Virus record (IMG/VR): IMGVR_UViG_3300031251_000002
Coordinates: 102,451-166,450 of that record
DNA from: a virus
Reading direction: 5' to 3' (one strand)
Length of the DNA stretch: 64,000 bases
Part shown: positions 1 through 64,000 of the stretch, one piece after another
Layout of the letters: every line of letters starts with the position of its first letter
Position numbering within the stretch: the stretch's first letter is position 1
The notes under the pieces: model-generated
What the model was told of the DNA's origin: nothing
What the model saw: the letters and a program-made list of their open reading frames with translations, nothing else
The model's database searches: none
Made by a program: the position numbers and the translations under genes

Positions 1-1263
1 GCGGAAGACCGCCAGATTCGTGGTCAAGCAGTTAGCACTCAACAGGCGCTCGTTGAAGGTGACAAGGGAAAGACGACGGCTGTCTACTCGGCCATTGACG
101 AGATCAAGAAACCCTTCACGAAGGCAAACTGGTCATTCATCGAGGTCATGTCTGGACCGATGGATCTCGCCGGTCAGATGGCCGAGAAACTCGCTACCGG
201 CCTACAGACGGGGATCGACTTTGTTGAGAAGTTCGGCACCGCGCTGAACGATCTCATCACCCGCATGGAGGGTTGGGTTACCGAAAAGATTGGTGGCAAG
301 ACCGGTGAGGCAATCAACACCGGACTAGAGGTTCTCAAGGACAACAAGGTTGCGGCTGCTGGTCTTGGAGCTACGGCTCTCTGGAAGGTCGGCAAGGCTC
401 TTCTGAAAAAGGGAATGACGACTGCGGTAACCGCTGGAGCGGAAGGCGCTGCCGGATCCACCGGGGCCGGGGTTGGTGGGCTTGGCGTCCTTCCATTCAC
501 GGCGGCTGTCGTTGGCGGGCTGGCAGTCAATCACTCGATAAAGCAGCTTGGTAAGTCACTAGAGGAAGACTACGAGATTGAGGGTCGCGGGACTTTGCGC
601 GATGCAGAGACACGCGCAGGTGGGACGGTGGCCGAACTTCGCGCAAAACGTGCCGCAAAGTGGGGACTCACTGAACCCGCCACCGCAGTAGGAACCAATG
701 AAGAGGGCGGAGCGCTCAGCAGTCCTGCCGCTGCGCCGTACCGGGCAGCGATTGAGGCAGCGGCTCGGAAGTACGGGCTGAGTCCCGAGATTCAGGCTCG
801 GCAGCTTGAGGCTGAGTCTCATTTCGATCCGAACGCGGTTGGCTTTGATGGCAAGAGTCTTGGTCTCGCGCAGTTCCGCAACGACCGGACAGGGCGCGAC
901 AACTCCAAGAAGTACGGTCTTGTAACAGAGGCTGACTTCCGCGATCCCATCAAAAACATCGAAGCTAACGCTCACTACATGGCGGATCTGAAGAAGCGCT
1001 TTGGCGGCGATTACGCTAAGGCTCTCGTTGCCTACAACACCGGTCGAGGAGACATCAACAGCGAGTCTGGAACGAAGTATCTGGCAGCGGTTCTTGGAAA
1101 GCGCGGGTCGGCGCATGATCCGATGTTTACAGAAAGTCCGTCTCTCGTATCGGCCATTCGTCAACAGACGACCGTTATCAAGCAGCTTAACGACACACTG
1201 ACGACCAACCGGCACGATCCGAAAGCGCCCTTTAGGTCGCAGATTGCTACGGGAGCCTCCTAA
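1..1263 (+). CDS. Tail tape-measure protein, C-terminal part, with lytic transglycosylase domain (5' truncated by window)
   Basis: The frame is open from base 1 with no stop, so the gene begins upstream; the first internal Met (148) is not taken as the start. The visible part is 420 codons. A Gly/Ala-rich hydrophobic stretch, typical of tape-measure proteins that insert in the membrane, lies in its middle. The last third is an SLT (lysozyme-like) domain with the signature Glu in LEAESHFDPNAV, followed by GLAQF and the NTGRGDIN tail motif. Tape-measure proteins set tail length, and an SLT domain lets the incoming tail cut peptidoglycan. Its place just before baseplate genes fits. Its stop overlaps the start of the HNH gene by one base. 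Confidence 0.85.
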   Translation, partial: AEDRQIRGQAVSTQQALVEGDKGKTTAVYSAIDEIKKPFTKANWSFIEVMSGPMDLAGQMAEKLATGLQTGIDFVEKFGTALNDLITRMEGWVTEKIGGKTGEAINTGLEVLKDNKVAAAGLGATALWKVGKALLKKGMTTAVTAGAEGAAGSTGAGVGGLGVLPFTAAVVGGLAVNHSIKQLGKSLEEDYEIEGRGTLRDAETRAGGTVAELRAKRAAKWGLTEPATAVGTNEEGGALSSPAAAPYRAAIEAAARKYGLSPEIQARQLEAESHFDPNAVGFDGKSLGLAQFRNDRTGRDNSKKYGLVTEADFRDPIKNIEANAHYMADLKKRFGGDYAKALVAYNTGRGDINSESGTKYLAAVLGKRGSAHDPMFTESPSLVSAIRQQTTVIKQLNDTLTTNRHDPKAPFRSQIATGAS

Positions 1264-1745
1264 TGGCTAGAACTGAAGCGATGCTTCGCGCCGAGCGAAA
1301 GTATCATGCGAAAAATAGATCGAAGCGTAATGCTGAAAGTCAAAAGTATATGAAAGCCCGTCCTGAGTACGCCAAGAAGAAAATGGCGGAATGGAAGGAT
1401 GCCAATCCAGACTACTTCCATGCGGTTCAACGTCAACCCAAACATCGCTATAGGCGGCTTATTCATGCCGCTAAAAATCGTAACCTGTCGTTTAGCCTAA
1501 CATTTGAGCAGTATCTTTGTTTTACTGCGCGGCCATGCACCTACTGCGGCTTCAAGTTTGAAACCGCTGGTAGTGGCTTGGACCGGATAGATAACAGCAA
1601 GGGGTACGAAAACGACAATGTAACTTCCTGCTGTAAAGAGTGTAACTGGGCGCGTGGAGCTAGTTTCACCGCCGAAGAGATGCGATCTGTTCTTGGCCCT
1701 GCCATCAAACAGGTTAAAGAAGCAAGACAGGCTGGTGCGTCATAG
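1263..1745 (+). CDS. HNH homing-type endonuclease inserted in the tail operon
   Basis: 160 aa. A basic N-terminal half (KYHAKNRSKRNAESQKY and similar) precedes a zinc-binding HNH core: CTYCGFKF, then LDRIDNSKGY, then CCKECNWARG. Free-standing HNH nucleases spread by cutting DNA that lacks them. It sits between tape measure and baseplate genes, where related phages normally have none, and looks AT-richer than its neighbours. The first two codons (ATG GCT) and the bases after its end (ATA GCT TAC) suggest it was inserted at the start codon of the next gene (see findings). Whether it is active is unknown. Confidence 0.85.
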   Translation: MARTEAMLRAERKYHAKNRSKRNAESQKYMKARPEYAKKKMAEWKDANPDYFHAVQRQPKHRYRRLIHAAKNRNLSFSLTFEQYLCFTARPCTYCGFKFETAGSGLDRIDNSKGYENDNVTSCCKECNWARGASFTAEEMRSVLGPAIKQVKEARQAGAS

Positions 1746-1783
1746 CTTACTTCGACCGGCCTTTTAACAGCTTCATCTACGAC

Positions 1784-2251
1784 ATGGTAGATGGCAGCAG
1801 GATCTTCTTCCAGTTCATGCCGGAAGACATCAGTGACACGAAGCAGGCGACCTACACCGATTACCCGATCATCGGGCGGTCGATTCCATTGAAGGCATAC
1901 GAGGCTTCTCAGTCACGCATCATTACGTTGACGCTGAGTTTCTTCACCATGCCGGTCGAGGCTGAGTTTGCGCCGGATCCTTTCATCATCAAGACATGGA
2001 TGGACAAGCTCCGTTCGTTCACGTACCCCGATTACTCGCAGGGCGGGGTTAAGCCTCCGCATACGTTCATCATCAATATCGGCGGCTTCATCGCCATGGA
2101 AGCGGTGATGACGCAATACACGCTGAGTTACCCCTTCAAGGTCTGGACGCCGGGGATGATGCTTCCGTATGGCAGCACCATCAACCTGACCATGGCTGAG
2201 GTTCGGGACATTCCGCTCTCGACCGAAGAAGTAACGGCGGGGGCACAGTGA
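1784..2251 (+). CDS. Baseplate/tail protein of unknown family, start uncertain
   Basis: 155 aa from ATG 1784, but this start has no Shine-Dalgarno. The frame is open and protein-like back to 1718, reading AYFDRPFNSFIYD just before the Met. The natural N-terminus was therefore probably at 1742, where the codon is now ATA; this ATA overlaps the TAG stop of the HNH gene in the same way ATGA overlaps couple other genes here. Position between tape measure and gp53/hub genes suggests a tube-baseplate connector. I do not recognise a domain. Its stop overlaps the next GTG start. Confidence 0.6.
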   Translation: MVDGSRIFFQFMPEDISDTKQATYTDYPIIGRSIPLKAYEASQSRIITLTLSFFTMPVEAEFAPDPFIIKTWMDKLRSFTYPDYSQGGVKPPHTFIINIGGFIAMEAVMTQYTLSYPFKVWTPGMMLPYGSTINLTMAEVRDIPLSTEEVTAGAQ

Positions 2252-2601
2252 TCAAGACAAGCGAACTAACGCCGGTCTCCACGAAGGATGCGAAGATCCT
2301 TCAGCGGGACTTCTCTCGCTTCCGGGCGCAGACACTTTACCGCAACACGGATGGTCGCCTGTACTACGGCACCTTCAGCGCTCCGGACTTCCCTCAGGGG
2401 GCAAAGGATGTCTACCACACGGTAGTCGAAGGGCAAGATCAGCGGCTTGATCTGATCTCGTACTACTACTACCACACGGCTGAGTTGTGGTGGGTCATTG
2501 CGCTGGCTAACAACATCCTGTCGCCGTTCGATGACATTCACATCGGTGATCTGTTGCGAGTCCCGGACTTCAGCACTGTCATTGATGTCGTGGTGGTGTA
2601 G
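2248..2601 (+). CDS. gp53-like baseplate wedge protein
   Basis: 117 aa, starting at GTG in a GTGA overlap with the gene before. The central motif YYYYHTAELWWVIALANNI followed by PFDDIHIGDLLRVP matches the gp53/LysM-like baseplate wedge family seen in T4 and SPO1-like phages. In T4, gp53 joins the wedge to the hub. It is followed by the hub gene with a one-base stop/start overlap, the usual baseplate order. Confidence 0.75.
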   Translation: MIKTSELTPVSTKDAKILQRDFSRFRAQTLYRNTDGRLYYGTFSAPDFPQGAKDVYHTVVEGQDQRLDLISYYYYHTAELWWVIALANNILSPFDDIHIGDLLRVPDFSTVIDVVVV

Positions 2602-3893
2602 TGGCTCTCACACCGACTGATTACGCTCCTAACCCAAACGTTCCGTTCTTCAGCTTCAATGTTGGAGGTACGGACTTTGCGGATGAGGATCGCCCGCAGC
2701 ACCTGATGAGGTTCCAGATCACCATGAACACCAACACCATGGGGATGTGGACAGCCGTGTTTCTGGACCCAGAGTACACGACTATCGAGAAGACGCTGCT
2801 CGATAACTTCGACAAACCCATCACTATTCAGTGGGGTTGGCAGCATCCTAGCTCCCTCCGCTCGCCACAATTCAAGGTTTGGATCTCTGATTTCCAGCCA
2901 CGCTTTGTGATGGGTGGATCTGAGGTAACGATCAGCGGGTTTACGTTTGAGTACGCGAAGGGGGCAACACAGGACTCTCGCGTGTACCCGGACACCGTGA
3001 CCTACGGAAGCCACAAGGACTCGATGACGATCTCCGATATCGTCAACGACATCTGCACCCGGAATGACTGGAAGGCCGACATCCTAGGAACGAAGCCGAT
3101 TCCGGCTTTCACCGCGCTAGACTCGACGGACCTTCTTGGGGCCAAGTTTGTCCAGAACGGTTCGGATTTTGACTTCATCCAGTCGGTTCTCGCTCCCGCT
3201 GCTGTCTCGGAGCAAGATCACGGGGACTACTACACCTTCTTTGATCCGTACACCAGCACGTTGTCCTTCAAACCACGCACCAAGACCGACCCGGTTCAGA
3301 CTCTGATCTTCATTCAGGACAAGATGAATGAGATTACTAACCTTCAGCCAGACATTCTGATTGGTCTGTGGGTTGGACTAGTGGCCGCAAAGACGACCGC
3401 TCACGGACAGGCCCCAGAGAAGTCTGGTGATCTGCCGTGCGGGGTGTTCGACCTTCCCCCAAACACGCAAGCCGACACAGCAACCCAGTATGACGGAAGC
3501 AAGACCGGTAGTTGTCCGGAGGACATGCAGAACAAGCTCAAGGATCCATACTCTTGCGCGGCTGAGGTGGGCTACGCCCCGGCGGCGTCCAAAGAGATGC
3601 TGGAGAACCGGCAGAAGGCGGTTTGGAATGCCGGGGTGCAGTGCGCTGGTACGCAGGTTCAGGTAACCATCGTTGGCCATCCCGGAACGGACACGATTAA
3701 GTATCTGCCGATGCAGACCGTGGATCTCAGCGTGACCTCACCGCCACCCGATAAGCTGCCGTCTTACCTGAACGGCAACTACATGATCGTTGGAGTAACG
3801 CATCTGATTGATCAGCATGGCTACAAAACACAGTTGACTCTTACTAAGAACGCTTTCGATACAGTCGGCAACCTAGAGGTTACGAACGGCTAA
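2601..3893 (+). CDS. Baseplate hub protein, gp27 / late-control D-like
   Basis: 430 aa, GTG start overlapping the previous TAG. It sits directly before the spike gene, as gp27 precedes gp5-type spikes. The N-terminal part carries the FxITMN.. TMGMWTAVFLDP and TIQWGW patterns of hub beta-barrel domains. The middle has SMTISDIVNDIC and FVQNGSDFDFIQSVLAPAA, typical of phage GPD/gp27-like proteins. The role is to adapt the trimeric spike to the six-fold tail tube. Assignment rests on motif style and position. Confidence 0.65.
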   Translation: MALTPTDYAPNPNVPFFSFNVGGTDFADEDRPQHLMRFQITMNTNTMGMWTAVFLDPEYTTIEKTLLDNFDKPITIQWGWQHPSSLRSPQFKVWISDFQPRFVMGGSEVTISGFTFEYAKGATQDSRVYPDTVTYGSHKDSMTISDIVNDICTRNDWKADILGTKPIPAFTALDSTDLLGAKFVQNGSDFDFIQSVLAPAAVSEQDHGDYYTFFDPYTSTLSFKPRTKTDPVQTLIFIQDKMNEITNLQPDILIGLWVGLVAAKTTAHGQAPEKSGDLPCGVFDLPPNTQADTATQYDGSKTGSCPEDMQNKLKDPYSCAAEVGYAPAASKEMLENRQKAVWNAGVQCAGTQVQVTIVGHPGTDTIKYLPMQTVDLSVTSPPPDKLPSYLNGNYMIVGVTHLIDQHGYKTQLTLTKNAFDTVGNLEVTNG

Positions 3894-6283
3894 TGCTGCG
3901 CGACAACGAACATCCTGATAAGTACACCCAGCAGTCGGGTGTCTGGTCAGGTATCTATCGTGGGGTTGTTGAGTACATCAACGATCCCTTGATGCAGAAC
4001 CGGATCAAGGTCCGTGTTCCAGCGATCAACAAGACGGTTGACGTAGTTTCTACGGAAGCTCTGCCGTGGGCCGTCCTCATGACTTCCTTCGGAGGCGCGG
4101 GTGGCTTTGGAATCGTCGCCGTCCCGCCGGTTGGTTCAACCGTGTTCGTTGAGTACGAGGGTGGCAACCCGGCCTACCCGGTAGTTGTGGGAACGTGGTT
4201 CGGCGTTCCGAGCATTCCGCAGCCGATGGGCCGTATCAACGAGCAGCCCAAGGGCAAGATTTCGATGTCCCCGGACGAGTCCTCACCGTGGCATACCGAG
4301 CCGGGACCAGAGATTCCCGATGATTCCCAGCGTCGAGCTAACCTAGCGCCTGAAAACTACGTGTTCAAAACGCCTAAAGGCCATACGTTGATCATGGAAG
4401 ACCGGGACGAGGCCGAATACTTTGCGATCATAGATCGGGCAGGCCAGACGCTGCTGTTTGAGAGCGAGGTTCTGGAGAGCGAGAACATTGACAACGCCGC
4501 TCGCCGTGGGCTGAAACGGGCTAGCGAGAACGACGGTTTGGACGTTCCCAGCCAGATGCTGGGATCCTCGTCCAAGATCGAGATTACGGATGCGGCAGGG
4601 AACACGGTCCGTCTGTACGCCAAGAAGGACTCCGAACGGGTAATCCTGACCTCCGTAACCGATGAAAATACCCTAATTTTCGATCTGAGGGCCGCTGACG
4701 GCACTATCGACCTTCGGGGGGACTCCACAGAGGGGGAAACCCGTATCGGGCTTGATGCGGTCACTGGCAGCGCCTTCATGCGCTCCCGGACAGGGAACGA
4801 GCTTCGGGTGGACTCCCATGGTGGCGTTTCGATCAAATCTGACACTCTGACAGTCGAGGGCGACCTGTCCGTGAGCGGGGCCGTTTCCGCTGCCGGGGGT
4901 GTTACCTCTTCGGGAGCGCAGGGTGGCTCGCCGGGTAGCTTCAACCCCATCGCTATGCCTATTCCGCCTCCGGGACCGCCTCCTCCGGGTGAAGCGGACA
5001 TCGAAGCCATCATCACGGAGCGCTATCGGTTTGAGGATACGGTCAACGAGGAGGGCTATGTCCTACCGCTCGACTACACCGTGTTCTTTCACACGCCGCA
5101 CTTCACGTTAGAAAACCCGCCGGTTGTCCTGTCACGGAATGGCGTGACACAGGCTTTCAACCACAGCGCGACGATGTTCACTGATTTCAACGGTAACCTG
5201 TTCGATACGCAGGGTGCGTCAGTCGTGGATCCCCAGACCGGACCGGGAACCGGGTTGCGGATCGAGTGGTACAACGACGATACGTTTACGCTGCTGGCGG
5301 AAATTGATCTCATCGGACCGGTTAACTACAGCTTTGCCTCTCCTCCATATCCGGTTACTGGAATCACCTCGGATGTGTGGTCCGCCCGCCTGACAGGTTT
5401 CGTGAAGCCGCAGTATCAGGAGACGTATACGATCACCGCGACGGCAGGAGCCAACGATCTGGTTCGGATCTGGATCGACGGTGTTGAGCTTGCCCTGTCC
5501 TCGGGGCCGGTGTTTGTCGGCACCTTTATTGCGCCGGATTCTGGCGTCAAGCTGCCCATCAAAGTCGAGCATCGCAACGTGAGCGGAACCGGTGCCCTTC
5601 TACTTCAGTGGCAAAGCACCAGCTTGGCGCTGGAGACAATCCCTCTCCTCCGGATGTACACAGAGGGCAGTTCGGAGACAGTCGTTCGTGACCCGGCCTT
5701 CGGCTACTCGTTTGACGGGACCGACTGCTGGGTTGGCGCATTCCCCGGTTACCACGACGTTCAGATTGGCCATCTTGTGGTTGGCGTCAGCACGGGCTAT
5801 ACCCGAGATCCGACGTACTTCCCAAACGATACGCAGATCAGCTACAACCCGATTTCAAACACCTACCTTGGTGTCGAGCGCCTGAACCATAACGACGGGA
5901 CGCAGGATCCAAACTGGACGCTGGTCCTTCGTGGTGGTGCGCTGTTCACGATCATCGCTACGAACGCGGCCTCCTTCTTCGGAGCCAACTCGGCGGCATT
6001 GGAGGTCTACGTCTCCAACGATCCAGACGGGTCATTCTGGGTGAGCTTGCCTTCGGCTGGCGCGTTGTGGAATATCTCACCGACCGACGCCTCTGTGATT
6101 AGCGAGGTGATCATTGGCTCTACGCTTGCAGCCAAGCGGTTGCAGATGACGCCGCTCGACACGCAGTATTACCTGCTTACCGACAACCAGCACATCCGGA
6201 CGACGAAGCGGATGTCAGTAGACGAGTTCTTTGATGTGACATACGCCATCAAAGTAGGAACGGCGACAGGGGTTATCTCATGA
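3893..6283 (+). CDS. Baseplate central spike protein (gp5/VgrG-like OB fold) with PA14 domain
   Basis: 796 aa. Residues about 20-110 form a gp5/VgrG-type OB fold: GVVEYINDPLMQNRIKVRVPA, then PPVGSTVFVEYEGGNP and PVVVGTWFG. Residues about 130-340 are repetitive beta-rich sequence of the kind found in spike helices. A Pro-rich linker (PIPPPGPPPPGEAD) leads to a PA14-like domain near residues 440-590, with GLRIEWYND, WSARLTGFVKP and ALLLQWQS. PA14 domains commonly bind carbohydrate. A beta-rich C-terminal part follows. The protein probably punctures the envelope. A PA14 module on a spike is unusual and suggests surface-glycan contact. It ends in an ATGA overlap. Confidence 0.8.
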   Translation: MLRDNEHPDKYTQQSGVWSGIYRGVVEYINDPLMQNRIKVRVPAINKTVDVVSTEALPWAVLMTSFGGAGGFGIVAVPPVGSTVFVEYEGGNPAYPVVVGTWFGVPSIPQPMGRINEQPKGKISMSPDESSPWHTEPGPEIPDDSQRRANLAPENYVFKTPKGHTLIMEDRDEAEYFAIIDRAGQTLLFESEVLESENIDNAARRGLKRASENDGLDVPSQMLGSSSKIEITDAAGNTVRLYAKKDSERVILTSVTDENTLIFDLRAADGTIDLRGDSTEGETRIGLDAVTGSAFMRSRTGNELRVDSHGGVSIKSDTLTVEGDLSVSGAVSAAGGVTSSGAQGGSPGSFNPIAMPIPPPGPPPPGEADIEAIITERYRFEDTVNEEGYVLPLDYTVFFHTPHFTLENPPVVLSRNGVTQAFNHSATMFTDFNGNLFDTQGASVVDPQTGPGTGLRIEWYNDDTFTLLAEIDLIGPVNYSFASPPYPVTGITSDVWSARLTGFVKPQYQETYTITATAGANDLVRIWIDGVELALSSGPVFVGTFIAPDSGVKLPIKVEHRNVSGTGALLLQWQSTSLALETIPLLRMYTEGSSETVVRDPAFGYSFDGTDCWVGAFPGYHDVQIGHLVVGVSTGYTRDPTYFPNDTQISYNPISNTYLGVERLNHNDGTQDPNWTLVLRGGALFTIIATNAASFFGANSAALEVYVSNDPDGSFWVSLPSAGALWNISPTDASVISEVIIGSTLAAKRLQMTPLDTQYYLLTDNQHIRTTKRMSVDEFFDVTYAIKVGTATGVIS

Positions 6284-7578
6284 GTAACGCGATTTTTGGC
6301 GAGCGGGCAGACCAGCACCGGCTCTACCCCCACGGCGGGGTGGTCAGCGTTGGCGCAGCCAGCTTTTTCGGTGTCGCCCCGTACTTTGGAGATACCGCGC
6401 CTCCGAACCCGTTTGAGGGAATGCTGTGGATCGACTCAGCCGCTCGGGCGTCCTCCCCGGTTGATGGGGATCCACCGTACGAGTTGTTCCGTTGGAATTC
6501 TGTGCGAGCAGCGTGGGAGCTTGTTGGCTACATTCCCTTCGCCGGTCTTGGTGCAGGCCACTCAACCGGTCTTGTGCCCGATCCCGGAGACGGCACTGGT
6601 GGTGCCCTCGCAACCGACTACCTCGCTAGAGATGCGACATGGAAGCCCATTCCCGGTGGAGGCGGCGGGGGCAGCAACGAGCCACTGGTGTTCGGCACGT
6701 TCACCAACACGGCGACGGTCTCCGTGGCGAGTACCTCCTACCCGGCTGTTCCGGGAGACGATCACACATCTAACTACTTCGGCACTTTGGTGAAGATGGC
6801 GTCAAGCGGATCAAATGTCACCTTCATGTCCAATTTGGACGGTGCGTCCATCGGCCATTTGGCTGACGGTGATTTCGTCGTGATTGCAACTGGACCTTAT
6901 GCCGGTTGCATCCTTCCGAAAGAGACTGGCTGGTACTACATCACCGGACACTTACGGTGGGCCAACCAATCGGATTCCAGCTATCGAATGACTGGCATCG
7001 GTTGGACCAGTGAAGCAACCTATCAGCCCATCGGTCTTGCTGGTGGCGTGGGTGTTTTCAGTGTTGTTGTCACAGCCGCTGGCACGGGTTATACAGACGG
7101 TGACGCGCTTTCATTCTCTGGCGGTGGTGGTTCTAGTCTTTCAGCCACCATCATCACAGACGGAGCGGGGCACATTGTCGGCATCAAGGTTACCGACATT
7201 GGTACTGGGTATACGTCTATCCCCACGATTGCCCCGGTCGGTGGTGGAACTGGCGGAGCGCTGCACGGTGTCATTCCAGTTGCGCTGTCCTCTCTGTCAA
7301 TCCTGATCAACGAAGACTTACGCCCTGCGGTTAACGGAACACCGACACAGGGGACTACCAACCGCCTCTGGTATCTGCCGGGTTACAACGATAACTCCGG
7401 TGCTGGCGGGACTCCGATTTGGCTTGTGGCCGCGCAGGGTTCCGGAGGATCCATTACCGTTCCAGCGCCACGCGGAGCCGGTGCATTGCCGTTGAATGAT
7501 TACTATGGGGCCTTGTCGTTGTTCAAGATCAACGTTGATCCTATTGGACCGCCGTGGGTTCCGGGACTTCCTGAATGA
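6280..7578 (+). CDS. Virion structural protein with Gly-rich beta repeats, probable fibre or baseplate decoration
   Basis: 432 aa, ATG in an ATGA overlap with the spike gene. The N-terminus contains PPNPFEGMLWIDS, a phrase common near the start of phage fibre proteins. Two related segments (VVTAAGTGYTDGDALSFSG and VTDIGTGYTSIPTIAPVGG) form an internal repeat of the type often seen in phage fibres. Gly/Ser linkers are frequent. No enzymatic motif is visible. It sits between spike and beta-helix genes, all start/stop coupled. Confidence 0.55.
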   Translation: MSNAIFGERADQHRLYPHGGVVSVGAASFFGVAPYFGDTAPPNPFEGMLWIDSAARASSPVDGDPPYELFRWNSVRAAWELVGYIPFAGLGAGHSTGLVPDPGDGTGGALATDYLARDATWKPIPGGGGGGSNEPLVFGTFTNTATVSVASTSYPAVPGDDHTSNYFGTLVKMASSGSNVTFMSNLDGASIGHLADGDFVVIATGPYAGCILPKETGWYYITGHLRWANQSDSSYRMTGIGWTSEATYQPIGLAGGVGVFSVVVTAAGTGYTDGDALSFSGGGGSSLSATIITDGAGHIVGIKVTDIGTGYTSIPTIAPVGGGTGGALHGVIPVALSSLSILINEDLRPAVNGTPTQGTTNRLWYLPGYNDNSGAGGTPIWLVAAQGSGGSITVPAPRGAGALPLNDYYGALSLFKINVDPIGPPWVPGLPE

Positions 7579-9797
7579 GTTTACAGAGCAAGATCGACCG
7601 ACAGCTTTCCGAGGCTGGAAAGAATGTTCCCCAGATCGTTATCAACAACGAGTCGGGTTCCGTCAACCTGCCTGTCAACGTCTCAGCCACGTTCAGGAAT
7701 TGCTCCATCACCAGCTTGACGACAGCGGGCAACAGCCGAGTAAACGTCGAGGGCGGGACGGTCCAGAGCATGGATCTGACCGGTACAGCCATCATCGTTC
7801 GGAACTGCCCAATCAGTGGGACGGTCACGGCGACGGACAGCAAGCTGGAGTTCGATGCGGTTACCTGCTCTGGGGCTGTTACTTTGACTAGCACCGCGTT
7901 CGTTAGCAAGAAGTCTACGTACAGCCAACCGTTCACGGCTTCGGCTAAGTCCGTCATTCGTTCCGTTGTGGATACCTTCTCTGGAAGCTCGTTGTTGACC
8001 GCGCAGGACAGCGGCACAGCCGCAGTTTTCATCAATGCGACCATCACTACCTCGACCTTGCTCACCCTCACCGCCGGGGCCAAGGCTGAGATTGATGGCG
8101 GCACGGTCCAGTCAACGGACATGGGAACAGCCGATGCGTCAACTGTCGAGATTCGCAACTGTACATCCTTTCAGGTTACCAGCCTCCTTACGGCCTCTAC
8201 TGGCAGCAAGGTAATCCTTAGGAAGATGACACTCGTTCAGGCTACGTCCGGGTTCACGCTGTCCAGCAACACGTACCTTGAAATCTTGGATGTTCAGACT
8301 GTCCAGACTTCAACAACGATGTTCACAATGGACAACAGCCGTCTGGAGCTAGTTCGCTTCATTACACTGACCAGCGGGACTGACTACCTTCAGGCGACAA
8401 ACAACAGTGCGATCCGCATAGCCAACGGAACGACGATGCGCCCCGGAACGGCATTGGGTAAGTTGACGGATACGAAGGTGCTGATCGACAAGATCGCTAC
8501 TGTGATCACGGATAAGCTTTTCGACGCTACACGGTCTGCCGTGAACTTTACGGATGTCACGACACTGGTTGGCCGTCAGGACAACGCTTTTATACTGGTC
8601 AACTCGGCGCTGACCCTGACCGGCTGCACGACAGTCGGCGGTAAGGCTGATGCCTTTGTCAACCTATCAGACATCTCCAGCCTCATCGTGAAGGACTGTA
8701 ACCGCTTTCAGTCCGATTCGGGCCGCTTGATTATCGGCAGTGGGCAGGGCGAGGTTCACATCAGCGGCTGCGCGAACATCTTTAGTGATAGTTCGATCAT
8801 TGATACAAGCGGCGTCTTCACAGTCACCATCTCGGGCTGTGGAATCCTCGTTGCGTCAAACAATGAAGCCATCAAGATGAGTTCCAACGGCGGCTCGACA
8901 CTGAACGTGGCCGCAACGCAGCAGATTCACGCCAATCAGGACACGGCAATCAAGGTTACTGGCGTGGACACCTTCCTGACGGCCCTCCCGGACGTAGGCA
9001 ACGGCTCAGGAAGCCGGTACACCATCTACGGGCTTGACGGCGGCACTGGGAAGCAGCAGATCGTGATGTCCAAAGTCATCGTGACCAACGGTGGCATTTC
9101 GTTGGGCCAGTACCACGCGGACATCAAGTTCACGACGTTCCCGAAATTCCACCTCTTCAACTGTGACGCGATCTTCATCCGATGCACCCAACAGGGGTCT
9201 CAGGCGCTCGATGACGCGGACATCGTTCAGAGTACGGCACAGATCAAGTTCGGATCATGGGACACCGCGATCTATGTCAACGAGTCGATCCTTGAGTGCC
9301 AGCGTTCGACTCACGGGGCCGAGATCAAGCCGATTGACTCGATTCTAAGATTGGAGTGCATTGACTCCACTTCTGGAGTCATCAGCCAGTCCGGGGGCGC
9401 TCGCGGTAGCTTCATCGAAGCGCGTGGGTTTGACATCACGACGGTTACCTCGTCTGACTCCAAGAAGGATACCTTCTTCTTGGCCAATGTCGGCACTCCG
9501 ACATACAGCGGTCGTGGTTCCCTCTTGGTCATGGAGTCCGGTGAACCGGACGAAGGCGAGATGGATTACATCATGATCAAGGACAACAACCTTCGCATTT
9601 TCGACTACCGAAACTGCTACATGGATGTTACGAACGACCATCACCGCTACTCTCCTGACAACATTCAGGATGACGCTGACAACAACATCTATATAACCGC
9701 GCAGATCAACCTCGATCTCGACGGTGTTCAACAGGCGCTCCTTGAATCGACCGCTGAGGTGGTCATTCAGGCTCCAGTTATCAACGAGCAGTCATGA
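7575..9797 (+). CDS. Parallel beta-helix virion protein, tail-spike-like
   Basis: 740 aa. Sequence is dominated by short Thr/Ser/Val/Ile-rich turns repeating about every 20-25 residues (VRNCPISGTV, IRNCTSFQVTS, LTGCTTVGGK, VKDCNRFQSD, ISGCANIFSD), the pattern of a right-handed parallel beta-helix. Such helices form phage tail spikes and depolymerases. I cannot see a clear catalytic pair, so enzymatic activity is not claimed. The C-terminus is acidic and less repetitive. ATGA overlaps on both sides put it in the baseplate operon. Confidence 0.6.
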   Translation: MSLQSKIDRQLSEAGKNVPQIVINNESGSVNLPVNVSATFRNCSITSLTTAGNSRVNVEGGTVQSMDLTGTAIIVRNCPISGTVTATDSKLEFDAVTCSGAVTLTSTAFVSKKSTYSQPFTASAKSVIRSVVDTFSGSSLLTAQDSGTAAVFINATITTSTLLTLTAGAKAEIDGGTVQSTDMGTADASTVEIRNCTSFQVTSLLTASTGSKVILRKMTLVQATSGFTLSSNTYLEILDVQTVQTSTTMFTMDNSRLELVRFITLTSGTDYLQATNNSAIRIANGTTMRPGTALGKLTDTKVLIDKIATVITDKLFDATRSAVNFTDVTTLVGRQDNAFILVNSALTLTGCTTVGGKADAFVNLSDISSLIVKDCNRFQSDSGRLIIGSGQGEVHISGCANIFSDSSIIDTSGVFTVTISGCGILVASNNEAIKMSSNGGSTLNVAATQQIHANQDTAIKVTGVDTFLTALPDVGNGSGSRYTIYGLDGGTGKQQIVMSKVIVTNGGISLGQYHADIKFTTFPKFHLFNCDAIFIRCTQQGSQALDDADIVQSTAQIKFGSWDTAIYVNESILECQRSTHGAEIKPIDSILRLECIDSTSGVISQSGGARGSFIEARGFDITTVTSSDSKKDTFFLANVGTPTYSGRGSLLVMESGEPDEGEMDYIMIKDNNLRIFDYRNCYMDVTNDHHRYSPDNIQDDADNNIYITAQINLDLDGVQQALLESTAEVVIQAPVINEQS

Positions 9798-10165
9798 GCG
9801 ACTTTCACGTAAAGCCCGAACCGACACCGACCATCGACTCGGGGAGCTTGCTGCCTGTCGTACGGCTTGGGGATACCTCCGACCACGGGGGCGCGGTCAC
9901 CAGCAGTTCTACCATTACAAAGGTCGAGGGGATCTTTCAGGCGCGGCTGAACGACGAGTTCACCTGTGGGATCTCGGCACACAACATTCCCACGCTCCCG
10001 ACGCTGATTGGCTTCATGAGCGTGGCCGTTGACGAGGGGATGGACGTAGCCAAGGAGGGAGACATGACTTCCTGTGGCGCAACGTTGATCTCGTCTCAGA
10101 CAGTGGTTTTCACTGAAGCCGGATTCGTCCGCTTCATCAGCCCGAGCAATGGGGCCGCGTTCTAA
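9794..10165 (+). CDS. Small hypothetical virion-operon protein
   Basis: 123 aa, ATG within an ATGA overlap. Central sequence DEFTCGISAHNIPTLPTLIGFMSVAVDEGMD and a C-terminal VRFISPSNGAAF suggest a compact beta-rich protein. I do not recognise a family. Its setting between the beta-helix gene and another structural gene, with coupled starts, makes a minor tail component likely. Confidence 0.45.
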   Translation: MSDFHVKPEPTPTIDSGSLLPVVRLGDTSDHGGAVTSSSTITKVEGIFQARLNDEFTCGISAHNIPTLPTLIGFMSVAVDEGMDVAKEGDMTSCGATLISSQTVVFTEAGFVRFISPSNGAAF

Positions 10166-11190
10166 TGCCCACGCTGGCAACGATTCCCTTCACGACGGCT
10201 CCTAAGGTCCACAACATGGCGTGGCCCGCTACGAGTCCGACCGCGATCACGTACTCTGGCCGTTGGATCGTTCACGTTCAGCAGTGGGGCTGCTACATGA
10301 TCAATGCCGATACGGGTGTCTTTGAGTGGATCTCGCCGGTTGGCAAGATTGACGCCACCTTTCAAACTCCGGAGTTGGCGATAAGCGGTGACTGCTGGCA
10401 GTCTGGTGTAGCGATTGGTGTCAACCCAACGACAGCGAAGTGGATCGTAATCACTGGAACGCCGTCCTGCCCGGTTACCTTCCCGCTCTCGTACCCATTT
10501 CTTGGTCAAGCAGCAGGGCGCATTCAGGTCTGCCGAATGGACGGGGCTTTCGCCCCTCATCTGAGCTATGTCGGTGAGATTCGTGCCACTACGGTTGGGC
10601 GGGTAAACACGCAGCCAGTGGTGGTTGGCGACACGGCGTACTTCAAAGAGATCACTGGAACGACTTGGGCCTCGGTTGATCTCAATACGTTGACCGTAAC
10701 CGCGACAGGTCTTGGATCTGCCCCCGGCCCGTCCTATCAGACAGACATTGATGGGTACGTCTACACCATCAGTCCGGTAGTTCCCAATCCCGCCCCAAAT
10801 CCCTTCCCCGGTCCAAGCTCGTTCGTGGCGATTCGGAGCGATCAGATCAATCCCGGCGGTGGAGGTCTACCGGACATCACGTTCCAAGTTCAGGTTGCAG
10901 CCGGTGGGCCGAGTGGTCAGACGGTCGAGTACGTTATGACGAACGAGGATACAGGCACTACGTCCTCCATCGGGCTGACCGTGGCTCCCTACTCCTTGGT
11001 GTGGAAGGCGGACCAGATTGGGCGTCTTAAGGTGGAGGCACGATTGACGCGGGGCATCAACCAGTATTCGGCTTTCATCTTCATTCGGGTTACCTCTAAC
11101 ACCATTAATGGCACGGCAGTTCTGACCGGAATGGAAAGCTATGGCGGCTTGATAACCGGCTCAGCGAGCTTGACGGGAGTAGAGTCTTGA
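10165..11190 (+). CDS. Hypothetical virion protein with Ig-like C-terminal region
   Basis: 341 aa, ATG overlapping the previous TAA. The first 220 residues are rich in Trp and Gly and look beta-propeller-like (WIVHVQQWGCYMINADTG, AYFKEITGTTWASVDLNT). Residues about 235-310 (DITFQVQVAAGGPSGQTVEYVMTNED... VWKADQIGRLKVEARLT) read as an Ig-like fold, common on phage virion surfaces. Function is unknown; a fibre or decoration role is inferred from context. Confidence 0.5.
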   Translation: MPTLATIPFTTAPKVHNMAWPATSPTAITYSGRWIVHVQQWGCYMINADTGVFEWISPVGKIDATFQTPELAISGDCWQSGVAIGVNPTTAKWIVITGTPSCPVTFPLSYPFLGQAAGRIQVCRMDGAFAPHLSYVGEIRATTVGRVNTQPVVVGDTAYFKEITGTTWASVDLNTLTVTATGLGSAPGPSYQTDIDGYVYTISPVVPNPAPNPFPGPSSFVAIRSDQINPGGGGLPDITFQVQVAAGGPSGQTVEYVMTNEDTGTTSSIGLTVAPYSLVWKADQIGRLKVEARLTRGINQYSAFIFIRVTSNTINGTAVLTGMESYGGLITGSASLTGVES

Positions 11191-11241
11191 TAACTCAGAC
11201 AGTTTGCTCAATCTATAGGGCCTGTGGGGGATATTTCTAGC

Positions 11242-11775
11242 ATGGCAAACGCCGCAGCGACTGGTTTTCTGACCCCCGGAGCCATCAAGGCTATCGGGAT
11301 TGGTCCATCTTTCCCGTTTTCTTTCACGGGTCAGGGGGCAACCAACACGGTTGCTTCCTCCAATGGGCTAGACAAAATCAATCAGTCCATGCACATCATC
11401 CTGACAACTCGTCCCGGTGACCGGATCATGAACCCGGAGTTCGGATCTCGCCTGCCCGATCTCGTCTTTGAGCCGAACGATCAGGTTCTCAAGACCCTCT
11501 TGAACATTTACACGGCTGACGCTCTGCGGCGCTGGGAAAAGCGGATCATCATTACGGCTGTGACCTTCCCTTCAACGGACTCGGATGTGGAGAATGGCAT
11601 CGTTCGTATCCGCATCAACTACACGGTTCGTCAGACCAACACTCCCGGTAGCTTTGTGTTTCCGTTCCAGCGCTACCCGATGGGACAGGATCAGTTGGTT
11701 ACTGGAGCGCCGGTTCCTGCGCCGAACGCTGGCAGCGGAACGCTGGCCTCGCCCTACATTTCGTCTCCGATTTAA
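11242..11775 (+). CDS. gp25-like baseplate wedge protein
   Basis: 177 aa from ATG 11242, preceded by GGGGGA; a GTG at 11224 is an in-frame alternative. Motifs SMHIILTTRPGDRIMNPEFGSRLPDLVFEPND and LLNIYTADALRRWEKRI are the hallmark of the GPW/gp25 family, which has a lysozyme-like fold without catalysis and forms the core wedge of contractile-tail baseplates and type VI secretion (TssE). It is followed by the J-type protein, the conserved order W-J-I. Confidence 0.85.
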   Translation: MANAAATGFLTPGAIKAIGIGPSFPFSFTGQGATNTVASSNGLDKINQSMHIILTTRPGDRIMNPEFGSRLPDLVFEPNDQVLKTLLNIYTADALRRWEKRIIITAVTFPSTDSDVENGIVRIRINYTVRQTNTPGSFVFPFQRYPMGQDQLVTGAPVPAPNAGSGTLASPYISSPI

Positions 11776-11784
11776 GAGGTGCCT

Positions 11785-13437
11785 GTGAGTACGCCCGCCA
11801 TTACCAGAATTCAGTACACCAGCAAGGATTTCGCAACCCTGCGAAATGAGCTAGAGGCACTCATTCCCATTCTCACGAATGGGCGATGGACGGACCTCAA
11901 CGAGTCCGACCCCGGCATCGCCATCGTTGAGCTTCTGACCGCGATGATGGACCTCCTCCTGTTCTATCAAGATCAGTCAGCAAACGAAGCTTTCCTCCCC
12001 ACGGCAGTTCAGCGCGGCGACGTTATCAACCTCGTCAAGCTGATTGACTACGCGCCCGCTTCCATCAAAAGCGCGGTGGGTAAGGTGGTTTTCAGCACCT
12101 TCAATGCTTCTACGGTACTGTCAGTCACCATCCCACCGTACACTCGCGTGTCAACAAATCGCGTCAGTGGAAATGAGTTCGTTACTACGACTGCTGATGG
12201 GGCTACGGACCCTACGCCCGTTCCAGTCACCATTCTTAATGGCCACACTCCAGTAACGATGAACGTCATTCAGGGGACCAAGGGCACCGACACCTTCAAC
12301 TCCGATGGGACACCCACGCAGCGCTTCAAGCTTTCGATGGCGGATATCGACACGACAACGGTGCTTCTGACAGTCAACGGTTTCCCGTGGGAAAAGGTTA
12401 CCTCCTTCGTCAGCGCAGATTTGAACGCGGAAGTTTTTGAGGTCAGCAGCGATTCCAAGGACAACGCCTATGTCACTTTTGGTGACGGACAGTTCGGTAT
12501 GATCCCTCCGACCGGGGCCACCATCTTGGTTACCTATGTGGTCTCAGAGGGTGTTACGGGTACGACCGGCGCTGGGAAGATCACGGTTCTTCTAGACACA
12601 CTTCAGGATTCAGCGCTTGTGAACGTTACCGGAATCACCGTTAACAACCCTGTGGCTACCGATTCGGGTCTGTCCTCAGAAACCATCGAGCGTACCAAGC
12701 AGTTGGCCCCTGCTCTTCTTGCGGCGTTGTTCACGGCCAAGTCCAAGGACGACTACAACGCGCTGGTCCAAGCTGCCTCCTCGGCGGTTACGAAGGTGAA
12801 CACATGGGGGGAGGCCGAAGAGAACCCGCCGAACTACAAACTGTTCAACAAGGTACAGATTGCCTTCGCCGGTCTCGGGACGGACGGGAAGATCCTGCTG
12901 CCAACCTCTTCTGAGTTCCCAGATGTCAAGGCAGCGATCATCGCGTACCTCAACTCGGGAAGCCGGAAGATCATCACGACGCGGAACGTTTTCATCGAGC
13001 CGCAGTTCGTGGATATCGTGATCACCGGAACTGTCTATGCGGACCTGATTCGGGTTGACCCGGCGACAGTGACAGCGGCTTGCACTCAGGCGTTGACGGA
13101 CGCATTCGGATACGCCGCTTCCGCTTTCGGGCAGGATATCTACGTCTCACAGATTCAGAACGTGCTGGCGCAGGTGCCGGGGGTTGTCTGGTCACAGGTA
13201 GCCTTGACCGCTGTCCCTGACACTTTCGTAGACACGACAACCCGGTATCAGTACAACACCTCTGTCTTCCCCAACGAGGTGGTGGGCGTGACGATCCAGA
13301 AGTTTGAGATTCCCATCGTTGAGGATGACCTTGTGACTGGCCGTCTTAGTGTGATCACGCACGTTAACCTGACCGTTGTAGACGCGGTTGATCAGCCGTC
13401 TGGTGGCGACGTTCTCAACAACCCCTGTGCTGTCTGA
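11785..13437 (+). CDS. Baseplate J / gp6-like wedge protein
   Basis: 550 aa from GTG 11785, chosen because AAGAGG lies five bases upstream; GTG 11779 is in frame but lies inside that site. The N-terminus YTSKDFATLRNELEALIP and the motif ESDPGIAIVELLTAMMDLLLFYQDQSANE are diagnostic of J/gp6 proteins. VTFGDGQFGMIPPTGATILVTYVV matches the family middle domain. J proteins form the ring joining wedges around the hub. Flanked by W and I homologues. Confidence 0.85.
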   Translation: MSTPAITRIQYTSKDFATLRNELEALIPILTNGRWTDLNESDPGIAIVELLTAMMDLLLFYQDQSANEAFLPTAVQRGDVINLVKLIDYAPASIKSAVGKVVFSTFNASTVLSVTIPPYTRVSTNRVSGNEFVTTTADGATDPTPVPVTILNGHTPVTMNVIQGTKGTDTFNSDGTPTQRFKLSMADIDTTTVLLTVNGFPWEKVTSFVSADLNAEVFEVSSDSKDNAYVTFGDGQFGMIPPTGATILVTYVVSEGVTGTTGAGKITVLLDTLQDSALVNVTGITVNNPVATDSGLSSETIERTKQLAPALLAALFTAKSKDDYNALVQAASSAVTKVNTWGEAEENPPNYKLFNKVQIAFAGLGTDGKILLPTSSEFPDVKAAIIAYLNSGSRKIITTRNVFIEPQFVDIVITGTVYADLIRVDPATVTAACTQALTDAFGYAASAFGQDIYVSQIQNVLAQVPGVVWSQVALTAVPDTFVDTTTRYQYNTSVFPNEVVGVTIQKFEIPIVEDDLVTGRLSVITHVNLTVVDAVDQPSGGDVLNNPCAV

Positions 13438-15059
13438 TGGCCGTGACGTATACGCCTGTAATCACAGGCCCGCTTCTTGAGGGAGATACCGTTGTCGCCG
13501 GTTACTACCGGTCCGACAACTGGCTCACCTCGGTTTCCGCAACCTTCACTGGCGATGGAACCACAACTACGTTTTCGGGTGGAACGAGTTTACCTATCGT
13601 TCCGGGTAGTTTGGCCATCTCGGTGTTCAATCCCGTAGATAGTTATACTGATGATGGACTTGGAAACGTACTTTTCGGTGTTTCGATTGTTGGCACGATC
13701 AACTACAGTAATGGGAGTTTTAGTTTTACTACTCCACTGGGCCACACGCCCGTATCTGGTTCGGCCATCATTGTCACCGTTGCGTACTCTCCAGTCATCG
13801 CGGTCCTTCTAGACGGAATTAAGGTTGGTGAGCTAACTGTCGATACGACAGCTACGCCAGTCCCGAACATCAACTTCGGTACTGAAGATGTTCCCAACCT
13901 CCAGTCTGCGTGGGCTTGGTACTATCCGCCCAACCCCTTCAACGTTGATCCAGCCCCAGCGCTCGATCCAGCACTAACTCGTCGCCAGCGCGTAGACGCT
14001 CGCGCTCAGGTGCAGGGTTACGACTGGAGCGGACTGGCAGAGCAGATTGTAATCACCCAGTATTTCCGGAAGAACCTGATCAACTTCGTTCCCCCGGAAT
14101 TCACCTACCTCGACGGCCTGACCGGGTACAACGATCTGGCTAACTTCGTTCAGATCCTTGCGGTGACGCTGGATGAGGTGAAGGACTACATTGACAGCTT
14201 TGTTGAAATTTTTGACATTGACCGTTGCGACTCCAAGTACCTGCCGTACATCGCCGTCATACTCGGTTACAGCCTCAACAAGACTGACTCTCTCGACTCT
14301 CAGAGGCGTCAGCTTAAAAACGCAGTTGCTTGGTACAAGGTCAAGGGAACCTTTGAGTCTTTCCGAATTCTCTTCTACTCCCTAGGGTACACGATCCAAC
14401 TGTGGGAGTTGTGGACAGAGGACTACTCGTTCTTCTTCAAGACGCTGCCCGGAGACCCCCCGGACACGGTGGCGGACTCAGTGCCTCCGACCGATCCACG
14501 ACTCATCGAGAACGGTGGAACTTGGTATCGGTCACCACACTTTGCGATTGAATTTGTGGCGCTTGGTACGCCAAACCTGACTGCCGCTGGCCTTCGTTAC
14601 ATCATCTCGCGCATCTCCCAGATCCGGCCCGCGCACACGGTTTTGGAATACCTTGAGTACCTGCTGGCGATGGAAGACGACTACGAGCTTCAGGATGAGA
14701 ACTACTACAACATCATGAACTACCCGTGGCTCGATGACGGGTGGTACACGGGGTACTGCTCCATCCCGGACACGGTGTACGTCCGCTCGGGTGACCTGTT
14801 CCCCAACTTCCCCATCTTCCCGACCCGGAACGGGACCGATACACATGACATCAAGATGTACTCGGAGATCCCCGGCTTCCCGGTAATCACTGATCCATTG
14901 ACTTCACTTCCAATGGATCCATCTATGCGTGGATCGCGTTCACCGCTGCCGCGCATCTGCAATCCGGTAGAGACTTTGACGGTTACTCTCGCAGCAGCGG
15001 CTCCCGTTGTAGACGGCGGAGTGCAGGTTGTTGACAGCGGCGTGGATGTTATTTCTTAA
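13437..15059 (+). CDS. P2 gpI-like tail protein
   Basis: 540 aa, TGATG coupling with the J gene. Residues about 215-330 carry the Tail_P2_I pattern: DLANFVQILAVTLDEVKDYIDSF, then CDSKYLPYIAVILGY and RRQLKNAVAWYKVKGTFESF. The gpI family links the wedge to tail fibres. The extended N-terminal beta region (about 170 residues) and the acidic Tyr-rich middle are additions relative to P2 gpI. The final 30 residues are a Val/Ala repeat. Confidence 0.75.
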   Translation: MAVTYTPVITGPLLEGDTVVAGYYRSDNWLTSVSATFTGDGTTTTFSGGTSLPIVPGSLAISVFNPVDSYTDDGLGNVLFGVSIVGTINYSNGSFSFTTPLGHTPVSGSAIIVTVAYSPVIAVLLDGIKVGELTVDTTATPVPNINFGTEDVPNLQSAWAWYYPPNPFNVDPAPALDPALTRRQRVDARAQVQGYDWSGLAEQIVITQYFRKNLINFVPPEFTYLDGLTGYNDLANFVQILAVTLDEVKDYIDSFVEIFDIDRCDSKYLPYIAVILGYSLNKTDSLDSQRRQLKNAVAWYKVKGTFESFRILFYSLGYTIQLWELWTEDYSFFFKTLPGDPPDTVADSVPPTDPRLIENGGTWYRSPHFAIEFVALGTPNLTAAGLRYIISRISQIRPAHTVLEYLEYLLAMEDDYELQDENYYNIMNYPWLDDGWYTGYCSIPDTVYVRSGDLFPNFPIFPTRNGTDTHDIKMYSEIPGFPVITDPLTSLPMDPSMRGSRSPLPRICNPVETLTVTLAAAAPVVDGGVQVVDSGVDVIS

Positions 15060-15068
15060 GGGACTAAA

Positions 15069-15992
15069 ATGACTGTTGAACACAATACTCTGGCTGGGAC
15101 ATCTCTTCATGAGTCGTTTCACTACGTTCAGACCTCCGACCCCGGCTCGGTGGGCGCAGGGAAATACTGGCTCAATACGACCTCTGCGCCCTACGTTTTG
15201 AGCCGCCGCGATGCTGGAAACACATCATGGATCACCGTTGGCTCGACCGGAGGTGGTGGTGCGAGTGTAGGCGCTTACGGCTCGCGTCCTGCGGGATCCG
15301 ATGGCGACTTCTATCAGGCCAACGACTCGGCAATCTACAGCATCCATTCGGGTGGAAACTGGATTGACTACTATCAGGGTCACCCTATTACGGTGCCCAA
15401 CAGCGGCAGCTACGCTTGGGTTAACCAAGGTGGTGCGGCTGTGGCGACGGTTGGCGGCATGACCAAGTTAACTGCTCCTGCTACCGGCGCGGCGAACAAC
15501 ATGCGAATCCGGAAGAAGGCGGTTCCGTCTACGCCATACACGGTGGTTGGGAAGTTCCTAATCGGTCAGTTTTTGGCCCAGAACTACCATCAGTTTGGGA
15601 TGCTCTTTAGAGACTCGGGCAGCAGCAAGTTGGTAGTCAATCAGGTGTCAAACGACTCAACTGGCGCACTGGCCATCGTGTCGAACAAGATGACCAACGA
15701 GACGACCTTCAGTGCGGCCTACTCCGGTTCGGTGGCAAACTTCAAGTCGTACGGTGCGATTGTGACCCCCGGCTCCATTCTTACGTTGGGTCTGATGGAT
15801 GATGGAAGCACCAATAGAAAAGTCGGTTACTCCTTCGATTGCGGCTTGACATGGTACGCCTTCGACTCGGAGACGAGGACCGACTTCTTGACCGCGAATG
15901 AAGTTGGCTTCTGGGCGCAGTCCGGTGGCGCAGCGAACGATTGCGTCATCTACCTTCTGAGTTGGGAAGAGTACAACTCCGCGCTCTTCTAG
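15069..15992 (+). CDS. Tail-fibre-like protein with lectin-like C-terminal domain
   Basis: 307 aa. The start MTVEHNTLAGTSLHESFHY followed by GAGKYWLNTTSAPYVL is typical of fibre-tip or neck-passage proteins. Residues about 125-300 (VVGKFLIGQFLAQNYHQFGMLFRDSGSSKLV... VGYSFDCGLTWYAF... NEVGFWAQSG) resemble a concanavalin-like beta-sandwich found on phage fibres. A receptor-binding role is inferred, not shown. The 70 bases after it carry a candidate promoter motif. Confidence 0.5.
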   Translation: MTVEHNTLAGTSLHESFHYVQTSDPGSVGAGKYWLNTTSAPYVLSRRDAGNTSWITVGSTGGGGASVGAYGSRPAGSDGDFYQANDSAIYSIHSGGNWIDYYQGHPITVPNSGSYAWVNQGGAAVATVGGMTKLTAPATGAANNMRIRKKAVPSTPYTVVGKFLIGQFLAQNYHQFGMLFRDSGSSKLVVNQVSNDSTGALAIVSNKMTNETTFSAAYSGSVANFKSYGAIVTPGSILTLGLMDDGSTNRKVGYSFDCGLTWYAFDSETRTDFLTANEVGFWAQSGGAANDCVIYLLSWEEYNSALF

Positions 15993-16041
15993 AAACCGCT
16001 TAAATTTTCAAGCCCTATCCGTCCAAATAGCCAGCCCGTAG

Positions 16042-16049
16042 GATACTTA
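16042..16049 (+). promoter_or_regulatory. Shared GATACTTA motif upstream of a fibre gene
   Basis: GATACTTA occurs in this 70-base gene-free gap 14 bases before ATG 16063. The identical octamer lies just before ATG 22139 and at 61971 behind a TTGACA box, always between genes. It is a candidate -10-like element, perhaps for a phage-modified polymerase. No good -35 is seen here. Confidence 0.35.
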
Positions 16050-16062
16050 TTTTGAGGAAAAC

Positions 16063-16557
16063 ATGAAGAAGTGGCTGAGTCCGAATTTTTTCAAACCCCG
16101 TGGCATGGTAGAGCGGGTGGATGTGGCTGGCTATCTCACCGTCAAGGTCATAAAAGCCGCCACTGGCGATGTTGTACAGGTCGAAGAGGGCAAGAACATC
16201 GTCTGCAACGGCGGTCGAACCGCCCTGAGCCACCTCTTTGCGGGCGATGACGTTGTTAACCAGCAGATAGTCAACATTGAGTTTGGTGACGCAACCGGCG
16301 TCGTGGACATCGCTGACACTGCTCTTTTCGGTTCGCTGATCATCACCAAGCCGGTTACCCCGTCCTTCCCGGCGTCTACGACGGTTGTCTTTACCGGCAC
16401 GGTCGGTCAGTTTGAAGGAAACGGTTCGGGTAGTCAGGTCTATCAAGAAGCAGCACTCTTAACAGGTAATGGGACGTTTGCAACTCATCGTGCGTTCGGC
16501 AGTATTACGAAAGACAACACCGTGGTCCTGTTAGCAACATGGACATTCGTGTTCTAA
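16063..16557 (+). CDS. Phage structural protein, fibre-attachment type
   Basis: 164 aa, SD TTGAGGAAA nine bases before ATG. The block VEEGKNIVCNGGRTALSHLFAGDD followed by IEFGDATG is a phrase recurrent in small phage structural proteins next to fibre genes. Remaining sequence is beta-rich. No enzymatic motif. It precedes the giant NHL-repeat protein by 12 bases, so it may share a fibre complex. Confidence 0.45.
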   Translation: MKKWLSPNFFKPRGMVERVDVAGYLTVKVIKAATGDVVQVEEGKNIVCNGGRTALSHLFAGDDVVNQQIVNIEFGDATGVVDIADTALFGSLIITKPVTPSFPASTTVVFTGTVGQFEGNGSGSQVYQEAALLTGNGTFATHRAFGSITKDNTVVLLATWTFVF

Positions 16558-16568
16558 CGGAGATTTGA

Positions 16569-19500
16569 ATGGCAATTCCTGCAAGTCCTGATCTAATCAC
16601 CGTTCTGACCTCAGACGGTGATGTTGATCTATTTCTGCCGTCCGACATCTATCGGTATGACTTCGATAACCGTCCGCTTCGTAACCTCATTCTGAATGAC
16701 GAGAGTCTTCAGACCGGGGCGAACGAGGCGATTACAGAGACATTCAACTCCCGCTATCCGGGTGTTGACTGGCTGACAACGACAGGTGCGCGAGGCCCAT
16801 ACCTAAACCTTAAGGCTCGTCTTGACGACATGGATTCGTCCGTCAAGAAGAACATCTACAGCCTTAATCAAGAACTGGCTGCTCGCTACCGGAGTCAGTA
16901 CGCCTCGGGCTTCTTCCTGAAGACAGGAGAGGTCTACGATGCCAACGTATTTGACGTAGTGAGCGCGTCCAGCACCCACATCCCGTTCGGTGCGATCTGC
17001 GTCCCGGATGCGAACCCGAATGACGTTAGCTCCAACCTCACATCTTCGATTCCTGCCAACTCGGTTTGGATCTCGACTCATGAGGGAACACGCTCGCCCT
17101 TTGTGGCTAAGCCGATTGAGGCGATGCTGGGCGGTTTCCATGTCCGTCTGTTCAACGAGTCCGCGCATGGCGCAGCCACATCTGGCTTCACCAACGGCGT
17201 GTCGATCCTGTTCGATGCAGCCCCAAGCAGCGGTCAGCGCTTCGATCTCGCCTTCCTAGAGTTCTGGTTCGCCCCGGTTGACGGCGGGCTGGCCAACACA
17301 GGTGGCACCGACTCCTTCTACGAGTACGGCGCTGTAGACTCCAACGCTTCACGGTCTGTTGACCAGTCAGCCGCAGCGGTTCAGGGAACCGTGTGGTTCG
17401 ATCCGACTACGATTGGCAACTACATTCAGTTGCGCCATCGGATCCGCGTCGTATCGAACATTGATTACGTCAACAAGCCATTCGGCATCAACGATGCGTC
17501 TGTCGTTGCACAGGGCGGTGCCGGTTCCCCGGTCGGTGGAAAGACATTCGTCAACGGCCTGTCGGTAATCAGCGATCCGGCGATCTGGGTTGCTGGAAGT
17601 GGCTCAGGCGGCGACAAGACAGCCCTCGGCACCTCGGATGGGTACGTGTACGCGATCCCGATGATGATCGTTTCGCGTAAGAACACGGCTGCGTGGAGCC
17701 TCTCTAATCAGAACGGCGGTCAGGCATCCAACTTCGGTGCTGGCGGACGACCGGATGGTTACACGCACCAGAAGTTCTCGCGTGGCGACATTCTTGACAT
17801 CCGTCCTCGCGCTTTCATGGATCGTACGAGCCTGATTGACGCGACTGAGGAATCATTCGACAAGCTGCTTCGTGGACGCCTTTTGACGGCCATGAGCCAG
17901 ATGTCCTACGAAGCCGGTTCGGATCTGTTCACCCAGTCACACCTAGGAACGTTTACGGATCCAGTCGGGATGTACGGAACCGAGCTTCTGGAGATGAACC
18001 AGCTTGGTACGACGAACACCGCGCACACGCATCCGATTCGTGACTTTTTGGACAACGGTTCGCTCGCCGTCGCTAGGCCAACGGGTTTGCGTCGTGTCTT
18101 CAGCCCAAGTCGGGATACGCAGGTTCAACCGTTCCACATCAACTTGAATGGTGGAGCAACGACCAATGCAGATTTCGTGACATGGGCACCTCCGGTCATT
18201 ACCTTGTTTGCAGCCGGTGTTTCGGCTCTCGGTCCTGCGAACGCAGTGATCGAAAGCGTTCCCATCATGTCGTGGCGCACCACGCACCTGCCGGTTGTTA
18301 CCATCGGTAATTGGTCAGGAATCGGCACCAATCAAGCAACCGCGACGGTTGATACGGGCGGGGTTGGTTATGACGCGACCGACACGATTGACGGGGCAGT
18401 GAACATCCGCTGGCCACAGTCAACCGGTCTGCGCCACTCGCCTACGCGGATTGACTATCAAGACTGGACCGCTGGCGCGAACGGATCTGGCAGCATCACC
18501 CCGTCCATCCGGGCTACCGGGTTGAACGGCGGTACGGGTGGCGCTCAGGGTCCGACCGGCCTCTTTGTTTCAACAGACGGCCACATCTACGTCTGCGATA
18601 CTAGCAATCACCGGATTCAAATCTATGCTCCGCCCGCACCGACTGATACGACGTTCACCATCGTAGGTCAGTTCCCCGGCTCAATCGGCACGTTGCCGGG
18701 TCCGGGATCTGACAACGCGCATCTAAATTCCCCACAGGCTGTGGCGGTTGATGGTTCTGGCAACATCTATGTTGCTGACACCAACAATCATCGGGTTGTG
18801 AAGCTGTCCAATGCGCTTCCGCTACCGGCCTACGTGAGCCAGTTCGGCACTGGCAGCATTGGAACAGGAACGACACATCTCAACACCCCACAGGGCGTTG
18901 TGGCTGGCGTCTCCAACGTCTACATCTCTGACACGAACAACTATCGTGTAGTGAAGCTTGACGGTTCATTGACCTTCGTAGACCAGTTCGGCGTAACCGG
19001 TGTACCGGGTTCGGATGCGACCCACTGCTTGAGTCCGCAGCGCCTCACGACTGGCATTGGTGGTTCGGGTGGTCGCCTCATCGTGGCTGACCAGACCCGC
19101 GTTCTAGTTTTGAACTCTGCCCCCTCACCGATGACGCTTGATCGGGTTCTTGTGGGTGGTCAGGGCTATGCAGACGGCACAGCCATCACCGCTTTGAACG
19201 CCATCAAGTCCATGGCTATCGTAGAAGACAGCAGCGGTAACAAGTACGTCAGCGGCGGTGGAACCTCAGCCATCTTCAAATTCAACTCGTCGTGGGTTCT
19301 TCAGGCCAAGTTTGGTGCGGGTACGAATGACCTGACAAGCTTGTGGTACGGCCCTGCGGATCCTAATTTCAACACGCATTGCGGGCTTACCGGGAACATC
19401 GTTGTTGATTCGGCAAACGGCTTTGTCTACGTAGCTGACAACACCTACGGCGTCTCCCCCGGCTATGCGCGAGTCCTAGTTCTTAATATTGCTGACTTGA

Positions 19501-21467
19501 CGTATCACAATGAGCTTTTGCTTTCGACGCCGCGTCCGTGGATGGACGGCTCGTCAGTTCTCCCGAAGTCCCCGACCCCGAACTACGTGCAGCCGTCCTG
19601 CAACATCGCTATGGATCTGGTCAACACGGAGATTTACATCACTCTGGACACGCTGGCATGCGTAGAAAAGTGGGACACCTCCCCGAGCGCGGGCAACCCG
19701 AATCTCTGGGCATACGAGACCAAGTTTGGCAATGGAACGCACATCACGGAATGGCCGTACTATCAAGGCTGGCGCAGTCCTGCTGACGATGCTCACAGCT
19801 TCTCGTTCCCCAAGACGGTCGCTGTCTCTCCCGATGGTTCGACCCTGTACGTGGGCGATCAGAATTTCCGAGCGCTTAACGACGGCCACCACGCAAGCCG
19901 TATCGTTAGCCTGACATGCAACACGGTCCCGATGACCATGAACGCATGGTTTGGCGACCTGAACGTAGCTGACACCTCTTGCGACCTCGGCTCAACCACT
20001 GACACGCCGTACTTCCAGTCCGTCAGCGGGCTGGTGGCGCAGGGAACCCGCGTTTACGCAACCGATGCGTACGCGAACCCGCCGCTTCTCGTTGTTCTTG
20101 ATGTCGCTGGCTGGACGGGAGTGACCCGAGTTACCGCGCCGTTCAAGGAAGCGATTACAGACACGACATGGACCTCAGCCAGCATCCCGGCTAGCGGTGT
20201 AAGCAGCAACTACCTGACGGTCAACGGGGGCAACTACAACGCTGTTCTAGGCGACTCGACGGTGCTGTACATCAACCCCGGTTTCTCGACCCAGCGCTGG
20301 GCTATCGACAACAGTGTTGTAACCGGCGCAAGTGTCGATAACCCGTTACGCGCTTTCCTGACCCTCGGAACCGGGATCGCGGTGCAGAAGCCGATTCAAA
20401 GCACCCAGCCGTTTGTCGGTGTCAGCGGTGTCTGGTACGACGCTTCAGTTACCCCAAACCGACTGGTGATCTCGGATCAAGTGACCAACGAAGTCTATGT
20501 CGTTTCGGTAGACATTGACACAAACTCGCTCCCAGCAGACTTCACGCTTCTGGGCGAGGCGGGCACCGCAGGTGTCTCAGGCTTCGGCTTCGGTGGCTGG
20601 GCACATCCAACGTCGGTCGCCATGAAGCAGTTGAGTGGAATCGACTACTTCTACTACACGGACTTCTACAACGGCTCGCTCCAGCGGTCATCGCCGTACT
20701 TTGCCTTCATCGAACGCGGAACCGGGCGGATCGAATGTCTTCTGCCGCCACCGGCAGGAACGACACTCCGGGTCTACTCGCGGTTCACCCCCTATCAGGG
20801 TGTCTACGTGCGGCCTGACTTCCTTGGCAACTCCGCGCACAACTCGACGGCCTACGCCCAGTCCTTGTTTGCTTCGCGCCTAGTCGTGAAGCCGTACAAG
20901 ATGCTGGCAACGACCCTTGGCCGGGTAGGTATCGACTCCGGAAACCTGATCACTGAGACCGCCTACTCTTCGCCGCTATCCCATCTTCCGCTTCCTCTGG
21001 GAACGACGACGGAGTACGCATGGCAGGGGGATCGCCTTCAGTTCATCGGGGACATGATCTCTCCGTCCAGCCTAGTGGTCCTGCCGCTGGTTCAGCTTGG
21101 CTCACAGCCTCAGGAGTGGGACACCGACTCGGAGTCCTTCTACGAGCGCTCAACCCGCATCGGTCGGCTGGAGGATCCAATCCTTAACAACGGCCACGGT
21201 GGAGCGCCCAGCTACACGCTGGCATCCAACGAGTTCCCGGTTGTTCAGTCCTTCTCGCTGTCCAACGTGGTTCCACACATCAACTACACATGGGGCACGG
21301 TTGATTACTATGGTGAGCTTCTCTTGTTCGTTCGCGGTGACTTCAATCTAAGTAACAAGAACGTCGTTGGTCCTAGGATCAATCCGTTCGTTCAGACAAA
21401 CACTGTTGTTGAGCTATACCGGATGAATGGAAACCCCTTCACTCGGATGGTTGAGACTAGAGGCTAA
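16569..21467 (+). CDS. Giant fibre protein with NHL beta-propeller repeats
   Basis: 1632 aa, the largest gene in the window. Residues 1-500 look like a fibre adaptor (LFLPSDIYRYDFDNRPLRNL, THPIRDFLDNGS). From about residue 650 there is a run of NHL-type repeats: GLFVSTDGHIYVCDTSNHRI, AVAVDGSGNIYVADTNNHRV, VVAGVSNVYISDTNNYRVVK, then more divergent copies to about 1370. NHL repeats build beta-propellers that bind protein, RNA or glycans. The last 250 residues are a separate beta-rich domain. A role in receptor recognition is plausible from location at the end of the tail operon. Only 1 base separates it from the next gene's ATG. Confidence 0.65.
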   Translation: MAIPASPDLITVLTSDGDVDLFLPSDIYRYDFDNRPLRNLILNDESLQTGANEAITETFNSRYPGVDWLTTTGARGPYLNLKARLDDMDSSVKKNIYSLNQELAARYRSQYASGFFLKTGEVYDANVFDVVSASSTHIPFGAICVPDANPNDVSSNLTSSIPANSVWISTHEGTRSPFVAKPIEAMLGGFHVRLFNESAHGAATSGFTNGVSILFDAAPSSGQRFDLAFLEFWFAPVDGGLANTGGTDSFYEYGAVDSNASRSVDQSAAAVQGTVWFDPTTIGNYIQLRHRIRVVSNIDYVNKPFGINDASVVAQGGAGSPVGGKTFVNGLSVISDPAIWVAGSGSGGDKTALGTSDGYVYAIPMMIVSRKNTAAWSLSNQNGGQASNFGAGGRPDGYTHQKFSRGDILDIRPRAFMDRTSLIDATEESFDKLLRGRLLTAMSQMSYEAGSDLFTQSHLGTFTDPVGMYGTELLEMNQLGTTNTAHTHPIRDFLDNGSLAVARPTGLRRVFSPSRDTQVQPFHINLNGGATTNADFVTWAPPVITLFAAGVSALGPANAVIESVPIMSWRTTHLPVVTIGNWSGIGTNQATATVDTGGVGYDATDTIDGAVNIRWPQSTGLRHSPTRIDYQDWTAGANGSGSITPSIRATGLNGGTGGAQGPTGLFVSTDGHIYVCDTSNHRIQIYAPPAPTDTTFTIVGQFPGSIGTLPGPGSDNAHLNSPQAVAVDGSGNIYVADTNNHRVVKLSNALPLPAYVSQFGTGSIGTGTTHLNTPQGVVAGVSNVYISDTNNYRVVKLDGSLTFVDQFGVTGVPGSDATHCLSPQRLTTGIGGSGGRLIVADQTRVLVLNSAPSPMTLDRVLVGGQGYADGTAITALNAIKSMAIVEDSSGNKYVSGGGTSAIFKFNSSWVLQAKFGAGTNDLTSLWYGPADPNFNTHCGLTGNIVVDSANGFVYVADNTYGVSPGYARVLVLNIADLTYHNELLLSTPRPWMDGSSVLPKSPTPNYVQPSCNIAMDLVNTEIYITLDTLACVEKWDTSPSAGNPNLWAYETKFGNGTHITEWPYYQGWRSPADDAHSFSFPKTVAVSPDGSTLYVGDQNFRALNDGHHASRIVSLTCNTVPMTMNAWFGDLNVADTSCDLGSTTDTPYFQSVSGLVAQGTRVYATDAYANPPLLVVLDVAGWTGVTRVTAPFKEAITDTTWTSASIPASGVSSNYLTVNGGNYNAVLGDSTVLYINPGFSTQRWAIDNSVVTGASVDNPLRAFLTLGTGIAVQKPIQSTQPFVGVSGVWYDASVTPNRLVISDQVTNEVYVVSVDIDTNSLPADFTLLGEAGTAGVSGFGFGGWAHPTSVAMKQLSGIDYFYYTDFYNGSLQRSSPYFAFIERGTGRIECLLPPPAGTTLRVYSRFTPYQGVYVRPDFLGNSAHNSTAYAQSLFASRLVVKPYKMLATTLGRVGIDSGNLITETAYSSPLSHLPLPLGTTTEYAWQGDRLQFIGDMISPSSLVVLPLVQLGSQPQEWDTDSESFYERSTRIGRLEDPILNNGHGGAPSYTLASNEFPVVQSFSLSNVVPHINYTWGTVDYYGELLLFVRGDFNLSNKNVVGPRINPFVQTNTVVELYRMNGNPFTRMVETRG

Positions 21468-21468
21468 T

Positions 21469-22062
21469 ATGCGTAAGTTCCTGCTTCTCCTGCTCCTACC
21501 GCTGTTCGGTTGCGCGTCTGCGGTGACGCACATCAAGGGTGACGATGCAACGATTACCCGTTCAGTTCAAGCAGAGAAGGTGCTGTTCAACACAGCTAAC
21601 ACTCTATTTCTGATTGAGGCCCAGCAGCGGGTGTTGCTCTCGGCTCCGTTTCCGACTCTGCACACTTACGTGCAGGAAGAGCGGACAGAGGTGCCACGCC
21701 TCATCCTGACCATCAGAACCTACACCCAGATATACCGCGAGACGGTGATTCCGCCCAAGCCGGATATCCTGAAGGTAGTTGCGCGAGCCGAGGCGGTGAG
21801 CGCGGAACTTCAGGGCTGGTTGACGCAGGTGGCCATCGCGGACATCCCTCCGCCAACAACGCCGACGCATTCTGCTCTGACGACCGGCAACCCGTATGTT
21901 GATGCGGCAGTTCAGCTTCTCAACCTAATCAATACCGGGTTAACCATCTATCAGGGCGCACAAGCTAAGGCTACGACGCAGGGTGTCCTTATTGATGCAG
22001 ATGAAACGCTGCTTCACATTCATGAGGATCAGACGATGATCTCCGCGTGGTGGCAACCGTAG
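21469..22062 (+). CDS. Phage-encoded lipoprotein
   Basis: 197 aa. The start ATG 21469 is chosen because it begins a clean lipoprotein signal: MRKFLLLLLLPLFGCASA, with lipobox LFGC at residues 12-15. After cleavage the acylated Cys anchors the protein to a membrane. The rest is mostly helical with a Pro-rich turn (VIPPKPDIL, IPPPTTPTHS). No family recognised. Being next to a holin candidate, it may take part in lysis (outer-membrane spanin-like) or surface exclusion; length is above that of usual o-spanins. Confidence 0.6.
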   Translation: MRKFLLLLLLPLFGCASAVTHIKGDDATITRSVQAEKVLFNTANTLFLIEAQQRVLLSAPFPTLHTYVQEERTEVPRLILTIRTYTQIYRETVIPPKPDILKVVARAEAVSAELQGWLTQVAIADIPPPTTPTHSALTTGNPYVDAAVQLLNLINTGLTIYQGAQAKATTQGVLIDADETLLHIHEDQTMISAWWQP

Positions 22063-22125
22063 GAGGTGTAGTGTAACCCAAAACACAATATTCAGCGTTT
22101 TCGTTTTCAAATCGCCCCTCAAACG

Positions 22126-22133
22126 GATACTTA
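22126..22133 (+). promoter_or_regulatory. Second copy of GATACTTA, close to a start codon
   Basis: Identical octamer to 16042, ending 5 bases before ATG 22139. TTTTCA lies 17 bases upstream of the GATACT hexamer. If it is a -10 element the transcript would begin at about the start codon, giving a nearly leaderless message; ATG 22139 indeed has no Shine-Dalgarno. Confidence 0.35.
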
Positions 22134-22138
22134 CCTGT

Positions 22139-22390
22139 ATGCGATTCCCCGTAGCTCTCACCGATGCCTTTACTGCCGTCTCTGCCGCTCAGTGGTTAAT
22201 TGGTGGTGTTGCCATCGTTCTTCTGAGCGCGGAAAAGATCCTCCTCCCGGTCGGAGCGGTTCAGAACGCACTCGTTTCATCGACTATCTCGATCAGCAAC
22301 TTGTTGCTGGTCATCTATCGTAAACCTTCGGACAAGGGCGGGACGGTAACTACCGCTCGCCTGATGCGGAAGTCCGCGTCCACTAAGTAA
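22139..22390 (+). CDS. Small two-TM protein, holin candidate
   Basis: 83 aa. Two hydrophobic segments, residues about 18-35 (AQWLIGGVAIVLLSAEKILL) and 40-60 (ALVSSTISISNLLLVIY), are followed by a basic tail with RKPSDKGG and RLMRKSASTK. Size and topology fit class II holins, which permeabilise the inner membrane to release endolysin. No endolysin gene is adjacent; the transglycosylase at 44451 could serve. Start has no SD. Assignment is from topology only. Confidence 0.45.
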   Translation: MRFPVALTDAFTAVSAAQWLIGGVAIVLLSAEKILLPVGAVQNALVSSTISISNLLLVIYRKPSDKGGTVTTARLMRKSASTK

Positions 22391-22408
22391 TCTTCAAGGA
22401 GATTAACA

Positions 22409-22669
22409 ATGGCTCTAACACTCGGTCAGGTTCTCGCAGATGTTCTTCAGGATGCGCCTGAGGTTGTCGCTCTCGTTCAGGAGATCGAAGCCGCCATCCA
22501 GAAGTTCCCCACCGCTGGCAGCTTCAAGGCTGACGGCGAACTCATCGCTGCTGTCCTTCCGGATCTTGGTGCGCTAATTGACGCCCTCAAGGCGCAGTTC
22601 ACACCCGCCGCTGCCCCGGCTCCCGCAACCGTGGCTGCTGGCAAGATCGCCGCTCGTCTAGCCAAGTAA
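22409..22669 (+). CDS. Small Ala-rich helical protein
   Basis: 86 aa, SD AAGGAG before ATG. Predicted helices (VLADVLQDAPEVVALVQEIEAAIQKF, IAAVLPDLGALIDALKAQF) and an Ala/Pro-rich hinge (FTPAAAPAPATVAAGKIAARLAK) resemble small helical virion or lysis accessory proteins. No family recognised. Last gene before a strong terminator, so it probably closes the tail/lysis transcription unit. Confidence 0.5.
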   Translation: MALTLGQVLADVLQDAPEVVALVQEIEAAIQKFPTAGSFKADGELIAAVLPDLGALIDALKAQFTPAAAPAPATVAAGKIAARLAK

Positions 22670-22722
22670 GCTGACGAGGACGGTGGTGTAGACCTTAACC
22701 CCTACATCACCTTTTGATTTTT

Positions 22723-22752
22723 GGGGGCCGTGCAAAGCGGCCCCTATTTTTT
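22723..22752 (+). terminator. Rho-independent terminator after tail/lysis operon
   Basis: GGGGCCG and CGGCCCC (22724-22730, 22738-22744) form a perfect 7-bp stem with a 7-base loop, followed by TATTTTTTC. Confidence 0.85.
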
Positions 22753-22753
22753 C

Positions 22754-22782
22754 TTGACGCAGAAGAGTCGGAAGAGGAAGAT
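22754..22782 (+). promoter_or_regulatory. Sigma70-like promoter overlapping a 7-bp inverted repeat
   Basis: TTGACG, 17-base spacer, GAAGAT, directly after a terminator and about 35 bases before a start. The inverted repeat GAAGAGG/CCTCTTC (22771-22789) spans the -10 and could be an operator. A TTGACA plus 17 plus GAAGAT arrangement recurs at 61945. Confidence 0.5.
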
Positions 22783-22815
22783 CCTCTTCTAACTTCGTAA
22801 CTGGGAGGGCACTGT

Positions 22816-23106
22816 ATGGAGACACCTGTGGAATCGGTTACCGCCCTTCCTCCCCACCACTGGAAACAGACCAGCAAAGCACTACAGTTTGTAACCGACC
22901 GGGCGAAGCCCTTGATGGTTCCCGTCCTGTGTGAGCTTTGGGATCGTATTCCAGCCGATACGATGCGTCAGGTCGTCGCGGCCATGGACAAGCCGGATCC
23001 TGAGAAGGCTATAGAGCATGCCTTCAGTCTTTCTGTTTTCCCAATTCCAGATCACGTACAGCGCATTGTTTTCTCCCTCCTCTACTTCCGCTTGGTCATC
23101 AAGTAA
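22816..23106 (+). CDS. Hypothetical helical protein
   Basis: 96 aa, SD GGGAGGG ten bases before ATG. Helical sequence with a possible amphipathic or weakly hydrophobic C-terminus (IPDHVQRIVFSLLYFRLVIK). First gene of a new transcription unit after a terminator/promoter pair. I do not recognise it. Confidence 0.5.
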   Translation: METPVESVTALPPHHWKQTSKALQFVTDRAKPLMVPVLCELWDRIPADTMRQVVAAMDKPDPEKAIEHAFSLSVFPIPDHVQRIVFSLLYFRLVIK

Positions 23107-23134
23107 CCAATGCTTCATTTAAAGGTAGGTCCAC

Positions 23135-23389
23135 ATGACCTCAGCAGATTTTCTTGGTTCGCTAGTGAATCGGGTTCGTGAGCAGGTTCCTTTCGATATC
23201 AGTGGGGCGATTGACGGTGGGGCAATCACAATCAGTAACTTTCCAGCCGTAGATGAGAGCGAGCAGTGGTTACTGCAATCAATTTTTGAGGACATCTACC
23301 GCTACTGCGAACGGTACAACATCCCGGTCACCGCGATTCGGTTGCGGGACGGGAGTGGGCAACTGGTTTCTGAGGTAAAGATTGCTTGA
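23135..23389 (+). CDS. Hypothetical protein
   Basis: 84 aa, start ATG after AAAGGTAGGT. Sequence MTSADFLGSLVNRVREQVPFD then ESEQWLLQSIFEDIYRYCERYNIPV suggests an alpha/beta fold ending in a beta hairpin (RLRDGSGQLVSEVKI). No family recognised. It overlaps the next gene by eight bases. Confidence 0.5.
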   Translation: MTSADFLGSLVNRVREQVPFDISGAIDGGAITISNFPAVDESEQWLLQSIFEDIYRYCERYNIPVTAIRLRDGSGQLVSEVKIA

Positions 23390-23690
23390 TGAGACTCCAT
23401 ACCTGCGTCCGTTCTTTCGAGCCGATTTCGCCAAGCGTGGGAAAAAGGCGAAGCGGAAACGGAATTCGCTGGCAGCAGCGCGGGCCGGGATCCAGCGCCT
23501 AGAGTATGAAAAGGCAATCCTTGAGTATCGAAGTACCCTTCTGGCCGACATCGTTCTTCTCGGTGAAGCGCGTCTGCCCGGTATCGGTTGGCTCACACTC
23601 AAAGGAACCGTGCTAAAGTTTCGGATCAGTCGATCCTGTCGGGCGAAGCTGGCGAAAGCGGACTTCCCCATTTCTTTCCCTAAGAGGTAA
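23382..23690 (+). CDS. Basic protein, possible HU-like DNA-binding remnant
   Basis: 102 aa from TTG 23382, preceded by GAGG at good spacing. The N-terminus is very basic (KRGKKAKRKRNS). The C-terminal part GEARLPGIGWLTLKGTVLKFRISRSCRAKLAKA resembles the end of HU/IHF proteins, in which a LPGFGTF turn is followed by a KFRPSKALK helix. The DNA-bending beta-arm is not evident, so the link is tentative. Encoded just before replication genes. Confidence 0.45.
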   Translation: MLDETPYLRPFFRADFAKRGKKAKRKRNSLAAARAGIQRLEYEKAILEYRSTLLADIVLLGEARLPGIGWLTLKGTVLKFRISRSCRAKLAKADFPISFPKR

Positions 23691-23691
23691 C

Positions 23692-24210
23692 ATGAGTAAC
23701 ATCATCATGCCGGGAGACGCCGCGTCGGCCTTCAATCCGCGCAGCAACGTAATGCAACTGGAGTTTCGGACCATGGTCTCCGAGATGGAGAAGGCCATGA
23801 ACGAGTTTGGCGAGACTCTCCACATGCTCAGCATGCGCCATGAGGCATTGATCAAGATGGCGACCTTCTGCCCGGAGAAGCTGGTGTCGGACGGCAAATT
23901 CAACCTTGCCGAATACTACCGATACGTGAACAAGATGCTGACGCAGTTCGTACCGATTAGCGAGGACATCATCACCAGCCCGTCCTTCATGGAACGGTGT
24001 CAGTTGGCCAAGCGTTGGAACGGGGGCAGTCCGGAGATGCCGATAGTGGTGGACGAATTGCGTCTCCATGAGTTGGTTCTCAGCCCGTCCGGACACTGGC
24101 CGACAGAAGAGGAGACAGCAGCGATGAATGAACTGCCCCGCACCGGGTTGTTCAAAGAACATTGGGATTCAGTTTTAGCAGCGAAAGCGAAAATGAACAC
24201 GGCAGAGTAG
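23692..24210 (+). CDS. Hypothetical helical protein
   Basis: 172 aa, strong SD AAGAGGTAAC before ATG. Mostly helical (QLEFRTMVSEMEKAMNEFGETLHMLS, LAEYYRYVNKMLTQFVPI) with a conserved-looking C-terminal LHELVLSPSGHWPTEEE. No family recognised. Encoded immediately upstream of the UvsW-like helicase; the gap contains no terminator, so they are probably co-transcribed. Confidence 0.5.
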   Translation: MSNIIMPGDAASAFNPRSNVMQLEFRTMVSEMEKAMNEFGETLHMLSMRHEALIKMATFCPEKLVSDGKFNLAEYYRYVNKMLTQFVPISEDIITSPSFMERCQLAKRWNGGSPEMPIVVDELRLHELVLSPSGHWPTEEETAAMNELPRTGLFKEHWDSVLAAKAKMNTAE

Positions 24211-24219
24211 TAACTGCCA

Positions 24220-25665
24220 ATGAAAGTAACAATCGAATGGGGACCAGTACGGTCTGGATTTAATCCGCTGCTGCCCCCGGCTCTTGCCGCTCTAGTAGAC
24301 AGTAACATTTCAGTCTTCGTTCCCGGTTACAAATTCTCCAAACAATACAAGGCGCGAGTTTGGAACGCGACGAAGACAGAGAAGGTTCGGTTGTGGGATG
24401 GCAAGAAGCATTTTCTTTGGCCCAAGAGACAGAGGTTTCCTACGGGTCTTCTTCACATGGTTAAAGAAGCTCTGGAAGCGGCTGGTAACGAAGTCAACAT
24501 CAGTGGCGAGGCTCCGATGCCTGACCACATCCTCCCTGTTACATCATTGCCGGACGGATCGAAGCTTCGTGACTACCAGATTGCGGCTTGTTCCGCCTTC
24601 CTTGACAGTCCGCGAGGGATCCTCCGCCTCCCTACGGCGTCTGGGAAAACTCTTGTAGCGGCAGCGATCACGCGCAGCATGAACTGTCAGACGTTGGGCC
24701 TGATTCACGGTAACTCGCTCCTCGACCAGACCCACGCGGACTTTGAACGTCACCTGCGCCAGAAGATCGGGCTGATTGGCAACAAGGTCTTCGATCCGCA
24801 GATGATTACGCTGGCTTCAGTGGACACTGTGTACTCTGCATTAAAACGCAACACCCCCGCTGTCTTGGAGGTTTTGGGGACGACGGATTTCGTCTGGTGT
24901 GACGAGACCCACCGTGCCTCGGCTATGTCATGGGTCGAGGTTCTCAAGGCCATCGAGACTCCGTATCGCCTTGGCCTGTCTGGGACGCCGTTCAAGAAGC
25001 AGGAACTGCGCGACATGGAGCTTCAGGCGTGGACAGGCCCGCTGCTCTACAACATTGATCCAAAGCAGTTGCAGGACACGGGCTTTCTGGCCCCCGCTCG
25101 TCTGACGGCGGTTGAGATCAACTCGCCCAAGAGTAGCGAGAAGGACTACCAGACGGTTGTTAAGGAACTGATCATCGAACACGAAGAGAGGAACACTGTT
25201 CTGGCAGACCTTGCCATCGCTCGGGCCAAGGCTGGAAAGTCCGTGTTCCTTCTGGCTGGGAACAGCATCGCTCTGTCGCTCTGGCTCTTTCGATACATCG
25301 AGGAGCTTTTCCCCGGTGTTGAACTGGTCACCGGACAGACGGGCGTGTACGCCAACCGGGATGCCTTGAAGCGCTTCAGCGAGGGGGCATCGCGGATCAT
25401 CGTGAGTTCCGTGGTCATGGATGAGGGCATCAACGCGCCCAATACGAACGTGGTCATCTTGGCCTATACCGGCAAGTCATACGTCAAGACGATCCAGCGT
25501 ATCGGGCGCGGCCTTCGGTTGAAGTCAGACGGTTCAGGGCTTGAGGTAATCGACGTAATGGACAACACGAATTTCTTCCTGCGTAACCACGCGAAGAAGC
25601 GGCTTGAGTATTACGAGGAGGAGGGCTTCTTCTCCTCCGTTGAAGTGATCAACGGGGTCGCATGA
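24220..25665 (+). CDS. UvsW-like SF2 DNA helicase
   Basis: 481 aa. Residues 105-130 give LRDYQIAACSAFLD and the Walker A-type motif LPTASGKTLVAAA. Motif II is DETH (VWCDETHRAS), motif III SGTPF, and the C-terminal RecA-like lobe has the motif V/VI pair VMDEGINAPN and IQRIGRGLRLK. This is the UvsW/XPB/RadD-like group; T4 UvsW remodels replication forks, drives branch migration and shifts origin to recombination-dependent replication. Stop overlaps the next ATG (ATGA). An N-terminal 80-residue region precedes the helicase core. Confidence 0.85.
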   Translation: MKVTIEWGPVRSGFNPLLPPALAALVDSNISVFVPGYKFSKQYKARVWNATKTEKVRLWDGKKHFLWPKRQRFPTGLLHMVKEALEAAGNEVNISGEAPMPDHILPVTSLPDGSKLRDYQIAACSAFLDSPRGILRLPTASGKTLVAAAITRSMNCQTLGLIHGNSLLDQTHADFERHLRQKIGLIGNKVFDPQMITLASVDTVYSALKRNTPAVLEVLGTTDFVWCDETHRASAMSWVEVLKAIETPYRLGLSGTPFKKQELRDMELQAWTGPLLYNIDPKQLQDTGFLAPARLTAVEINSPKSSEKDYQTVVKELIIEHEERNTVLADLAIARAKAGKSVFLLAGNSIALSLWLFRYIEELFPGVELVTGQTGVYANRDALKRFSEGASRIIVSSVVMDEGINAPNTNVVILAYTGKSYVKTIQRIGRGLRLKSDGSGLEVIDVMDNTNFFLRNHAKKRLEYYEEEGFFSSVEVINGVA

Positions 25666-26189
25666 AACACCTTAACTGGGCTGAAGCAGATCGTCCCGTT
25701 CGGATCCGACTGGTCAAGGATGCGTATACTGCTCTCGTATACAAGCTGTGGTTGGAGTCTGATGAGCCGTGGAAAGACTTTCGCCGTGCCCACAACAGCG
25801 GCTTCTACGAGAACAACTGGTTCAACATGATCGTCAGCCTGTGCGAGAAGCACGGCTTCGACGGCATCGAGTACATTCGCGCTCAGTTTTTCTTCTGGCC
25901 TAAGTCTGCTCGATACCCGATAATCCCGCCACTCAATCGAATCGCGGGAGGAAAACGGGCGATGCGAAATTTCCAAAAATGGTTGGATGCAAAACCGAGC
26001 AACGCAGCGTACACTCCTTCCCAGCAGTACGAGCGAGCGATGTCTGAGTCCCAACGTTTGGTTGAAGCGTTCATGCGAATCAACCCGAAGGAATACCCGA
26101 ATGCGCTGGCGGTCGTTCAGAATCCGGGTATCCGTCGCATGCTTCCGGACTGTTACTTGGAGAGCGTCGTCCCATCTATCGCCTCGTAA
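25662..26189 (+). CDS. Hypothetical replication-operon protein
   Basis: 175 aa, ATGA-coupled to the helicase gene. Features include LVKDAYTALVYKLWLESDEPWKDF and a basic middle (IAGGKRAMRNFQKWLDAKPS). Helical and Trp-rich; no catalytic motif. Its place between UvsW-like and DnaB-like helicases suggests a loader or accessory factor such as T4 gp59, but there is no clear sequence link. Confidence 0.5.
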   Translation: MKHLNWAEADRPVRIRLVKDAYTALVYKLWLESDEPWKDFRRAHNSGFYENNWFNMIVSLCEKHGFDGIEYIRAQFFFWPKSARYPIIPPLNRIAGGKRAMRNFQKWLDAKPSNAAYTPSQQYERAMSESQRLVEAFMRINPKEYPNALAVVQNPGIRRMLPDCYLESVVPSIAS

Positions 26190-26201
26190 CCGGGAGTAAG
26201 C

Positions 26202-27557
26202 GTGGCTGGCCTTTCCGAAAACTTCCTGTTTCGTCTACTGGTCCTTTTGGCGAAGGACTACGACTTCTGCGACCGCTACTTCGATCTCCTTCCGACTGAC
26301 TTCTTCGACCTGTTCCCGGTTCAGTCCCGCGTCTACGGGGCTATCAAGTTCTATCGGGATACGTACTCCAAGAACCCGCGCTGGGGCAGCACCCTGCCCG
26401 CCCTGCTCGCCACGGATCCGCCGCCGGGTTGGTCCATCCCGAAGGATGACGAAGCAGACGTGGTTCTCGCGTTCATCGAAGAGGTTTTTGAGGCTGATAC
26501 CGATGACCGGGCGTGGGTCGAAGATCGTCTCAAGAACGAGTTGCAGCGAATGGCTCTCAAGCTGGCGCTGCGCGAAGGCGCGGAACTAGCCCAAGAGGAA
26601 GACTTCTCCCCGGACACTCTGGAGTTTTTGAAGGGGAAGCTGGAGGCCGCAGAAGAGCTTTCTGTCGAGACAGAGGATCTGGGCGAGTCCATCAAGGTAA
26701 CGCTGAATGAGCGTATCGAACGCCGGTTGCGGGCTGAAGACGCAATGGTTCGGATACCGACCATGATTGGTAACCTCGATGACTTCCTGACTGGCAAAGG
26801 TCTTCCGACCAAGAGCCTGAATCTCGTCGCGGCTCGTTCTGGATTGGGTAAGTCCGCTGCTCTGGTCCACCTGTGCAAGATCGCGGCGCTGGCCAAGCGG
26901 TTCAATGCGCTCTACATCACGCTTGAACTCTCGAAAGATTACGTCGAGGATCGGTTCGACGCGAGCTTGACCGAGACCTCGATGGGTTCACTGGTTGGCA
27001 ATGAGAAATACCTCCAAACCAAGTTCAACAAGAAGCGGGAGTGGGGCGAGATTCGGGTCATTGAGTCCGTGCCGGGGAAGCTGTCCGTTTCGCACATTGA
27101 ACGGATCCTTGATCGCTTGAAGCGGGAGAAGAACTTTGAGCCGAAGCTAGTCTGTGTGGACTACGCGGATCTGATGAAGTTCAATCGAGCGCGGAAAGAG
27201 CGCTGGCTGGAGTTGGGTGACCTGTTCATCGGTCTCCGGAGTATCGCAGTCGAGCGGGATATCGTTCTCTGGACGGCTTCGCAGATCAACCGCGAAGGCG
27301 TGGACTTCGCGTCCGGTGAGACACTGGCCGGGTCAGATGAGAAGCTGGCGACCTGTGACTTTGCCATTTCGATCAACCGTCCTCCCGGCTCTGTCAAAGA
27401 GGACGCGAAAGTGAAGATGGTCGGACCGGCCAAGCCGAGGAAGGTTAACGTTTACATCCAGAAGAGCCGATTCGGTCCGATGTTTGAAAACATTGAGATC
27501 GAGCAGGATTTGGATACAATGACTTTCTGCATCGGGATTCCAGAAGCCACACTATGA
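26202..27557 (+). CDS. DnaB-family replicative helicase (T4 gp41-like)
   Basis: 451 aa from GTG 26202 (SD CGGGAG). The N-terminal helical region (1-170) resembles the gp41/DnaB N-domain. Walker A is ARSGLGKSAA near residue 208; ALYITLELSKDYVEDRFDA follows; Walker B is LVCVDYADLMKFN; the sensor region WTASQINREG and C-terminal NVYIQKSRFGP complete the RecA-like fold. It unwinds the lagging strand template as a hexamer and pairs with the primase gene that follows with a 4-base ATGA overlap. Confidence 0.85.
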   Translation: MAGLSENFLFRLLVLLAKDYDFCDRYFDLLPTDFFDLFPVQSRVYGAIKFYRDTYSKNPRWGSTLPALLATDPPPGWSIPKDDEADVVLAFIEEVFEADTDDRAWVEDRLKNELQRMALKLALREGAELAQEEDFSPDTLEFLKGKLEAAEELSVETEDLGESIKVTLNERIERRLRAEDAMVRIPTMIGNLDDFLTGKGLPTKSLNLVAARSGLGKSAALVHLCKIAALAKRFNALYITLELSKDYVEDRFDASLTETSMGSLVGNEKYLQTKFNKKREWGEIRVIESVPGKLSVSHIERILDRLKREKNFEPKLVCVDYADLMKFNRARKERWLELGDLFIGLRSIAVERDIVLWTASQINREGVDFASGETLAGSDEKLATCDFAISINRPPGSVKEDAKVKMVGPAKPRKVNVYIQKSRFGPMFENIEIEQDLDTMTFCIGIPEATL

Positions 27558-28495
27558 TCCAGCCGATTGTTAAACTTGTCTCGCGGTATGCGAAGCCGAC
27601 CCTCTACAACGAGGGGGCAGAACTGGCTGTGCCTTGCCCGTACCATGAGCATGGCCGCGATCCCGGCAAGAAGCTTTGGATCAACGTCAACAAGCGGGTC
27701 TGGATCTGTTACAAGTGCGACGAGAAGGGCACCTTCCGTCAGCTTCTTCGGAAGTTCCGGGAGGTCAAGCCGCAAGCATTCGCTGACCTGTCGCCAGAGG
27801 CTCTGGATGCCCTTTCTGAGCCTACAGAAGCCCCTACAGGCCCTGTCGAGCATCCCGGCTACACCGCCAAGCTGCCGACCGAGTTTGAGCCTCTATGGGG
27901 CCGCGTTTCGGATACGTGGGGCCTGAAAGCACTTAAGTACCTGAGGGGTAGAGGGTTAGAGGATTCGACCATCGAACTGTACCGAATCGGCTTCTGCAAG
28001 TATGGCGAGTACGCCTACCGGGTCATCGTGCCGACTTACGAGGAAGGCCGACTGGTCTACTGGCTGGGCCGTGACTTCACCGGGAAGCAGGAGAAGAAGG
28101 TCATGAACCCGAGCAAGACCCTGTGCGGGGTTGGCTCCAAGGAGTGGGTGTTCAACCTGAACGTTGCCATGGACTATCGTGATCTGGTGATTTGCGAAGG
28201 CGTCTTCGACGCGATTGCAACCGGCTTGCGGGCCGTTGCTCTGTTTGGGAAGCACGCGAGCGAGATCCAGTTGTCGAAAATTCGGCGGATCCCGTTCCGC
28301 TCTGTAACAATGCTTCTGGATGCCGATGCAGCGCGAGACGCCGAGAAGCTGGCAGACACGTTCTTACGACTTCCGAGTGTGGTTCCGTGTCCGGAGGTTC
28401 GTATCGCTACCCTGCCACTGGGCGATCCAAACAGTGTGCCGCTGGAGATTGTTAGTAAGGCGTTGCTCGATGCGCGTGTCATAGTAGGTATTTGA
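27554..28495 (+). CDS. DnaG-type DNA primase
   Basis: 313 aa. An N-terminal zinc ribbon has CPYHEHGRD and CYKCDEKG. The TOPRIM catalytic fold has the conserved Glu in LVICEGVFDAIATGLRAVALFG and the DxD in MLLDADAARD. It makes RNA primers together with the DnaB-like helicase encoded just upstream. Length is about that of compact phage primases such as T4 gp61. The stop overlaps the next ATG (TGATG). Confidence 0.85.
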   Translation: MIQPIVKLVSRYAKPTLYNEGAELAVPCPYHEHGRDPGKKLWINVNKRVWICYKCDEKGTFRQLLRKFREVKPQAFADLSPEALDALSEPTEAPTGPVEHPGYTAKLPTEFEPLWGRVSDTWGLKALKYLRGRGLEDSTIELYRIGFCKYGEYAYRVIVPTYEEGRLVYWLGRDFTGKQEKKVMNPSKTLCGVGSKEWVFNLNVAMDYRDLVICEGVFDAIATGLRAVALFGKHASEIQLSKIRRIPFRSVTMLLDADAARDAEKLADTFLRLPSVVPCPEVRIATLPLGDPNSVPLEIVSKALLDARVIVGI

Positions 28496-30972
28496 TGGCA
28501 AAGTGGGAAGCTCCGGAAGGTGTTCGGTGCGACAAGTGCGAGCTATGCACTATCGCTGAGTCCATCAAGATCGAGGGACAAGGCCCGGACGACGCCAAGA
28601 TCATGTTCGTTGGTGGCCCGCCCGGTGTCGTAGAGAACGCCCACAACGCGCCGTTCCGGGGAATGTACAACGCTGAGTTCTCATCGGCGCTGAAAGCGGC
28701 TGGGGAGCGGCGGAGCGCCGTCTACGTGACACACGTAATCAAGTGTCAGGGGCCGGGAAGGAAGGCTTATCTTGACGCTTGCCGCGAGCATTTGAACGAG
28801 GAGATCCTGCGTATCAAGCCCAAGGCGATTGTTACCATCGGTGCGCTCGCTCTCCGTGGGCTGTTTGGTGCGGACGCCAAGATGAACAAGTACCGGGGAC
28901 GGATCAAGCCGATTACGATTGGCGAGTTTACGACCAAGGTATTCCCGACCTATGACATCAACGCCATCCTCGCCGGGGACACGGAGAAGCGGAAGTCCAT
29001 CATCCGGGACTTCAAGCGGGCTGTTGACTGGGCAGATGATGTTCTAGAAGCCTTCAACGACGAGAAGATGAAAGAGTTTGAAGTCATTACGTGCGAGTCG
29101 GACAAAGAGCTTCGTTCAGCGGTAGATTTGATCCTTGAGCGGCCTAAGATTGTCATTGATACAGAAACTCGGGGCAAGGACATCGGGACGGCGGGCTTCT
29201 TGGTTACTCTACAGGTCGGAGTTTCTAAGACAGAGGCTATCGTCATCCCGGTCAACCATCCGGAGTCGAAGCTGACCCCTGCTGTTGTGAAGAAAGAGGT
29301 CCGTCGCCTGTTTCGCCAGTACGAAGGCCGTGTGATCGCACACAACGGCAAGTTCGATCAGGAGGCGATCTGGACGCTGACCGGTGAGATTCCACGCTTG
29401 TCGTTCGATACGATGGTGGCGCACAACCTTGTTACGGGTGACAGCACTGGTAACGATCTGAAGTCCATGACTTGGAAGTACACGAACTTTGGCGGCTACG
29501 AGGACGAAGCGGCACCTCTGATGGAAGCGGCTGAGTACGACACCGCCAAGGCCTCTCTGGCTCCGTTGGCGAAGTACGGCGGTCTGGATACGATAGCGAC
29601 GTATCGAATTGCCAATGCCCTGCGGCGAGAGATCAAGGAGATGGGCGAACGCCCCGTCTACCTCATGGCGATGATGGCTTCCCTCAGCACGGTCATGAGC
29701 AAGGTCGAGGTCAGTGGAATTCGTGTCAACTGGGACTTCTTGACCGAGTACGAGAAGGAACTGAAAGAGCGTCGAGCGCAGATCGAGGAGGAGATTCGCA
29801 TTCTGGCCGGGAAGGAGATCCTTCTGACCGAGCGCGATCTGGAGATTGAGAAGTTCAGCTTTGCTTCCAACAAGCACCTGTCTCACCTGCTGTACAAGCG
29901 GATGGGTATCGAAGCAACCGTTACGACTGCCAAGGGCCATGCGTCTGTTTCCAAGGCCGCGCTGGTGACAATCAAGCATCCGGTTGCCGAGCTTTTGCGG
30001 GAGTATTCGGGGATCGCTCAGAACCTCAAGATGTACGTCGAAGCGTACCCGAAGTGGCGCTGGAAGGATCGCATCCGCCCTCAGTACAGTCTTATTCGGT
30101 TCACGGACACGGACACCGGGGCTGAGACAGGGACGCGCTCTGGCCGATTCAGTTCCAACCACCCGAACATCCAGCAGTTGCCCAAGGAGTCTAAGGGCAA
30201 GATCAGAAAGATTCTCCTGCCGGATGACGAGGATTCGATCATCGGGGACGTTGACTTCAACCAGCTTGAGCTTCGTGTCGCTGCGATGTACTGTCAGGAC
30301 AGCGACATGGTTAACTTCTTCAACGGGGACGGCGACTATCATGCGTTCGTTGCCAGCGAGCTTCTGGGCATCCGTCTGGATAAGGTAACAAAGGAGCAGC
30401 GTCAGATTGGGAAGGCGCTGAACTTCTCCATCCTGTACGGAGCCGGTCCGGACAAGATCGCCATGATGCTGGGTGTAGACGTTGAGCGGGCGAAGGGGTA
30501 TCTGGAGCAGTATTTCGAGCGCTTCCCGGCGATCATGAAGTGGAAGAATCAGGTCGAGGCGTTCGTCCGCAAGAAGGGCTATGTGGATACGCTGTTCGGT
30601 CGGCGTCGGTCCATGCCGGATGTCTACTCCGATGATCGTGCCCGTCAGTTCCGTGCGCTCCGTGCGGCTGTTAACCACACCTGTCAGTCCGCTGGCGCAG
30701 ACCTTTGCTATACGGCAATTGTTAACGTCCACAAGTTCCTTACCGAGAACAAGCTGAAGACGCGGATGCTGTTCACGGTTCATGACTCAGTAACATTCTC
30801 GGTTCCGTTGTCAGAGGTTACTTTGATCCCGGAGATTCAGAAGACGATGGAAAATTCCGGCCTCGACTTCATCGAAGCGACTGGAGTTCGCATCAAAGTG
30901 GACGCCAAGATTGGGTTGGACTTTGGGGATTTGGTGGACTATAAACAGGGAATCAAAGAGCTTGGCCTATGA
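28495..30972 (+). CDS. DNA polymerase I-family replicase with N-terminal uracil-DNA-glycosylase-like domain
   Basis: 825 aa from ATG 28495. Residues 1-190 are UDG-like: CDKCELC at the start, KIMFVGGPPGVVENAHNAPF, then IVTIGALALRGLFG. The family catalytic residues look altered. Residues about 195-380 are a DnaQ-like 3'-5' exonuclease (IVIDTETRGKD, IAHNGKFDQEAIW, FDTMVAHNL, LDTIATYRI). The C-terminal polymerase has FNQLELRVAAMY, RQIGKALNFSILYG and LFTVHDSVTF. A UDG-like/Exo/PolA fusion is known from SPO1-like phages. The gene sits in the replisome operon. Confidence 0.9.
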   Translation: MAKWEAPEGVRCDKCELCTIAESIKIEGQGPDDAKIMFVGGPPGVVENAHNAPFRGMYNAEFSSALKAAGERRSAVYVTHVIKCQGPGRKAYLDACREHLNEEILRIKPKAIVTIGALALRGLFGADAKMNKYRGRIKPITIGEFTTKVFPTYDINAILAGDTEKRKSIIRDFKRAVDWADDVLEAFNDEKMKEFEVITCESDKELRSAVDLILERPKIVIDTETRGKDIGTAGFLVTLQVGVSKTEAIVIPVNHPESKLTPAVVKKEVRRLFRQYEGRVIAHNGKFDQEAIWTLTGEIPRLSFDTMVAHNLVTGDSTGNDLKSMTWKYTNFGGYEDEAAPLMEAAEYDTAKASLAPLAKYGGLDTIATYRIANALRREIKEMGERPVYLMAMMASLSTVMSKVEVSGIRVNWDFLTEYEKELKERRAQIEEEIRILAGKEILLTERDLEIEKFSFASNKHLSHLLYKRMGIEATVTTAKGHASVSKAALVTIKHPVAELLREYSGIAQNLKMYVEAYPKWRWKDRIRPQYSLIRFTDTDTGAETGTRSGRFSSNHPNIQQLPKESKGKIRKILLPDDEDSIIGDVDFNQLELRVAAMYCQDSDMVNFFNGDGDYHAFVASELLGIRLDKVTKEQRQIGKALNFSILYGAGPDKIAMMLGVDVERAKGYLEQYFERFPAIMKWKNQVEAFVRKKGYVDTLFGRRRSMPDVYSDDRARQFRALRAAVNHTCQSAGADLCYTAIVNVHKFLTENKLKTRMLFTVHDSVTFSVPLSEVTLIPEIQKTMENSGLDFIEATGVRIKVDAKIGLDFGDLVDYKQGIKELGL

Positions 30973-31541
30973 CAGACGAAACCTACGACACGCCGAACCA
31001 GCGCTTCTCTTGTACGCTGGAGGGCCGTAAGTACGTTCTGGATGTCAAAGCTGACCTTGCGATTACTCCCAGCACTTTCAATGTCTGCCTGATGCGTCAG
31101 GCCGCGCTTCTGGGCTTCTACGCCGGTCTGTACCGGACAGCGGACCGGGTGGTGCGGAAGCTGGAAGACGACATTGACATCCAGACGGCCCAGTGGCGGA
31201 TCGCGGCTCGCTCCGCGCATCCTGAGGCCAAGACCGAGAAGGCCATCGAGGATCTCATCAAGACCGAACCCGCCTATCGGTTCCTTCGGGAGACGCTCTC
31301 TGAGGAGACCTACAAGCGGGACTTCCTGAAGGACATCGTAACGGCCTTCCGTGATCGCACTCAGATGCTCATGAAGATTGGAGCCAAGCTGCGAGACGAG
31401 TGGGCGATTGATGAGCTTTCGGGCCGTGACATGACCGTAAAGGGAGGCGACATCCATAGAGAAAAAGTTCGACAGTCAGCGTTATCAGCAGAGCAGCAAG
31501 CGGATAGGTTACGTAACAGAAACGGTAAAAAGGAGGAGTGA
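30969..31541 (+). CDS. Candidate UvsY-like recombination mediator
   Basis: 190 aa, ATGA-coupled to the polymerase. Helical, with a central region DIDIQTAQWRIAARSAHPEAKTEKAIEDLI and a signature-like VTAFRDRTQMLMKIGAKLRDEW. Phage proteins with this last pattern commonly sit beside SSB and RecA genes. The gene is followed by gp32-like SSB and RecA, the trio that T4 uvsY serves by loading RecA on SSB-coated DNA. The functional call is inference from context and fold. Confidence 0.45.
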   Translation: MTDETYDTPNQRFSCTLEGRKYVLDVKADLAITPSTFNVCLMRQAALLGFYAGLYRTADRVVRKLEDDIDIQTAQWRIAARSAHPEAKTEKAIEDLIKTEPAYRFLRETLSEETYKRDFLKDIVTAFRDRTQMLMKIGAKLRDEWAIDELSGRDMTVKGGDIHREKVRQSALSAEQQADRLRNRNGKKEE

Positions 31542-32491
31542 TGCCCGTAGATAGGAAGGCTCTAGCAAAGGCACAGGCAGAAGTGGACAACGCTCAAGGG
31601 GGCGTCAAGTTCTGGAAGACCAAGGAGGGGCGGAGCAAGTTCCGTCTCATCGTGGACTGGCCGGGAAACAACGGTGTCTACTTCCGTGATGTGGCCACCC
31701 ACTACAAGGTCGGTCCGGAGAAGAAGTCGATCACCTGCACCAAGATGACCTCCACGCTCGCCAAGCAGAGCGGCAAGGAGTGCTATCTGTGCGACAAGGT
31801 TCTGGAGTTGATGTCCAGTGAGGACGAGAGCGCTCAGGCAGCAGGTAAGGAGCTTCGCGCTACGACCCGCTACCTGATGAACATCTTCGTTCGCAACACG
31901 GGGACCGAAGGTGGGGGACTCAAGATCGGGCAGTTCCCGCGCACGGTTCACGAAGCCATCTACGAGTTCGTCTTCAATCCGGAGGATCACGGCGAGATCA
32001 CGGATCTCATCGAGGGCAACGACATCATCGTGGAGCGCAAGGGGTCTGGACTGGACACGAAGTACAAGGTGTCGCTGGCCAAGATCGCTTCCCCGCTCAG
32101 CACGAACGAGCGGGAGATCAAGCAGGTTCTGGAACAGGCCGTTGATCTCAACAGGTTCATCAACTTCACTGACGAAGAGACGATGCGGGCTGCGTTCGGT
32201 GGTGACGACGAAGAGGAAGAGGTCGCTAAGGAGCGCAAGCGCACTCCGGTAGCGGTTGATGACGATGAGGACGAGACTCCCGCTGAGGGGGCGTCGGAAG
32301 ACGATGACGAGGAGCCGACCCCGCCGGTCAAGAAAAAGAAGAAGCCCGCCCCGGCTCCAGTCGATGATGATGACGATGAGGCATCTGAAGACTCGGATGA
32401 CGAAGATGAGGACGACCCCCCGGTGAAGAAGGCTAAGGCTGCTCCCGCAACGGCTACGCTCGCCGGTTTGCGGTCTCGATTGGGGCGGTAA
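31541..32491 (+). CDS. Single-stranded DNA-binding protein, gp32-like
   Basis: 316 aa from ATG 31541 with strong SD AGGAGG. The core includes FWKTKEGRSKFRLIVDWPG and a metal-binding cluster CTKM...ECYLCDKV like the zinc site of T4 gp32. From about residue 230 the protein is a long low-complexity tail alternating acidic runs (DDDEDE, EDDDEE) and Lys/Pro patches (PVKKKKKPAPAP). Acidic C-tails of SSBs recruit replication and repair partners. The tail is much longer than in gp32. A terminator follows. Confidence 0.8.
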   Translation: MPVDRKALAKAQAEVDNAQGGVKFWKTKEGRSKFRLIVDWPGNNGVYFRDVATHYKVGPEKKSITCTKMTSTLAKQSGKECYLCDKVLELMSSEDESAQAAGKELRATTRYLMNIFVRNTGTEGGGLKIGQFPRTVHEAIYEFVFNPEDHGEITDLIEGNDIIVERKGSGLDTKYKVSLAKIASPLSTNEREIKQVLEQAVDLNRFINFTDEETMRAAFGGDDEEEEVAKERKRTPVAVDDDEDETPAEGASEDDDEEPTPPVKKKKKPAPAPVDDDDDEASEDSDDEDEDDPPVKKAKAAPATATLAGLRSRLGR

Positions 32492-32517
32492 TCCCGTACC
32501 GGCCTGATCCTAGGTTT

Positions 32518-32550
32518 GCCGGTTCCTAACAAAAACCGGCGCTTTAATTT
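32518..32550 (+). terminator. Hairpin terminator between SSB and RecA genes
   Basis: GCCGGTT (32518-32524) pairs with AACCGGC (32534-32540), followed by GCTTTAATTT. The T tract is short, so partial read-through is likely. Confidence 0.6.
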
Positions 32551-32559
32551 GGAGGAGCA

Positions 32560-33651
32560 GTGGCGAAGAAGGCGAAAGCTGTATCTGTTGACCTGAAGAA
32601 GATCCTCAAGGCGATGCAGGGGGACTTCTCCGACACGCTTGGAATGCTGGGTGACGGTGACGGACCTACCTCCCTCGCACCGAGCCGCATCCCTACGGGA
32701 GCTATCAATCTGGATTGGGCTACGGGAGGCGGGATTCCGACTGGCCGGATCGTGGAACTGTACTCGCGCAAGGAGTCGGAGGGAAAGTCCACACTCGCCT
32801 GTACGGTCATGAAGGAAGCCCAGAAGATGGGCGCGATGTGCTTGTACCTCGACCCGGAGCGGTCTTCGCTGGCTACCCGTCTGATCAAGCTTGGTCTGGA
32901 CAAGGCTAACCTCGCGTACGGCCAGCCTACGTCCGTTGAGAATTCGTTCGGCATGGCGGATAGCTTCATCAAGAAGACGCGGGACGCAGGTCACAAGGGC
33001 CACATCGTTGTTGTCCTTGACTCGATTGCGGCCATGGACACGGAGCAGCAGCTTGAAGCGGATAAGCAGCAGGTTGCCTCTTTGGCTCGCGCCATGTCAT
33101 CGAATCTCAAACCCCTGAACAAGACTGTCGCTGACTACGATGCAGTCTTTCTGGCTACGAATCAGGTCCGTCAGAACATCGGTGTCCGCTACGGCGAGAC
33201 GCTGATCACTCCCGGCGGTATGGCGCTGAAGTTCTACTCCTCGATGCGGATCGAGCTTCGACGGCTGAGCAAAATCTACGACACGGCCAAGGGCGACAAG
33301 ACGCAGATTGGGATCGAGGTTCGGGCCACGATCAAGAAGTCCAAAGTCGGCATGCCGTTCCTCGCGGCGGATATCAACGTCATGTTCGCAACCGGGATTG
33401 ATCCGGCTGCGGCTGCATTCAACTTCGCGCTCCAGCGGCACCTGATTACCAAAGAAGGCAATAGCTTCATCTTCAAGGGAATGAAGAAGACGTTTGTCCG
33501 CGCCAAGTTTGGTGAGTACCTCGCTGAACATCCGGAGCTTGAGTCGAAGATTTACGCTGAACTGGACACGGCGCTGACTGAGGTTACCAACGTCTCCCTT
33601 GAGACCGGTGAGGACGACGAAGAGGAGACTTCAGAGGTGGGCGATGAGTAA
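32560..33651 (+). CDS. recA: RecA/UvsX-like recombinase
   Basis: 363 aa from GTG with SD GGAGGA. Walker A region is IVELYSRKESEGKSTLACTV (canonical RecA has GPESSGKTT), with LYLDPERS, the Walker B HIVVVLDSIAAMDTE and the loop region FLATNQVRQNIGVRYGE...TPGGMALKFYSS. It catalyses strand exchange in phage recombination and recombination-primed replication with SSB and the UvsY-like candidate. The C-terminus is acidic (ETGEDDEEETSEVGDE). It overlaps the next gene by eight bases. Confidence 0.85.
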   Translation: MAKKAKAVSVDLKKILKAMQGDFSDTLGMLGDGDGPTSLAPSRIPTGAINLDWATGGGIPTGRIVELYSRKESEGKSTLACTVMKEAQKMGAMCLYLDPERSSLATRLIKLGLDKANLAYGQPTSVENSFGMADSFIKKTRDAGHKGHIVVVLDSIAAMDTEQQLEADKQQVASLARAMSSNLKPLNKTVADYDAVFLATNQVRQNIGVRYGETLITPGGMALKFYSSMRIELRRLSKIYDTAKGDKTQIGIEVRATIKKSKVGMPFLAADINVMFATGIDPAAAAFNFALQRHLITKEGNSFIFKGMKKTFVRAKFGEYLAEHPELESKIYAELDTALTEVTNVSLETGEDDEEETSEVGDE

Positions 33652-34060
33652 ATGGTATGAGACCACTGATGATCGTGGGCGAGAAAAGGCTTTTGTAAAG
33701 AAGATCGAAGAACGCTGTGCAGCGAAACTGGAACGCATCGGTGGACGCGAGTATGGGAACTATTGGGTGCGTGATGAAAAGGGATGCATTGCGATTGCAG
33801 ATGTTAGAACACGCACCTGTAGCGTCTCCAAGTTCGGAACCCTGATAGTTAATCAAGATCGCTTTGAGCGGGTGAACGCTCTTGCCGACAAACAATCAGT
33901 GCCATACCTTATATTTTGTCGCTGGAAAGACTTCGACGGCTTCTATCGGACTAAGCGAGAGGACTTGATGTCAAGTTTGGGAGGGCGATTCGACAGAAAC
34001 GACGAAAAAGACTACTGTCCAGTATACAAAATCAGTATCAAGAAGTTTGAAAGGGTATGA
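33644..34060 (+). CDS. Hypothetical protein in a mobile-looking cassette
   Basis: 138 aa; start ATG 33644 lies inside the end of recA (GAGGTGGGCG before it). Sequence has alternating acidic/basic strands, CIAIADVRTRTCSVSKFG and IFCRWKDFDGFYRTKREDL, with a fold that could be a PD-(D/E)XK-like nuclease but without a complete motif. It looks AT-richer than flanking replication genes and is directly followed by an HNH nuclease, so it may have arrived with it. Confidence 0.5.
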   Translation: MSKWYETTDDRGREKAFVKKIEERCAAKLERIGGREYGNYWVRDEKGCIAIADVRTRTCSVSKFGTLIVNQDRFERVNALADKQSVPYLIFCRWKDFDGFYRTKREDLMSSLGGRFDRNDEKDYCPVYKISIKKFERV

Positions 34061-34085
34061 AGTGGCTACTCTCCTAGGAGAAGCG

Positions 34086-34520
34086 ATGAAACGAAGAAAC
34101 TTCTGGGCTAAAGTGGATGTTCGTGGTCCAGAAGAGTGTTGGCCGTGGAAACGCGCCACCACAAAGGGATACGGGGTTATTCGTTTCAAAGGTAGAAACC
34201 AATATGCTCATCGTGTTGCTTGGGAGTTCACACGGGAGTTAGAGAACGGTTCCATTCCGTCTAACATGTTTGTTTGTCATAAGTGTGACAACCCGCCGTG
34301 CTGTAATCCGGCTCATTTGTTTCTAGGTACTCACGCCGAAAATCTTAAAGACGCCGCCGAGAAGAAACGTTTCACTAATCGGCCAAACCGTAAGTTAACC
34401 TATACGCAGAGAGAGAAGATTAGAAAACGCTACCGCACTGGAAAGTGGACACAGGAAAGACTCGCGGAAGAGTATCAAGTGAGCCGTACCTTGATAGAAC
34501 GAGTTGTTAATGAGTGCTAA
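34086..34520 (+). CDS. HNH homing endonuclease with C-terminal HTH
   Basis: 144 aa from ATG 34086, chosen for the AGGAG seven bases upstream. HNH core: YAHRVAWEF, then CHKCDNPPCCNPAHLFLGTHAENLKD, the HNH_3 pattern with paired Cys and catalytic His. The C-terminus (LTYTQREKIRKRYRTGKWTQERLAEEY then SRTLIERVV) is a helix-turn-helix that would direct target binding. AT-rich relative to recA and sbcD. It overlaps the start of sbcD by 11 bases. Confidence 0.85.
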   Translation: MKRRNFWAKVDVRGPEECWPWKRATTKGYGVIRFKGRNQYAHRVAWEFTRELENGSIPSNMFVCHKCDNPPCCNPAHLFLGTHAENLKDAAEKKRFTNRPNRKLTYTQREKIRKRYRTGKWTQERLAEEYQVSRTLIERVVNEC

Positions 34521-35682
34521 TTCATGCTTGGTGATATCAGATTCTCACTATCACAACTTCCCGTCCTTTGGGGGGCAGCGGATCCCGGAAGGAACAGCGA
34601 TTCAGGACGAGCAGTCCGGGGACTCGCGCTTTCCGGGTTGCAACCAGAGGGCGGTGCGCCTCTTCAACGCGACTGAGCGGGCGTTCGCGTACGCCAAGAA
34701 GAGGGACATCAAGACGGTCTTCCATCTGGGCGACATGTTCCACACGAAGGCCAACGTCCCTCTTGCCGTCCTGAACGGCGCTACCAAGGTTTTCCTGAGC
34801 GGTCGAGCGATGGGCCTGAACTTCTACGCCCTACCCGGTAATCACGACTACGCCGGGAAGTCGCCGCGTTGGACGACCCTGCACACGCTGTTTCCCATGT
34901 ACGACCTGAAGACGAGTCAGGCACCGGACCTTCGCCTGATTACTATCGGGGAGTACGTTCTCGCGGCAGTCATGGTGCCGTACATGTCTTCCAAGGCGTC
35001 GATTCTAGAGGCCCTGTCTGACTTGTGCCCGCGAGTCGCCGCTGCTCTGGAAGACGGCTCAGCAACCCACTCGGCGCTGTTCATGCACACCTCCGTTGAC
35101 GGGGCGACTGTAGGCCCGCATGAGTACGTCATGCGCGAAGGCTTGAAGATGAGCGAGATTCCGTTCGCGTACTTCAACACCGTGATCTCGGGGCACTACC
35201 ATAAGCATCAGCGAATGCTGCGCGGGGAAGACGAGTTCATCTATGCCGGTGCGATTGCTCAGCACAACTTCGGGGAGCGGGACTACACGCCCGGTTACCT
35301 CCGTCTCGACCTGACTCCAGAGGGCATTGATGTGGTTCAGGTCGAGAACAAGAAGACGCCCCGCTTTCATTCGTTGGTCTGCACGACCCGCGAGGAACTA
35401 GAGGCTGTCGCTGAGGAACTGAAGACGGCTGAGACCCCGGACTACGTACACATTGACTGGCAGGGCGATGTGTATCCTAATGATGTTGAGCTTCCTGAAG
35501 AGTGGGTCATTGTCGAGAAGGCTCATACCAGTGCGCTGGTCAAGCCGAGAATCGAAGTCAGCTTAACGAAGGATACGCCAGAGACACTGGTGGACAAGTA
35601 CGTTGCTATGACAGCCGACCCGGAAGATTACAAAAACTTCGTTGATCTTGGACTGGAGATCATCCATGGCGGGGACGAATGA
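34510..35682 (+). CDS. sbcD: SbcD/Mre11-like nuclease subunit (T4 gp47-like)
   Basis: 390 aa from ATG 34510. Calcineurin-like metallophosphoesterase motifs: LVISDSHYHN, VFHLGDMFHTKA, LPGNHDY and VISGHYHKH supply the two-metal site. The following gene is SbcC. Together they trim DNA ends for recombination, as T4 gp46/gp47. The start lies within the tail of the inserted HNH gene, so its original upstream context has been replaced. ATGA overlap with sbcC. Confidence 0.85.
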   Translation: MSANSCLVISDSHYHNFPSFGGQRIPEGTAIQDEQSGDSRFPGCNQRAVRLFNATERAFAYAKKRDIKTVFHLGDMFHTKANVPLAVLNGATKVFLSGRAMGLNFYALPGNHDYAGKSPRWTTLHTLFPMYDLKTSQAPDLRLITIGEYVLAAVMVPYMSSKASILEALSDLCPRVAAALEDGSATHSALFMHTSVDGATVGPHEYVMREGLKMSEIPFAYFNTVISGHYHKHQRMLRGEDEFIYAGAIAQHNFGERDYTPGYLRLDLTPEGIDVVQVENKKTPRFHSLVCTTREELEAVAEELKTAETPDYVHIDWQGDVYPNDVELPEEWVIVEKAHTSALVKPRIEVSLTKDTPETLVDKYVAMTADPEDYKNFVDLGLEIIHGGDE

Positions 35683-37526
35683 TTAGTTTCAGCAGCTTGA
35701 CGATCAAGAACTTCTTCTCCGTCGAACAGGCATACCTGCCGTTGGACGTTAACGGGACTGTTCTCGTTACTGGCGAGGTGCGTGGAAAAGCCTCTGCCTT
35801 CTCCAGCAACGGGGCCGGAAAGACAACGCTTTTCAATGCGCTAGTGTGGGGCCTGTTTGGTCGCACGATTCGTGATCTTCCTGAGGACGAGAATGTGATC
35901 CGTCTCGGGACGGACGAAGCATCGGTTACAGTCGAACTGCTGGTCAATGACGAACGCTTCTCCATCCAGCGCTCCCGGCGGCGTGGCAAGCCGTCGAAGC
36001 TGCGGGTTCTGAACGAGGCGGGCGAGGATGTCATCGTCGGCTCCTCTGTTGTTCAGATGTCCCGGTTTCTGGAAGACCGGATACTGCACTGCTCCTTTGA
36101 TGCGTTCTGTAACACAGTGTATTTCCCGCAAGGCAGCTTCACGTTCTTTACTCAGGCGAACGATGTCGAGCGGAAGAAGATTTTTGATCGCCTCCTCGGG
36201 ACAGCCGAATTCGTGGACTGGGAGAAACGGGCGAAGACGCTCAAGGTTACTTACGAGAACGCCTTGGACAACGCGGCTGCGACCCGCAAGCTTCACCAGT
36301 CCGTGATGGAACGAGACATCTATGATCGTGATCGCATTCCGGGTGCTGAGCAGGAGCTAGCGCGACGGCGTAAGAACGAACTGGAAAACCTCGGTCTTGA
36401 GGCCGTCTCTCCCGCTGCCGTACAGGCGAGTCTAGCCAAAGCGCGGAAGCAGGAGAAGGCTGCGCGAGCGGCTCTAGAGGCTGGTAGTGCCCAGATGGCG
36501 TCTAGGACGGCTCTGGAAGCCCGTCTGAACGATTTGAAGGCCCAGCAGAGCGCTGCGCGGGATACCTACAACAAGGTCTACAACAAGCTGACAGCCGTTA
36601 AGGCGCTGGCCGAAGCCGGTAACTGTCCAACCTGCTTTCAGGACATCTCCCCCGGTCGGAGTAAGACGGCTGTGAAAGAGTTTCTAGTAGATGTTACCGC
36701 TCGGAAGACGGAGTTGGATGCGATTGAAGCGAAAGTGGCTGAGATCGTGTTACCAGAGCGGGTTCGGGTCGGTGATCTCCGCGACGACCTGAAGCAGATT
36801 GAGGCCAAGGTCAAGGATTTGGAAGACGAGCTTGAGGCCATCAAGACTCAGGCGACTGATTACGAGAAGGCACAGGCCGTGGTCGAGGCTCGCTATCAGG
36901 AAGGCTTGGCGAACTTTCAAGCGCGGACGGCAGCGCTGAACGAGAGGATTGAGTCCGCTCAGGAACTGATTGCTGGGTATGACAAAGAGATCGCGGAATT
37001 GACCGCCTCTGTCCGTCAAGCAGCATTCTGGATTACGGGGTTCGGGCCGAAGGGGATCCGCTCCCTGATCTTTGAGAACATCATGCCGTACCTGAATGAG
37101 CGAGCTAACCACTACAGCAGCATCCTGACGGACGGGACTATCGAGATCAACATCAGTGCGACCTCCAAGCTCAAGAGCGGGGATGAGCGGGAGAAGATTT
37201 TCGTCTCTGCCGTCAACTCTGACGGTGCCTCCGTCTACGAAGGCAACTCGGGTGGCGAGCGCAAGCGGGTTGATCTCTGCATCCTTCTGGCGCTTCAGGA
37301 TCTCATCCTCAACCGCAGTCAGGGGTCTATCCGTCTTTCCGTCTATGACGAGCTTCTGGACGAACTGGACGAAGAGGGCATCGAGCGGGTTGTCGAGCTT
37401 CTCAAGGAGCGCGGGCAGAACCAGCCGGTGTTCCTGATTAGCCACAACGCTGCACTTAAGGGGTTCTTTGAGGACACGATGGTGGTTGTCAAGAGGAACG
37501 GTATCTCCAAAATCGAATCAGCTTAA
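35679..37526 (+). CDS. sbcC: SbcC/Rad50-like ATPase (T4 gp46-like)
   Basis: 615 aa. N-terminal Walker A is FSSNGAGKTTLFNALVWGLFG. Central coiled coils flank a zinc-hook motif CPTC (GNCPTCFQDISPG). The C-terminal half has the ABC signature NSGGERKRVDLCILLALQDLI and the Walker B RLSVYDELLDELDEEG. It forms the ATP-driven clamp for the SbcD nuclease. Compact coiled coil, as usual for phage forms. The gap to the next gene (54 bases) contains no terminator. Confidence 0.9.
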   Translation: MISFSSLTIKNFFSVEQAYLPLDVNGTVLVTGEVRGKASAFSSNGAGKTTLFNALVWGLFGRTIRDLPEDENVIRLGTDEASVTVELLVNDERFSIQRSRRRGKPSKLRVLNEAGEDVIVGSSVVQMSRFLEDRILHCSFDAFCNTVYFPQGSFTFFTQANDVERKKIFDRLLGTAEFVDWEKRAKTLKVTYENALDNAAATRKLHQSVMERDIYDRDRIPGAEQELARRRKNELENLGLEAVSPAAVQASLAKARKQEKAARAALEAGSAQMASRTALEARLNDLKAQQSAARDTYNKVYNKLTAVKALAEAGNCPTCFQDISPGRSKTAVKEFLVDVTARKTELDAIEAKVAEIVLPERVRVGDLRDDLKQIEAKVKDLEDELEAIKTQATDYEKAQAVVEARYQEGLANFQARTAALNERIESAQELIAGYDKEIAELTASVRQAAFWITGFGPKGIRSLIFENIMPYLNERANHYSSILTDGTIEINISATSKLKSGDEREKIFVSAVNSDGASVYEGNSGGERKRVDLCILLALQDLILNRSQGSIRLSVYDELLDELDEEGIERVVELLKERGQNQPVFLISHNAALKGFFEDTMVVVKRNGISKIESA

Positions 37527-37580
37527 GTTTTCAGAGAAATTGATGGGCTATCTGTTAGATAAATAGATAGTTACCTCGTA

Positions 37581-38315
37581 ATGACTGTAACAAACACCTG
37601 TAAGCGATGTGAAACTCCAATCCCAAGGCGCAAGCAGTTCTGTAAAGATTGCTACCGGGGTGGCTCCGCAAAGCCATTAAAGACTTGCGCTCGCTGTACA
37701 AAGCAGTTCCGAGGACGCCCTAACACCAAGTATTGTTCTGCGTTCTGTCGAAACGAACAGAACATCCTCGATAAGCTGGCGCGGTCTGGAACCGAGATTG
37801 TCACAGAAAAGACTTGCTCATCGTGTAAAGTAACAAAGCCCGCCTTCAAATTCGTCCCAAGCGGTTACTCCAAAGACGGTATTCGTTCGCGTTGTCGTGA
37901 TTGCGATAAAGAGAAAAATCGCAAGTGGCGAGAGATTACTCCAGACTATAAAGAGCGGGCTAGAGAAAATAACCTGCAAAGAAATTTCGGAATCTCTGTA
38001 GCCGAATACGAAGCGCTTTTGAAGTTTCAAGGAAATGCTTGTGCCATCTGTGGCTCCCCGCCCCCAGAAGAGGGAAAGAAGAGGTTTGCGGTAGATCATG
38101 ATCACGCTACTGGTGAGATCCGTGGTCTCGCATGCCTTATTAAGTGCAATAAGCTAATGATTGGTTACCATACCGTAGAAACAGCTAAGCGAGTTTTGGC
38201 ATATCTGGAGAACCCGCCCGCACGGGATTTCTTTGGTGGTGTCAAAATCGCTGAACGCTCAAAAAATACTGGGCGCAGAAGAAATATAACGCTTCACCCC
38301 CTCCCGAAGCGTTAA
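37581..38315 (+). CDS. Endonuclease VII-like HNH nuclease with extra zinc ribbons
   Basis: 244 aa. The C-terminal half has the recombination endonuclease VII fold: YEALLKFQGNACAICGSPPPEE, then FAVDHDHATGEIRGLACLIKCNKLMIGY. Upstream are three CxxC zinc modules (CKRCETPIPRRKQFCKDC, CARCTKQF..YCSAFC, CSSCKVTK..CRDC). T4 endonuclease VII resolves branched DNA before packaging, but copies with several N-terminal zinc fingers are often free-standing homing nucleases. It looks AT-richer than neighbours and sits between sbcC and an unrelated gene. Confidence 0.75.
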   Translation: MTVTNTCKRCETPIPRRKQFCKDCYRGGSAKPLKTCARCTKQFRGRPNTKYCSAFCRNEQNILDKLARSGTEIVTEKTCSSCKVTKPAFKFVPSGYSKDGIRSRCRDCDKEKNRKWREITPDYKERARENNLQRNFGISVAEYEALLKFQGNACAICGSPPPEEGKKRFAVDHDHATGEIRGLACLIKCNKLMIGYHTVETAKRVLAYLENPPARDFFGGVKIAERSKNTGRRRNITLHPLPKR

Positions 38316-38333
38316 CCCGATCAGGAGATCCCC

Positions 38334-38915
38334 GTGACAGAAGAAGTCTTCATCCCACCCGTTGGCACCCTAGTTCTCTGCGACACCCAGCAGCTTTTCT
38401 TTGGTTGCCGAGACGCCTACGGTCCAACCATGCGTACTGACTTCAAGAAGCTCAAGGAGCTAATTGACGCGCAGCTAGCTGACGACCCACCTAACTCATG
38501 GGCTGATTACCAAGCCTATGTAATGGCGTACCAGAACTACAATGTTACTAACTTCACTTCGATGCTGAAGCACTTCAACTACAGCATCAAGAAGAAGGAT
38601 GTCGCCACGTACGAGTCTGGTCGAAACACCAAGGAGCATTCCTGCTCGACCGAGATCATCGCAGACGCCGTGATCAAGCAGGACCGTTATCAGCGCTTCA
38701 TCTTCATTACGGGCGAAGGCGGCATCCTACACGCTGTCCGTACCCTGAAGGCTTCCAACAAGACGATCTGGGTAGTAGCCTTCCCCGGTAGCCTAAACCA
38801 GTCCTTGGCCGCAGAGGTTGACCGAACCCTGCTGCTCTCCGAAAACATAGTCTGGACTCCTGAGCGCGAGCGCACCATGGCGGCACAGCGACAGGCGGCA
38901 ACAGTGAATGAGTGA
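38334..38915 (+). CDS. NYN/LabA-like (PIN-fold) protein
   Basis: 193 aa, GTG start with SD AGGAGA. The fold pattern TLVLCDTQQLFFGCRDAYG, DFKKLKELI, a middle VMAYQ, then CSTEIIADAVI and FIFITGEGGILHAVRTLKA matches NYN domains, which are metal-dependent RNases or RNA-binding proteins. The usual SGDGDF motif reads TGEGGI, so one acidic ligand is lost. Phage role unknown. It overlaps the next gene by eight bases. Confidence 0.6.
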   Translation: MTEEVFIPPVGTLVLCDTQQLFFGCRDAYGPTMRTDFKKLKELIDAQLADDPPNSWADYQAYVMAYQNYNVTNFTSMLKHFNYSIKKKDVATYESGRNTKEHSCSTEIIADAVIKQDRYQRFIFITGEGGILHAVRTLKASNKTIWVVAFPGSLNQSLAAEVDRTLLLSENIVWTPERERTMAAQRQAATVNE

Positions 38916-39579
38916 GGAAACCCCACCCACAGAAGCGCTGTCGGAGCCAGAGAAGACTCGGATTCAGGCTCAGACACTGTACGTCTGTGGTTACTCACCG
39001 CTTGTCATTGCCAAGCGACTCGGGCTTAAGGTTGCTCAGATTGATTCATGGATCCGTCTGGGCCGGTGGGACCAGTCTCGGGAGAAGGCTCGTCGCGCAG
39101 TTGACAAGAAGATCCTTGCAACAGTCAAGAGCAATGCGGCAAGATTAGTAAGTGAACAGCTTGGTCAGCTACGGTGGATCCAAGCAAAGCTCTTTAACAA
39201 CCTACGTGGTTTGGATCGAAACGGTCGGCCTATTCTCGATGCAGACGGTAACCCGCTCGGAGAGCTAAACGTTCTCAACGCATTCGATGCCGTTCAACAT
39301 CTAATCAGTGCCAACCGGTTGACCAAAGACTGGCTGATGCAGGTTCTTCCGTCGATCAGTGAGGCGTTGCCGAACATTGACCCGGCAGACCTTCAGCTTG
39401 TTGCTCGTACGGATCGTCAGCCTCCTGCGGCTGAAGAAGAGCCACCAAACTCACACAGGACTCGCGCTAAGAAACGTGCGGCTGGGAAACGGTCACCAGC
39501 CGCTGAGAAGGTACTAGAAAAGACCGGTAAGATTTTGTCGTTCGACAAGGAGACAGGTAATGGACAGGAACGGAAGTAA
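38908..39579 (+). CDS. HTH protein, possible small terminase subunit
   Basis: 223 aa. N-terminal helix-turn-helix: TLYVCGYSPLVIAKRLGLKVAQIDSWIRLGRWD, as in small terminases and phage DNA-binding proteins. A helical oligomerisation region follows and the C-terminus is basic and Pro-rich (RTRAKKRAAGKRSPAAEK). Small terminases recognise packaging sites. No large terminase is present in the window, so this stays tentative. It overlaps the next gene by 20 bases. Confidence 0.5.
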   Translation: MSEETPPTEALSEPEKTRIQAQTLYVCGYSPLVIAKRLGLKVAQIDSWIRLGRWDQSREKARRAVDKKILATVKSNAARLVSEQLGQLRWIQAKLFNNLRGLDRNGRPILDADGNPLGELNVLNAFDAVQHLISANRLTKDWLMQVLPSISEALPNIDPADLQLVARTDRQPPAAEEEPPNSHRTRAKKRAAGKRSPAAEKVLEKTGKILSFDKETGNGQERK

Positions 39580-40129
39580 CGTAACAGGGTTTCGCACTCC
39601 CGCTGGCTCTAGTGACGCCACGCGAAAGCTACGACAGGAAGCGGAACGCCGAGTAACAGCCGGTGAGCTAGCCAAAAACTTCCTTGAGGTGCAGCGCGGG
39701 TTTGAGCGCATCAGCAGCGCACTCAATGACCGGACTGTACGCATCGAGGCACTCCTGAAGACTCTGTATGAAGCCGGGATTGTGCAGGAAACTGCCTTCA
39801 AGGCAAATCTCGGTGGGTTGAAGAAGATTCAACTGTTTGTTACCAACATCATCAGCGACTCCAAGCTGGACATGCTGGCCAAGGTCAAGTCAGTCGTTGA
39901 GTTCAACAAGAAACAGCCGGATGACTTCAAGATCAAGGACAGCTACTTCCCGGTCCGGAACTATCTGGTCCTGAATCCGGACAAGCTTTCGCTGGATGAG
40001 GTCGGTGAGATCGCGCTGGCCTTCGGCTTCACAGCGGAAGATGTAGACAAGATCATGGCTGACGCCAAGGTGGTTGAGGCCCAGAACGAAGAAGAGGTTC
40101 CGAGTGCTGAACAAGTCCCGGAGCCATAA
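39560..40129 (+). CDS. Hypothetical helical protein
   Basis: 189 aa, ATG 39560 with AAGGAG upstream. Helical with coiled-coil character (ATRKLRQEAERRVTAGELAKNFLEVQRGFERI) and an acidic Glu-rich C-terminus (QNEEEVPSAEQVPEP). No family recognised. Coupled on both sides (20- and 26-base overlaps), which suggests a complex with the HTH protein before it. Confidence 0.5.
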   Translation: MDRNGSNVTGFRTPAGSSDATRKLRQEAERRVTAGELAKNFLEVQRGFERISSALNDRTVRIEALLKTLYEAGIVQETAFKANLGGLKKIQLFVTNIISDSKLDMLAKVKSVVEFNKKQPDDFKIKDSYFPVRNYLVLNPDKLSLDEVGEIALAFGFTAEDVDKIMADAKVVEAQNEEEVPSAEQVPEP

Positions 40130-40505
40130 CGTCTACCCGCATCGGCGCTGGACGGACGACGAGGCGAAGGACATCATCCGTCGATTTGGCGAGGCAATCG
40201 ACGCCATCCCGGAGCTACGGGAGGGGTGTCTGTACTTCATCGGTCTGTCCGTGCCGACAGATCAGGTCAGTGAAGACGACCAGCCGATTACCAGAACTGC
40301 CCACTACATGACCGGCCATCCCCATACGGCTGTTCTGGTCGGTAACGGCATGGCGACAGTTTACCCCATCCTCCTGAGCGAGATGGCTGGCTTTCTTGGG
40401 AAGCTGGCCATCGCCCCGGCGGTTATCCAGCTAGTCGAGGATCTGGAGGAGGAAGCTCCCCCGCTAATCACCATGCCAGAACTGAAGGGACAAAAGCCCA
40501 GTTGA
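40104..40505 (+). CDS. Hypothetical protein
   Basis: 133 aa from GTG 40104, chosen because AGAAGAGG lies six bases upstream. Sequence includes DEAKDIIRRFGEAIDAIPELREGCLYFIGL and a hydrophobic segment VYPILLSEMAGFLGKLAIAPAVIQL. The stop lies next to a TTGACA promoter. No family recognised. Confidence 0.5.
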   Translation: MLNKSRSHNVYPHRRWTDDEAKDIIRRFGEAIDAIPELREGCLYFIGLSVPTDQVSEDDQPITRTAHYMTGHPHTAVLVGNGMATVYPILLSEMAGFLGKLAIAPAVIQLVEDLEEEAPPLITMPELKGQKPS

Positions 40506-40530
40506 CATGTTCCCGGTAACCCTTTAAACT
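40502..40530 (+). promoter_or_regulatory. Sigma70-like promoter
   Basis: TTGACA, 17-base spacer, TAAACT. The -35 overlaps the stop of the gene before. A small hairpin GGGG-TTAG-GCCCC lies between it and the SD of the gene at 40574. Confidence 0.75.
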
Positions 40531-40573
40531 CCGAGACCCAAAGTAACAGGGGTTAGGCCCCAAAAGGAGTAAC

Positions 40574-41377
40574 ATGGCACGTAAGGCTAAGGAAACTGGG
40601 GGTCGAGGGGCGCAGATTGCGTTGGCTCGATTGACCCCGCAACTGGGAACAGCGACCTTCAACAAGGCTGCGCTGGATGGGATGGGCGGTCCCACCAAGG
40701 TCATCTTCTACGACCTTGGGAACGCCAAGGCTATCGTTCAGCCGTACCGCAAGACCGACTCCACGGTGTTCGATACCCTCAAGACCAAGAAGATCCTCGT
40801 AACGGGACGGCTCTTCTCCCTCTCCACCCGTAACGGTACGGCAGTATTCCGTACCCCGGCGTGGCTCAGGAAGCTGAAGGGCACCGTCGTTCACCAGCCC
40901 GTTGAAGGCATCAGCATCCGGGAGCTTCCGGAGTGTCTGTACTTCGACTTCGCCAAGGCGGCAACCACCTCCATGGAGTCGCTGTCGGCCATCGTTCAGG
41001 CGACCGGCAAGCAGACTTCGATCATCGAGACGTACGAGGACACCTTCCTCCGCATCCCGAAGAAGACCGGGGAGGTTGAGAAGCCGAAGGCGAAGAAGGC
41101 CAAGCCGGTGAAGGCTGCGAAGAAGGTCAAGGCTGCACCTGTGCAGGTTGAGGCCGAGGAGACGGAGACGGAAGAGGTCGAGACGCCCGCTCCTACTCCC
41201 AAGAAGAAGGTCGCTGCCCCTCCGGTAGCAATCAAGAAGGCCATCCCGGCGACTCTTACTACGTCCGAGGACGAAGATGAAGAGTGGACCGAGGAGGAGG
41301 CCGAAGAGGCGGCAGAGGAAGAGAAGGCCGTCCCTCCGGTAACAACGCGGGTCCGGTCCAGCCTTCGTAACAGGTAA
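40574..41377 (+). CDS. Protein with charged Lys/Glu tail, possibly nucleic-acid binding
   Basis: 267 aa, SD AAAAGGAG and its own promoter. Residues 1-155 form a compact domain (KVIFYDLGNAKAIVQPYRKTD, KILVTGRLFSLSTRNGTAVF). The rest is low complexity: a Lys/Ala stretch (KAKKAKPVKAAKKVKAAP) then Glu-rich (EDEDEEWTEEEAEEAAEEE), ending RVRSSLRNR. The tail composition resembles that of the SSB at 31541. Followed by a structured RNA and terminator. Function unknown. Confidence 0.55.
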   Translation: MARKAKETGGRGAQIALARLTPQLGTATFNKAALDGMGGPTKVIFYDLGNAKAIVQPYRKTDSTVFDTLKTKKILVTGRLFSLSTRNGTAVFRTPAWLRKLKGTVVHQPVEGISIRELPECLYFDFAKAATTSMESLSAIVQATGKQTSIIETYEDTFLRIPKKTGEVEKPKAKKAKPVKAAKKVKAAPVQVEAEETETEEVETPAPTPKKKVAAPPVAIKKAIPATLTTSEDEDEEWTEEEAEEAAEEEKAVPPVTTRVRSSLRNR

Positions 41378-41384
41378 TCAAAGT

Positions 41385-41578
41385 TTGGGGACGAATTGGC
41401 AAGGTTCATTGTTAACCAGACGCAACCGGGATAAACCGCCAAAGGCATATATACAGCCCCGCCACGGCCCCGGCCAAGATCATAACCCTGAGCCGCGACT
41501 TTCTGGTTGAAGGAAACGTCACCTAGTCCGGATAGCTACCGGCGATGGTATTTGACGAGCGGTGTCCCCAAGTTTTTT
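41385..41578 (+). ncRNA. Candidate structured RNA downstream of 40574 gene
   Basis: About 190 gene-free bases. TTGGGGAC (41385-41392) pairs with GTCCCCAA (41564-41571), followed by TTTTTT. Inside, AACCAG and CTGGTT pair over a long distance, and CCGG-ATAGCTA-CCGG is a local hairpin. Closing helix plus T tract suggests an independently ended RNA or an RNA processed from the 3' end of the upstream message. No homologue recognised. Confidence 0.5.
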
Positions 41579-41610
41579 AGGCCGGGAGTAACGTCCCGGC
41601 CTTTTCTTTT
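41579..41610 (+). terminator. Strong rho-independent terminator
   Basis: AGGCCGGGA and TCCCGGCCT form a perfect 9-bp stem with loop GTAACG, followed by TTTTCTTTT. Confidence 0.9.
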
Positions 41611-41612
41611 GC

Positions 41613-41641
41613 TTGACTCAGGTAACCCCATCCTTCAAAAT
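41613..41641 (+). promoter_or_regulatory. Sigma70-like promoter
   Basis: TTGACT, 17-base spacer, CAAAAT, directly behind a terminator and about 40 bases before ATG 41683. It would drive the zinc-ribbon and sigma-like genes. Confidence 0.7.
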
Positions 41642-41682
41642 TCCTGTAACCCTCAAACATGGCTTTTAACCAAGGAGGTTTT

Positions 41683-41868
41683 ATGGACGCACCAATTGTG
41701 TGCCCAACATGTGGGTCTACGTATCAGGCACGAACGTACTCTAAGCGGAAAGACGACGGAACGCTGGAAGCCAATGTCCATATTGACACCCGCTGCCCCG
41801 TTTGCTTGCAACGACAACTGGAAGGTCAGACACCCCAGACACCGGTCCGCAAGCCTCTGGGGGATTGA
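41683..41868 (+). CDS. Small zinc-ribbon protein
   Basis: 61 aa from ATG 41683, chosen for the AAGGAGG seven bases upstream (ATG 41659 is in frame but has no SD). Two CxxC pairs, CPTCG near residue 7 and CPVCLQ near residue 37, form a zinc ribbon. The C-terminus is Pro-rich. First gene of the unit containing the sigma-like gene; a transcription accessory role is possible. Its TGA abuts the next TTG start. Confidence 0.6.
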   Translation: MDAPIVCPTCGSTYQARTYSKRKDDGTLEANVHIDTRCPVCLQRQLEGQTPQTPVRKPLGD

Positions 41869-42540
41869 TTGGCTAAGAACGCAGAAGAAGCCTACGCATC
41901 CCTGCTAGCGTTCAAGGACTCCCCGTCTGAGGACGCGCACAACGCCGCCTACGAGAAGCTAGATCCGGTCATCGAGATCGCTGTTCGACAAGCGTTCTCC
42001 CGGTGCCCAGCGCGGCACATCCTAGATGATCTCCGTCAGGCAGCGCGGCTGCGCCTGTTCCAGCTACTCCCCAAGCTATGTGACCTATGCGACGGGCCGG
42101 AATACTACTTCCGCCTAGCTATCCAGATCGCACGACGGGCCATGCTCTCGGAGTTTGCCCGGTTACGCCGTCAATCGTTTCGTGAGGTCAGTCTTCAGGA
42201 CCGGGCCACCGGGACGACAGACGAAGGCGCGACTTACGACGACGTTCTTGAGCAGCCAACTGCCGATCCCTTCGTTGCCCTCAACCATGAGTTCGATGCG
42301 TTTGAGCAGCGCTTGCTGCTAGACCAGACAACGGGTGTCATCTATAGCCGCGTCAAGCGGGAGCTAGTTTCGATGTTTCGCTCATCTGACTACAAAGAAG
42401 CCGCAGTCTTCACGCTCCTGATGTTGTTCAAGGGCCACGATCCCTCACCGTCTTGGTTACAGGAGACATGGGGAATCAAGGAGCCAGAGCGGATGCGGCA
42501 GTGGGTCATGATTGTCTTACGACGAGTGATTAATGAATAA
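41869..42540 (+). CDS. Sigma-factor-like protein
   Basis: 223 aa from TTG directly after the previous stop (GGGGGA upstream). The core reads as sigma region 2: HILDDLRQAARLRLFQLLP, then EYYFRLAIQIARRAMLSEFARLRRQSFREVSL, including the basic helix followed by VSL seen in ECF and phage sigma factors. A region 4-like HTH is not obvious; the C-terminal part EPERMRQWVMIVLRRVINE may serve. Phage sigma factors redirect host RNA polymerase to middle or late promoters, and the repeated GATACTTA motif is a possible target. Confidence 0.6.
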   Translation: MAKNAEEAYASLLAFKDSPSEDAHNAAYEKLDPVIEIAVRQAFSRCPARHILDDLRQAARLRLFQLLPKLCDLCDGPEYYFRLAIQIARRAMLSEFARLRRQSFREVSLQDRATGTTDEGATYDDVLEQPTADPFVALNHEFDAFEQRLLLDQTTGVIYSRVKRELVSMFRSSDYKEAAVFTLLMLFKGHDPSPSWLQETWGIKEPERMRQWVMIVLRRVINE

Positions 42541-42958
42541 AGCACATGATGTCCTAGAGGCCGCGCTGCCGCTCAAGCCGCCCGTTCCGGACGATAGCTA
42601 TCCCGAACTGGTAGAGACGATGGTGGGCATGCTGGCCGACGCCAATCCGGTACTTCGCATCCTGCGCGACTCCTTCGATCCAGTAGGCGTCATCAAGTTC
42701 ATTTCGATGTTCAATGGCATGGAAGTAACCATCCAGTCCCGCGCCTACTGGACAACGGTATTTCGAGACGCGCATATCCATATGGTCTTGCGGCTGACTC
42801 CGAAGAAGGAAGACGAAGCGGCATGGCGAAAAGCCGTCCTCGCGCTGGCCCGGAAGTACAACCTGCCGCCGAAGGTGGTTGTCAAGATTTCAACCAAGGT
42901 GCGGGCTGCGATCAACAAACGGAGCGTGTATGAAGAGACTCAGATTGATGCTAGCTAG
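42533..42958 (+). CDS. Hypothetical protein
   Basis: 141 aa, ATG overlapping the end of the sigma-like gene by eight bases. Residues 45-80 (VLRILRDSFDPVGVIKFISMFNGMEVTIQSR) and a basic C-terminal helical region (WRKAVLALARKYNLPPKVVVKISTKVRAAINKRS) are visible. Co-translation with the sigma-like protein suggests a partner, but no family is recognised. Confidence 0.5.
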   Translation: MNKAHDVLEAALPLKPPVPDDSYPELVETMVGMLADANPVLRILRDSFDPVGVIKFISMFNGMEVTIQSRAYWTTVFRDAHIHMVLRLTPKKEDEAAWRKAVLALARKYNLPPKVVVKISTKVRAAINKRSVYEETQIDAS

Positions 42959-43208
42959 GTTACAGGCTTTTGGTCGTTTGCTCTGGGCGACCTTCAGCGC
43001 CGAACCGGCTGACATCACGATCCATAATTGCTACACCTGTCTTCGACCGTTAAGAGAGTGGAGAGCTAATGCCGCCTACAAATTTCTCGCATGTCCTCAT
43101 TGGCACCATGCTGTTGTTATCGTTCTTGGGGCTGACGTTCGCGGTAGCGATGTGGTCGTGGCGGCTCTACCGGAGGCGCGAGCTATGGCGCGAGAAATCG
43201 GGCCTTAA
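42930..43208 (+). CDS. Small Cys/His-containing protein overlapping its neighbours
   Basis: 92 aa from ATG 42930 (GGAG upstream). A basic N-terminus (MKRLRLMLARLQAFGRLLWA) precedes NCYTCLRPLRE and ACPHWHHAVV, a possible metal site. It overlaps the gene before by 29 bases and the gene after by 140 bases in another frame. Both the overlap partner's TM start and this Cys/His pattern look real, so dual coding is possible; alternatively only the first 45 codons matter as a coupling peptide. Confidence 0.4.
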   Translation: MKRLRLMLARLQAFGRLLWATFSAEPADITIHNCYTCLRPLREWRANAAYKFLACPHWHHAVVIVLGADVRGSDVVVAALPEARAMAREIGP

Positions 43209-43965
43209 GGCTCTCTTTGTCTCCTGTAACACGGAGGAGTCAGTCAAGGAACTGAAGGCTCTCCGTCGCGCCGGATTCAACACGATTGTTACCTCCAGCC
43301 CGCCGACCGTCTCGACGTTGGAGAATGCCAAGAAGGCGGGGCTGGGTGTCATCGCGTACATCTCGACCGCTTCGGCCAAGGCGTTGTCTCAGGACCGCCA
43401 AGCGTATCGGCTGCTGCGGCAGATTACGACGGCACCTAACTTCATGGGATTTCACTACGCCAACGAAGCCGGTGTCGAGGGTCGTACCTCGGCATTCGAT
43501 CAGAGGTACACGTACTCGCTCCTGAAGACGATGTTTCCCTCTGCTCTGGCAATCACCTTCCTGCGCGTCGTTCTCGGGAAGATTGATGAGAAGTTTCTGG
43601 ACGAGTGCTTCTGCCCGGAAGCAACCGATCTGGTGGTCCCGTACTTTTACCCGGTCGGGGAGACGGCGCTGGGGGATGTTAAGAACGAGTTCCTCTGGGA
43701 GACGACGTTGAACAGCCTCCTCCTGCCGGTCTACATTCGGCTTCAGTCGTGGTCGCTCCGATGGGGCATCGTCCGGCCCGTCATGCCCATGCTTCAGGGC
43801 TTTGAGGAGCCAGAGTACCCGGTGGATGACCGATTCATCGCCCGCCAAATGTCTGTCTACACCCATCTCTGGCCGATTCGGGATGTACTGGTAGGCGGCA
43901 CGGACCGGATTAAAAATTCAAGGCTTTTGGAGCAGGTAACCGCTGCGCTTCGATTCTTAAGGTGA
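43069..43965 (+). CDS. Membrane-anchored TIM-barrel-like protein, glycosidase-like
   Basis: 298 aa, SD GGAGAG. A TM segment at residues 9-30 (LIGTMLLLSFLGLTFAVAMW) is followed by a basic stop-transfer (RLYRRRELWREK). The rest alternates strands and helices as in a TIM barrel: ALFVSCNTEESVKELKALRRAGFNTIVTS, GLGVIAYISTASA, FMGFHYANEAG, DLVVPYFYPVG. The E in YANEAG could be catalytic as in glycoside hydrolases. Substrate unknown. Its stop lies at the foot of the RNA structure that follows. Confidence 0.5.
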   Translation: MPPTNFSHVLIGTMLLLSFLGLTFAVAMWSWRLYRRRELWREKSGLKALFVSCNTEESVKELKALRRAGFNTIVTSSPPTVSTLENAKKAGLGVIAYISTASAKALSQDRQAYRLLRQITTAPNFMGFHYANEAGVEGRTSAFDQRYTYSLLKTMFPSALAITFLRVVLGKIDEKFLDECFCPEATDLVVPYFYPVGETALGDVKNEFLWETTLNSLLLPVYIRLQSWSLRWGIVRPVMPMLQGFEEPEYPVDDRFIARQMSVYTHLWPIRDVLVGGTDRIKNSRLLEQVTAALRFLR

Positions 43966-44137
43966 CTCTCGGGTAGGCAGGTAGAAGTTGGATGTGGAGG
44001 CTTTAGTTGCTGAGATTTTTCTCGGTCAGATCACTCCATAAAAAGTGTCCTGCCGCCGTGTGACCGGCGCTCTCCCCGCCACAGGGGATCTGATGTTGTG
44101 TGGGGTGACCATCCGAATTCCTCACCCCGAGAGTCAT
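43963..44137 (+). ncRNA. Candidate 175-nt structured RNA
   Basis: TGACTCTCGGG (43963-43973) pairs perfectly with CCCGAGAGTCA (44126-44136), followed by TTTTT. Nested inside: GGCAGG/CCTGCC (43976-43981, 44049-44054), CTGAGA-TTT-TTCTCGG, GCCG-TGTGA-CCGGC and CCCC-GCCACA-GGGG hairpins. TCAGATC (44026-44032) and GATCTGA (44087-44093) could add a pseudoknot. No coding frame fills the stretch. The architecture is that of a stable multibranched RNA; no known class recognised. Confidence 0.65.
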
Positions 44138-44160
44138 TTTTGTGGTAATCTGGAGGTTAC

Positions 44161-44454
44161 ATGACGATGCCTAGTTGGATCATCCGTTGTTCGCATTGCG
44201 GTCGGCAGATCCGTGTGGAGTCAATCTCCTACACGAATGAATGCCCCGCCTGTTCCAACGTTCTACCTCCAGTGGATCTGAGTCGCCTCACGTTGCCCAA
44301 GGGGAAAGAGGAAAAGGCCCCCTTGCCAGTACCGGAGGCTAACAAGCCGGTGGATCAGCCTGAAGAGACAGCCTCTGTCGTTGTGCCCGAGATGGTAGAT
44401 GACGATCAGGGGTTCGATCTGGGTGGCGTCCATTTGGATGATGAGGATGCGTGA
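44161..44454 (+). CDS. Zinc-ribbon protein with acidic tail
   Basis: 97 aa, SD TGGAGG. N-terminal zinc ribbon: RCSHCGRQI and NECPACSNVLP. The remainder is Pro-rich then acidic (EMVDDDQGFDLGG, LDDEDA). No TM segment. The ribbon type resembles RPB9/TFIIS-like or generic nucleic-acid binding ribbons. It ends in a GTGA overlap with the transglycosylase gene, an odd pairing with no obvious functional link. Confidence 0.6.
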   Translation: MTMPSWIIRCSHCGRQIRVESISYTNECPACSNVLPPVDLSRLTLPKGKEEKAPLPVPEANKPVDQPEETASVVVPEMVDDDQGFDLGGVHLDDEDA

Positions 44455-45062
44455 GAAAATGGGTGCTACTGTTTCTCGTCTATAGCGCAACTGGTCTCTA
44501 CGTTTTCGATCTCCGGGCGTCTCCAAAACCTATCGTCCATCTTCCCCCACTCCCGCAACGGGAGGTCTCGCCTGTCGTTCGCCTGACAGGGGAGCTTCTG
44601 AAGAATCCCCATGCCCGGACTTCGCTGGGGAACCGTGTTCCCGCTGTCGCGGCCAAGATCATGGACCTGTCAGATCGTTACCGGGATGACGGTGTTACCC
44701 CGGCCATGCTCCTCGGTCTGATCGAAGTCGAGTCAACCTTCAACGCCAATGCGATCTCCCACAACGAAGCGGGGGAGAAGGTTGCTTACGGGTTGATGCA
44801 GGTAACCCAGAAGACTGCGACTCCCTATCTCCGGGACATGGGTGTTTCGTGGAGCGAAGCGGTTGCTCTGGATCCCCTTCGGAACCTCGATGTAGGCGCG
44901 GCCCATTTCGCTTCCCTCCACCGCCGGTTCAAAGGCAACCTCCTGCTGGCTAGCTTGGGGTACAATCAGGGAGAGGGTGCCGTTCGTGCGGGATATGCCG
45001 TACCGGGCTACGAAATCAAGGCGAATCAGGCCATCTGGCGCTGGGCGCGACTGGGTTTCTAG
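44451..45062 (+). CDS. Exported lytic transglycosylase (SLT), endolysin candidate
   Basis: 203 aa from GTG in a GTGA overlap. N-terminal signal anchor MRKWVLLFLVYSATGLYVFD. Catalytic SLT domain: LLGLIEVESTFNANAISHNEAG with the catalytic Glu in EVES, then YGLMQVTQKTA, DVGAAHFASLHRRFKGN and ASLGYNQGEGAV. It cleaves peptidoglycan glycan strands. The signal anchor suggests a signal-arrest-release type lysin or an injection-stage enzyme. A terminator follows. Confidence 0.8.
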   Translation: MRKWVLLFLVYSATGLYVFDLRASPKPIVHLPPLPQREVSPVVRLTGELLKNPHARTSLGNRVPAVAAKIMDLSDRYRDDGVTPAMLLGLIEVESTFNANAISHNEAGEKVAYGLMQVTQKTATPYLRDMGVSWSEAVALDPLRNLDVGAAHFASLHRRFKGNLLLASLGYNQGEGAVRAGYAVPGYEIKANQAIWRWARLGF

Positions 45063-45084
45063 GCCCCTTTTCCCTCCGTTTTTG

Positions 45085-45116
45085 AGGCCCCTTTTCAGGG
45101 GCCTTTTCCTTTTTCT
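45085..45116 (+). terminator. Rho-independent terminator
   Basis: AGGCCCC-TTTTCA-GGGGCCT hairpin followed by TTTCCTTTTTC. Confidence 0.85.
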
Positions 45117-45160
45117 TCGTATTTGTTGATTCTAAAGGACTTAGAATTGCACTCTACCTA

Positions 45161-45189
45161 TTGACATCGTAGTGTGACTCAAGTAACAT
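45161..45189 (+). promoter_or_regulatory. Sigma70-like promoter of the small-gene region
   Basis: TTGACA, exactly 17 bases, TAACAT. It lies just after a terminator and about 330 bases before the first coding gene, so it makes a long leader. Confidence 0.8.
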
Positions 45190-45194
45190 TCTCC

Positions 45195-45520
45195 CTGTCG
45201 AAAGGACCGCCAATGTAAACCCTAAGGAAACAGCCCCCCAGAAATGCGTGAGGCACAGTGACGACGGGGAACCTCCTCGGTTCCAAAGGTCACAGGCGGG
45301 GCGGTGATGAAGAGGGAGCGGAAACGCTCGGGCCAAGGTCGGCAAAGATCGAGGGCAACGCGGTAGACGGTTCCACAAGGGGAGCCGCCTAATGGGGAAC
45401 GCGGATGAAATTCCCTCTCTTTTTGAACGCCCGAAGTTGCAAGACTTCCCGCTGTCCGTGGGGAAAGCAGTGGTGAGGAAACCACGGTCTTGCTCGGGAG
45501 TCGGGCGTTCAAATGGAGGT
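45195..45520 (+). ncRNA. Long structured leader RNA
   Basis: About 325 gene-free transcribed bases. The 5' part has GTGAC/GTCAC enclosing GGAACC-TCCTC-GGTTCC, a GAGCG-GAAA-CGCTC hairpin, and GGCGG...AGCCGCC long-range pairing (near 45297 and 45385). The 3' part is the separately listed 92-base element. Polypurine loops such as GGAAAC and GGCAAAGATCGAGGG look like tertiary-contact sequence. It may be a riboswitch-like control region or a stable RNA processed from the message. Confidence 0.55.
45422..45513 (+). promoter_or_regulatory. 92-base cloverleaf-like element at the ribosome site
   Basis: TTTGAACGCCCGA (45422-45434) pairs perfectly with TCGGGCGTTCAAA (45501-45513). Inside, GCAAGAC/GTCTTGC (45439-45445, 45487-45493) forms a second helix that carries two hairpins, TTCCC/GGGAA and GTGGT/ACCAC. 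The SD TGGAGG for ATG 45527 begins right at its 3' foot, so folding could gate translation. Confidence 0.6.
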
Positions 45521-45526
45521 CTCAAA

Positions 45527-45730
45527 ATGATGGCCTATCGGGTGTGGATGATTGATGAATCGGTGACGCCTTCGGCTCCCATGTACCCGGTCAGCCGGAA
45601 GTTCTCGACCAAGGAAGCGGCTGAGATTTACATGGAAATGTATTACGGTCAGGTGGCGCTGGAGATCATGTACTCCGACGAAGATGAAGGCGAAATGAAC
45701 GTTCAGATGTTCCTTAAGGGGGTAGCGTGA
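45527..45730 (+). CDS. Small hypothetical protein
   Basis: 67 aa; ATG 45527 (a second ATG follows at 45530). Sequence YRVWMIDESVTPSAPMYPVSRKFSTKEAAEIYMEMYYGQ then an acidic end. Single alpha/beta domain; no family recognised. First of about ten tiny coupled genes behind the structured leader. Its stop overlaps the next GTG. Confidence 0.55.
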   Translation: MMAYRVWMIDESVTPSAPMYPVSRKFSTKEAAEIYMEMYYGQVALEIMYSDEDEGEMNVQMFLKGVA

Positions 45731-46113
45731 ACAAGTTTGCTGCGGAAGAGCTTCTGTACCAGAAAGCCGATGCGGCGGGTCGGGATGCGGCGGCGAGATG
45801 CAAGCCGGTTCCGATGATCGTGGGAACGCCTACGACGCCCTTCGGCAACGACATGGACCCTGCGAAGCCAACGTACTTTGTCGAGGGCGGCGTCTGCGGG
45901 TTCGCGTGGGTGACGATCCGCCCCGCTCGGGGAAAGTTCGTCAGCTACCTGAAGTCCAAGGGCCTCGGCAATGTCGGGTACTACGGTGGCTACCAGATGT
46001 CATCGCGGATGATGACGCAGAGCATGGCAGTCAACGAAGCGTACTGCGAGGCGTTCGCCAACGTCCTGCGGTGCTTCGGAGTCAAGGCGCACTCAGAATC
46101 GAGGATTGACTGA
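45727..46113 (+). CDS. Hypothetical protein
   Basis: 128 aa, GTG start in GTGA overlap. The block PTYFVEGGVCGFAWVTIRPARGKFVSYLKSKGLG followed by YYGGYQMSSRMMTQSMAVNEAYCEAFANVLRCFGVKAHSESRID is well ordered and looks like a conserved alpha/beta phage protein family, perhaps binding a small ligand. I cannot name it. TGATG coupling to the next gene. Confidence 0.55.
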   Translation: MNKFAAEELLYQKADAAGRDAAARCKPVPMIVGTPTTPFGNDMDPAKPTYFVEGGVCGFAWVTIRPARGKFVSYLKSKGLGNVGYYGGYQMSSRMMTQSMAVNEAYCEAFANVLRCFGVKAHSESRID

Positions 46114-46511
46114 TGAGACAAGATCCCAGACTCAAGTATCGGTTGGTTCAGGTTGGCAACGGGTTCACGCGGGGCGGCGACAAGCTTTACAAAACCGCGC
46201 CTCTCGCTGAGGCTGCGCGGCGACGGTCTGGTGATTACAGCCTCAAGGTCGAAGAGGTTCCCGCTCCCGGTTGGATGTGGGCGGACTGCAACGGCGAGGC
46301 CCACAGCAACCCGCACATTGATCATTGCTCGGTCTGCATGCCCCTGTGGGGGCGGATGCTGGTCAAGGATCCGGCGGTCGCGGAACGGTTGGGGGAGATT
46401 GAGAACGCCCTGAGTCCTGAGAATCTTTACTGGGACGGCGAGCGCAACCGTGGAGATGCCCTGCGGGCCAAGCGGTTGCTGCTGGCCGAAAAGAAAAAGC
46501 TGGGAGGCTGA
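46113..46511 (+). CDS. Hypothetical protein with CxxC/His cluster
   Basis: 132 aa, TGATG coupling. N-terminal half YRLVQVGNGFTRGGDKLYKTAPLAEAARRR; the middle ADCNGEAHSNPHIDHCSVCMPLWG carries Cys/His residues that could bind zinc; the C-terminal half is helical and basic. No family recognised. Confidence 0.5.
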   Translation: MRQDPRLKYRLVQVGNGFTRGGDKLYKTAPLAEAARRRSGDYSLKVEEVPAPGWMWADCNGEAHSNPHIDHCSVCMPLWGRMLVKDPAVAERLGEIENALSPENLYWDGERNRGDALRAKRLLLAEKKKLGG

Positions 46512-46512
46512 C

Positions 46513-46713
46513 ATGGAGACGATGAACTACCGCCACGGTGGCCCTTGGGATCGTGGCTCTGCTGACGCCTACTACGGGCGTGGCCGTGATCCGCACTGCT
46601 ACGAAGATGCAAGCTACTCGTCAAAGCGCATCGAAGCGGCTGACATGACCCCGGAGCAGATCGCGGAGTACAACGACGGTTTCGATTCAACGACTGATCG
46701 AAAGGAGTGGTGA
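46513..46713 (+). CDS. Small hypothetical protein
   Basis: 66 aa, ATG one base after the previous stop (GGGAGG upstream). RHGGPWDRGSADAYYGRGRDPHCY then MTPEQIAEYNDGF: the first part resembles a short motif found in many phage small proteins in which a PxDRG-x-ADxYYGR core precedes a Pro-His-Tyr turn. Role unknown. Confidence 0.55.
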   Translation: METMNYRHGGPWDRGSADAYYGRGRDPHCYEDASYSSKRIEAADMTPEQIAEYNDGFDSTTDRKEW

Positions 46714-46715
46714 CC

Positions 46716-47267
46716 ATGGCGGTCATTCTGAAAAAGGCTGGCGTCGAGGAGACGCTGTACGCGGGCGCGGTCCTCGGTCTCGGTTCGGCCAGCTTCAACG
46801 ACGGTTACGACGCAACGTACTTCGCTGAGGTCTGGGATGCGGCTACCGGGCAGATCAAGACGGTCTCCTACAGTTGCACGATGTCTGCGGCCTCGGAGAA
46901 CGGCAAGGCGTGGATCGACGCCACCCCGGAGGTCCGGGAAGCCTACGCGGCCTCGATTGAGCCGCGCCTGTTCGCGGAGAAGCTCGGGACGGCTGAGTAC
47001 GAGGCATGCAAGGTGCGAAAGGGTGACGAGGTAGTTGTCGCTCGGGGCCGCAAGGTCAAGAAGGGAACCAAGGGAATCCTGTTCTGGACCGGCGACGGCA
47101 AGTTTGGTGTCCGGGCTGGCGTCAAGGATGCGGCTGGCGAGATTCACTGGACGGCGCTGGACAACCTCGATGTCGTGGAGCCGCGCTGGGTGGATCGGGA
47201 GGCCGTGAAGCTGGCGGCGAGGAACGAAGCCCGCAGGATCGCGGGACTGGAAAGGATGGCGGCATGA
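46716..47267 (+). CDS. Hypothetical protein with SH3/KOW-like segment
   Basis: 183 aa from ATG 46716, SD AAGGAG. The N-terminal half is unassigned. Residues 105-150 (CKVRKGDEVVVARGRKVKKGTKGILFWTGDGKFGVRAGVKD) look like a KOW/SH3-type barrel common in small phage proteins. The C-terminus is a basic helix (DREAVKLAARNEARRIAG). ATGA coupling to the next gene. Confidence 0.5.
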   Translation: MAVILKKAGVEETLYAGAVLGLGSASFNDGYDATYFAEVWDAATGQIKTVSYSCTMSAASENGKAWIDATPEVREAYAASIEPRLFAEKLGTAEYEACKVRKGDEVVVARGRKVKKGTKGILFWTGDGKFGVRAGVKDAAGEIHWTALDNLDVVEPRWVDREAVKLAARNEARRIAGLERMAA

Positions 47268-47464
47268 ACAAGCAGGTGGATGTCTACGTGAGGAACGAGG
47301 GAACGATCTTTACCTTCAACCCCCGGACGGACGCGGCCAAGGAGTGGATCGCTCTGAACGTCGCTGAGGATGCCCAGTGGCTGGGGAATCAGTTGATCGT
47401 GGAGCATCGGTACGCTCGGGATCTGGCGGCGGGGATGCAGGAGGAAGGGCTGGTGCTGGCGTGA
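47264..47464 (+). CDS. Small hypothetical protein
   Basis: 66 aa, ATGA-coupled. Sequence KQVDVYVRNEGTIFTFNPRTDAAKEWIALNV then a helical end with a conserved-looking YARDLAAGMQEEGLVL. This pattern (a beta hairpin, then AKEWIxxNV, then a helix) is frequent in small phage proteins of unknown role. Confidence 0.55.
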   Translation: MNKQVDVYVRNEGTIFTFNPRTDAAKEWIALNVAEDAQWLGNQLIVEHRYARDLAAGMQEEGLVLA

Positions 47465-47685
47465 TCTGGTCTGCACTGGATCGTGGCAGGAACGCGCTGC
47501 CGACCTTTCCGATGAACGATTCGGAGGCATGCGTACGCATCGCGGTTAACACCGTCTCCAGCCTGATGACTCAATTGGAGGCGGAACACAAGTCAAACGT
47601 GGCGCTTCAGGAGGAGTATCTTGGGGCAAGCCACGACGAGTATCGGTGCGAGACTTGTGCTTTCTTGGAGGAGTTGAGAGCATGA
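47461..47685 (+). CDS. Small hypothetical protein
   Basis: 74 aa from GTG in GTGA overlap. Central helix MNDSEACVRIAVNTVSSLMTQLEAEHKSN and a C-terminal CETCAFLEELRA with one CxxC. No family recognised. Its stop overlaps the next ATG (ATGA). Confidence 0.5.
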   Translation: MIWSALDRGRNALPTFPMNDSEACVRIAVNTVSSLMTQLEAEHKSNVALQEEYLGASHDEYRCETCAFLEELRA

Positions 47686-47948
47686 AACCCATCATGAAGT
47701 GCGGTTGCGTGGCCATGGGGTCTTGCAGCCGCCTGAACGGGGTTGAGTACAACCCGCCGATTCCGTCCTGCATCACTCACGACTGCATCGAGGTCGCCCC
47801 TGCGGCCCCGGATCTGACGGGGCGGGTGGCAACGTGCGGTCTGAACTGCAAGAGTCAGCGGCCCTCGTCTCTGGATCTGGCGTTCTTTGAGTACCGGCCT
47901 AACCGGGAAATGGACTCGTACTACTGTGGGTGCCGGGGGTGGGATTGA
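47682..47948 (+). CDS. Cys-rich small protein
   Basis: 88 aa, ATGA coupling. Nine Cys: KCGCVAMGSC, SCITHDC, TCGLNC, YCGCRG. Such spacing suggests a zinc-binding microdomain, possibly two sites. The C-terminal block LDLAFFEYRPNREMDSYYCGC is the best-ordered part. No family recognised. Member of a run of zinc-ribbon genes. Confidence 0.55.
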   Translation: MKPIMKCGCVAMGSCSRLNGVEYNPPIPSCITHDCIEVAPAAPDLTGRVATCGLNCKSQRPSSLDLAFFEYRPNREMDSYYCGCRGWD

Positions 47949-48097
47949 TGATTACCGTGCCGGAAAAGAGTGAGGATGGGCGCTTCCTGTGTTCTGGGTG
48001 CGACGATTTTTTTGAGGAACGAAACGGTGACATTCTCGACAACGGCCAGTTCTGGTGCGAGGAGTGTCAGGATAAGGAGGAGAATGAAGATGCCTGA
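47948..48097 (+). CDS. Very small zinc-ribbon protein
   Basis: 49 aa, ATG overlapping the previous TGA by one base. Two CxxC pairs: CSGCDDFFEERNGD and WCEECQDKEE, a one-domain treble-clef-like ribbon. Acidic C-terminus. No catalytic motif; a nucleic-acid or protein adaptor role is possible. Overlaps the next gene by 14 bases. Confidence 0.55.
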   Translation: MITVPEKSEDGRFLCSGCDDFFEERNGDILDNGQFWCEECQDKEENEDA

Positions 48098-48311
48098 GCA
48101 GGTGGATGCATGGCTGATCGGCAGCTTGGCGGAGGGCGAGGCCAGCGTGGAGTTTGAACTGGTCTCCCCGGCGGCGTGGTCTTTCGCCAAGGCGTTCCTT
48201 CTGGACGGGCGCGGTTACCTCCATGCCGATTACGGCACGGTCGAGGTCGCCGGGAAGGACGCGCTGACGGTTCTGCGGGACATGAAAATGGCAGGGTTGA
48301 AAATCAAGTAA
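48084..48311 (+). CDS. Small hypothetical protein
   Basis: 75 aa from ATG 48084, chosen for the SD AAGGAGGAG directly upstream. Compact alpha/beta sequence WLIGSLAEGEASVEFELVSPAAW...GYLHADYGTVEVAGKDALTVLRDM. No family recognised. A short GGGGTAACATGCCCC hairpin follows the stop. Confidence 0.55.
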   Translation: MKMPEQVDAWLIGSLAEGEASVEFELVSPAAWSFAKAFLLDGRGYLHADYGTVEVAGKDALTVLRDMKMAGLKIK

Positions 48312-48348
48312 CACTGGGGTAACATGCCCCAATCGAAAGGAAGTAACA

Positions 48349-48834
48349 ATGCAAACTGCGAAGCTTTCCCCCCCGGTAACCCAGAAGCGGACTCCCCGAA
48401 AGGTCGCGGGGACCGTGACGGTCAAGATCAAAAAGGTGAACTACGTCGAACTGATGGAGAAGGCCGTCTCTGGCAAAAAGGACCGGGAGGCCATGGCTCA
48501 GGTGATCGAAGGGCTGATTAAGCCTCTGGAGGTCGCTGGAGCGCCGGAACTGCTGGACTCAGAGGCGGCGGAGCGGTACGTCGAACTGGATACTCAGGCC
48601 AAGGAAATCAAGGACGAGATGGACAATCTCAAGGTCACGCTCTTTACGGAGGCGGCAGAGAACGAAGTGATCCGGTTTCGTGTGGATCGTAACGTGTCTC
48701 TGATGATCGTGGACTCTTCCTCCTCAAAGGTCGATACCACGCTCCTGACCCCGGCTGAGGAGCAGATGTACACGGCTCTCAAGGCCAAGGCGACGGTTTC
48801 CTCCCCGGTGCTGGCGATCAAGCGAGGGAAGTAA
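48349..48834 (+). CDS. Hypothetical coiled-coil/beta protein
   Basis: 161 aa, SD AAAGGAAGTAACA. A basic N-terminus (KRTPRKVAGTVTVKIKKV), a middle helix with AAERYVELDTQAKEIKDEMDNLKVTLF, then a beta segment VIRFRVDRNVSLMIVDSSSSKVD. This layout recalls phage proteins that bind DNA or act as antirestriction or Gam-like end binders, but no diagnostic motif is present. Confidence 0.5.
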   Translation: MQTAKLSPPVTQKRTPRKVAGTVTVKIKKVNYVELMEKAVSGKKDREAMAQVIEGLIKPLEVAGAPELLDSEAAERYVELDTQAKEIKDEMDNLKVTLFTEAAENEVIRFRVDRNVSLMIVDSSSSKVDTTLLTPAEEQMYTALKAKATVSSPVLAIKRGK

Positions 48835-48835
48835 C

Positions 48836-48940
48836 ATGTGGTGGTACGTAGGGTTTCTGGTGGTCGCTGGAATCGGTCTTTACGTCGGCTTGAGTCTTAC
48901 CCTTGCGGGTGATGCTCCGCCTTTCATACGAGGGAAGTAA
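48836..48940 (+). CDS. 34-residue single-TM microprotein
   Basis: Starts with ATG after GGAAGTAAC. Sequence MWWYVGFLVVAGIGLYVGLS is one TM helix, followed by LTLAGDAPPFIRGK. Two bases after the previous stop and before a terminator. A membrane microprotein of unknown role. Confidence 0.5.
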   Translation: MWWYVGFLVVAGIGLYVGLSLTLAGDAPPFIRGK

Positions 48941-48951
48941 CTCTTGAGACA

Positions 48952-48988
48952 GCAAGACCGCCACTTATTTTTTGGCGGTCTTGCTTTT
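48952..48988 (+). terminator. Strong, probably bidirectional terminator
   Basis: GCAAGACCGCCA and TGGCGGTCTTGC are a perfect 12-bp inverted repeat (48952-48963, 48973-48984) with a T-rich loop, then TTTT. Confidence 0.85.
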
Positions 48989-49002
48989 GATTGGAGGTAC
49001 AA

Positions 49003-49203
49003 GTGAAAAATCTAGTTGGCAAATCGGTGAAGTTGAAACTGCAAGGATTGGACGGTAATGCATTTAATCTCCTAGGCAAATTTCAGCGACAAGCTCAGAA
49101 AGAGAAGTGGACGAAGCAGGAAATCAACATGGTGATGGATGAAGCTTCAGCGGGGGATTACAACCACTTGCTGCAAGTCCTCATTACTCACACAAAGGGG
49201 TAA
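49003..49203 (+). CDS. Small hypothetical protein
   Basis: 66 aa from GTG 49003, SD TTGGAGG. Sequence KSVKLKLQGLDGNAFNLLGKFQRQAQKEKWTKQEINMVMDEA: a short beta pair then helices, a pattern found in many phage small proteins. No own promoter is clear after the terminator, so expression is likely by read-through. Confidence 0.55.
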   Translation: MKNLVGKSVKLKLQGLDGNAFNLLGKFQRQAQKEKWTKQEINMVMDEASAGDYNHLLQVLITHTKG

Positions 49204-49204
49204 C

Positions 49205-49390
49205 ATGTTTGAAATCAAGTTTGAAACTGACAACGCGGCTTTCGAGGATATGGATTACGGATTTGAGGTTGCCAAGCTGCTCCGCGAGATTGCGGACAAG
49301 CAGGAACGGTGGCGCTCCCCGGACGGCATCGAGCATCCGGTGATTGATACCAACGGTAACAAGGTCGGAACGTGGAGGGCAACACAGTGA
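49205..49390 (+). CDS. Small hypothetical protein
   Basis: 61 aa from ATG 49205, SD AAAGGGGTAAC. FEIKFETDNAAFEDMDYGFEVAKLLREIADK is a beta strand plus helix; C-terminal HPVIDTNGNKVGTW is a beta hairpin. This is a familiar small phage protein layout of unknown role. Overlaps the next GTG. Confidence 0.55.
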   Translation: MFEIKFETDNAAFEDMDYGFEVAKLLREIADKQERWRSPDGIEHPVIDTNGNKVGTWRATQ

Positions 49391-49662
49391 AATTGAAATG
49401 GTATGACGTTGGGGTGCTGGTGTGCTTGGTGCTTCTCCTGCTTCTCTTTCCGTGTTTCGTAACCGCTTACGTCGAGACTCAGCGGGAGCGGATCATGGTG
49501 GATCACATGAAGCGGGTTGCGGAGTTTGCGGCGTTGGTTCAAAAAACGGGTATCGGCCCAGCGAATCTCTCGCCAGCGGATCTGGCCCAGTTTCGGTATC
49601 TGGCTCAGGAGTTGAAAACAGAAGCCAACATGTACGAACAGGCTGTACAGGCCGGGAGATAA
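49387..49662 (+). CDS. Single-TM protein with periplasmic or cytoplasmic helix
   Basis: 91 aa from GTG in GTGA overlap. Residues 9-28 (VGVLVCLVLLLLLFPCFVTA) form a TM helix. The remaining 60 residues are helical (MVDHMKRVAEFAALVQKTG, DLAQFRYLAQELKTEANMYEQ). Such bitopic proteins include i-spanins, but this region is not a lysis cassette. Confidence 0.5.
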   Translation: MKLKWYDVGVLVCLVLLLLLFPCFVTAYVETQRERIMVDHMKRVAEFAALVQKTGIGPANLSPADLAQFRYLAQELKTEANMYEQAVQAGR

Positions 49663-49663
49663 C

Positions 49664-49891
49664 ATGAGAATTACACCTCTAGCGGTTCCGGAATCAGGTC
49701 CGTATCGTATGGCGGCGGTTAATCAAACTACAGGGGCGCTTTACGCAGAACAAATCTTTGAGAAGAAAGAGGATGCGATTGCGAAAGCGCAGTATTGGAT
49801 GAATCGTGGGTTCGCCGGTTCGGTCTATGACGCTCAAGGTCGGTGTCACGAAATTTTTGTAAAGGAAGAAAATGAAACAGAGAAAGACTAA
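49664..49891 (+). CDS. Small hypothetical protein
   Basis: 75 aa, SD GGGAGATAAC. YRMAAVNQTTGALYAEQIFEKKEDAIAKAQYWMNRGFAGSVYDAQGRCHEIF is a single alpha/beta domain. No family recognised. Overlaps the next ATG by 20 bases. Confidence 0.5.
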   Translation: MRITPLAVPESGPYRMAAVNQTTGALYAEQIFEKKEDAIAKAQYWMNRGFAGSVYDAQGRCHEIFVKEENETEKD

Positions 49892-50084
49892 GGCAGAGAA
49901 GGCGATGGACAAGGCAATCGAGACTGAGTACTACCGGCAAGGCAACGGCGTACAAATCTCCATCATGGATATTCCGAAGCTGTGGAATGATGTTCGGGCT
50001 GACATTACCCCGCTTCCGGACCTTCCGGCTCGGCCCATCGAGGTTGCGATGCAGAATGCAATCTCCAAGTATCGGGTGAACTGA
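49872..50084 (+). CDS. Small basic/helical protein
   Basis: 70 aa, SD AAGGAAG. Basic N-terminus MKQRKTKAEKAMDKAIETEYYRQ, then IMDIPKLWNDVRADI and Pro-rich LPDLPARPIEV. No family recognised. Followed by a short palindromic repeat element. Confidence 0.45.
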   Translation: MKQRKTKAEKAMDKAIETEYYRQGNGVQISIMDIPKLWNDVRADITPLPDLPARPIEVAMQNAISKYRVN

Positions 50085-50090
50085 CCTACA

Positions 50091-50121
50091 AAAGAGGTCA
50101 TATGACCGCATAAAGAGGTCA
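50091..50121 (+). promoter_or_regulatory. Palindrome inside two 10-base direct repeats
   Basis: AAAGAGGTCA occurs at 50091-50100 and 50112-50121, and GGTCATATGACC (50096-50107) is a perfect 12-base palindrome. The 21-base spacing is two helical turns. It could bind a dimeric regulator, or act in RNA as a small hairpin before the SD of the gene at 50137. Confidence 0.4.
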
Positions 50122-50136
50122 ACGAAAGGAAGTAAC

Positions 50137-50358
50137 ATGTTTAAGGACGGAGATATCGTCAAGGTCAAGGTCGGCGGTGAGGAGATGGTGGGCAACATCG
50201 TGACTGGTCAGGATCGTCGGGCGGTGATCAACGGAACGCTCCATTCTGGCAAGGTCATGGTCGCTCTCCAGTTCGCGTCAGGCGTCAAGGGTCGGAAGTA
50301 CGTCATGTTGGATGCGGCGAAGGTCAAGCCGTTCACGCTAGGCGCGGTGAAGCCGTGA
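50137..50358 (+). CDS. Small SH3-like protein
   Basis: 73 aa, SD AAAGGAAGTAAC. KDGDIVKVKVGGEEMVGNIVTGQDRRAVI then a second strand set KVMVALQFASGVKGRKYVMLDAAKVK suggests a small SH3-like barrel. No family recognised. GTGA overlap with the next gene. Confidence 0.5.
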   Translation: MFKDGDIVKVKVGGEEMVGNIVTGQDRRAVINGTLHSGKVMVALQFASGVKGRKYVMLDAAKVKPFTLGAVKP

Positions 50359-50735
50359 ATCTTCAGCGTTGTACGAAATGTAACAAGTTGTTTTCTGATG
50401 ATATTCATGATCCGACTTATTACGGTGCTGTGAGTCGAACGTGGCATCCGTTTGAAACCGAAAAAATTCTTAAGGCCGGTGAGTGGTGTTGCGTTGTTCT
50501 TTCTAATAATGCAACTTGTCTCCAGCCCAAATCGGAACACGCGCCGGATCATGTTTTCTACCCCGGTGTCGTGGATGTTTGGGCCGGTACAGGAAAGCCA
50601 GTTCATGAGGTTTCCGATAACGACGGGAATTCGGACGCTATCGCTCGGGAGATTGTGGAGAAGTACGGCAACGGTCCGAAGCAGGATCTTCAGGACGCAA
50701 TCGCTGTTGCCATTCAAGAGGCGAGAACGGCATGA
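50355..50735 (+). CDS. Hypothetical protein with N-terminal zinc motif
   Basis: 126 aa from GTG. The N-terminus QRCTKCNKLFSDDIHDP has one CxxC pair, with further Cys at CCVVLS and NATC. The second half is helical (SDAIAREIVEKYGNG, QDLQDAIAVAIQEAR). No family recognised. ATGA-coupled to a microprotein gene. Confidence 0.5.
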   Translation: MNLQRCTKCNKLFSDDIHDPTYYGAVSRTWHPFETEKILKAGEWCCVVLSNNATCLQPKSEHAPDHVFYPGVVDVWAGTGKPVHEVSDNDGNSDAIAREIVEKYGNGPKQDLQDAIAVAIQEARTA

Positions 50736-50830
50736 CACTCAAAACTTTGGCTAAGGATGTTTTTTACGCGCTGGTGGGGTTCATCGGGATAATGATTTTT
50801 CTCACCATCGTTTTTTCGTTGAAACCGTAA
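50732..50830 (+). CDS. 32-residue single-TM microprotein
   Basis: ATG in an ATGA overlap. MTLKTLAKDV is followed by FYALVGFIGIMIFLTIVFSL, a TM helix, and a KP end. Its counterpart at 48836 has a similar size. Role unknown. Confidence 0.5.
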   Translation: MTLKTLAKDVFYALVGFIGIMIFLTIVFSLKP

Positions 50831-50839
50831 AGGAAGAAA

Positions 50840-51703
50840 ATGCTACCTAGACTCAGTACTACGCTGGCCTCTCCCGGAGAGGCGACGGATATCAAATCCG
50901 GCTGGATTACCGAATGCAAATATGACGGGCTGCGAGTTCTCGCTTATCGCGAGATGGGCCAAGTCCGGCTGGTAGGAAGATCGGGCAACGACGTGACGCG
51001 GCGGTTTCAAAAAGTTGCTCGGGCTGTCCTTGACATTCCGGGGGATGCTCATATCTTCGACGGCGAGCTTGTCACCTTCGATCCAGACGGTGTGAGTAAG
51101 CTTCATCTCGTTTCCTCCCATGGTGATGAATCAAACGCTGTGTACGTCATGTTCGACGCTCCGTTTCTGGACGGGGTTGATCTTCGACGGCAACCGCTGT
51201 CGGCTCGGCGTGAAATGCTGGAGCAGAAGTACAACACCGTTGTGTCGCCTTCCCTGATGCTTGCTGAGCGGTTTGACAGTCACGCGCCTACGGCGTTCGC
51301 GCATGCGAAGGCGCTTGGTCTGGAAGGCATCGTCGCCAAGGATCCCGCTGGCCTGTACACGGAGGATCGCTCGACGCGCTGGGTGAAGCTCAAGGCGCTG
51401 GAGGAGGATGTGTTCGATGTCATCGGGTACACCAAGTCAGAGAAGCGCGGCTTCTCGGCTCTGATGGTGGCCGATGGGGACCGCTACATGGGGAGGGTCG
51501 GCACCGGGTTTAATGCCTCGGATATTGCGTCCCTTGGCTCCCAGATGGCCAAACTGGCAACGCCTAGGCCCTCCATCCCCCCGCCCGTTCCTGTGCCTTC
51601 TGGGGCCGTCTGGCTGAAACCCGGCCTCCGGGTACGTGTGGAGTACCTTCCCGGCAAGGACCATCTTCGGTTCCCTGTCTACCTTGGGACGGAAGCCCCC
51701 TAG
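50840..51703 (+). CDS. ATP-dependent DNA ligase, LigD-like
   Basis: 287 aa, SD AAAGGAAG. Adenylation motif I is ECKYDGLRVLA with nucleotidyl Lys in KYDG. Motif III AHIFDGELVTFD, motif IV LEGIVAKDP and motif V STRWVKLKA follow, then an OB-fold (DVFDVIGYTKSEKRGFSALMV). It seals nicks during phage replication and repair. The short two-domain form resembles bacterial LigD/LigC ligase domains rather than T4 gp30. Confidence 0.85.
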   Translation: MLPRLSTTLASPGEATDIKSGWITECKYDGLRVLAYREMGQVRLVGRSGNDVTRRFQKVARAVLDIPGDAHIFDGELVTFDPDGVSKLHLVSSHGDESNAVYVMFDAPFLDGVDLRRQPLSARREMLEQKYNTVVSPSLMLAERFDSHAPTAFAHAKALGLEGIVAKDPAGLYTEDRSTRWVKLKALEEDVFDVIGYTKSEKRGFSALMVADGDRYMGRVGTGFNASDIASLGSQMAKLATPRPSIPPPVPVPSGAVWLKPGLRVRVEYLPGKDHLRFPVYLGTEAP

Positions 51704-51723
51704 AATCAATGGTTTACAAGTAG

Positions 51724-51752
51724 TTGACAACGGCCCCTTATTGCACTACACT
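51724..51752 (+). promoter_or_regulatory. Sigma70-like promoter
   Basis: TTGACA, exactly 17 bases, TACACT. It starts a roughly 280-base gene-free transcript ending at a hairpin terminator at 52009. Confidence 0.75.
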
Positions 51753-51756
51753 ACAC

Positions 51757-52036
51757 CTGCGATTGAGTTAGTGGTTCCTTGAAATTGTTCCCCCGGTCAA
51801 GCGGCTCGAAAGGTCGGACGGACAGGGGAGCTAGGACGCTGGGGGCGCTGAAAGATGCGCCGGGGCTGGCTCCGGTTGGCCCAAGAAAAAGCGGATGTAA
51901 CACCGGTCTCTCGGTCCCCGATAGCAAGGGGGGCTTGAGACGGCCCAAGAAAGGGCGGTGGCACGACCCCGACTGAAATTCCCGGCTTGGAAAATAGTCA
52001 AATCTTAGAGGGCGTGAAAACTTCGCGCCTTCTTTA
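51757..52036 (+). ncRNA. Candidate free-standing structured RNA with own promoter and terminator
   Basis: About 280 bases without a convincing gene. Helices visible: GGCGC-TGAAAGAT-GCGCC, GGGC/GCCC (51863-51882), GTCTC/GAGAC enclosing CCCC-GATAGCAA-GGGG, and GCCC-AAGAAA-GGGC. GGCCCAAGAAA occurs twice (51878, 51942). The end is a terminator-like hairpin: GGCGTGAA (52011-52018), loop AAC, TTCGCGCC (52022-52029), then TTCTTT. It may be a stable RNA, or a leader for 52067 by read-through. Not matched to a class I know. Confidence 0.6.
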
Positions 52037-52066
52037 GAGTTGATTAATGAAAGGAAAGGAAAAAAT

Positions 52067-52288
52067 ATGAGACAGCGTGGCTTCCGGGTTCAGTATCGAA
52101 AGGGTGCGATCAAGCAGTCGCGGATTTTTGTCGGACTGGATAACGAGACGATTGATGCGGCGATGCGGTTTTCCAAGGACATGGCGCGGGAAGGCTTCTT
52201 GGTCTCCGACCCGCTTCCGATGTACCGGTCAGCGCTGCTGCCGTCTCTGTCCGCACGGATCCCGTTGATGAAAAAGGAGAGCAAGTAA
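52067..52288 (+). CDS. Small hypothetical protein
   Basis: 73 aa from ATG 52067 with SD AAAGGAAAGGAAA. Basic beta-rich start MRQRGFRVQYRKGAIKQSRIFVG, then a helix DAAMRFSKDMAREGFLV. No family recognised. First coding gene after the terminator-like hairpin at 52009. Confidence 0.5.
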   Translation: MRQRGFRVQYRKGAIKQSRIFVGLDNETIDAAMRFSKDMAREGFLVSDPLPMYRSALLPSLSARIPLMKKESK

Positions 52289-52585
52289 ATGAAACTGATG
52301 ACGAAAGAAATCATGAAGAAGCTGCCCAAGCTTTACAGCCAAGAGAAGGTTGCGGATCCGATGGCGATGGTGAAGTTTTTCGACCCGTGTGGAAGCTGGA
52401 CTTGGTACGCGACTGAGGGTGAGCCGGTGGGCGATGACTTTCGCTTCTTCGGGTTGGTCAAGGGCCATGAGGCTGAGCTTGGTTACTTCATGCTGAGCGA
52501 GCTTCAGAGTGTGCGCGGTCCGTTGGGTCTGGGAATCGAACGGGATCTGTATTTCAAACCGAAACCGCTGAGTGAGGTCAAGTAA
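52289..52585 (+). CDS. Phage hypothetical protein of the DUF2958 type
   Basis: 98 aa, ATG directly after the previous stop. The pattern MTKEIMKKLPKLYSQEKVADPMAMVKFFDPCGSWTWYATEG then FGLVKGHEAELGYFMLSELQSV matches a small family widespread in phages and plasmids (I recall it as DUF2958): LpxLysqe....A.VKfF.P.G.wTWyatEg...d....FGlV.G.e.ElGyFsl.EL. Function is not established. TAATG coupling. Confidence 0.7.
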   Translation: MKLMTKEIMKKLPKLYSQEKVADPMAMVKFFDPCGSWTWYATEGEPVGDDFRFFGLVKGHEAELGYFMLSELQSVRGPLGLGIERDLYFKPKPLSEVK

Positions 52586-53043
52586 TGTCGGCTTACATCG
52601 TTCCCAAAGTTCAGATCGACGCTCTGGTGATGGGGGCTGAGTTCTTCCGTCAGCAAGCGTACGGTCCGTTCAAGTATCGGTTTCAGGGGGAGCGGAAAAC
52701 GCTCGGAGTGGATGTCTCGGTACAGGAGTTCGGTCAGATCCTGTGGAATGAGAACTACAAGAGCGTGAACGCGCTCTACGACGAAAAGGACGAGGCTCCG
52801 ATTTACCAGTTCTCGCGGCTTCCCGGTTCGCCTTCGCTGGCCAAGATTGCGGCGGCGGTTCGGAACTATGAGTACCAGTCCTGCGAGCATCCGGACTGGC
52901 AGAAGAGCGAGGCGTACGCGATCTGCGAGAGCATGCGCGAGTCGATTGTGCGGCAGGTTTCTTCGGGTGACTGGGGCGTGGATGGTCCTGATTACTTCCT
53001 GACTGAAGAGCAGCGGAAAGTTTTCGCTGGAAAGGTGGCGTAA
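52585..53043 (+). CDS. Hypothetical protein
   Basis: 152 aa, TAATG coupling. Sequence ALVMGAEFFRQQAYGPFKYRFQGERKTLG then SVNALYDEKDEAP and YEYQSCEHPDWQKSEAYAICESMRESIVRQ. The YEYQSCEHPDW..S.A..i...i pattern is common to a phage/plasmid protein often encoded beside the DUF2958-type gene. Function unknown. It precedes the CobS-like gene with no gap. Confidence 0.6.
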   Translation: MSAYIVPKVQIDALVMGAEFFRQQAYGPFKYRFQGERKTLGVDVSVQEFGQILWNENYKSVNALYDEKDEAPIYQFSRLPGSPSLAKIAAAVRNYEYQSCEHPDWQKSEAYAICESMRESIVRQVSSGDWGVDGPDYFLTEEQRKVFAGKVA

Positions 53044-54063
53044 GTGGCACGAAAGGCAAAGCTGGTCATCCCGACTGAGGGGGCGATGATGCTTGATGAA
53101 ATCGAAAAGCGGTTGCTCCTCCCAGTCGGCTCTCTGGAGCTTCCGAAAAGCTTCACGCTCCCCCGGTACGATTCGGACGGCGTGATTCACACTGAAGAGG
53201 ATCCGAACTACCGGTCCAACCCGGAGTACGTTCCGGAAATTGATCCCACCTACGTGATGCAAGTCGAGCAAGCCACTTTGGCGCTGATCGCGTGTGAGTC
53301 TGGCGTTCCGACTCAGGCGTACGGGGTCTCGGGATCGGGCAAGACGACGTTCTGGGAGCAGTTCGCTGGGCGGCTGGGCCGCGAGCTTCGCGTCATCCAG
53401 TGCCTCAAGGGCATGACGGAAAAGACGCTGCTCGGCAAGCAGGATTTCGTGTCGGATGAAAAGGGAACGCGGACGCCGTTCGCGCTTGGCCCGCTTCCGT
53501 CCTACATTTCCTACCCCGGCGCTATCGTCCTGCTGGACGAGCAAGACGTTCTGGACGATGCGGTTGGTTTCGTCCTTCAGCCGCTGCTCAAGCGCGGCGG
53601 TGTTCTCCGCATCTCGGAGCTTGGTGACAACGGCAACATCTACCCGGCTGAGAATGTCTGGGTGGTCTCCACGACGAACACGGTCAACGGCGTGGACGAA
53701 ACTGGGACGTACACTCGTACGCTTCAAGACGCTTCGCAGGTTGACCGGTTTCTCTGTAAGATCCCGTTCCCGCCGCCCGACGAGCGGAAGATTCTCAAGG
53801 GCAAGTGGGGCGAGTTTCTTGCGGATGAAACGATTGATGCACTGGTTCGGTTCGCCCATGGGTTCAGGCAGTCGCCTGAGCTTCAGTCGAACCTGTTTTC
53901 CACGCGGCGTCTGGTCTTCATCGGGGAGATTGCTGCCAAGTACGGAAGCACGGAACTGGCGCTCCGTACCGCTCTGTTCAACGAGTTGCCCGCTGGTCCT
54001 CTTCGGGAGACGGCGCGCAACCTCGCCATTCATGAGAATCTCGCTCGGCCTGAGGTCGGGTAA
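53044..54063 (+). CDS. cobS: CobS/MoxR-like AAA+ ATPase
   Basis: 339 aa from GTG immediately after a stop. Walker A AYGVSGSGKTTFWEQFAG; Walker B IVLLDEQDVLDDA; sensor 1 VWVVSTTNTVNG; the arginine-finger region ASQVDRFLCKIPFPPPDE. CobS-type AAA+ proteins power a VWA partner, here the next gene, as in cobaltochelatase CobST and MoxR/VWA pairs. Many phages carry such a pair without the chelatase large subunit CobN, so metal insertion into cobalamin is unlikely to be its role. Confidence 0.8.
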   Translation: MARKAKLVIPTEGAMMLDEIEKRLLLPVGSLELPKSFTLPRYDSDGVIHTEEDPNYRSNPEYVPEIDPTYVMQVEQATLALIACESGVPTQAYGVSGSGKTTFWEQFAGRLGRELRVIQCLKGMTEKTLLGKQDFVSDEKGTRTPFALGPLPSYISYPGAIVLLDEQDVLDDAVGFVLQPLLKRGGVLRISELGDNGNIYPAENVWVVSTTNTVNGVDETGTYTRTLQDASQVDRFLCKIPFPPPDERKILKGKWGEFLADETIDALVRFAHGFRQSPELQSNLFSTRRLVFIGEIAAKYGSTELALRTALFNELPAGPLRETARNLAIHENLARPEVG

Positions 54064-54072
54064 GGAGTAACA

Positions 54073-56022
54073 ATGGATCTTCTGGAAAGCTTCGCAAAGA
54101 CCCTGACCGGGGATCCTTCGGTGTCGGTGGTGATGAAGGGTAAGGGCTGCTTTGTTGACCTTCAAACCAAGCAGATCAACATCCCGGCCATCTCCGTTCC
54201 GAACGGGACGAAAATTCCGCCGTACATCATCGGTTACTTGGATCATGAGGTCGGTCACCTGAAGTTCTCTACGGTTGCTGCGGAACGGCTGGTTCGGGAT
54301 GCCTTCAAGTCCGCTACGCCGTACGAACGAGCGGTGGCTGATTACGTTCACAATGTTCTCGATGACTGCCGTCAGGAGCCGCTGTTCATTCAGCGGTATC
54401 CGGGTGGTCGGTACTACCTTGGGATCGCGGCAGTGTTCGACATTGAGAACACGATTACCCGCGAAAGTGCGGAGGGAGTCGCCAGCAACAAGGCGCTGAC
54501 GGACCCGCGAGTTCTGGCGAGCATCGGTTACCTGCAAGGCTTCGCTCGGGCGTACTACGAGACCGGGCATCCGATGCCTGAGTCGGTTACCAGAGAGGCG
54601 CTGTCGTTGGCCGGGAAGTGGTTTCCTGAGTACAAGAAGTTGCCCCTCATGTCTCCGATGAAGGTCGCGGAACTGACCATTGAGTTTGTCAAAGCCAACC
54701 CGTACACGCCGCCCCCGCAACCGGCGGGTCAGCCCAAAAGGCAAGAGGGTGGCGAGGGTAGCGGTGAGGAGTCCGGTCCCGGTGGCCCTCCGGTTCCCGG
54801 CGAGGGCAAGGCTCAAGGTAAGGCCGAGGGCAAGGGCGCGGGTGACGAGGCCGAGGGATCGGGCGGAGGCGGGGTCGGCGGTTCGATGGCTGATCTCTCT
54901 GACGAGAGCGGGATTGAGTTCCTGAGCGGTCTCGGTCACGCGGGTAAGAAAGCTGAGTTTGATAAGCAGGTTGCTGAGATTCAGAAGCCTAACGTGCTGA
55001 CCGCTGACCGTGGGAGCAAAGCGGTTTACCCGCCCAGAACAACGGAATGGGACAAGGTTTTCAACTTCACTGCTGCCGTGTCGAAGGTGCTGGCCAGCGC
55101 TCCTGATGTTCTCAAGCAGGTGGTTGCCAGTACCGTCAAGTTCGATCAAACGACGAGCAACGTTCTCGGTCCTGTCCAGCGCAAGTTTCTCGGGGCGCAC
55201 AAGTCCCGTAAGACCGTGCGTGACTTCGATGGGTACGAGTTCTCGGATGACGCTTTCGTGTCGGTTGCTTCAAAAAATTTCCGTGGTCTGTATCACGACC
55301 GCGACAACAAGAAAACCATCAAGGGTACGGCGGTCACGCTTCTGCTCGACGTTTCCGGGTCCATGACTTCTGCTGGATCCGCTACGCTGTTCGGAGAATC
55401 CTCCAACGCAGCTACGGCTTCCATCTGGTCGGTCTGGGCCATGGCTTCGATTCTTCGCTGCCCGTTTGAGATTCTCGCCTACAGCACCGGGGACACCCCG
55501 GAAGATGTTCGGCTTGTGGCGGGGAAGGAGAGCGTGGGCTGGGTGCCGTTCAGGCGTACGGAGTCGGTGATTACTCACGTTATCAAGACCTTCGATGAGA
55601 AGTGGGGTCAGCAGCACAAGAACGCGCTGGTTGCCCTTCTCGGCGGCGGCGGGAGCGATCACAGCCCCAAGCTTTCGGTTCCCTCGACTCGAAACCTCTT
55701 GGTTGGTACGGCGCGTCAAATCTGGCGTGGCAACTGCGACGGTGATAACTTCTTGGTTGCAAGGGAGCGCATGATGCGCCGTCCCGAGGAGCGCAAGGTA
55801 ATCATCGTGGTCAGCGACGGTCAGCCGGTCGGCGCGTGTGTTCCGGACGAACACCCCAAGAGCTTCCTTCGGTATGAGATTGACCGCGCTATCAAGGCGG
55901 GCATCAAGGTTGTCGGTATCGGACTTGGCCGCGAGGGCGGGTACGTCAAACGGTTCTACCCTGTGTATCGGCATCTTATGAACCCTGCCGGGTTGGGTAA
56001 GGCGCTGATGGAAACGCTGTAA
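54073..56022 (+). CDS. cobT: CobT-like VWA protein, partner of the AAA+ ATPase
   Basis: 649 aa, SD AAGGAG. N-terminal helical domain contains GYLDHEVGHLKFST, an HExxH-like segment (HEVGH), and VHNVLDDCRQE. Residues 215-270 are a Gly/Glu/Lys-rich low-complexity linker. The C-terminal VWA has the MIDAS motif TLLLDVSGSMTSAGS, later VIIVVSDGQPVG. The HEVGH/DDC pattern is shared with CobT and other phage CobT-like proteins. With the ATPase it may remodel a phage or host complex; the target is unknown. Confidence 0.75.
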   Translation: MDLLESFAKTLTGDPSVSVVMKGKGCFVDLQTKQINIPAISVPNGTKIPPYIIGYLDHEVGHLKFSTVAAERLVRDAFKSATPYERAVADYVHNVLDDCRQEPLFIQRYPGGRYYLGIAAVFDIENTITRESAEGVASNKALTDPRVLASIGYLQGFARAYYETGHPMPESVTREALSLAGKWFPEYKKLPLMSPMKVAELTIEFVKANPYTPPPQPAGQPKRQEGGEGSGEESGPGGPPVPGEGKAQGKAEGKGAGDEAEGSGGGGVGGSMADLSDESGIEFLSGLGHAGKKAEFDKQVAEIQKPNVLTADRGSKAVYPPRTTEWDKVFNFTAAVSKVLASAPDVLKQVVASTVKFDQTTSNVLGPVQRKFLGAHKSRKTVRDFDGYEFSDDAFVSVASKNFRGLYHDRDNKKTIKGTAVTLLLDVSGSMTSAGSATLFGESSNAATASIWSVWAMASILRCPFEILAYSTGDTPEDVRLVAGKESVGWVPFRRTESVITHVIKTFDEKWGQQHKNALVALLGGGGSDHSPKLSVPSTRNLLVGTARQIWRGNCDGDNFLVARERMMRRPEERKVIIVVSDGQPVGACVPDEHPKSFLRYEIDRAIKAGIKVVGIGLGREGGYVKRFYPVYRHLMNPAGLGKALMETL

Positions 56023-56031
56023 AGGAGTAAC

Positions 56032-56673
56032 ATGGAAAGCGTGAAGAAGTTCGTTGTCCGGAAAAGCGAGTTGGTTTCCAAGGCTGTTCTGAAGGGCAAG
56101 GCGACCGCGCCGACGACCCGTAAGAAGCCTTCAACGCTCAAGACGTTCGTCAACCTGTCGGGCACCAAGGCGCTCCTGATTGATGCGCTGCGGACGGCTG
56201 CGGCGGCGTTCGATCTGACGGCGGCATACGAGGCCATGCCCATCAAGTACAAGGGGCTGATCAAGGAAATCGTGGCGATAGGTCAGCCGCTCGGCGGGAT
56301 CCCGGTTCCTACCCCGGCACTCGATGAGGCGGGGAAGGAGATCGAAGGCAAGCAGGAAGTCACTCTGGGCTTCGATCCGGAAAAGCTGACGGATACGAAT
56401 CTGGAAACGTGGGGCCGGGTGTTCATCGGGGCCGACATTCGGGGTAACGCGGCTACGCTGTACATCGAAGCGTACGACCCCCGGTTTGAGCGGTTCGCGG
56501 AGTTCTCTTCGGTGGACAAGAGCCGCTACCCGGACATCCGGTTCTACGACGGTCCCACTGCGGCGGATAAGAAGCACGTTTTCGTGCAGTTCAACCTGAC
56601 GGAAATCACGAATGGCGCGGCGAAGCACAAGATCCAGCAGCTTGTGACGCTGGCTGCGGAGGCGGTGCGATGA
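56032..56673 (+). CDS. Hypothetical protein downstream of CobST-like pair
   Basis: 213 aa, SD AAAGGAGTAAC. N-terminal 50 residues are basic and disordered-looking. The rest is alpha/beta: TKALLIDALRTAAAAFDL, WGRVFIGADIRGNAATLYIEAYDPRF. No family recognised. Same transcription unit and matching SD as cobT, so it may belong to that system. ATGA-type overlap with the next gene. Confidence 0.5.
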   Translation: MESVKKFVVRKSELVSKAVLKGKATAPTTRKKPSTLKTFVNLSGTKALLIDALRTAAAAFDLTAAYEAMPIKYKGLIKEIVAIGQPLGGIPVPTPALDEAGKEIEGKQEVTLGFDPEKLTDTNLETWGRVFIGADIRGNAATLYIEAYDPRFERFAEFSSVDKSRYPDIRFYDGPTAADKKHVFVQFNLTEITNGAAKHKIQQLVTLAAEAVR

Positions 56674-56837
56674 GTCGCCTTCTCTACTACTCGGCGGCAC
56701 TGGTCGCCGTCTGGCTCATCACCAAACGCGCAGTGTGCGCCTTCGCCCTGAAGGATGATTTTCAGGAGGGCTACTGCTCTCGCTGCGAGACATTCTCTGT
56801 CGAGACCGTTTGCCCGAACTGCCGAAAGGAAAAATGA
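56670..56837 (+). CDS. 55-residue zinc-ribbon protein with hydrophobic N-terminus
   Basis: ATG overlaps the previous TGA. MSRLLYYSAALVAVWLITKR could be a TM helix or signal; then YCSRCETFSVETVCPNCRKEK gives a CxxC...CxxC ribbon. Overlaps the next gene by 4 bases. Confidence 0.5.
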   Translation: MSRLLYYSAALVAVWLITKRAVCAFALKDDFQEGYCSRCETFSVETVCPNCRKEK

Positions 56838-57103
56838 CGAAATTCGCAGTCGGTCAGCGGTGGCGGTTGAAGCCGGAATGGGTGGCAGAGCGCGAGACGC
56901 AGGGACGTAAGGAAACGACCTTCGATTTCGTCATTCTCGGGCCTCCCGGAATGGAGTGGAACAATCCGAAGACCAACAAGACCTGTCGGCTGGAGGTTCC
57001 GGGGCACACTGAAAAGTGCGGCCCCATCTGTAGCCATGGGATCGTTCAGGATTACTCCCATGCCCATCTGAAGAAGTACGCCTATCTTGTGGAGGAGAAG
57101 TGA
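56834..57103 (+). CDS. Small hypothetical protein
   Basis: 89 aa from ATG 56834, SD AAAGGAAA. FAVGQRWRLKPEWVAERETQGRKETTFDFVILGPPGMEWNN looks like a beta-barrel; CGPICSHGIVQDYSHAHLKKYAYLVEE is a Cys/His-containing C-terminus. The phrase ending SH..I..DYSH.HLKKYA.L is frequent in small phage proteins. Function unknown. Confidence 0.55.
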   Translation: MTKFAVGQRWRLKPEWVAERETQGRKETTFDFVILGPPGMEWNNPKTNKTCRLEVPGHTEKCGPICSHGIVQDYSHAHLKKYAYLVEEK

Positions 57104-57285
57104 AGAAAAAGCCGGAACCGATTAAGCTTGAGATCACCCCCCGTGAGTTTTTCCAGCACCTTAACCGTAGCCATGAGACGGCGCAGGAGGTCTTCAAACT
57201 CCTTGGGCTGGAGATCCCGGAGAGTGCCAAGAAAGACATGGAGCGGCTCGCTGAGTCACTCAAGTCACTCAAGGAGAAGAAGTGA
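57100..57285 (+). CDS. Small helical protein
   Basis: 61 aa from GTG in GTGA overlap, SD GGAGGAGA. Helical: TPREFFQHLNRSHETAQEVFKLLGL and a Lys/Glu-rich end. No family recognised. Its stop overlaps the next GTG. Confidence 0.5.
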   Translation: MKKKPEPIKLEITPREFFQHLNRSHETAQEVFKLLGLEIPESAKKDMERLAESLKSLKEKK

Positions 57286-57452
57286 AAAAGAAGGAAGTCC
57301 CGAAGGGGATGACTTGCGAGTGCGGTGAGTACACCAAGTACGACATGTACGTGTACGCGCATTGGACGGTGGAGCTTGTCTTTACCTGCCCGAAGTGCAA
57401 GGCCAAGTATGGCCTTCTGGAAGGCGTGGCCGAACCGAAAGGGAGAAAATGA
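57282..57452 (+). CDS. 56-residue zinc-ribbon protein
   Basis: GTG in GTGA overlap, SD AAGGAGAAG. GMTCECGEYTKYDMYVY and ELVFTCPKCKAKYGLL form a two-CxxC-like zinc ribbon (CEC and CPKC). Ends in ATGA overlap with another Cys-motif gene. Confidence 0.55.
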   Translation: MKKKEVPKGMTCECGEYTKYDMYVYAHWTVELVFTCPKCKAKYGLLEGVAEPKGRK

Positions 57453-57721
57453 AAAAGTTCGTTCAAGCGGAATGCTCGTCCTGCAACGCAACTGGCCTCT
57501 ACTCTGGAATGTGCGAGGCAGAGGGCACGGCGGTTGTTTGCCTCGGCTGCAACGGGACGGGTTGCGAGACTGTCAGTTTCACCCCCTTCACCAAACGCCG
57601 GGGACGGCGAGACATCAAGACGGTCTACCGGTCTGGCGGACGGTTCATCATGACCGGCACCGGCCCGGTTGGTTCCAGCATCACGTACTCCGAATTCACG
57701 AAAGGAAAAATGCCTTCATGA
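57449..57721 (+). CDS. DnaJ-type CxxCxGxG zinc-finger protein
   Basis: 90 aa, SD GGGAGA. Two CxxCxGxG-like motifs, CSSCNATGLYSG and CLGCNGTGC, as in the DnaJ zinc-binding domain but without a J domain. C-terminal half is basic (TPFTKRRGRRDIKTVYRSGG). Possibly an adaptor or chaperone mimic. It overlaps the secreted glycosidase-like gene by 4 bases. Confidence 0.6.
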   Translation: MKKFVQAECSSCNATGLYSGMCEAEGTAVVCLGCNGTGCETVSFTPFTKRRGRRDIKTVYRSGGRFIMTGTGPVGSSITYSEFTKGKMPS

Positions 57722-58893
57722 AGAAGCTGCTGACTCTGGCTCTCCTGTTCTCGGTTGTGTCTTGCGCTCAGGCACAAAGCAACGGCGGATTCCCGCCCCC
57801 GGTCACCACGACGCGGAGCGCGAGCTATTACCTGTACCTGCCGACTGCGGCGGGGGCGGCTGGCCCGGTCTCTCCGGAGGAAATGCTGGCCAACGAGCAG
57901 ATCGACTTCCCCAACATGGCGGCTTACGGATTCAATACCGTCTATCTGGTGGAGTTCCGGTCCAAGTTCGACCCGCTTCTCGATAACCAGTACAACCGCG
58001 AGGGCATCGCCAATCTCCGCATGGAGCTAGAGGCTGCTCGGCAGAACGGGCTTCGGGTTTTCCTTGGTCTGAACTTCGGGAGCGGCTACCAGATCGGCAT
58101 CGACTCCACGCCCGAAGCACTCCTTGCACGTAACGCCAAGTTCCAGTCTTGGCTCCAGTTCGTCCAGTACCTACTGATGAACATTGATGACTACCGGGAC
58201 ATGGTTTACCCCATCGTGTTTGAAGAGGGACAGGCGGACGCGACCTACAACCTGATTACGAATGCGGACGCTGCTGCACGGGCCTTTCAACAGACGCTTG
58301 GGAATCTCCCGGCTCTTCTTCCTGCTGCCCTGCGGGCGAAGTGGACGTTCGGCTGGTACGGGGCGACAACTGCCCTGTACTCGCACACGCCCGCTCAGGT
58401 CGGCTTTGACTGGGTTGGTGAGGGTGCGTACTTCTTCGATCCGACGATCACGCTTTCATGGCTCGCGGCAACCGATAAGGGGTTGACTGACGCTCAGATC
58501 AGCGCGAAGCTTGAGGACATGTTCGGCAAGGTCGGAGCGCTCTATCCCGGTATGCCCATCGTGTTCACTGAGGGTGGTTACTACACCTGCTCTTCTGAGA
58601 CCTTCAATCGTCAGGGCGAGGTCTATGCCCTGCTGGCGGAGTTCGCCATCTCTCGGGGCTACGGGTTGAATCTCTGGGGGTATCGTTCGCTCCTGACGCC
58701 TGAGCAGGAGTGCGCGGAGCGCGGTGGCAAGGGTGGACACTCGATGGGGAACGCTGATGGCTCCCCGCGACCCGCCATGCTGGCCGTCTCTGCGGCGATT
58801 ACCGGCCATCCGACAGAGCAGATGATGTTCATTGCGCCACTTCCCGGCGGTCGGCCTGAGCCGAGAAAGGTTGAGAGGCATGGCAGAGACTAA
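57718..58893 (+). CDS. Secreted glycoside-hydrolase-like protein
   Basis: 391 aa from ATG 57718. Signal peptide MKKLLTLALLFSVVSCAQA: cleavage after AQA or lipidation at the Cys are both possible. The mature part has TIM-barrel features: MAAYGFNTVYLVEFRSKFD, LRVFLGLNFGSG, VYPIVFEEGQADA (possible acid/base Glu), MPIVFTEGGYYTC (possible nucleophile Glu) and YGLNLWGYRSLL. It resembles GH5-like cellulase superfamily barrels. Substrate unknown; it could modify host surface or environmental polysaccharide. Overlaps the next gene by 14 bases. Confidence 0.6.
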   Translation: MKKLLTLALLFSVVSCAQAQSNGGFPPPVTTTRSASYYLYLPTAAGAAGPVSPEEMLANEQIDFPNMAAYGFNTVYLVEFRSKFDPLLDNQYNREGIANLRMELEAARQNGLRVFLGLNFGSGYQIGIDSTPEALLARNAKFQSWLQFVQYLLMNIDDYRDMVYPIVFEEGQADATYNLITNADAAARAFQQTLGNLPALLPAALRAKWTFGWYGATTALYSHTPAQVGFDWVGEGAYFFDPTITLSWLAATDKGLTDAQISAKLEDMFGKVGALYPGMPIVFTEGGYYTCSSETFNRQGEVYALLAEFAISRGYGLNLWGYRSLLTPEQECAERGGKGGHSMGNADGSPRPAMLAVSAAITGHPTEQMMFIAPLPGGRPEPRKVERHGRD

Positions 58894-59170
58894 GGAACTT
58901 CAAGTCGGAGACATCGTTCTTGTTGCTTACGTCCTGACTCGCTTTGGACAGGACATTCCAAGCTCGGAGGATCGAAAAGAGGCGACGATCATCGAGTTTT
59001 CAGACGACCGTTCCATGGTCAAGATTTTGGTCAACGAAGATCGAGAATATCTGTCGCCTAAGACAGCATGGCTTCGGGCAGACGGAGTTCAATTCCTGAA
59101 GCGTCCGGTTCCGAAGCCACCCGTGCCCAAGAAGGTTGGTTGGTTTCGGCGGTTCTTGGAGGCGAAGTGA
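58880..59170 (+). CDS. Small SH3-like protein
   Basis: 96 aa from ATG 58880 (GAGAGG upstream). QVGDIVLVAYVLTRFGQDI then RKEATIIEFSDDRSMVKILVNEDREYLSPKTAWLR suggests an SH3-like barrel, with a Pro/Lys C-terminus (RPVPKPPVPKKVGWFRRFLEAK). No family recognised. Followed by about 330 gene-free bases. Confidence 0.5.
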   Translation: MAETKELQVGDIVLVAYVLTRFGQDIPSSEDRKEATIIEFSDDRSMVKILVNEDREYLSPKTAWLRADGVQFLKRPVPKPPVPKKVGWFRRFLEAK

Positions 59171-59226
59171 CCGGGCAGTGCGAGAAAGGAGCCACAGTGA
59201 GGACCATGTAATCACAAGCACCTTTG

Positions 59227-59255
59227 TTGATTAATAAATTGTGGGTTAATAAAAT
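59227..59255 (+). promoter_or_regulatory. AT-rich sigma70-like promoter
   Basis: TTGATT, exactly 17 bases, TAAAAT. A second overlapping candidate is TTGTGG with TAACTA 16 bases later. It starts a long leader before ATG 59506. Confidence 0.6.
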
Positions 59256-59261
59256 GTGTAT

Positions 59262-59505
59262 AACTATTACTCCTGCCGTGTCCTGTTCGGGAATCGTGAG
59301 AAGTCGGCACAGTGGCTCAGCGGTTAATTTTCTGGGCAGCGCAACCTAGCCTTGTCTTCTCGACAGTAGTAGACGGATGGAGACCTAAAAATTTTTGGTT
59401 GGTTTGGTTTTTAAGAACGCCTAGGCCAGACGCAGGTTTGTTACCGCCAGTGGGCATCCGGGTAACCCGTGTTAACGGTGCGTCAACTTTTTTGAAGGGA
59501 ATGCA
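59262..59505 (+). ncRNA. Long gene-free leader with helices
   Basis: About 240 bases. GAGAAG (59298-59303) pairs with CTTCTC (59356-59361) around the phrase GTGGCTCAGCGG. CCTAAAAATTTTTGG is nearly self-complementary and is followed by T-rich sequence; CGGGTAACCCG is a perfect hairpin; CAACTTTTTTG lies just before the SD. It may be a regulatory leader or a short RNA ending at one of the T tracts. Less convincing than the other structured stretches. Confidence 0.4.
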
Positions 59506-60024
59506 ATGAACAGAACGCGATTGGTGCAGCGGCTCAATGCCCCAAGCAAGACCACGGGCGGGCTGGGAGATAACCCGTTCGCTTTCGGAGGGGGTCTCCG
59601 CAACGGTGGACTCTCGGAAACGGCCATGGACCTGTTGCGTCCCGTCTTCTCCTTCGATTACATGGGAGCCGCCGAGTACGAATTCGGCGCGGTCCAGCAG
59701 ACCCTTGCTGCGATCAAGGCATCTGCCATCGCTGGTAATCTTGTGACCTTTGAAGTCAAAGGTCTCAAGAAGCCGGTCTGGGGCCTTGCGCCGAAGGAGA
59801 TCGTTGCCGAGGCGTCTGAGTTGGTTCGTGAATTGGCCAAGAAGCAGTACGACCGGCAACTCAAGGAGTCCTCGCTCTTCTACGACGCCCTGAACCCGGA
59901 CAAGATTACTTGGCCCGTTCCTACTCTCGGCTGGCTGGAACTGAACAACCACTTCTTCTGGACCGTGGATCAGAAGATGTACGATGGCTTCGCTAACCTG
60001 ATGGGAGTTCAACATGAACAGTGA
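59506..60024 (+). CDS. Conserved phage hypothetical protein
   Basis: 172 aa, SD GAAGGGA. The core LRPVFSFDYMGAAEYEFGAVQQTLAAI matches a phrase I know from phage proteins of unknown role (RPxFxFDYMGxAEFExGAxxxAL). C-terminal GWLELNNHFFWTVDQKMYDGFANL is also well ordered. No catalytic motif visible. It overlaps the next gene by 11 bases. Confidence 0.6.
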   Translation: MNRTRLVQRLNAPSKTTGGLGDNPFAFGGGLRNGGLSETAMDLLRPVFSFDYMGAAEYEFGAVQQTLAAIKASAIAGNLVTFEVKGLKKPVWGLAPKEIVAEASELVRELAKKQYDRQLKESSLFYDALNPDKITWPVPTLGWLELNNHFFWTVDQKMYDGFANLMGVQHEQ

Positions 60025-60487
60025 AAGGTGGACGCTGCACAAGTCTGACGCCGAATCCAAGGCTCTTCACAACGCCAAGTCCTGCTGCGATAAGTGGGGT
60101 GAAACGGATTGCATCAGTGTCGAGGTAGTCGAAGCCGCCGCCTACGACGCCCTCGCGGCCAAGCTCGCGGAGGTAGAGCAAGAGAACGACGACCTGCGCG
60201 GAGCTTTCGCGGATCAGCACAACGAGGATGCAGAACATACTCGCGCCTACATCGCCGCCCTCGACAAGGCCACACGCGAGCGGGACGATGCGCTGAACTC
60301 CCGAGACGCCTGTATCGTGGAATACGGGCGGCATCAGGCCAAGGCGGACGCCGCCATCGACAAGGCCACCCGCGAGCGGGATGAGCTTCATGCCGCTCTC
60401 GTGAAGGCACACGGCGACCTTCAGGTGCGTGGAACGACCGGCTACCACAACTGGGATCACACATTCGCTACTGGAGGAAAGAAGTGA
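60014..60487 (+). CDS. Coiled-coil hypothetical protein
   Basis: 157 aa. After a 35-residue N-terminus with CCDKWGETDCISVEVVEAA, the rest is a coiled coil (LAAKLAEVEQENDDLRGAF) with near-repeated IAALDKATRERDDAL and DAAIDKATRERDELHAAL. Such proteins with AALDKATRERDxA repeats are frequent in phage accessory regions. Function unknown. GTGA overlap with the next gene. Confidence 0.55.
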   Translation: MNSERWTLHKSDAESKALHNAKSCCDKWGETDCISVEVVEAAAYDALAAKLAEVEQENDDLRGAFADQHNEDAEHTRAYIAALDKATRERDDALNSRDACIVEYGRHQAKADAAIDKATRERDELHAALVKAHGDLQVRGTTGYHNWDHTFATGGKK

Positions 60488-60765
60488 ATTCATCCGAGTC
60501 TTACGCCCAGAAGACGGCTGATCGGGCGGCAGAGCTTGCCCCCGAAGCAGTCGCAGCAATGGCACTCCGAAGTCGGCTGACCGAGGAGCGATTCATGTAT
60601 GGGTCTGTCCATTCTCGTAACCTTCGCGCCCCTGTACACTGTGCGGGATGCCATACCATCTACGAAGGCAGTCAACCGGCTTGCCCCGCCTGTGCTGACA
60701 CCGTAGCCATCGGTCCAGTAACCGAGCTTTCGATGCTTCAGGCCAAGATCAGGGAGGGGAGATGA
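60484..60765 (+). CDS. Hypothetical protein with zinc ribbon
   Basis: 93 aa from GTG in GTGA overlap, SD GGAGGAAAG. Helical first half; then VHCAGCHTIYEGSQPACPACADTVAIG, a two-CxxC ribbon. C-terminal helix. No family recognised. Confidence 0.5.
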   Translation: MNSSESYAQKTADRAAELAPEAVAAMALRSRLTEERFMYGSVHSRNLRAPVHCAGCHTIYEGSQPACPACADTVAIGPVTELSMLQAKIREGR

Positions 60766-60989
60766 CCGAAGAGAGGTCTACGATGCCTTGCGAGCATCAT
60801 CGCGCTTGGTGTACCCACCCGGACCACAAAACATCGCAGGTTTCGGAGGGGAAAGAGCATCGCTATTCCGTCGCTCCCGGACTCTGGAGCCGCTGGCACC
60901 CCGCCACTGACATCTGCGAAATGCCGGATGCTCCCGGCGCAACCATCAAACACGAATGGCGAAGTCCAGAGGATTCCAGTGCGCGTTGA
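60762..60989 (+). CDS. Small Cys/His-rich protein
   Basis: 75 aa, ATG in ATGA overlap, SD GGGAGGGGA. MPCEHHRAWCTHPDHKT near the N-terminus could bind metal; RYSVAPGLWSRWHPATDICEMP follows. No family recognised. Overlaps the next gene by 11 bases. Confidence 0.45.
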   Translation: MTEERSTMPCEHHRAWCTHPDHKTSQVSEGKEHRYSVAPGLWSRWHPATDICEMPDAPGATIKHEWRSPEDSSAR

Positions 60990-61293
60990 AGATGTAAAGG
61001 AACGCCTGATCAAGACGGCGCTCCGTTCCACCTGCAAGTATCGTGTGGCAGCTATCGGGCTGAACGCCCGAGGTACGCCTATCTCGTCCGCCTACAATAC
61101 CTCCCGCATCCAGCGGAAGGGTGGCGGTTTTCACGCCGAAGCTCTCGTCATGAGGAAGTCCCCGCCCTCGCTGAAGACTATCCTGATCTGTCGGTTGGGC
61201 ATGGCCGGGGAGATTCGACCTATTCATCCTTGCCCCGCTTGCAAGCGTCTGGCTGACAAGCTGGGTATCAAGATACGAACCGTGGAGAGGTAA
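60979..61293 (+). CDS. Cytidine/deoxycytidylate deaminase-like protein
   Basis: 104 aa from GTG 60979 (AGAGGA upstream). The zinc-deaminase motifs are GGGFHAEALVM (HAE) and IHPCPACKRLADKLGIKI (PCxxC). N-terminal CKYRVAAIGLNARGTPISSAYN fits the family's first strands. These enzymes deaminate cytosine nucleotides; in phages dCMP deaminase feeds dTMP synthesis. The protein is shorter than T4 Cd, so substrate is uncertain. TAATG coupling to the next gene. Confidence 0.65.
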   Translation: MRVEDVKERLIKTALRSTCKYRVAAIGLNARGTPISSAYNTSRIQRKGGGFHAEALVMRKSPPSLKTILICRLGMAGEIRPIHPCPACKRLADKLGIKIRTVER

Positions 61294-61499
61294 TGAAACG
61301 ACCAGCAAGGCTCTACAAGGGCCTAAAGACAACGGCTGACCTATCGACCAAGCGAACCATTATCCCGGTCGCTCTGCCGATTCTGGAGTGGATAGAGGCC
61401 AACCATGATCGCCTTGGCGTTTGCAAGGCGAGGCTGTTTAATGATCTAGTCGCCAGTGCGATCAAGAGTAACGACATTCGATTTAAGGGGCTGGAATGA
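61293..61499 (+). CDS. Small hypothetical protein, possible ribbon-helix-helix
   Basis: 68 aa. Sequence TKRTIIPVALPILEWIEANHDRLGVCKARLFNDLVASAIKS: a short strand followed by two helices, reminiscent of RHH-type DNA-binding proteins. No close family recognised. ATGA-coupled to the next gene. Confidence 0.45.
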   Translation: MKRPARLYKGLKTTADLSTKRTIIPVALPILEWIEANHDRLGVCKARLFNDLVASAIKSNDIRFKGLE

Positions 61500-61750
61500 G
61501 CAAGGTTAGCAAGCTGGGTGGGGACGCAGAGAACCAGATCCATGGGGATGAATGCATTGACGATTGCGACGGCTGTCCCTGCTGGTGTCATCCCGGCAAG
61601 AAGAAGCTGAAGTTGAATCCAACGGCCTATCTGGAGCTTCTGACCGAGGCCGAGAAGTACGCTCAGGCAATCGACCATGAGTACCAGACCCCGGAAATGA
61701 GCCGCTTCCTGTCCGCAGTCAAGAACGCAAGGGGGCTTCTCGATGGATAA
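61496..61750 (+). CDS. Small Cys-rich protein
   Basis: 84 aa. HGDECIDDCDGCPCWCHPGKKKLKL is a dense Cys/His cluster (5 Cys, 2 His) that should bind metal; the remainder is helical. No family recognised. Overlaps the next gene by 8 bases. Confidence 0.5.
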   Translation: MSKVSKLGGDAENQIHGDECIDDCDGCPCWCHPGKKKLKLNPTAYLELLTEAEKYAQAIDHEYQTPEMSRFLSAVKNARGLLDG

Positions 61751-61940
61751 CGTTACCAAGTTCAAACTGCCCCCGAGACCGAGGCCGTATCTGGGTAACC
61801 CGATTCTTCAGACCCCGTGCGACCTGTGCGGCGCGGATCGGTATGCCGAGCCGGTCTGGGACACCGAGTTGGGATGCGTCGTGGCGATGACTCTTCTCGA
61901 TCATCCCTGCATCAAAAAAGTTGATTCGTTGAAAAAATAG
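61743..61940 (+). CDS. Small protein with CxxC motif
   Basis: 65 aa. FKLPPRPRPYLGNPILQTPCDLCGADRYAEPVWDTELGCVVAMTLLDHPC. One CxxC plus two further Cys may form a zinc site. Last protein gene before the promoter and tRNA array. Confidence 0.45.
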   Translation: MDNVTKFKLPPRPRPYLGNPILQTPCDLCGADRYAEPVWDTELGCVVAMTLLDHPCIKKVDSLKK

Positions 61941-61944
61941 GGTC

Positions 61945-61978
61945 TTGACATCGAGAACGCCCTGAAAGAAGATACTTA
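61945..61978 (+). promoter_or_regulatory. Promoter of the tRNA-array leader
   Basis: TTGACA at 61945, then GAAGAT 17 bases later, overlapping GATACTTA (61971-61978), the third copy of that octamer. Either may be the -10. It lies behind the last small gene and before the attenuator-like RNA. Confidence 0.6.
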
Positions 61979-61979
61979 C

Positions 61980-62155
61980 ATCATGTTGACGCGCTGGTAT
62001 CTCTCCGCAAGCCCCAATAGCTTTTCAAAAAAGCATGGGGTCGAACTGTGCCCAGCGACTATGCTTAGGCAGCAGATCGAGGGTACGGATATCTAGGGCT
62101 TTGGGGTTTCAGAAGTAGGATCCACCAAAGCCCGCCTAGAAAGCGGGCTTTTTTG
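61980..62155 (+). ncRNA. Attenuator-like leader RNA before the tRNA array
   Basis: About 175 gene-free bases between a promoter and a strong terminator. CGCTGG/CCAGCG closes a domain containing CCCCA...TGGGG and the hairpin GCTTTT-CAA-AAAAGC. Then GGGCTTTGG (62096-62104) can pair with CCAAAGCCC (62125-62133), which covers the left arm of the terminator. The two pairings exclude each other, the usual design of a transcriptional attenuator or riboswitch. It could also be a free small RNA. Confidence 0.6.
62129..62154 (+). terminator. Rho-independent terminator before tRNA genes
   Basis: AGCCCGC-CTAGAAA-GCGGGCT followed by TTTTT. Read-through would supply the tRNA array. A second stem, GCCCCC/GGGGGC (62191-62210), lies before the first tRNA without a T tract. 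Confidence 0.85.
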
Positions 62156-62225
62156 TTGGTCGGTCCGGTTTGATCGTTGAAAATTTAGGTGCCCCCAACG
62201 AAGTGGGGGCGCAGCATTGCTCAGC

Positions 62226-62299
62226 AGGAGCGTGGTGTAATAGCAGCACGACGGATTCCAAACCCGTCAGCGAGGGGGCAGTACCTTCCGCTCCTGCCA
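62226..62299 (+). tRNA. tRNA-Trp (CCA), with unusual T loop
   Basis: Acceptor AGGAGCG pairs with CGCTCCT, discriminator G, CCA encoded. D arm TGGTGTAATAGCAGCAC; anticodon loop TTCCAAA gives CCA with an A-C mismatch closing the stem. The T stem GAGGG/CCTTC is present but its loop GGCAGTA lacks the usual TTCRA, so tertiary folding would be atypical. Confidence 0.75.
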
Positions 62300-62302
62300 A
62301 TT

Positions 62303-62390
62303 GGATAGGTGGCGAAATGGTAGCCGCGCTGGTTTGCTAAACCGGTGAGCCTCCTTGGCTCTGTGGGTTCAAGTCCCTCCCTATCCTCCA
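62303..62390 (+). tRNA. tRNA-Ser (GCU)
   Basis: Acceptor GGATAGG/CCTATCC, discriminator T, CCA encoded. Anticodon loop TTGCTAA gives GCU. The long variable arm GAGCC-TCCTT-GGCTC marks class II, as for Ser. T loop TTCAAGT. Confidence 0.85.
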
Positions 62391-62391
62391 T

Positions 62392-62467
62392 GGACTGCTA
62401 GCTTTGAAGGTCAAAGCGCCCACCTGAAGAGCGGGAGAACGTCGTTCAATTCGACGGCAGTCCACCA
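62392..62467 (+). tRNA. tRNA-Phe (GAA)
   Basis: Acceptor GGACTGC/GCAGTCC, discriminator A, CCA encoded. Anticodon loop CTGAAGA gives GAA, with one A-C mismatch in the stem. T arm CGTCG-TTCAATT-CGACG is canonical. Confidence 0.85.
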
Positions 62468-62478
62468 TGAAAGTTTTT

Positions 62479-62551
62479 AGTAGGGAGAATGAGTATTCCA
62501 GTTGGTCTCATAAGCCAACCTCCGTGGGTGCGACTCCCACCCCTGCTACCA
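62479..62551 (+). tRNA. tRNA with CAU anticodon (Met, or Ile if C34 is modified)
   Basis: Acceptor AGTAGGG/CCCTGCT, discriminator A, CCA encoded. Anticodon loop CTCATAA. The D loop is very short (GAAT-GAGT-ATTC) and the T loop TGCGACT departs from TTC. Elongator Met or tRNA-Ile2 cannot be told apart by eye. Confidence 0.75.
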
Positions 62552-62552
62552 T

Positions 62553-62626
62553 GCCTTCGTAGCCAAGTAGTTAGGCACCGGTCTGCAAAACCGGTTACGT
62601 TGGTGCAATTCCAACCGAAGGCTCCA
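62553..62626 (+). tRNA. tRNA-Cys (GCA)
   Basis: Acceptor GCCTTCG/CGAAGGC, discriminator T (U73 is a Cys identity base), CCA encoded. Anticodon stem-loop CCGGT-CTGCAAA-ACCGG gives GCA. T loop TGCAATT. Confidence 0.85.
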
Positions 62627-62639
62627 TTGAAATCGGTCT

Positions 62640-62706
62640 GGGGGAAGAGACGTTCGACTCGTCAAGAGGGGCTTGCTCCTCCTTAGTGTAACGGCAGCAC
62701 TCCCCC
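62640..62706 (+). ncRNA. Circularly permuted tRNA-like element
   Basis: Order of parts: anticodon-stem 3' strand GGGGGA (62640-62645); T arm GACG-TTCGACT-CGTC (62649-62663) with canonical T loop; acceptor 3' strand GAGGGG (62666-62671); linker CTTG; acceptor 5' strand CTCCTC (62676-62681); D arm AGTG-TAACGGCAG-CACT; anticodon-stem 5' strand TCCCCC (62701-62706). All five pairings of a cloverleaf exist, but the 3' half precedes the 5' half. The D-arm stretch is 14/17 identical to that of the tRNA-Trp here. No CCA is encoded in the linker. It may be a functional permuted tRNA, a processed structural RNA, or the remnant of a deletion between two tandem tRNAs. Confidence 0.6.
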
Positions 62707-62709
62707 GTG

Positions 62710-62786
62710 CAAATGACAGCCGTAAGGCGCGGGTAAAACGTAGGCGTCACGACACGCCAACCCTTCAAAGAAGGGGCCGTCATTTG
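62710..62786 (+). ncRNA. Second cloverleaf-like RNA following the permuted element
   Basis: CAAATGAC (62710-62717) pairs perfectly with GTCATTTG (62779-62786). Three hairpins lie inside: GCC-GTAA-GGC (GNRA tetraloop), GGCGT-CACGAC-ACGCC and CCCTTC-AAA-GAAGGG. The loops are not those of a tRNA. A competing helix CCCGTGC/GCGCGGG links it to the end of the preceding element, so the two may form one folding unit. Confidence 0.6.
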
Positions 62787-62806
62787 GTAATTTCCTCTAA
62801 ATCAAT

Positions 62807-62881
62807 CCGGGTGTGGGTCAGTGGCTGATCGCCTGTTTCGGGGACAGGATTAGGGAGGTTCAATTCCTCTCACCCGGACCA
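62807..62881 (+). tRNA. tRNA-Pro (CGG)
   Basis: Acceptor CCGGGTG/CACCCGG, discriminator A, CCA encoded. Anticodon stem-loop CCTGT-TTCGGGG-ACAGG gives CGG with G37, as in Pro tRNAs. T loop TTCAATT. Confidence 0.85.
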
Positions 62882-62977
62882 AAGTTTCCCGAAGAATTCC
62901 GAGAACTGTTTGGTGGTAGCTTGTCAAGGAGCCGGGGGGTATATGAAAACCCACGGTGAAAGTAGAAACCACAAACC
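62882..62977 (+). other. 96-base spacer in the tRNA array, no gene
   Basis: No protein frame or complete tRNA is visible between tRNA-Pro and tRNA-Tyr. GTTTGGTGG near the 5' side and CCACAAAC at the 3' side can pair with a one-base bulge. I see nothing further. Confidence 0.4.
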
Positions 62978-63067
62978 GGGCAAGTCGGATAGTAGCGATT
63001 CCAGCAGACTGTAAATCTGCCCTGTTTACAGCTAACACCGAAGGTGCAATTCCTTCCTTGCCCACCA
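62978..63067 (+). tRNA. tRNA-Tyr (GUA)
   Basis: Acceptor GGGCAAG/CTTGCCC, discriminator A, CCA encoded. Anticodon stem-loop GCAGA-CTGTAAA-TCTGC gives GUA. A long variable arm (TGTTTACAGCTAACA) marks class II, normal for bacterial Tyr. T loop TGCAATT. Confidence 0.85.
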
Positions 63068-63069
63068 TC

Positions 63070-63078
63070 TGCTATAAT
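63070..63078 (+). promoter_or_regulatory. Extended -10 promoter inside the tRNA array
   Basis: TGCTATAAT is a perfect extended -10 (TGnTATAAT), three bases after tRNA-Tyr. It would transcribe the hairpin-rich spacer (CCCG-GACA-CGGG and GCCGA-GTT-TCGG) and tRNA-Leu independently of the upstream leader. Confidence 0.6.
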
Positions 63079-63154
63079 TTTTGAATGCCGCATACAGTCG
63101 AGACTCATACCCGGACACGGGCCGAGTTTCGGGCACGAACCGGGAAACGTTAAT

Positions 63155-63231
63155 CCGCAGGTGAGGCAATTGGCAGACCTTCCAAACTCAAAATTTGGAG
63201 CTTGCGAGTTCAAATCTCGCCCTGCGGACCA
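63155..63231 (+). tRNA. tRNA with CAA anticodon (Leu codon UUG) on a class I body
   Basis: Acceptor CCGCAGG/CCTGCGG, discriminator A, CCA encoded. Anticodon stem-loop CCAAA-CTCAAAA-TTTGG gives CAA. T arm GCGAG-TTCAAAT-CTCGC is canonical. The variable loop is only 5 bases (AGCTT); bacterial tRNA-Leu normally has a long arm, so this is atypical for Leu. Confidence 0.8.
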
Positions 63232-63332
63232 TTTGATGAACCATGGAACCTCTGCTACTGAACGAGTGTTGTGTTCGGGGTAGCACGTTCAAGTCACAGC
63301 CACAACCTTCTGACAGCCATGGTTCTTCAAAT
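63231..63332 (+). ncRNA. Long-stem inverted-repeat element between tRNA and next gene
   Basis: Arms ATTTGATGAACCATGG (63231-63246) and CCATGGTTCTTCAAAT (63317-63332) pair over 16 positions with one T-T mismatch. The 70-base interior holds TGCTAC/GTAGCA around GAAC-GAGTGTTGT-GTTC. Size and position recall a tRNA precursor, but no CCA or normal anticodon arm is seen. The SD of the next gene starts two bases after the right arm, so it may control translation. Confidence 0.5.
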
Positions 63333-63341
63333 GGAGGTAAC

Positions 63342-63617
63342 GTGAACGAAAGACAGGCATACGAAACGAAGGTGTTACCAGACGGGCGAGTAATTGATGT
63401 TTACCCGCTGACGTTCGGTCGCGCTAGGATCACGATTTCTGAGTCCTTGTCGGATCCGTGTTACCTCGACGGTTGGTGATACGACACTCCAAAAGCCGCA
63501 GTTGCGGCGATGAAAAATTGGGATGGGACAGGCGAACCTGATGGCTGGATGAGACATCCGAGATCGGGCCGACGCCGCGAACACGGAGATCCCAAAACTG
63601 AATATGTGAATCTGTAG
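63342..63617 (+). CDS. Conserved small phage protein interrupted by an in-frame TGA
   Basis: GTG 63342 has SD GGAGGTAAC. The frame reads 45 codons to DPCYLDGW, then TGA (63477-63479), then continues in the same frame for 45 codons to TAG: YDTPKAAVAAMKNWDG, then TGEPDGWMRHPRSGRRREHGD, ending KTEYVNL. The second part is a pattern I know from small phage proteins (aAl..WdG.geP.gW.RhP.tGRRR..GDp..EYv), in which the first part is fused directly. A Trp at the TGA would be natural. Either the gene is recently broken or the TGA is read through. Confidence 0.65.
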
Positions 63618-63700
63618 ACTAGTGCGGTTTTCTCTCTCGTTCCGCCTAAATAAAACGAGAAGCGGGTGGCCGTCCCGCGAACAAACCAATCGGCCATGTA

Positions 63701-63709
63701 TGCTAAAAT
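63701..63709 (+). promoter_or_regulatory. Extended -10 promoter giving a leaderless message
   Basis: TGCTAAAAT (TGnTAAAAT) ends 6 bases before ATG 63716, so transcription would start at about the start codon. No Shine-Dalgarno precedes that ATG. Just upstream are the hairpins CTCGTT/AACGAG and GCGGG-TGGCCGT-CCCGC. Confidence 0.5.
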
Positions 63710-63715
63710 TCGGAC

Positions 63716-64000
63716 ATGGGAAATCACAAAGTTGGTTGTGCGTGTCCGTTCTGTAGTCGTAAAGGAAGAAAGCGCTCTAAGGAAGAATTAGCCTTGATGG
63801 GGCGTACTGGTTGTCGAAATCGTACAGAGTACGAACGAGCGCTTTCTGAAAAGTTAGTCGGAGAAGGTTACGAGGTCTTCTCTCCGTGGTCAGCGTGTGA
63901 TCGAGTAGCATTGAAAGACGGCAAGGTATTTTTCGTGGAATTCAAAAAGCCACAACAGGAGCTAAGCCCAATTCAACAACGTGTTCATGATGCGCTCCCG
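63716..64000 (+). CDS. PD-(D/E)XK nuclease-like protein, 3' end cut by window
   Basis: 95 codons to the window end without a stop. An N-terminal zinc motif CACPFCSRKGRKRS is followed by a nuclease-like core: NRTEYERALSEKLVGEGYEVFSPWSACDRVALKDGKVFFVEFKKPQQELSPIQQ, in pieces an E helix, a D in ACDRVAL and the E-x-K of VEFKK. VRR-NUC and related phage nucleases share this order. AT-richer than most of the window. Function in phage or host DNA cutting is inferred. Confidence 0.6.
   Translation, partial: MGNHKVGCACPFCSRKGRKRSKEELALMGRTGCRNRTEYERALSEKLVGEGYEVFSPWSACDRVALKDGKVFFVEFKKPQQELSPIQQRVHDALP

Follow-up and report, generated by a model that had tools for sequence, protein, structure and literature searches.

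The element considered here lies in an IMG/VR virus contig of 166,450 bases, the final 64 kb of which (64,000 nucleotides) make up the window, that is, the whole stretch of DNA that was analysed. By its genes the virus is a tailed myophage, with a contractile sheath, a portal, a head protease and a head protein, together with a family A DNA polymerase, a DnaB-like helicase, a UvsX-like recombinase and an RtcB-type ligase; its nearest sheath relatives in IMG/VR reach only about 50% identity. The genes of the row around the element (41659, 41869, 42533, 43069, 44161 and 44451, named by their first positions) are all on the + strand. A conventional intrinsic terminator stands at each end of this row (Table 1), and no promoter-like site appears between 41641 and 45084 in a scan limited to sigma-70-type sites, the counts of which are near those of shuffled sequences. 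The membrane-anchored protein encoded upstream of the element matches no family in Pfam or PHROG, and its single-sequence AlphaFold model, with a mean pLDDT of 45 and the N-terminal helix alone confident, is of too low quality to be used in a search by fold. Over 42930-43208 runs another open frame, marked by pairs of cysteines (MKRLRLMLARLQAFGRLLWATF...NCYTCLRPL...), which overlaps the start of the 43069 gene in a different reading frame; this start may be mis-set, or the genes may overlap there. On the downstream side, the zinc-ribbon likeness of the 44161 product comes from matches that all fall under the curated cut-offs, and the 44451 product matches PF01464 at 75.3 bits (cut-off 21.3) as well as PHROG tail and lysis families.

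Table 1. Features of the element and of the surrounding row of genes (positions in the window).
Feature	Position	Strand	Basis or remark
Conventional intrinsic terminator before the row	41579-41602		Pattern scan
Promoter-like site after the first terminator	41613-41641		Scan
Short zinc-ribbon-like gene	41659	+	Start of the row
Upstream gene, 298-aa protein, N-terminal membrane helix	43069-43965	+	ORF list
P1 closing helix, 5' strand TGACTCTCGGG	43963-43973	+	Perfect inverted repeat, pair probability
P2 arm	43976-44054	+	MFE, centroid, pair probabilities >0.9
P2 helix GGCAGG/CCTGCC	43976-43981/44049-44054	+	Base of the P2 arm
Helix with core TGGAG/CTCCA	43995-43999/44034-44038	+	Within the P2 arm
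Hairpin CTGAGA/TCTCGG	44010-44015/44020-44025	+	Within the P2 arm
Possible pseudoknot strand TCAGATC	44026-44032	+	7-bp complementarity to 44087-44093
Small hairpin GCCG/CGGC	44055-44068	+	MFE and centroid
Hairpin TCCCC/GGGGA	44073-44088	+	Pair probability 0.81-0.90
Possible pseudoknot strand GATCTGA	44087-44093	+	7-bp complementarity to 44026-44032
Alternative local hairpin GGGGTGA/TCACCCC	44102-44128	+	Its formation would cost P1 its 3 innermost pairs
P1 closing helix, 3' strand CCCGAGAGTCA	44126-44136	+	Perfect inverted repeat, pair probability
T5 tract TTTTT adjoining P1	44137-44141	+	Terminator-like geometry, 152-nt structured loop
Shine-Dalgarno-like TGGAGGTT region, with the ATG (44161) that starts the next gene	44151-44163	+	Sequence
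Downstream gene 1, 97-aa protein, weakly zinc-ribbon-like (CxxC pairs)	44161-44454	+	
Downstream gene 2, SLT-domain lytic transglycosylase, N-terminal hydrophobic segment	44451-45062	+	
Conventional intrinsic terminator at the operon end	45084-45105	+	Pattern scan
Promoter-like site beyond the operon terminator, TTGACA-17-TAACAT	45161-45189		Scan

The 43069 and 44161 genes are separated by a gap of 195 nt (43966-44160), which, between 41.4 and 45.0 kb, is the only + strand gap of at least 150 nt to contain no ORF as long as 60 aa. As the sequence-only reading had maintained, no convincing gene occupies it: the + strand holds only a 39-aa GTG ORF and the - strand small ORFs of up to 44 aa. The GTG ORF was rejected as a hidden gene, having no evident Shine-Dalgarno sequence and overlapping the next start as ATGA. 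The same reading had placed the 5' foot of the structure on a stop codon, and the TGA at 43963-43965 that ends the upstream ORF does form the first three bases of the closing helix, P1. Read-through of this stop codon was discarded, as the frame runs just 15 codons to the next TGA. At the opposite end, the Shine-Dalgarno sequence of the next gene follows the T tract at a distance of about 10 nt and, no promoter-like site intervening, the 44161 and 44451 genes should be transcribed through the element.

P1 is an 11-bp perfect inverted repeat, directly adjoined by TTTTT and then by a G, so that the perfect closing helix with its T tract, first picked out in the sequence-only reading, is there to the letter. 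Ten of its 11 pairs have a probability of 0.95-1.0 and the outermost one 0.76. When folded as RNA, 43963-44137 reaches a minimum free energy (MFE) of -73.2 kcal/mol, against a mean of -57.2 (sd 4.1) for dinucleotide shuffles; the corresponding z is -3.86, and none of 200 shuffles did as well. The further claim, of a branched fold enclosed by P1, is upheld as a prediction, with pair probabilities above 0.9 for P2 (GGCAGG/CCUGCC), UGGAG/CUCCA and CUGAGA/UCUCGG. A CCCCGC/GTGGGG helix competes with the TCCCC/GGGGA hairpin, at a probability of about 0.1 and only 2.1 kcal/mol worse, and a fold constrained to contain the GGGGTGA/TCACCCC hairpin comes to -69.7 vs -73.2 kcal/mol. The roughly 37 nt that precede the 3' strand of P1 (44089-44125) are open in the centroid, with alternatives within 2-4 kcal/mol. 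P1, the P2 arm and two hairpins are well determined in the models and this last segment is not, the predicted structure being sound in outline. In folds of successive prefixes, the inner arms form first and P1 closes last.

How far does all this exceed what any sequence might offer? The earlier suggestion of a pseudoknot survives in part only: TCAGATC and GATCTGA are present, and their pairing would cross P2, but a crossing helix of at least 7 bp arises in 61 of 200 shuffled sequences, and the crossing helix beyond chance that a pseudoknotted RNA calls for is not found. Two bases of this pairing are also used by the UCCCC/GGGGA hairpin, and its energy gain, with no pseudoknot penalty yet counted, would be just about -3.5 kcal/mol; the competing CCCCGC/GTGGGG helix would put GATCTGA in its loop. 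Among 220 randomly sampled windows of 175 nt, drawn from both strands of the phage genome, 1.4% have a z of -3.5 or below and so equal the element in this respect, and many selected windows, coding ones among them, fold equally well. The element's fold ranks among the top 1-2% of windows and is not unique. It is worth remembering how little a good z-score and a 7-bp pseudoknot prove when they come from a single sequence. The 11-bp repeat taken alone is also at chance level, with four distinct cases at 60-250 nt spacing in the window vs about three expected. The gap may be an ordinary intergenic spacer that came by its strong predicted fold and its inverted repeat with no selection acting on the RNA, an incidental origin that is also consistent with the want of demonstrated conservation, and which we hold to be unlikely, though by no means negligible. 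What this account has difficulty with is that P1, a T5 immediately behind it and a long stretch without genes coincide within a compact phage operon, a coincidence improbable by chance, even if the objection loses some of its force from having been raised after the fact. The feature that does exceed chance is the long-range helix ending at the T5 tract. A 9-mer repeat abutting T5 at 60-250 spacing occurs in this single case on the + strand of the window, where shuffles give a mean of 0.1, and an 11-bp repeat abutting T5 in none of 40 shuffles of the window, in a test that was chosen after seeing the sequence and is weaker than it looks; the remaining 100 kb of the record contain only one shorter-range case.

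A search for relatives of the element came back empty. Rfam 15 has no family above gathering threshold for the element (the window yields tRNAs only), and a relaxed Rfam search of 43850-44250 returned chance matches only. Sensitive blastn with the element found no DNA homologue in cultured phages and, among plasmids, only a chance match at 19% coverage. No second copy was found in the phage's own genome, by DNA or by covariance model, and the covariance model matched none of 38 tail-sheath-related virus records. Scans of IMG/VR with two 17-mers yielded three 19-nt matches beyond which similarity ends, dismissed as chance; all three lie inside long open frames, and one of them has no P1 partner. 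A gapped P1 pattern found nothing in IMG/VR. The surrounding proteins behave likewise: relatives of the 43069 and 44451 proteins and of the 35679 ATPase were not found in IMG/VR and prokaryote genomes, while tail-sheath relatives were found at about 50% identity and below; the 43069 protein occurs in none of the 38 tail-sheath-related records and the ATPase in only three. A search with the major head protein found no relative either, which shows that the collection holds no close kin of the phage; that the RNA is not seen elsewhere is therefore weak evidence on how well it is conserved. A mobile element with terminal inverted repeats was also considered and set aside, there being no second copy in the genome and no visible flanking duplication.

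These negative results bear on the proposal that the stretch gives a discrete phage small RNA of some 175-180 nt, cleaved at the stop codon, ending in the U tract and acting in trans. The closed ends, the oligo-U 3' end, the start at the stop codon and the stable predicted inner domain all suit such a molecule, and it is possible that a 175-nt RNA is cut from the 43069 message, as had been put forward at the outset. It would be similar in length to the phi29-type pRNA, which is 174 nt, and would likewise have paired ends; it differs in matching nothing in Rfam, at gathering or relaxed thresholds, and in belonging to a myophage the terminase of which is far from the gap. A closing helix of both ends around internal hairpins is also found in retron ncRNA (msr-msd), a candidate excluded by the lack of a reverse transcriptase (PF00078) in the 166-kb record, where control searches were positive. 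GOLLD and ROOL are large phage or prophage RNAs whose conservation is accompanied by covariation and which are often found close to tRNA islands, and many GOLLD RNAs exceed 800 nt (PMC12286853); the element resembles them in being phage-encoded, highly structured (here by prediction) and of unknown function, and departs from them as an orphan of 175 nt, some 18 kb from the tRNA array and with no Rfam match. Phage-derived small RNAs are treated as a recognised class in PMC12197685. Yet the sigma-70-type scan found no promoter-like site inside or just before the element, the databases searched gave neither homologue nor second copy nor known family, and the next gene's Shine-Dalgarno sequence, about 10 nt past the U tract, is placed as one expects of a leader or spacer. 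We consider a free trans-acting RNA rather improbable. With a Shine-Dalgarno sequence and a start codon directly after the T tract, a cis-acting intercistronic element fits at least as well.

One way of acting in cis would be translational control of the zinc-ribbon gene, the fold and its competing pairings setting the accessibility of the Shine-Dalgarno sequence (around 44151). The Shine-Dalgarno and start region is predicted to sit in weak local helices adjoining the domain, its openness varies with the amount of flanking sequence folded, and UGGAGG is present both in the P2 arm and at the Shine-Dalgarno sequence, so that CUCCA could pair with either. However, the pairing of CUCCA with the Shine-Dalgarno sequence occurs in no fold of the full element, the inner helix having a probability of 0.98, and control of this kind seems very doubtful.

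The explanation that we prefer, tentatively and at somewhat less than an even chance, is a transcribed cis-acting intercistronic RNA of terminator-like build, an attenuator or a 3' end with partial or conditional read-through. P1 abuts T5, an arrangement that window shuffles do not reproduce at 11 bp; P1 is highly probable, the z is low and P1 closes last in prefix folds; and the gap, long where gaps of at least 150 nt are rare, sits within a co-directional row that has a terminator at each end and no promoter-like site between. During transcription, a compact branched domain would form first in the nascent RNA, and the 11-bp closure of P1 would complete the folding just when RNA polymerase arrives at the U5 tract. 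This closure could produce a 3' end or a pause after the 43069 message, lowering the expression of the downstream zinc-ribbon and transglycosylase genes. The ribosome that ends the 43069 gene would sit on the UGA at the foot of P1 and cover its 5' strand, so that upstream translation could delay closure and favour read-through, with whatever benefit the phage might draw from it.

Canonical intrinsic terminators have short loops, of about 3-8 nt, and their hairpin forms at the exit channel. Like them and like attenuators, the element has a G+C-containing helix followed directly by a U tract, between genes of one operon; unlike them, its helix closes over a branched domain of 152 nt and its U tract counts only five. 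Because of this loop it falls outside the usual definition of an intrinsic terminator, and the terminator scan misses it. It would work, if at all, like an attenuator, by analogy; the local hairpin at 44102-44128 displaces only 3 bp of P1, and no clear antiterminator is seen. The tna operon offers a parallel: its control by TnaC involves ribosome stalling at a stop codon (PMC8429421, PMC3902921), and here too the continuation of transcription could hinge on a ribosome positioned at a stop codon. In our case, however, the upstream frame is a 298-aa gene and no leader peptide, and what would be masked is an RNA helix. Several observations speak against the terminator-like interpretation: the phage employs short-loop terminators at 41579, 45084 and 62127, the + strand of the window has no second such structure with T5, the U tract is short and then interrupted by G, the fold is among the top 1-2% of windows without being unique, with no homologue found, and efficient termination would silence the downstream genes.

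A still bolder proposal, which we regard as a long shot, is that the element represents a small class of phage RNA that is new: a ribosome-sensed terminator in which a long-range helix closes a branched domain, so that expression of a cell-wall enzyme would be limited to times when the upstream message is being translated. If the element is real, it would be a case of intrinsic-type termination in which a long-range helix closes over a folded RNA domain, in a position to control a cell-wall enzyme of a phage remote from those in culture. For now it is an orphan structure prediction, of use chiefly as a candidate in the mapping of transcripts.

Two other non-coding stretches of the window are strongly folded. 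The first, 45190-45525, lies directly 3' of the promoter-like site at 45161-45189 and has an imperfect 18-nt closing repeat (45417-45434/45501-45518); it has no Rfam match, and phage blastn gave only a chance match. The second, 51765-52045, follows a promoter-like site TTGACA-17-TACACT (51724-51752); it has no phage match and resembles neither the 45190 stretch nor the 43963 element. Shared ancestry of the element with these stretches was rejected, local alignment scores being at shuffle level. As regards tRNA, the RtcB-type ligase is a tRNA splicing ligase gene (35611-36795 of the record; phrog_1075, E 7e-133). A tRNA-Val called by ARAGORN at 18741-18826, inside the 1632-aa ORF 16569-21467, is unconfirmed by Rfam and probably false. 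Behind a terminator at 62127-62151, an array of tRNA genes extends over 62226-63231, seven of them recognised by Rfam and six of these by ARAGORN, with spacers that are non-coding and possibly structured.

What the first reader, a model, noticed from the sequence alone, without database searches (positions are those of the whole stretch)
62640..62706. Circularly permuted tRNA-like gene inside a phage tRNA array
The T arm (GACG-TTCGACT-CGTC) and the acceptor 3' strand come before the acceptor 5' strand and a D arm that matches the local tRNA-Trp D arm at 14 of 17 positions. GGGGGA and TCCCCC, at the two ends, supply the anticodon stem. All cloverleaf helices are present, with the acceptor ends joined by only CTTG. 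Permuted tRNAs are known from some algae and archaea, where splicing enzymes mature them; bacteria lack that endonuclease. If real, the phage must use another route, or uses the RNA for something else. The alternative is a deletion that fused two tandem tRNAs; the lack of a CCA and the very short linker need explaining in that case.
Basis: partly seen in the sequence, partly recalled or inferred. Interest (0 to 1): 0.85.

Follow-up and report, generated by a model that had tools for sequence, protein, structure and literature searches.

The report
Closed tRNA mimic in phage array
The odd back-to-front tRNA in this phage is real in the sequence, but it looks like the tRNA-imitating part of a bacterial "Y RNA" (a known small RNA built in exactly that order) that has lost its usual protein-binding stem, rather than a true scrambled tRNA gene.

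Summary
Window 62640-62706 folds as a cloverleaf in permuted order, and this is its minimum-energy fold. The order is anticodon-stem 3' strand, T arm, acceptor hairpin capped by CTTG, D arm, anticodon-stem 5' strand.

The reading as a permuted tRNA gene is not favoured. This order is the architecture of the tRNA-like domain of bacterial Y RNAs (YrlA, RF02553). Many lie in records that also encode Ro60. The window element shares a rare signature with one sub-group: "AAG" plus an A49/A65 mismatch, found in 4 of 46 modules with the same D arm and in 0 of 4,295 ordinary phage tRNAs. It lacks a clear anticodon loop, a bulge-helix-bulge motif and a CCA end.

It differs from YrlA in three ways. There is no Ro60-binding stem and no room for one. 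No Ro60 gene was found in the 166-kb genome, which carries end repeats. Rfam's YrlA model does not match it. Similar stem-less modules sit between tRNA genes in a few other phages. Best reading: a stand-alone tRNA mimic, a compact variant of YrlA. A decayed relic remains possible.

The parts
62640..62645 (+). 5' strand of the basal (anticodon-like) stem, GGGGGA
   Evidence: pairs with 62701-62706 in the MFE fold; no further stem beyond it (duplex z = +0.5, +0.1)
62645..62648 (+). short variable region AAG plus A49, which faces A65 (62664): signature of a Y-RNA sub-group
   Evidence: AAG + A.A in 4/46 closed modules with a GTGT D arm and 0/4,295 ordinary tRNAs of phage contigs
62649..62663 (+). 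T arm GACG-TTCGACT-CGTC with canonical T loop (T54 T55 C56 A58)
   Evidence: MFE; R2 match 62645-62700, 44.8 bits (not specific, see report)
62664..62683 (+). closed acceptor-like hairpin: 8 + 4 + 8 geometry, CUUG tetraloop at 62672-62675, one A.C mismatch; no CCA
   Evidence: 6 bp in MFE; 7-8-bp stems with a 4-base loop are the commonest geometry of the class; same 20-base length as L049
62684..62700 (+). T8, A9 and D arm GTGT-AACGGCA-GCAC with G18 G19
   Evidence: identical D-arm type in 46 other closed modules
62701..62706 (+). 3' strand of the basal stem, TCCCCC
62553..62626 (+). upstream tRNA-Cys(GCA); its 3' CCA ends 13 bases before the element, leaving no room for a 5' Y-stem strand
   Evidence: ARAGORN
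62710..62786 (+). adjoining highly structured spacer (8-bp closing stem, four hairpins), 3 bases after the element; relation unknown
   Evidence: fold z = -3.3, 0/200 shuffles as stable

Best explanation
The element is a compact, stand-alone tRNA-like module of the YrlA (bacterial Y RNA) kind. It looks permuted because YrlA tRNA-like domains are built that way: the strand enters where the anticodon would be, makes the T arm, then an acceptor arm closed by a loop, then the D arm, and leaves. Proposed working: (1) it is transcribed within the tRNA polycistron and released by processing of its neighbours (inferred); (2) it folds into a tRNA elbow with intact D-loop/T-loop contact bases (sequence shown, folding inferred); (3) the acceptor end is capped by a CUUG tetraloop and lacks CCA, so it cannot be charged or decode (inferred from sequence); (4) with no Ro60-binding stem and no Ro60 gene, it would act on its own as a decoy or docking site for proteins that recognise the tRNA elbow, such as tRNA-modifying enzymes, PNPase or tRNA-cutting nucleases (inferred from YrlA).
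For: Rfam's YrlA alignment has the same order of arms and a closed acceptor hairpin. Elements found by permuted-fold scanning of phage contigs coincide with YrlA hits (L083, L051, L014, L003). Their records often encode Ro60/TROVE: 6/10, 12/23, 30/50. The window element carries the AAG + A49/A65 signature of a sub-group whose members mostly have Y-stem-like flanks; A/A at 49/65 occurs in 9/46 such modules against 2/4,295 ordinary tRNAs. Its acceptor hairpin has the standard 8-bp-plus-tetraloop geometry. Stem-less modules between tRNAs exist elsewhere: L042 (two, 3-4 bases upstream of tRNAs), L290 (3 bases after tRNA-Arg, 6 before tRNA-Tyr, matching YrlA positions 23-89 only, 37.7 bits) and L109. 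The nearest module by sequence is L076, whose record encodes Ro60. Published work: YrlA is a stem plus a tRNA-like domain, a DusA/TruB substrate that binds PNPase (PMC8394870), and its tRNA-like domain has been proposed as a competitive inhibitor of an anticodon nuclease (PMC7790460).
Against: Rfam's YrlA model gives no match to it even at E <= 10. Model R1, from other modules, scores it only 12.3 bits, below some ordinary tRNA junctions. Model R2 scores it 44.8 bits, but tandem-tRNA junctions with the same D arm reach about 42-47. Fold energy is unremarkable. No close relative of the phage was found, so conservation of this very element is untested. The A15-G48 position departs from the tRNA R15:Y48 rule. 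Function is entirely inferred.
Confidence: 0.6

Rival explanations
1. Relic: two tandem tRNA genes (perhaps copies of one tRNA) lost their outer halves by deletion, leaving a 3' half joined to a 5' half. The pairing is inherited and the RNA does nothing. A variant of this is a decayed Y RNA that lost its stem.
For: It lies in an array of about 30 tRNAs. Spacing and sequence resemble a tRNA junction, and CM scores do not separate it from junctions. The T arm (GACG-TTCGACT-CGTC) resembles that of the phage's own tRNA-Gln(CUG). A second, more degenerate element of the same layout with a broken T loop (TTAAACT) lies at L123:408-510.
Against: Only 9/1,833 real junctions show this much permuted pairing and 1/1,117 show both helices. 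The AAG + A.A signature is absent from 4,295 ordinary tRNAs. The junction carries no CCA, and its centre is a stable G(CUUG)C tetraloop within an 8+4+8 hairpin.
Confidence: 0.22
2. A true circularly permuted tRNA gene. The transcript's ends are joined in the anticodon loop by the phage's RtcB ligase, and the acceptor is then opened by RNase P and RNase Z and given CCA.
For: The genome encodes a full-length RtcB (G000:C1:35689-36792, E 1.7e-118). RtcB also occurs in two of the other records with stem-less modules (L042, L109), against 6/62 records tested with Y-stem-type modules. Taking all seven loop bases from the 5' half would give GUGCAAA (U33, anticodon GCA). Known permuted tRNAs can have linkers as short as one base (PMC3978253).
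Against: The RtcB association is post hoc, 3 of 7 stem-less records, with small numbers. No bulge-helix-bulge motif forms. R15:Y48 is not met. The acceptor is sealed by a stable tetraloop. A tRNA-Cys(GCA) is already 13 bases upstream. Across the other stem-less modules the flanks mostly extend the stem and do not supply a consistent U33. No bacterial tRNA splicing endonuclease is known.
Confidence: 0.06
3. Chance: unrelated tRNA fragments that happen to fold this way.
For: RNAfold z is only -1.1; within-segment shuffles give P about 0.013; an array with many spacers offers many chances.
Against: Pooled-shuffle P = 4.5e-4, about 0.1-0.5% of real junctions, plus the independent AAG + A.A signature.
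Confidence: 0.07

Closest known systems
YrlA, bacterial Y RNA (Rfam RF02553)
   Same: Order T arm, closed acceptor-like hairpin, D arm within a basal stem; canonical T and D loops; no CCA; no anticodon; frequent in phage contigs and near tRNA genes
   Different: No long Ro60-binding Y stem and no room for one; no TROVE/Ro60 gene in this genome; no match to the Rfam model; basal stem only 6 bp
Circularly permuted tRNA genes (six unicellular algae and Thermofilum pendens, PMC3978253)
   Same: 3' half precedes 5' half; all four cloverleaf helices; short linker; CCA not encoded in the algal genes
   Different: No bulge-helix-bulge motif, no clear anticodon loop, R15:Y48 broken, acceptor capped by a stable tetraloop; a bacterial virus
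Permuted tmRNA (RF04321)
   Same: A tRNA-like domain with rearranged halves in bacteria
   Different: No tmRNA match at this locus; no tag frame; no CCA acceptor
Ordinary tandem phage tRNAs
   Same: Array context; T-loop to D-arm spacing close to a zero-spacer tandem pair
   Different: Neither half belongs to an intact tRNA; halves pair with each other; Y-RNA-type T-arm signature

Membership tests
YrlA (RF02553) | tRNA-like domain in the order T arm, closed acceptor hairpin, D arm | tested here: met
   fold compared with YrlA alignments
YrlA (RF02553) | long basal Y stem pairing 5' and 3' ends (binds Ro60) | tested here: not met
   no duplex beyond 6-7 bp (z +0.5, +0.1); tRNA-Cys ends 13 bases upstream
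YrlA (RF02553) | Ro60/TROVE gene in the same genome | tested here: not met
   no hit at E <= 10 in the 166-kb record, which has identical ends of 123 bases
YrlA (RF02553) | match to the Rfam covariance model | tested here: not met
   none at E <= 10 at this locus; the genome-wide search hits only record positions 912-4378, over ordinary tRNAs
YrlA sub-group with GTGT D arm | AAG variable region and A49/A65 mismatch | tested here: met
   (post hoc; some members related)
YrlA (RF02553) | binding to PNPase, modification by DusA/TruB | not testable with these tools
   biochemical; reported for YrlA in PMC8394870
Circularly permuted tRNA gene | 3' half upstream of 5' half with all helices | tested here: met
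Circularly permuted tRNA gene | bulge-helix-bulge motif at the joined ends | tested here: not met
   folds with flanks show no such motif
Circularly permuted tRNA gene | consensus tRNA bases U8, R15:Y48, G18G19, U33, U54U55C56 | tested here: inconclusive
   U8, G18G19 and UUC met; R15:Y48 not met (A15/G48); U33 only if all or most of the loop comes from the 5' half
Circularly permuted tRNA gene | circular RNA intermediate | not testable with these tools
   needs RNA-seq; an RtcB ligase is present
Tandem tRNA relic | intact tandem tRNAs at this place in close relatives | not tested
   no close relative found

The most novel reading that the evidence does not exclude
A bacterial virus carries a true circularly permuted tRNA gene whose ends are joined in the anticodon loop by the phage's own RtcB ligase, the first such gene outside algae and archaea.
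Probability: 0.05. Interest if true: 0.9.

Novelty: new variant of a known kind. Interest (0 to 1): 0.42.

Why it matters
If the compact modules are functional, phages use the tRNA-mimic half of Y RNAs without Ro60, which would separate the two jobs of these poorly understood RNAs and offer a natural minimal tRNA decoy to test against host tRNA-cutting defences. It also shows that closed-acceptor modules are common in phage genomes and largely invisible to Rfam's YrlA cut-off, and that 'permuted tRNA' sightings in bacteria should be checked against YrlA first.

Tried and rejected
Rfam scans at the locus: no family. A search for close relatives of the phage with three proteins found none; DNA polymerase relatives in named phages are about 27% identical. 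Covariance models R1 and R2 were tried as membership tests and rejected as discriminators, because tandem-tRNA junctions score in the same range. A second permuted-looking element in the same genome (L123:408-510, 18.2 bits) was considered as support. Its T loop lacks C56 and its fold is no better than shuffles, so it is not used. RtcB co-occurrence with stem-less modules looked striking at first (RtcB in 2 of the 3 stem-less records and 0 of the 15 others, plus this genome) but weakened when the set was enlarged (6/62 records tested with Y-stem-type modules carry RtcB). T4-type RNA ligase families: none. A CobT-like VWA protein in the window (54073-56022) was checked as a possible Ro60 relative and is not one. 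Pair counts on A3 and A4 are partly circular, since A3 members were chosen by structure.

Full report
What is there. The window is the last 64 kb of a 166,450-bp IMG/VR virus record. The record's first and last bases overlap by 123 identical bases, so the genome is probably complete, and the tRNA array in the window (62.2-63.2 kb) continues at the record's start (L123; 20 more ARAGORN tRNAs). The phage has T4-like tail genes (judged by eye from the ORFs) and no close relative in the collections searched. Between tRNA-Cys (ends 62626) and tRNA-Pro (starts 62807) lies the reported element, 62640-62706, followed 3 bases later by a separate strongly structured spacer (62710-62786, z = -3.3).

Observation. 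RNAfold returns the permuted cloverleaf as the best and the centroid structure. The energy itself is ordinary (z = -1.1). Specific tests are better: 1 of 1,117 real tandem-tRNA junctions shows both helices, pooled shuffles give 4.5e-4, and a stricter within-segment shuffle 0.013. In a second test 9 of 1,833 junctions pass, three of them repeats of identical tRNAs. So the fold is unlikely to be chance, though not overwhelmingly so taken alone.

What it resembles. I wrote a scanner for permuted tRNA folds and ran it on phage contigs fetched with a T-loop/D-arm pattern. It returned many perfect permuted cloverleafs with short acceptor loops. These are not tRNA genes: at several loci Rfam's YrlA (Y RNA-like) model matches (L083, L051, L014, L003; 37-42 bits, below its 69-bit cut-off). 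Its alignment shows the same order: Y stem, T arm, closed acceptor-like hairpin, D arm, Y stem. Most have long flanking stems, and many of their records encode Ro60: 6/10, 12/23, 30/50. Published work describes YrlA as a basal stem that holds the Ro60 relative Rsr plus a tRNA-like domain with D, T and acceptor arms, modified by DusA and TruB and binding PNPase (PMC8394870). Further pattern scans raised the count to 217 closed-acceptor modules outside intact tRNAs, typically 7-8 bp with a 4-base loop. Part of that preference was imposed by the patterns used.

Does the window element belong there? The strongest sign is a signature I did not select for. It has a three-base variable region AAG and an A49/A65 mismatch beside a 4-bp T stem. 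A/A at that position occurs in 9 of 46 closed modules with the same GTGT D arm, and in 2 of 4,295 ordinary tRNAs of the same viral contigs; with AAG the counts are 4/46 and 0/4,295. One AAG + A.A case appeared in a looser tRNA set that included bacterial loci. Some of the module matches are related phages, so the counts are not independent, but L049, L147, L189, L195, L043 and L159 come from different contigs and mostly have Y-stem-like flanks. The element and the L049 module also have the same length between T stem and D arm (20 bases, 8+4+8). Against this, the Rfam model finds nothing here. My two covariance models do not separate the element from tandem-tRNA junctions: R1 gives it 12.3 bits; R2 gives 44.8 bits against 42-47 for some junctions.

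How it differs from YrlA. There is no Y stem and no room for one on the 5' side. No TROVE gene is detectable in the genome, and no other convincing closed module was found elsewhere in it. The element is therefore at most the tRNA-like half of a Y RNA. It is not alone. L290 has a module 3 bases after tRNA-Arg and 6 before tRNA-Tyr that matches only YrlA positions 23-89. L042 has two modules 3-4 bases upstream of tRNAs in a 527-kb phage without TROVE. L109 has one 6 bases upstream of tRNA-Thr, in a record that does encode TROVE. L542, L558 and L608 are weaker cases.

Why not a permuted tRNA. Known permuted tRNAs keep U8, R15:Y48, G18G19, U33 and UUC and form a bulge-helix-bulge motif at the joined ends (PMC3978253). 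Here R15:Y48 is broken, no such motif forms, the acceptor is sealed by a G(CUUG)C loop, and no anticodon loop is evident. In the other stem-less modules the flanks usually extend the stem instead of supplying U33. However, the genome encodes a full-length RtcB ligase, as do two of the other stem-less records. In the enlarged set RtcB occurs in 3 of 7 stem-less records and 6 of 62 records with Y-stem-type modules. This is post hoc, small and possibly confounded, so I keep the permuted-tRNA reading only as a low-probability rival.

Proposed mechanism, with status of each step. Co-transcription with the tRNA array and release by processing of neighbours: inferred from position. Folding into a tRNA elbow: inferred from the conserved T-loop, D-loop and position-8 bases. 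Inability to be charged: follows from the capped acceptor without CCA. Action as a decoy or docking site for elbow-binding proteins: inference from YrlA, whose tRNA-like domain has been proposed as a competitive inhibitor of an anticodon nuclease (PMC7790460). A non-functional relic, of tandem tRNAs or of a Y RNA, remains the main alternative at about one in five.

Noticed in passing
window 62710-62786: Strongly structured spacer three bases after the element: 8-bp closing stem with four hairpins, z = -3.3; its topology loosely recalls a long-variable-arm tRNA but with no tRNA loops and no Rfam match.
   Followed up: partly
L123:408-510: A second permuted-looking element in the same array. Its acceptor hairpin and a D-loop insertion are capped by nearly identical 14-base loops (AGACTTTCATTAGG / AGACTTTAATTAGG), found nowhere else in the genome with up to 2 mismatches. 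The T loop lacks C56.
   Followed up: partly
L123:734-811 and L123:1310-1392: Two more tRNA-sized, stably folded spacers between tRNA genes (z = -2.5 and -3.7), no Rfam match at their places.
   Followed up: partly
G000:C1:35689-36792 (outside the window): Full-length RtcB RNA ligase encoded by this 166-kb phage.
   Followed up: partly
IMG/VR contigs L001-L674: Closed-acceptor Y-RNA-type modules are very common in phage contigs (217 in pattern-selected loci), often several per genome, and the matches checked score 34-48 bits, far below Rfam's 69-bit YrlA cut-off.
   Followed up: partly
window 53044-56022: Adjacent AAA_5/CbbQ-like ATPase and CobT-like VWA protein genes.
   Followed up: partly
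window 18741-18826: ARAGORN calls a tRNA-Val inside the 1,632-aa ORF 16569-21467; probably a false positive.
   Followed up: no
L123 about 4340-4680, 4865-5230 and 5780-6120: Small ORFs between tRNA genes that look by eye like HNH endonucleases inserted in the array.
   Followed up: no
L049:1-152 (minus strand): Partial match to the GOLLD giant RNA (53.8 bits, E 3e-11) beside a phage tRNA array.
   Followed up: no

Follow-up and report, generated by a model that had tools for sequence, protein, structure and literature searches.

A small bacteriophage gene with an in-frame UGA codon that is probably read as selenocysteine

The reading frame and its surroundings

The window analysed here is a stretch of 64,000 nucleotides from a virus record (IMG/VR IMGVR_UViG_3300031251_000002, positions 102,451 to 166,450). 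Near its 3' end lies the frame 63342-63617, whose only internal stop is TGA 63477-63479 and whose terminal stop is TAG 63615-63617. Its translation runs VNERQAYETK...CYLDGW, the internal stop, YDTPKAAVAAMKNWDGTGEPDGWMRHPRSGRRREHGDPKTEYVNL and the terminal stop. Because a GGAGG lies 4 bases upstream of GTG 63342, position 63342 is supported as the start. The first-pass annotation had proposed that the frame continues past the TGA to the TAG, and both the frame and the conserved homologues confirm this. The features considered below are:

62226..62296, + strand: tRNA-Trp with a CCA anticodon (the "odd tRNA-Trp" of the first-pass annotation); Rfam RF00005, 39.6 bits; missed by ARAGORN
63333..63337, + strand: Shine-Dalgarno sequence GGAGG, read off the sequence, 4 bases 5' of GTG 63342
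63342..63617, + strand: putative phage selenoprotein gene, 91 residues, with selenocysteine (Sec) as residue 46, GTG start and TAG stop; supported by homology and purifying selection both before and after the TGA
63477..63479, + strand: candidate Sec codon TGA (UGA); the same column is TGA in 33/33 members of one clade and Cys in 35/35 others
63495..63508, + strand: putative bSECIS hairpin, GCCGC, loop AGUU, GCGGC; from third-codon-position covariation across TGA members and published rules

TGA is the commonest stop of long + strand ORFs in the window (19 of 45). Thus, the avoidance of UGA as a stop that is expected under a reassigned genetic code is not seen and there is no code change, in agreement with the earlier annotation. 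A profile of the family (A3) matched a single place in the phage record, containing one TGA.

The end of the record (window 63880-64000) recurs at its start (G000 positions 1-130, locus L072), with more than 100 bases shared. The 166,450-base record therefore probably represents a whole phage genome that is either circular or terminally redundant. An array of tRNA genes wraps round the record ends (window 62226-63231 and L072:152-6201), with 26 tRNAs found by ARAGORN and two by Rfam only (the tRNA-Trp with CCA at 62226-62296 and one with CAT at 62479-62548). Between tRNA-Leu and the putative selenoprotein gene, window 63236-63328 contains the inverted arms GAACCATGG and CCATGGTTC, for which Rfam gave no match at E 1. 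Elsewhere, window 54073-56022 encodes a large protein with a weak match to a CobT cobaltochelatase subunit (phrog_17276) as well as a match to phrog_1576, of unknown function.

Homologues and the hairpin downstream of the TGA

With the read-through protein as query, relatives were found in isolated phages, plasmids, IMG/VR contigs and two genome contigs. When aligned, 33 distinct homologues have TGA at exactly this site, all in a single column, which is far more than chance would give; 32 of them are viral (the window included), and the other lies in a Planctomycetota MAG, in a region that resembles a phage. The 35 other homologues examined, from phages, plasmids and one genome, all have cysteine (TGC or TGT) at the site. 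Isolated phages with the Cys form infect Brevundimonas, Caulobacter and Sinorhizobium, and the plasmids with it come from Skermanella, Sphingosinicella and Pseudomonas. A DNA pattern around the TGA and hairpin matched 29 stretches, all of them family members, and yielded 16 further distinct members. Among 392 Planctomycetota genomes, no member was found other than that in the same MAG.

Neither Trp nor TAA nor TAG occurred at the site in the 68 homologue rows (33 TGA and 35 Cys). The codon scan admitted only Cys or a stop at this position, so that relatives with other residues could escape it; the raw translations of 45 viral loci, one of which (L063) ends before the site, showed no other residue there. 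L063 is on the same contig as L008, where positions 297-410 encode a GWMRHP-type relative that lies close to the contig end and lacks its 5' part, including the Sec site.

These alignments bear directly on the first-pass annotation. It had suggested looking for TGA in the same place in related phages, which was found, and for Trp at that place in aligned homologues, where Cys was found instead; its idea of a second Trp fails on the same ground, since the non-TGA relatives all have Cys. A fresh nonsense mutation and a sequencing error at 63477-63479, both of which it had considered, are excluded by the 32 other distinct sequences with the same TGA.

In a tree of the family, the TGA members group together as a single clade (support 100/96), with one label change that recurs in all 200 bootstrap trees; the TGA thus does not represent 33 independent events. 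Four Cys members sit beside this clade. The tree is built on few columns, with unsure inner forks and a root placed by midpoint only. Synonymous sites between TGA members are saturated (dS above 2), and over such divergence a purposeless, unselected stop would have been lost. Among these members dN/dS is about 0.28 before the TGA and about 0.14 after it, indicating that purifying selection acts on the protein on both sides of the codon, including the downstream part. This conservation supports the first proposal that the TGA is translated.

The hairpin in the window has a 5 bp stem, a loop (AGUU) that starts 20 nt after the UGA, and a folding energy of -12.7 kcal/mol. Because this stem is unremarkable by itself (synonymous shuffle p 0.58) and chance stems of at least 6 bp occur in 34 of 271 TGA-ended ORFs, the case for the hairpin is comparative. 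A short hairpin is present in nearly all TGA members, its loop (mostly GGUC) beginning 20 nt downstream of the TGA; in L028 the stem is displaced by one base. This hairpin is conserved in TGA members only, not in Cys members. Across the TGA members 94% of cells are paired, and the covariation exceeds that in all 500 shuffles. The third-codon-position pairs 18-33 and 21-30 are each paired in 31/33 TGA members (shuffles p <= 5e-5), with GC, CG, UA, AU, GU and UG all occurring. The pattern used to find the 16 later members left these positions free, and these members alone gave p 3e-4 and 1e-4. Control third-position pairs gave p 0.14-0.99, and in the Cys members pairs 18-33 and 21-30 were paired in 13/35 and 12/35 sequences, respectively (p about 0.7). 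The stem was 7.3 bp in TGA members versus 4.3 in Cys members (p 4e-8), and synonymous shuffles gave p 0.006 and 0.0013 for TGA members versus 0.998 and 0.63 for Cys members.

Published rules for bSECIS elements ask for a loop of 3-9 nt with a G in its first two bases, a stem of 4-16 bp, a distance of 16-37 nt from the UGA and an MFE <= -7.5 (PMC13188914). They are satisfied by 31/33 TGA members versus 13/35 Cys members, although in 4 of the 31 the MFE fold satisfied them with a different hairpin from the conserved one; 27 of the 31 have a loop that begins at exactly 20 nt. The two that failed were L039 (loop AAUU) and L110. We considered whether the hairpin might be an artefact of palindrome-prone Ala-Ala-Val-Ala-Ala codons, which the third-position covariation and the Cys control group rule out. 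Taken together, the alignments indicate that the hairpin is under selection at the RNA level. Searches for further Sec genes returned one strong site per phage record with an RNA model (R1), the others being weak (best E 0.0012), and noise only in an ORF scan of the window and the record start.

Decoding of the UGA

Selenocysteine, which was absent from the options listed by the first-pass annotation, is the best-supported reading of the UGA. From the sequence comparisons, we put the probability at roughly 0.93 that 63342-63617 encodes a small selenoprotein in which UGA 63477-63479 is read as Sec through the hairpin by host machinery. A bacterial-type SECIS hairpin 20 nt downstream would recruit host SelB with Sec-tRNA-Sec to the UGA; by analogy with the established bacterial pathway, such delivery by SelB is the most likely route. 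The phage would contribute the mRNA signal and the protein only, with SelA, SelB, SelD and tRNA-Sec coming from the host, and where the host lacked Sec decoding or selenium the product would presumably end at 45 residues.

SelA, SelB and SelD were not found in 15 virus records, and ARAGORN detected no UCA anticodon anywhere in the record of the window phage. Weak RF01852 matches in the phages, which might have indicated a phage-encoded tRNA-Sec, were tRNAs for Ser and Tyr in those cases to which ARAGORN was applied. The one TGA member with a known cellular setting, a single case (L074), lies in the Planctomycetota MAG (G015), adjoining phage replication genes. This MAG encodes SelB (363 bits), SelA (488 bits), SelD (326 bits) and a tRNA-Sec with UCA (71 bits), with the reservation that the contig of L074 is possibly misbinned. 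Its SelD (G015:C1:124619-125548, L121) contains a single in-frame TGA, which fits a SelD that itself carries Sec. In a Salipiger genome with a Cys member, also a single case, SelB was not above the cut-off and the tRNA-Sec-like match was a tRNA-Ser. The capsid and portal proteins of the window phage, examined for its host, gave distant relatives only, in many phages including T4-like ones. We infer selenium insertion and the use of host machinery.

Other decodings have to be weighed against this one. The U11-A24 state makes the E. coli tRNA-Trp a UGA suppressor (Hirsh). The phage tRNA-Trp, 1.1 kb upstream of the gene, has U11-A24 in its D stem in the cmscan alignment, U11-A24 being a common pair in tRNAs, and TGG directly precedes the TGA. 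One could therefore imagine that the UGA is read as Trp, or as another amino acid, by leaky read-through or a near-cognate tRNA, giving a mix of short and long product, and the first-pass annotation had listed suppression by this tRNA. However, the site is Cys in 35/35 non-TGA relatives and Trp in none, TAG or TAA never substitutes for the TGA, and the hairpin resembles a SECIS in its covariation, its G-rich loop and its constant distance of 20 nt. Moreover, no stop is used more often in the window than TGA, and the protein-coding neighbours differ, with no neighbour family common to the TGA loci. We reject tRNA-Trp 62226-62296 as the UGA decoder, given its ordinary CCA anticodon and the Cys in the relatives, and consider read-through of this kind very improbable in general.

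The Cys in the relatives would itself fit a host tRNA-Cys with a UCA anticodon that decodes the UGA as cysteine with no selenium, and such tRNAs exist in some bacteria. Yet a SECIS-like hairpin would then be superfluous, and the phage otherwise uses TGA as an ordinary stop, has a tRNA-Cys of its own with a GCA anticodon and, by ARAGORN, has no UCA anticodon in its record; the sole cellular setting seen has a normal tRNA-Sec together with SelA, SelB and SelD. We regard this decoding as slightly less probable again. As for a true stop, with the 3' part a separate gene or a decaying remnant, nothing speaks in its favour beyond the stop codon itself. The 3' part is more conserved than the 5' part (dN/dS 0.14 versus 0.28), is in the same frame in 33/33 TGA members, and in the 35 Cys relatives runs on from the 5' part without a break, leaving this the least probable of the alternatives.

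The protein, its relation to known systems and its significance

Pfam, NCBIfam and PADLOC gave no family match for the window protein. Three Cys relatives match phrog_24748 (E 2e-6 to 1.6e-8), which is listed as being of unknown function, but the window protein does not match it at E 1. An AlphaFold2 model (pLDDT 86.9, pTM 0.75) has four strands (8-11, 17-22, 28-33 and 43-47) and one helix (50-59); residue 46 falls within strand 43-47. A fold search with this model and a PDB sequence search gave nothing significant. The alignments contain no conserved second Cys and no conserved UxxC or CxxU motif; as regards a thioredoxin-like fold, for which CxxU or UxxC would be expected, the model of four strands and one helix gives no significant fold match. 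The invariant Sec/Cys stands alone, with no second conserved Cys to pair with, in what is predicted to be a beta strand. Our guess is that this residue may act as a nucleophile, take part in redox chemistry or bind a metal, and that the protein is a small phage accessory protein.

The motif GW is followed, in the Sec clade, by Met in 25 of 33 members, by His in one (L074) and by another residue in 7; in the Cys members it is followed by His (GWHRHP), or by Arg in two phages. The first viral scan demanded M or H after GW, so that this part of the count is biased; among the 16 later members, which were unrestricted, none has His. L074 is an early-branching TGA member that retains the His. These sequence differences suggest that the His may activate the Cys thiol in the Cys form, a base that could be dispensable with a selenol. 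Because the TGA loci share no family of neighbouring genes, the gene looks like a movable accessory gene.

A 2026 inventory of bacterial selenoproteins, which gives 119 families and subfamilies as prokaryotic, does not contain the words phage, virus or viral (PMC13188914). As in its bSECIS selenoproteins, the family described here has an in-frame UGA conserved at one place with coding continuing after it (33/33; dN/dS about 0.14 after the UGA), relatives with Cys at the UGA site (35/35 non-TGA relatives), and a stem-loop 16-37 nt after the UGA with a G in the first two loop bases. Unlike the families in that inventory, it is phage-borne, without an NCBIfam or Pfam match, a conserved UxxC or CxxU motif or a significant match to a known fold. 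The viral selenoproteins known from the open-access literature are the glutathione peroxidases of poxviruses (molluscum contagiosum and fowlpox), which are virus-encoded and use host Sec machinery, as proposed here; they are captured cellular GPX genes with a eukaryotic SECIS (PMC8310308), whereas the present family is borne by bacterial viruses and has Cys relatives of its own among other phages and among plasmids. A Sec component has also been claimed in Basilisk-like Bacillus phages, in the form of a tRNA-SeC gene; the passages found in that report describe the tRNA gene only and mention no selenoprotein (PMC6145125), the reverse of the window phage, which has a Sec gene without a tRNA-Sec.

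Phages are not discussed in papers that cover the selenoproteomes of the Sargasso Sea and GOS, the evolution of Sec or the detection of tRNA-Sec. Our searches of the open-access literature turned up no phage selenoprotein, which is weak evidence of priority. By the tests available, the family appears to be a bSECIS selenoprotein family in which the decoding mechanism is known, the family is new and the carriers are phages. We lean towards the view that it is the first bacteriophage selenoprotein family, in which a catalytic or binding Cys was replaced by Sec once and the Sec was kept through deep divergence, tying the gene to selenium-using hosts.

If this is correct, some phages rely on host selenium metabolism for one gene product, and the hosts of TGA-bearing phages would narrow to Sec-decoding bacteria. 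Small phage genes interrupted by a UGA would also be going unnoticed or receiving truncated annotations. A phage-borne family, a small gene present in many different bacterial viruses, would join the known selenoproteins, and its 33 Sec and 35 Cys members would provide a natural experiment on why Sec replaces Cys.
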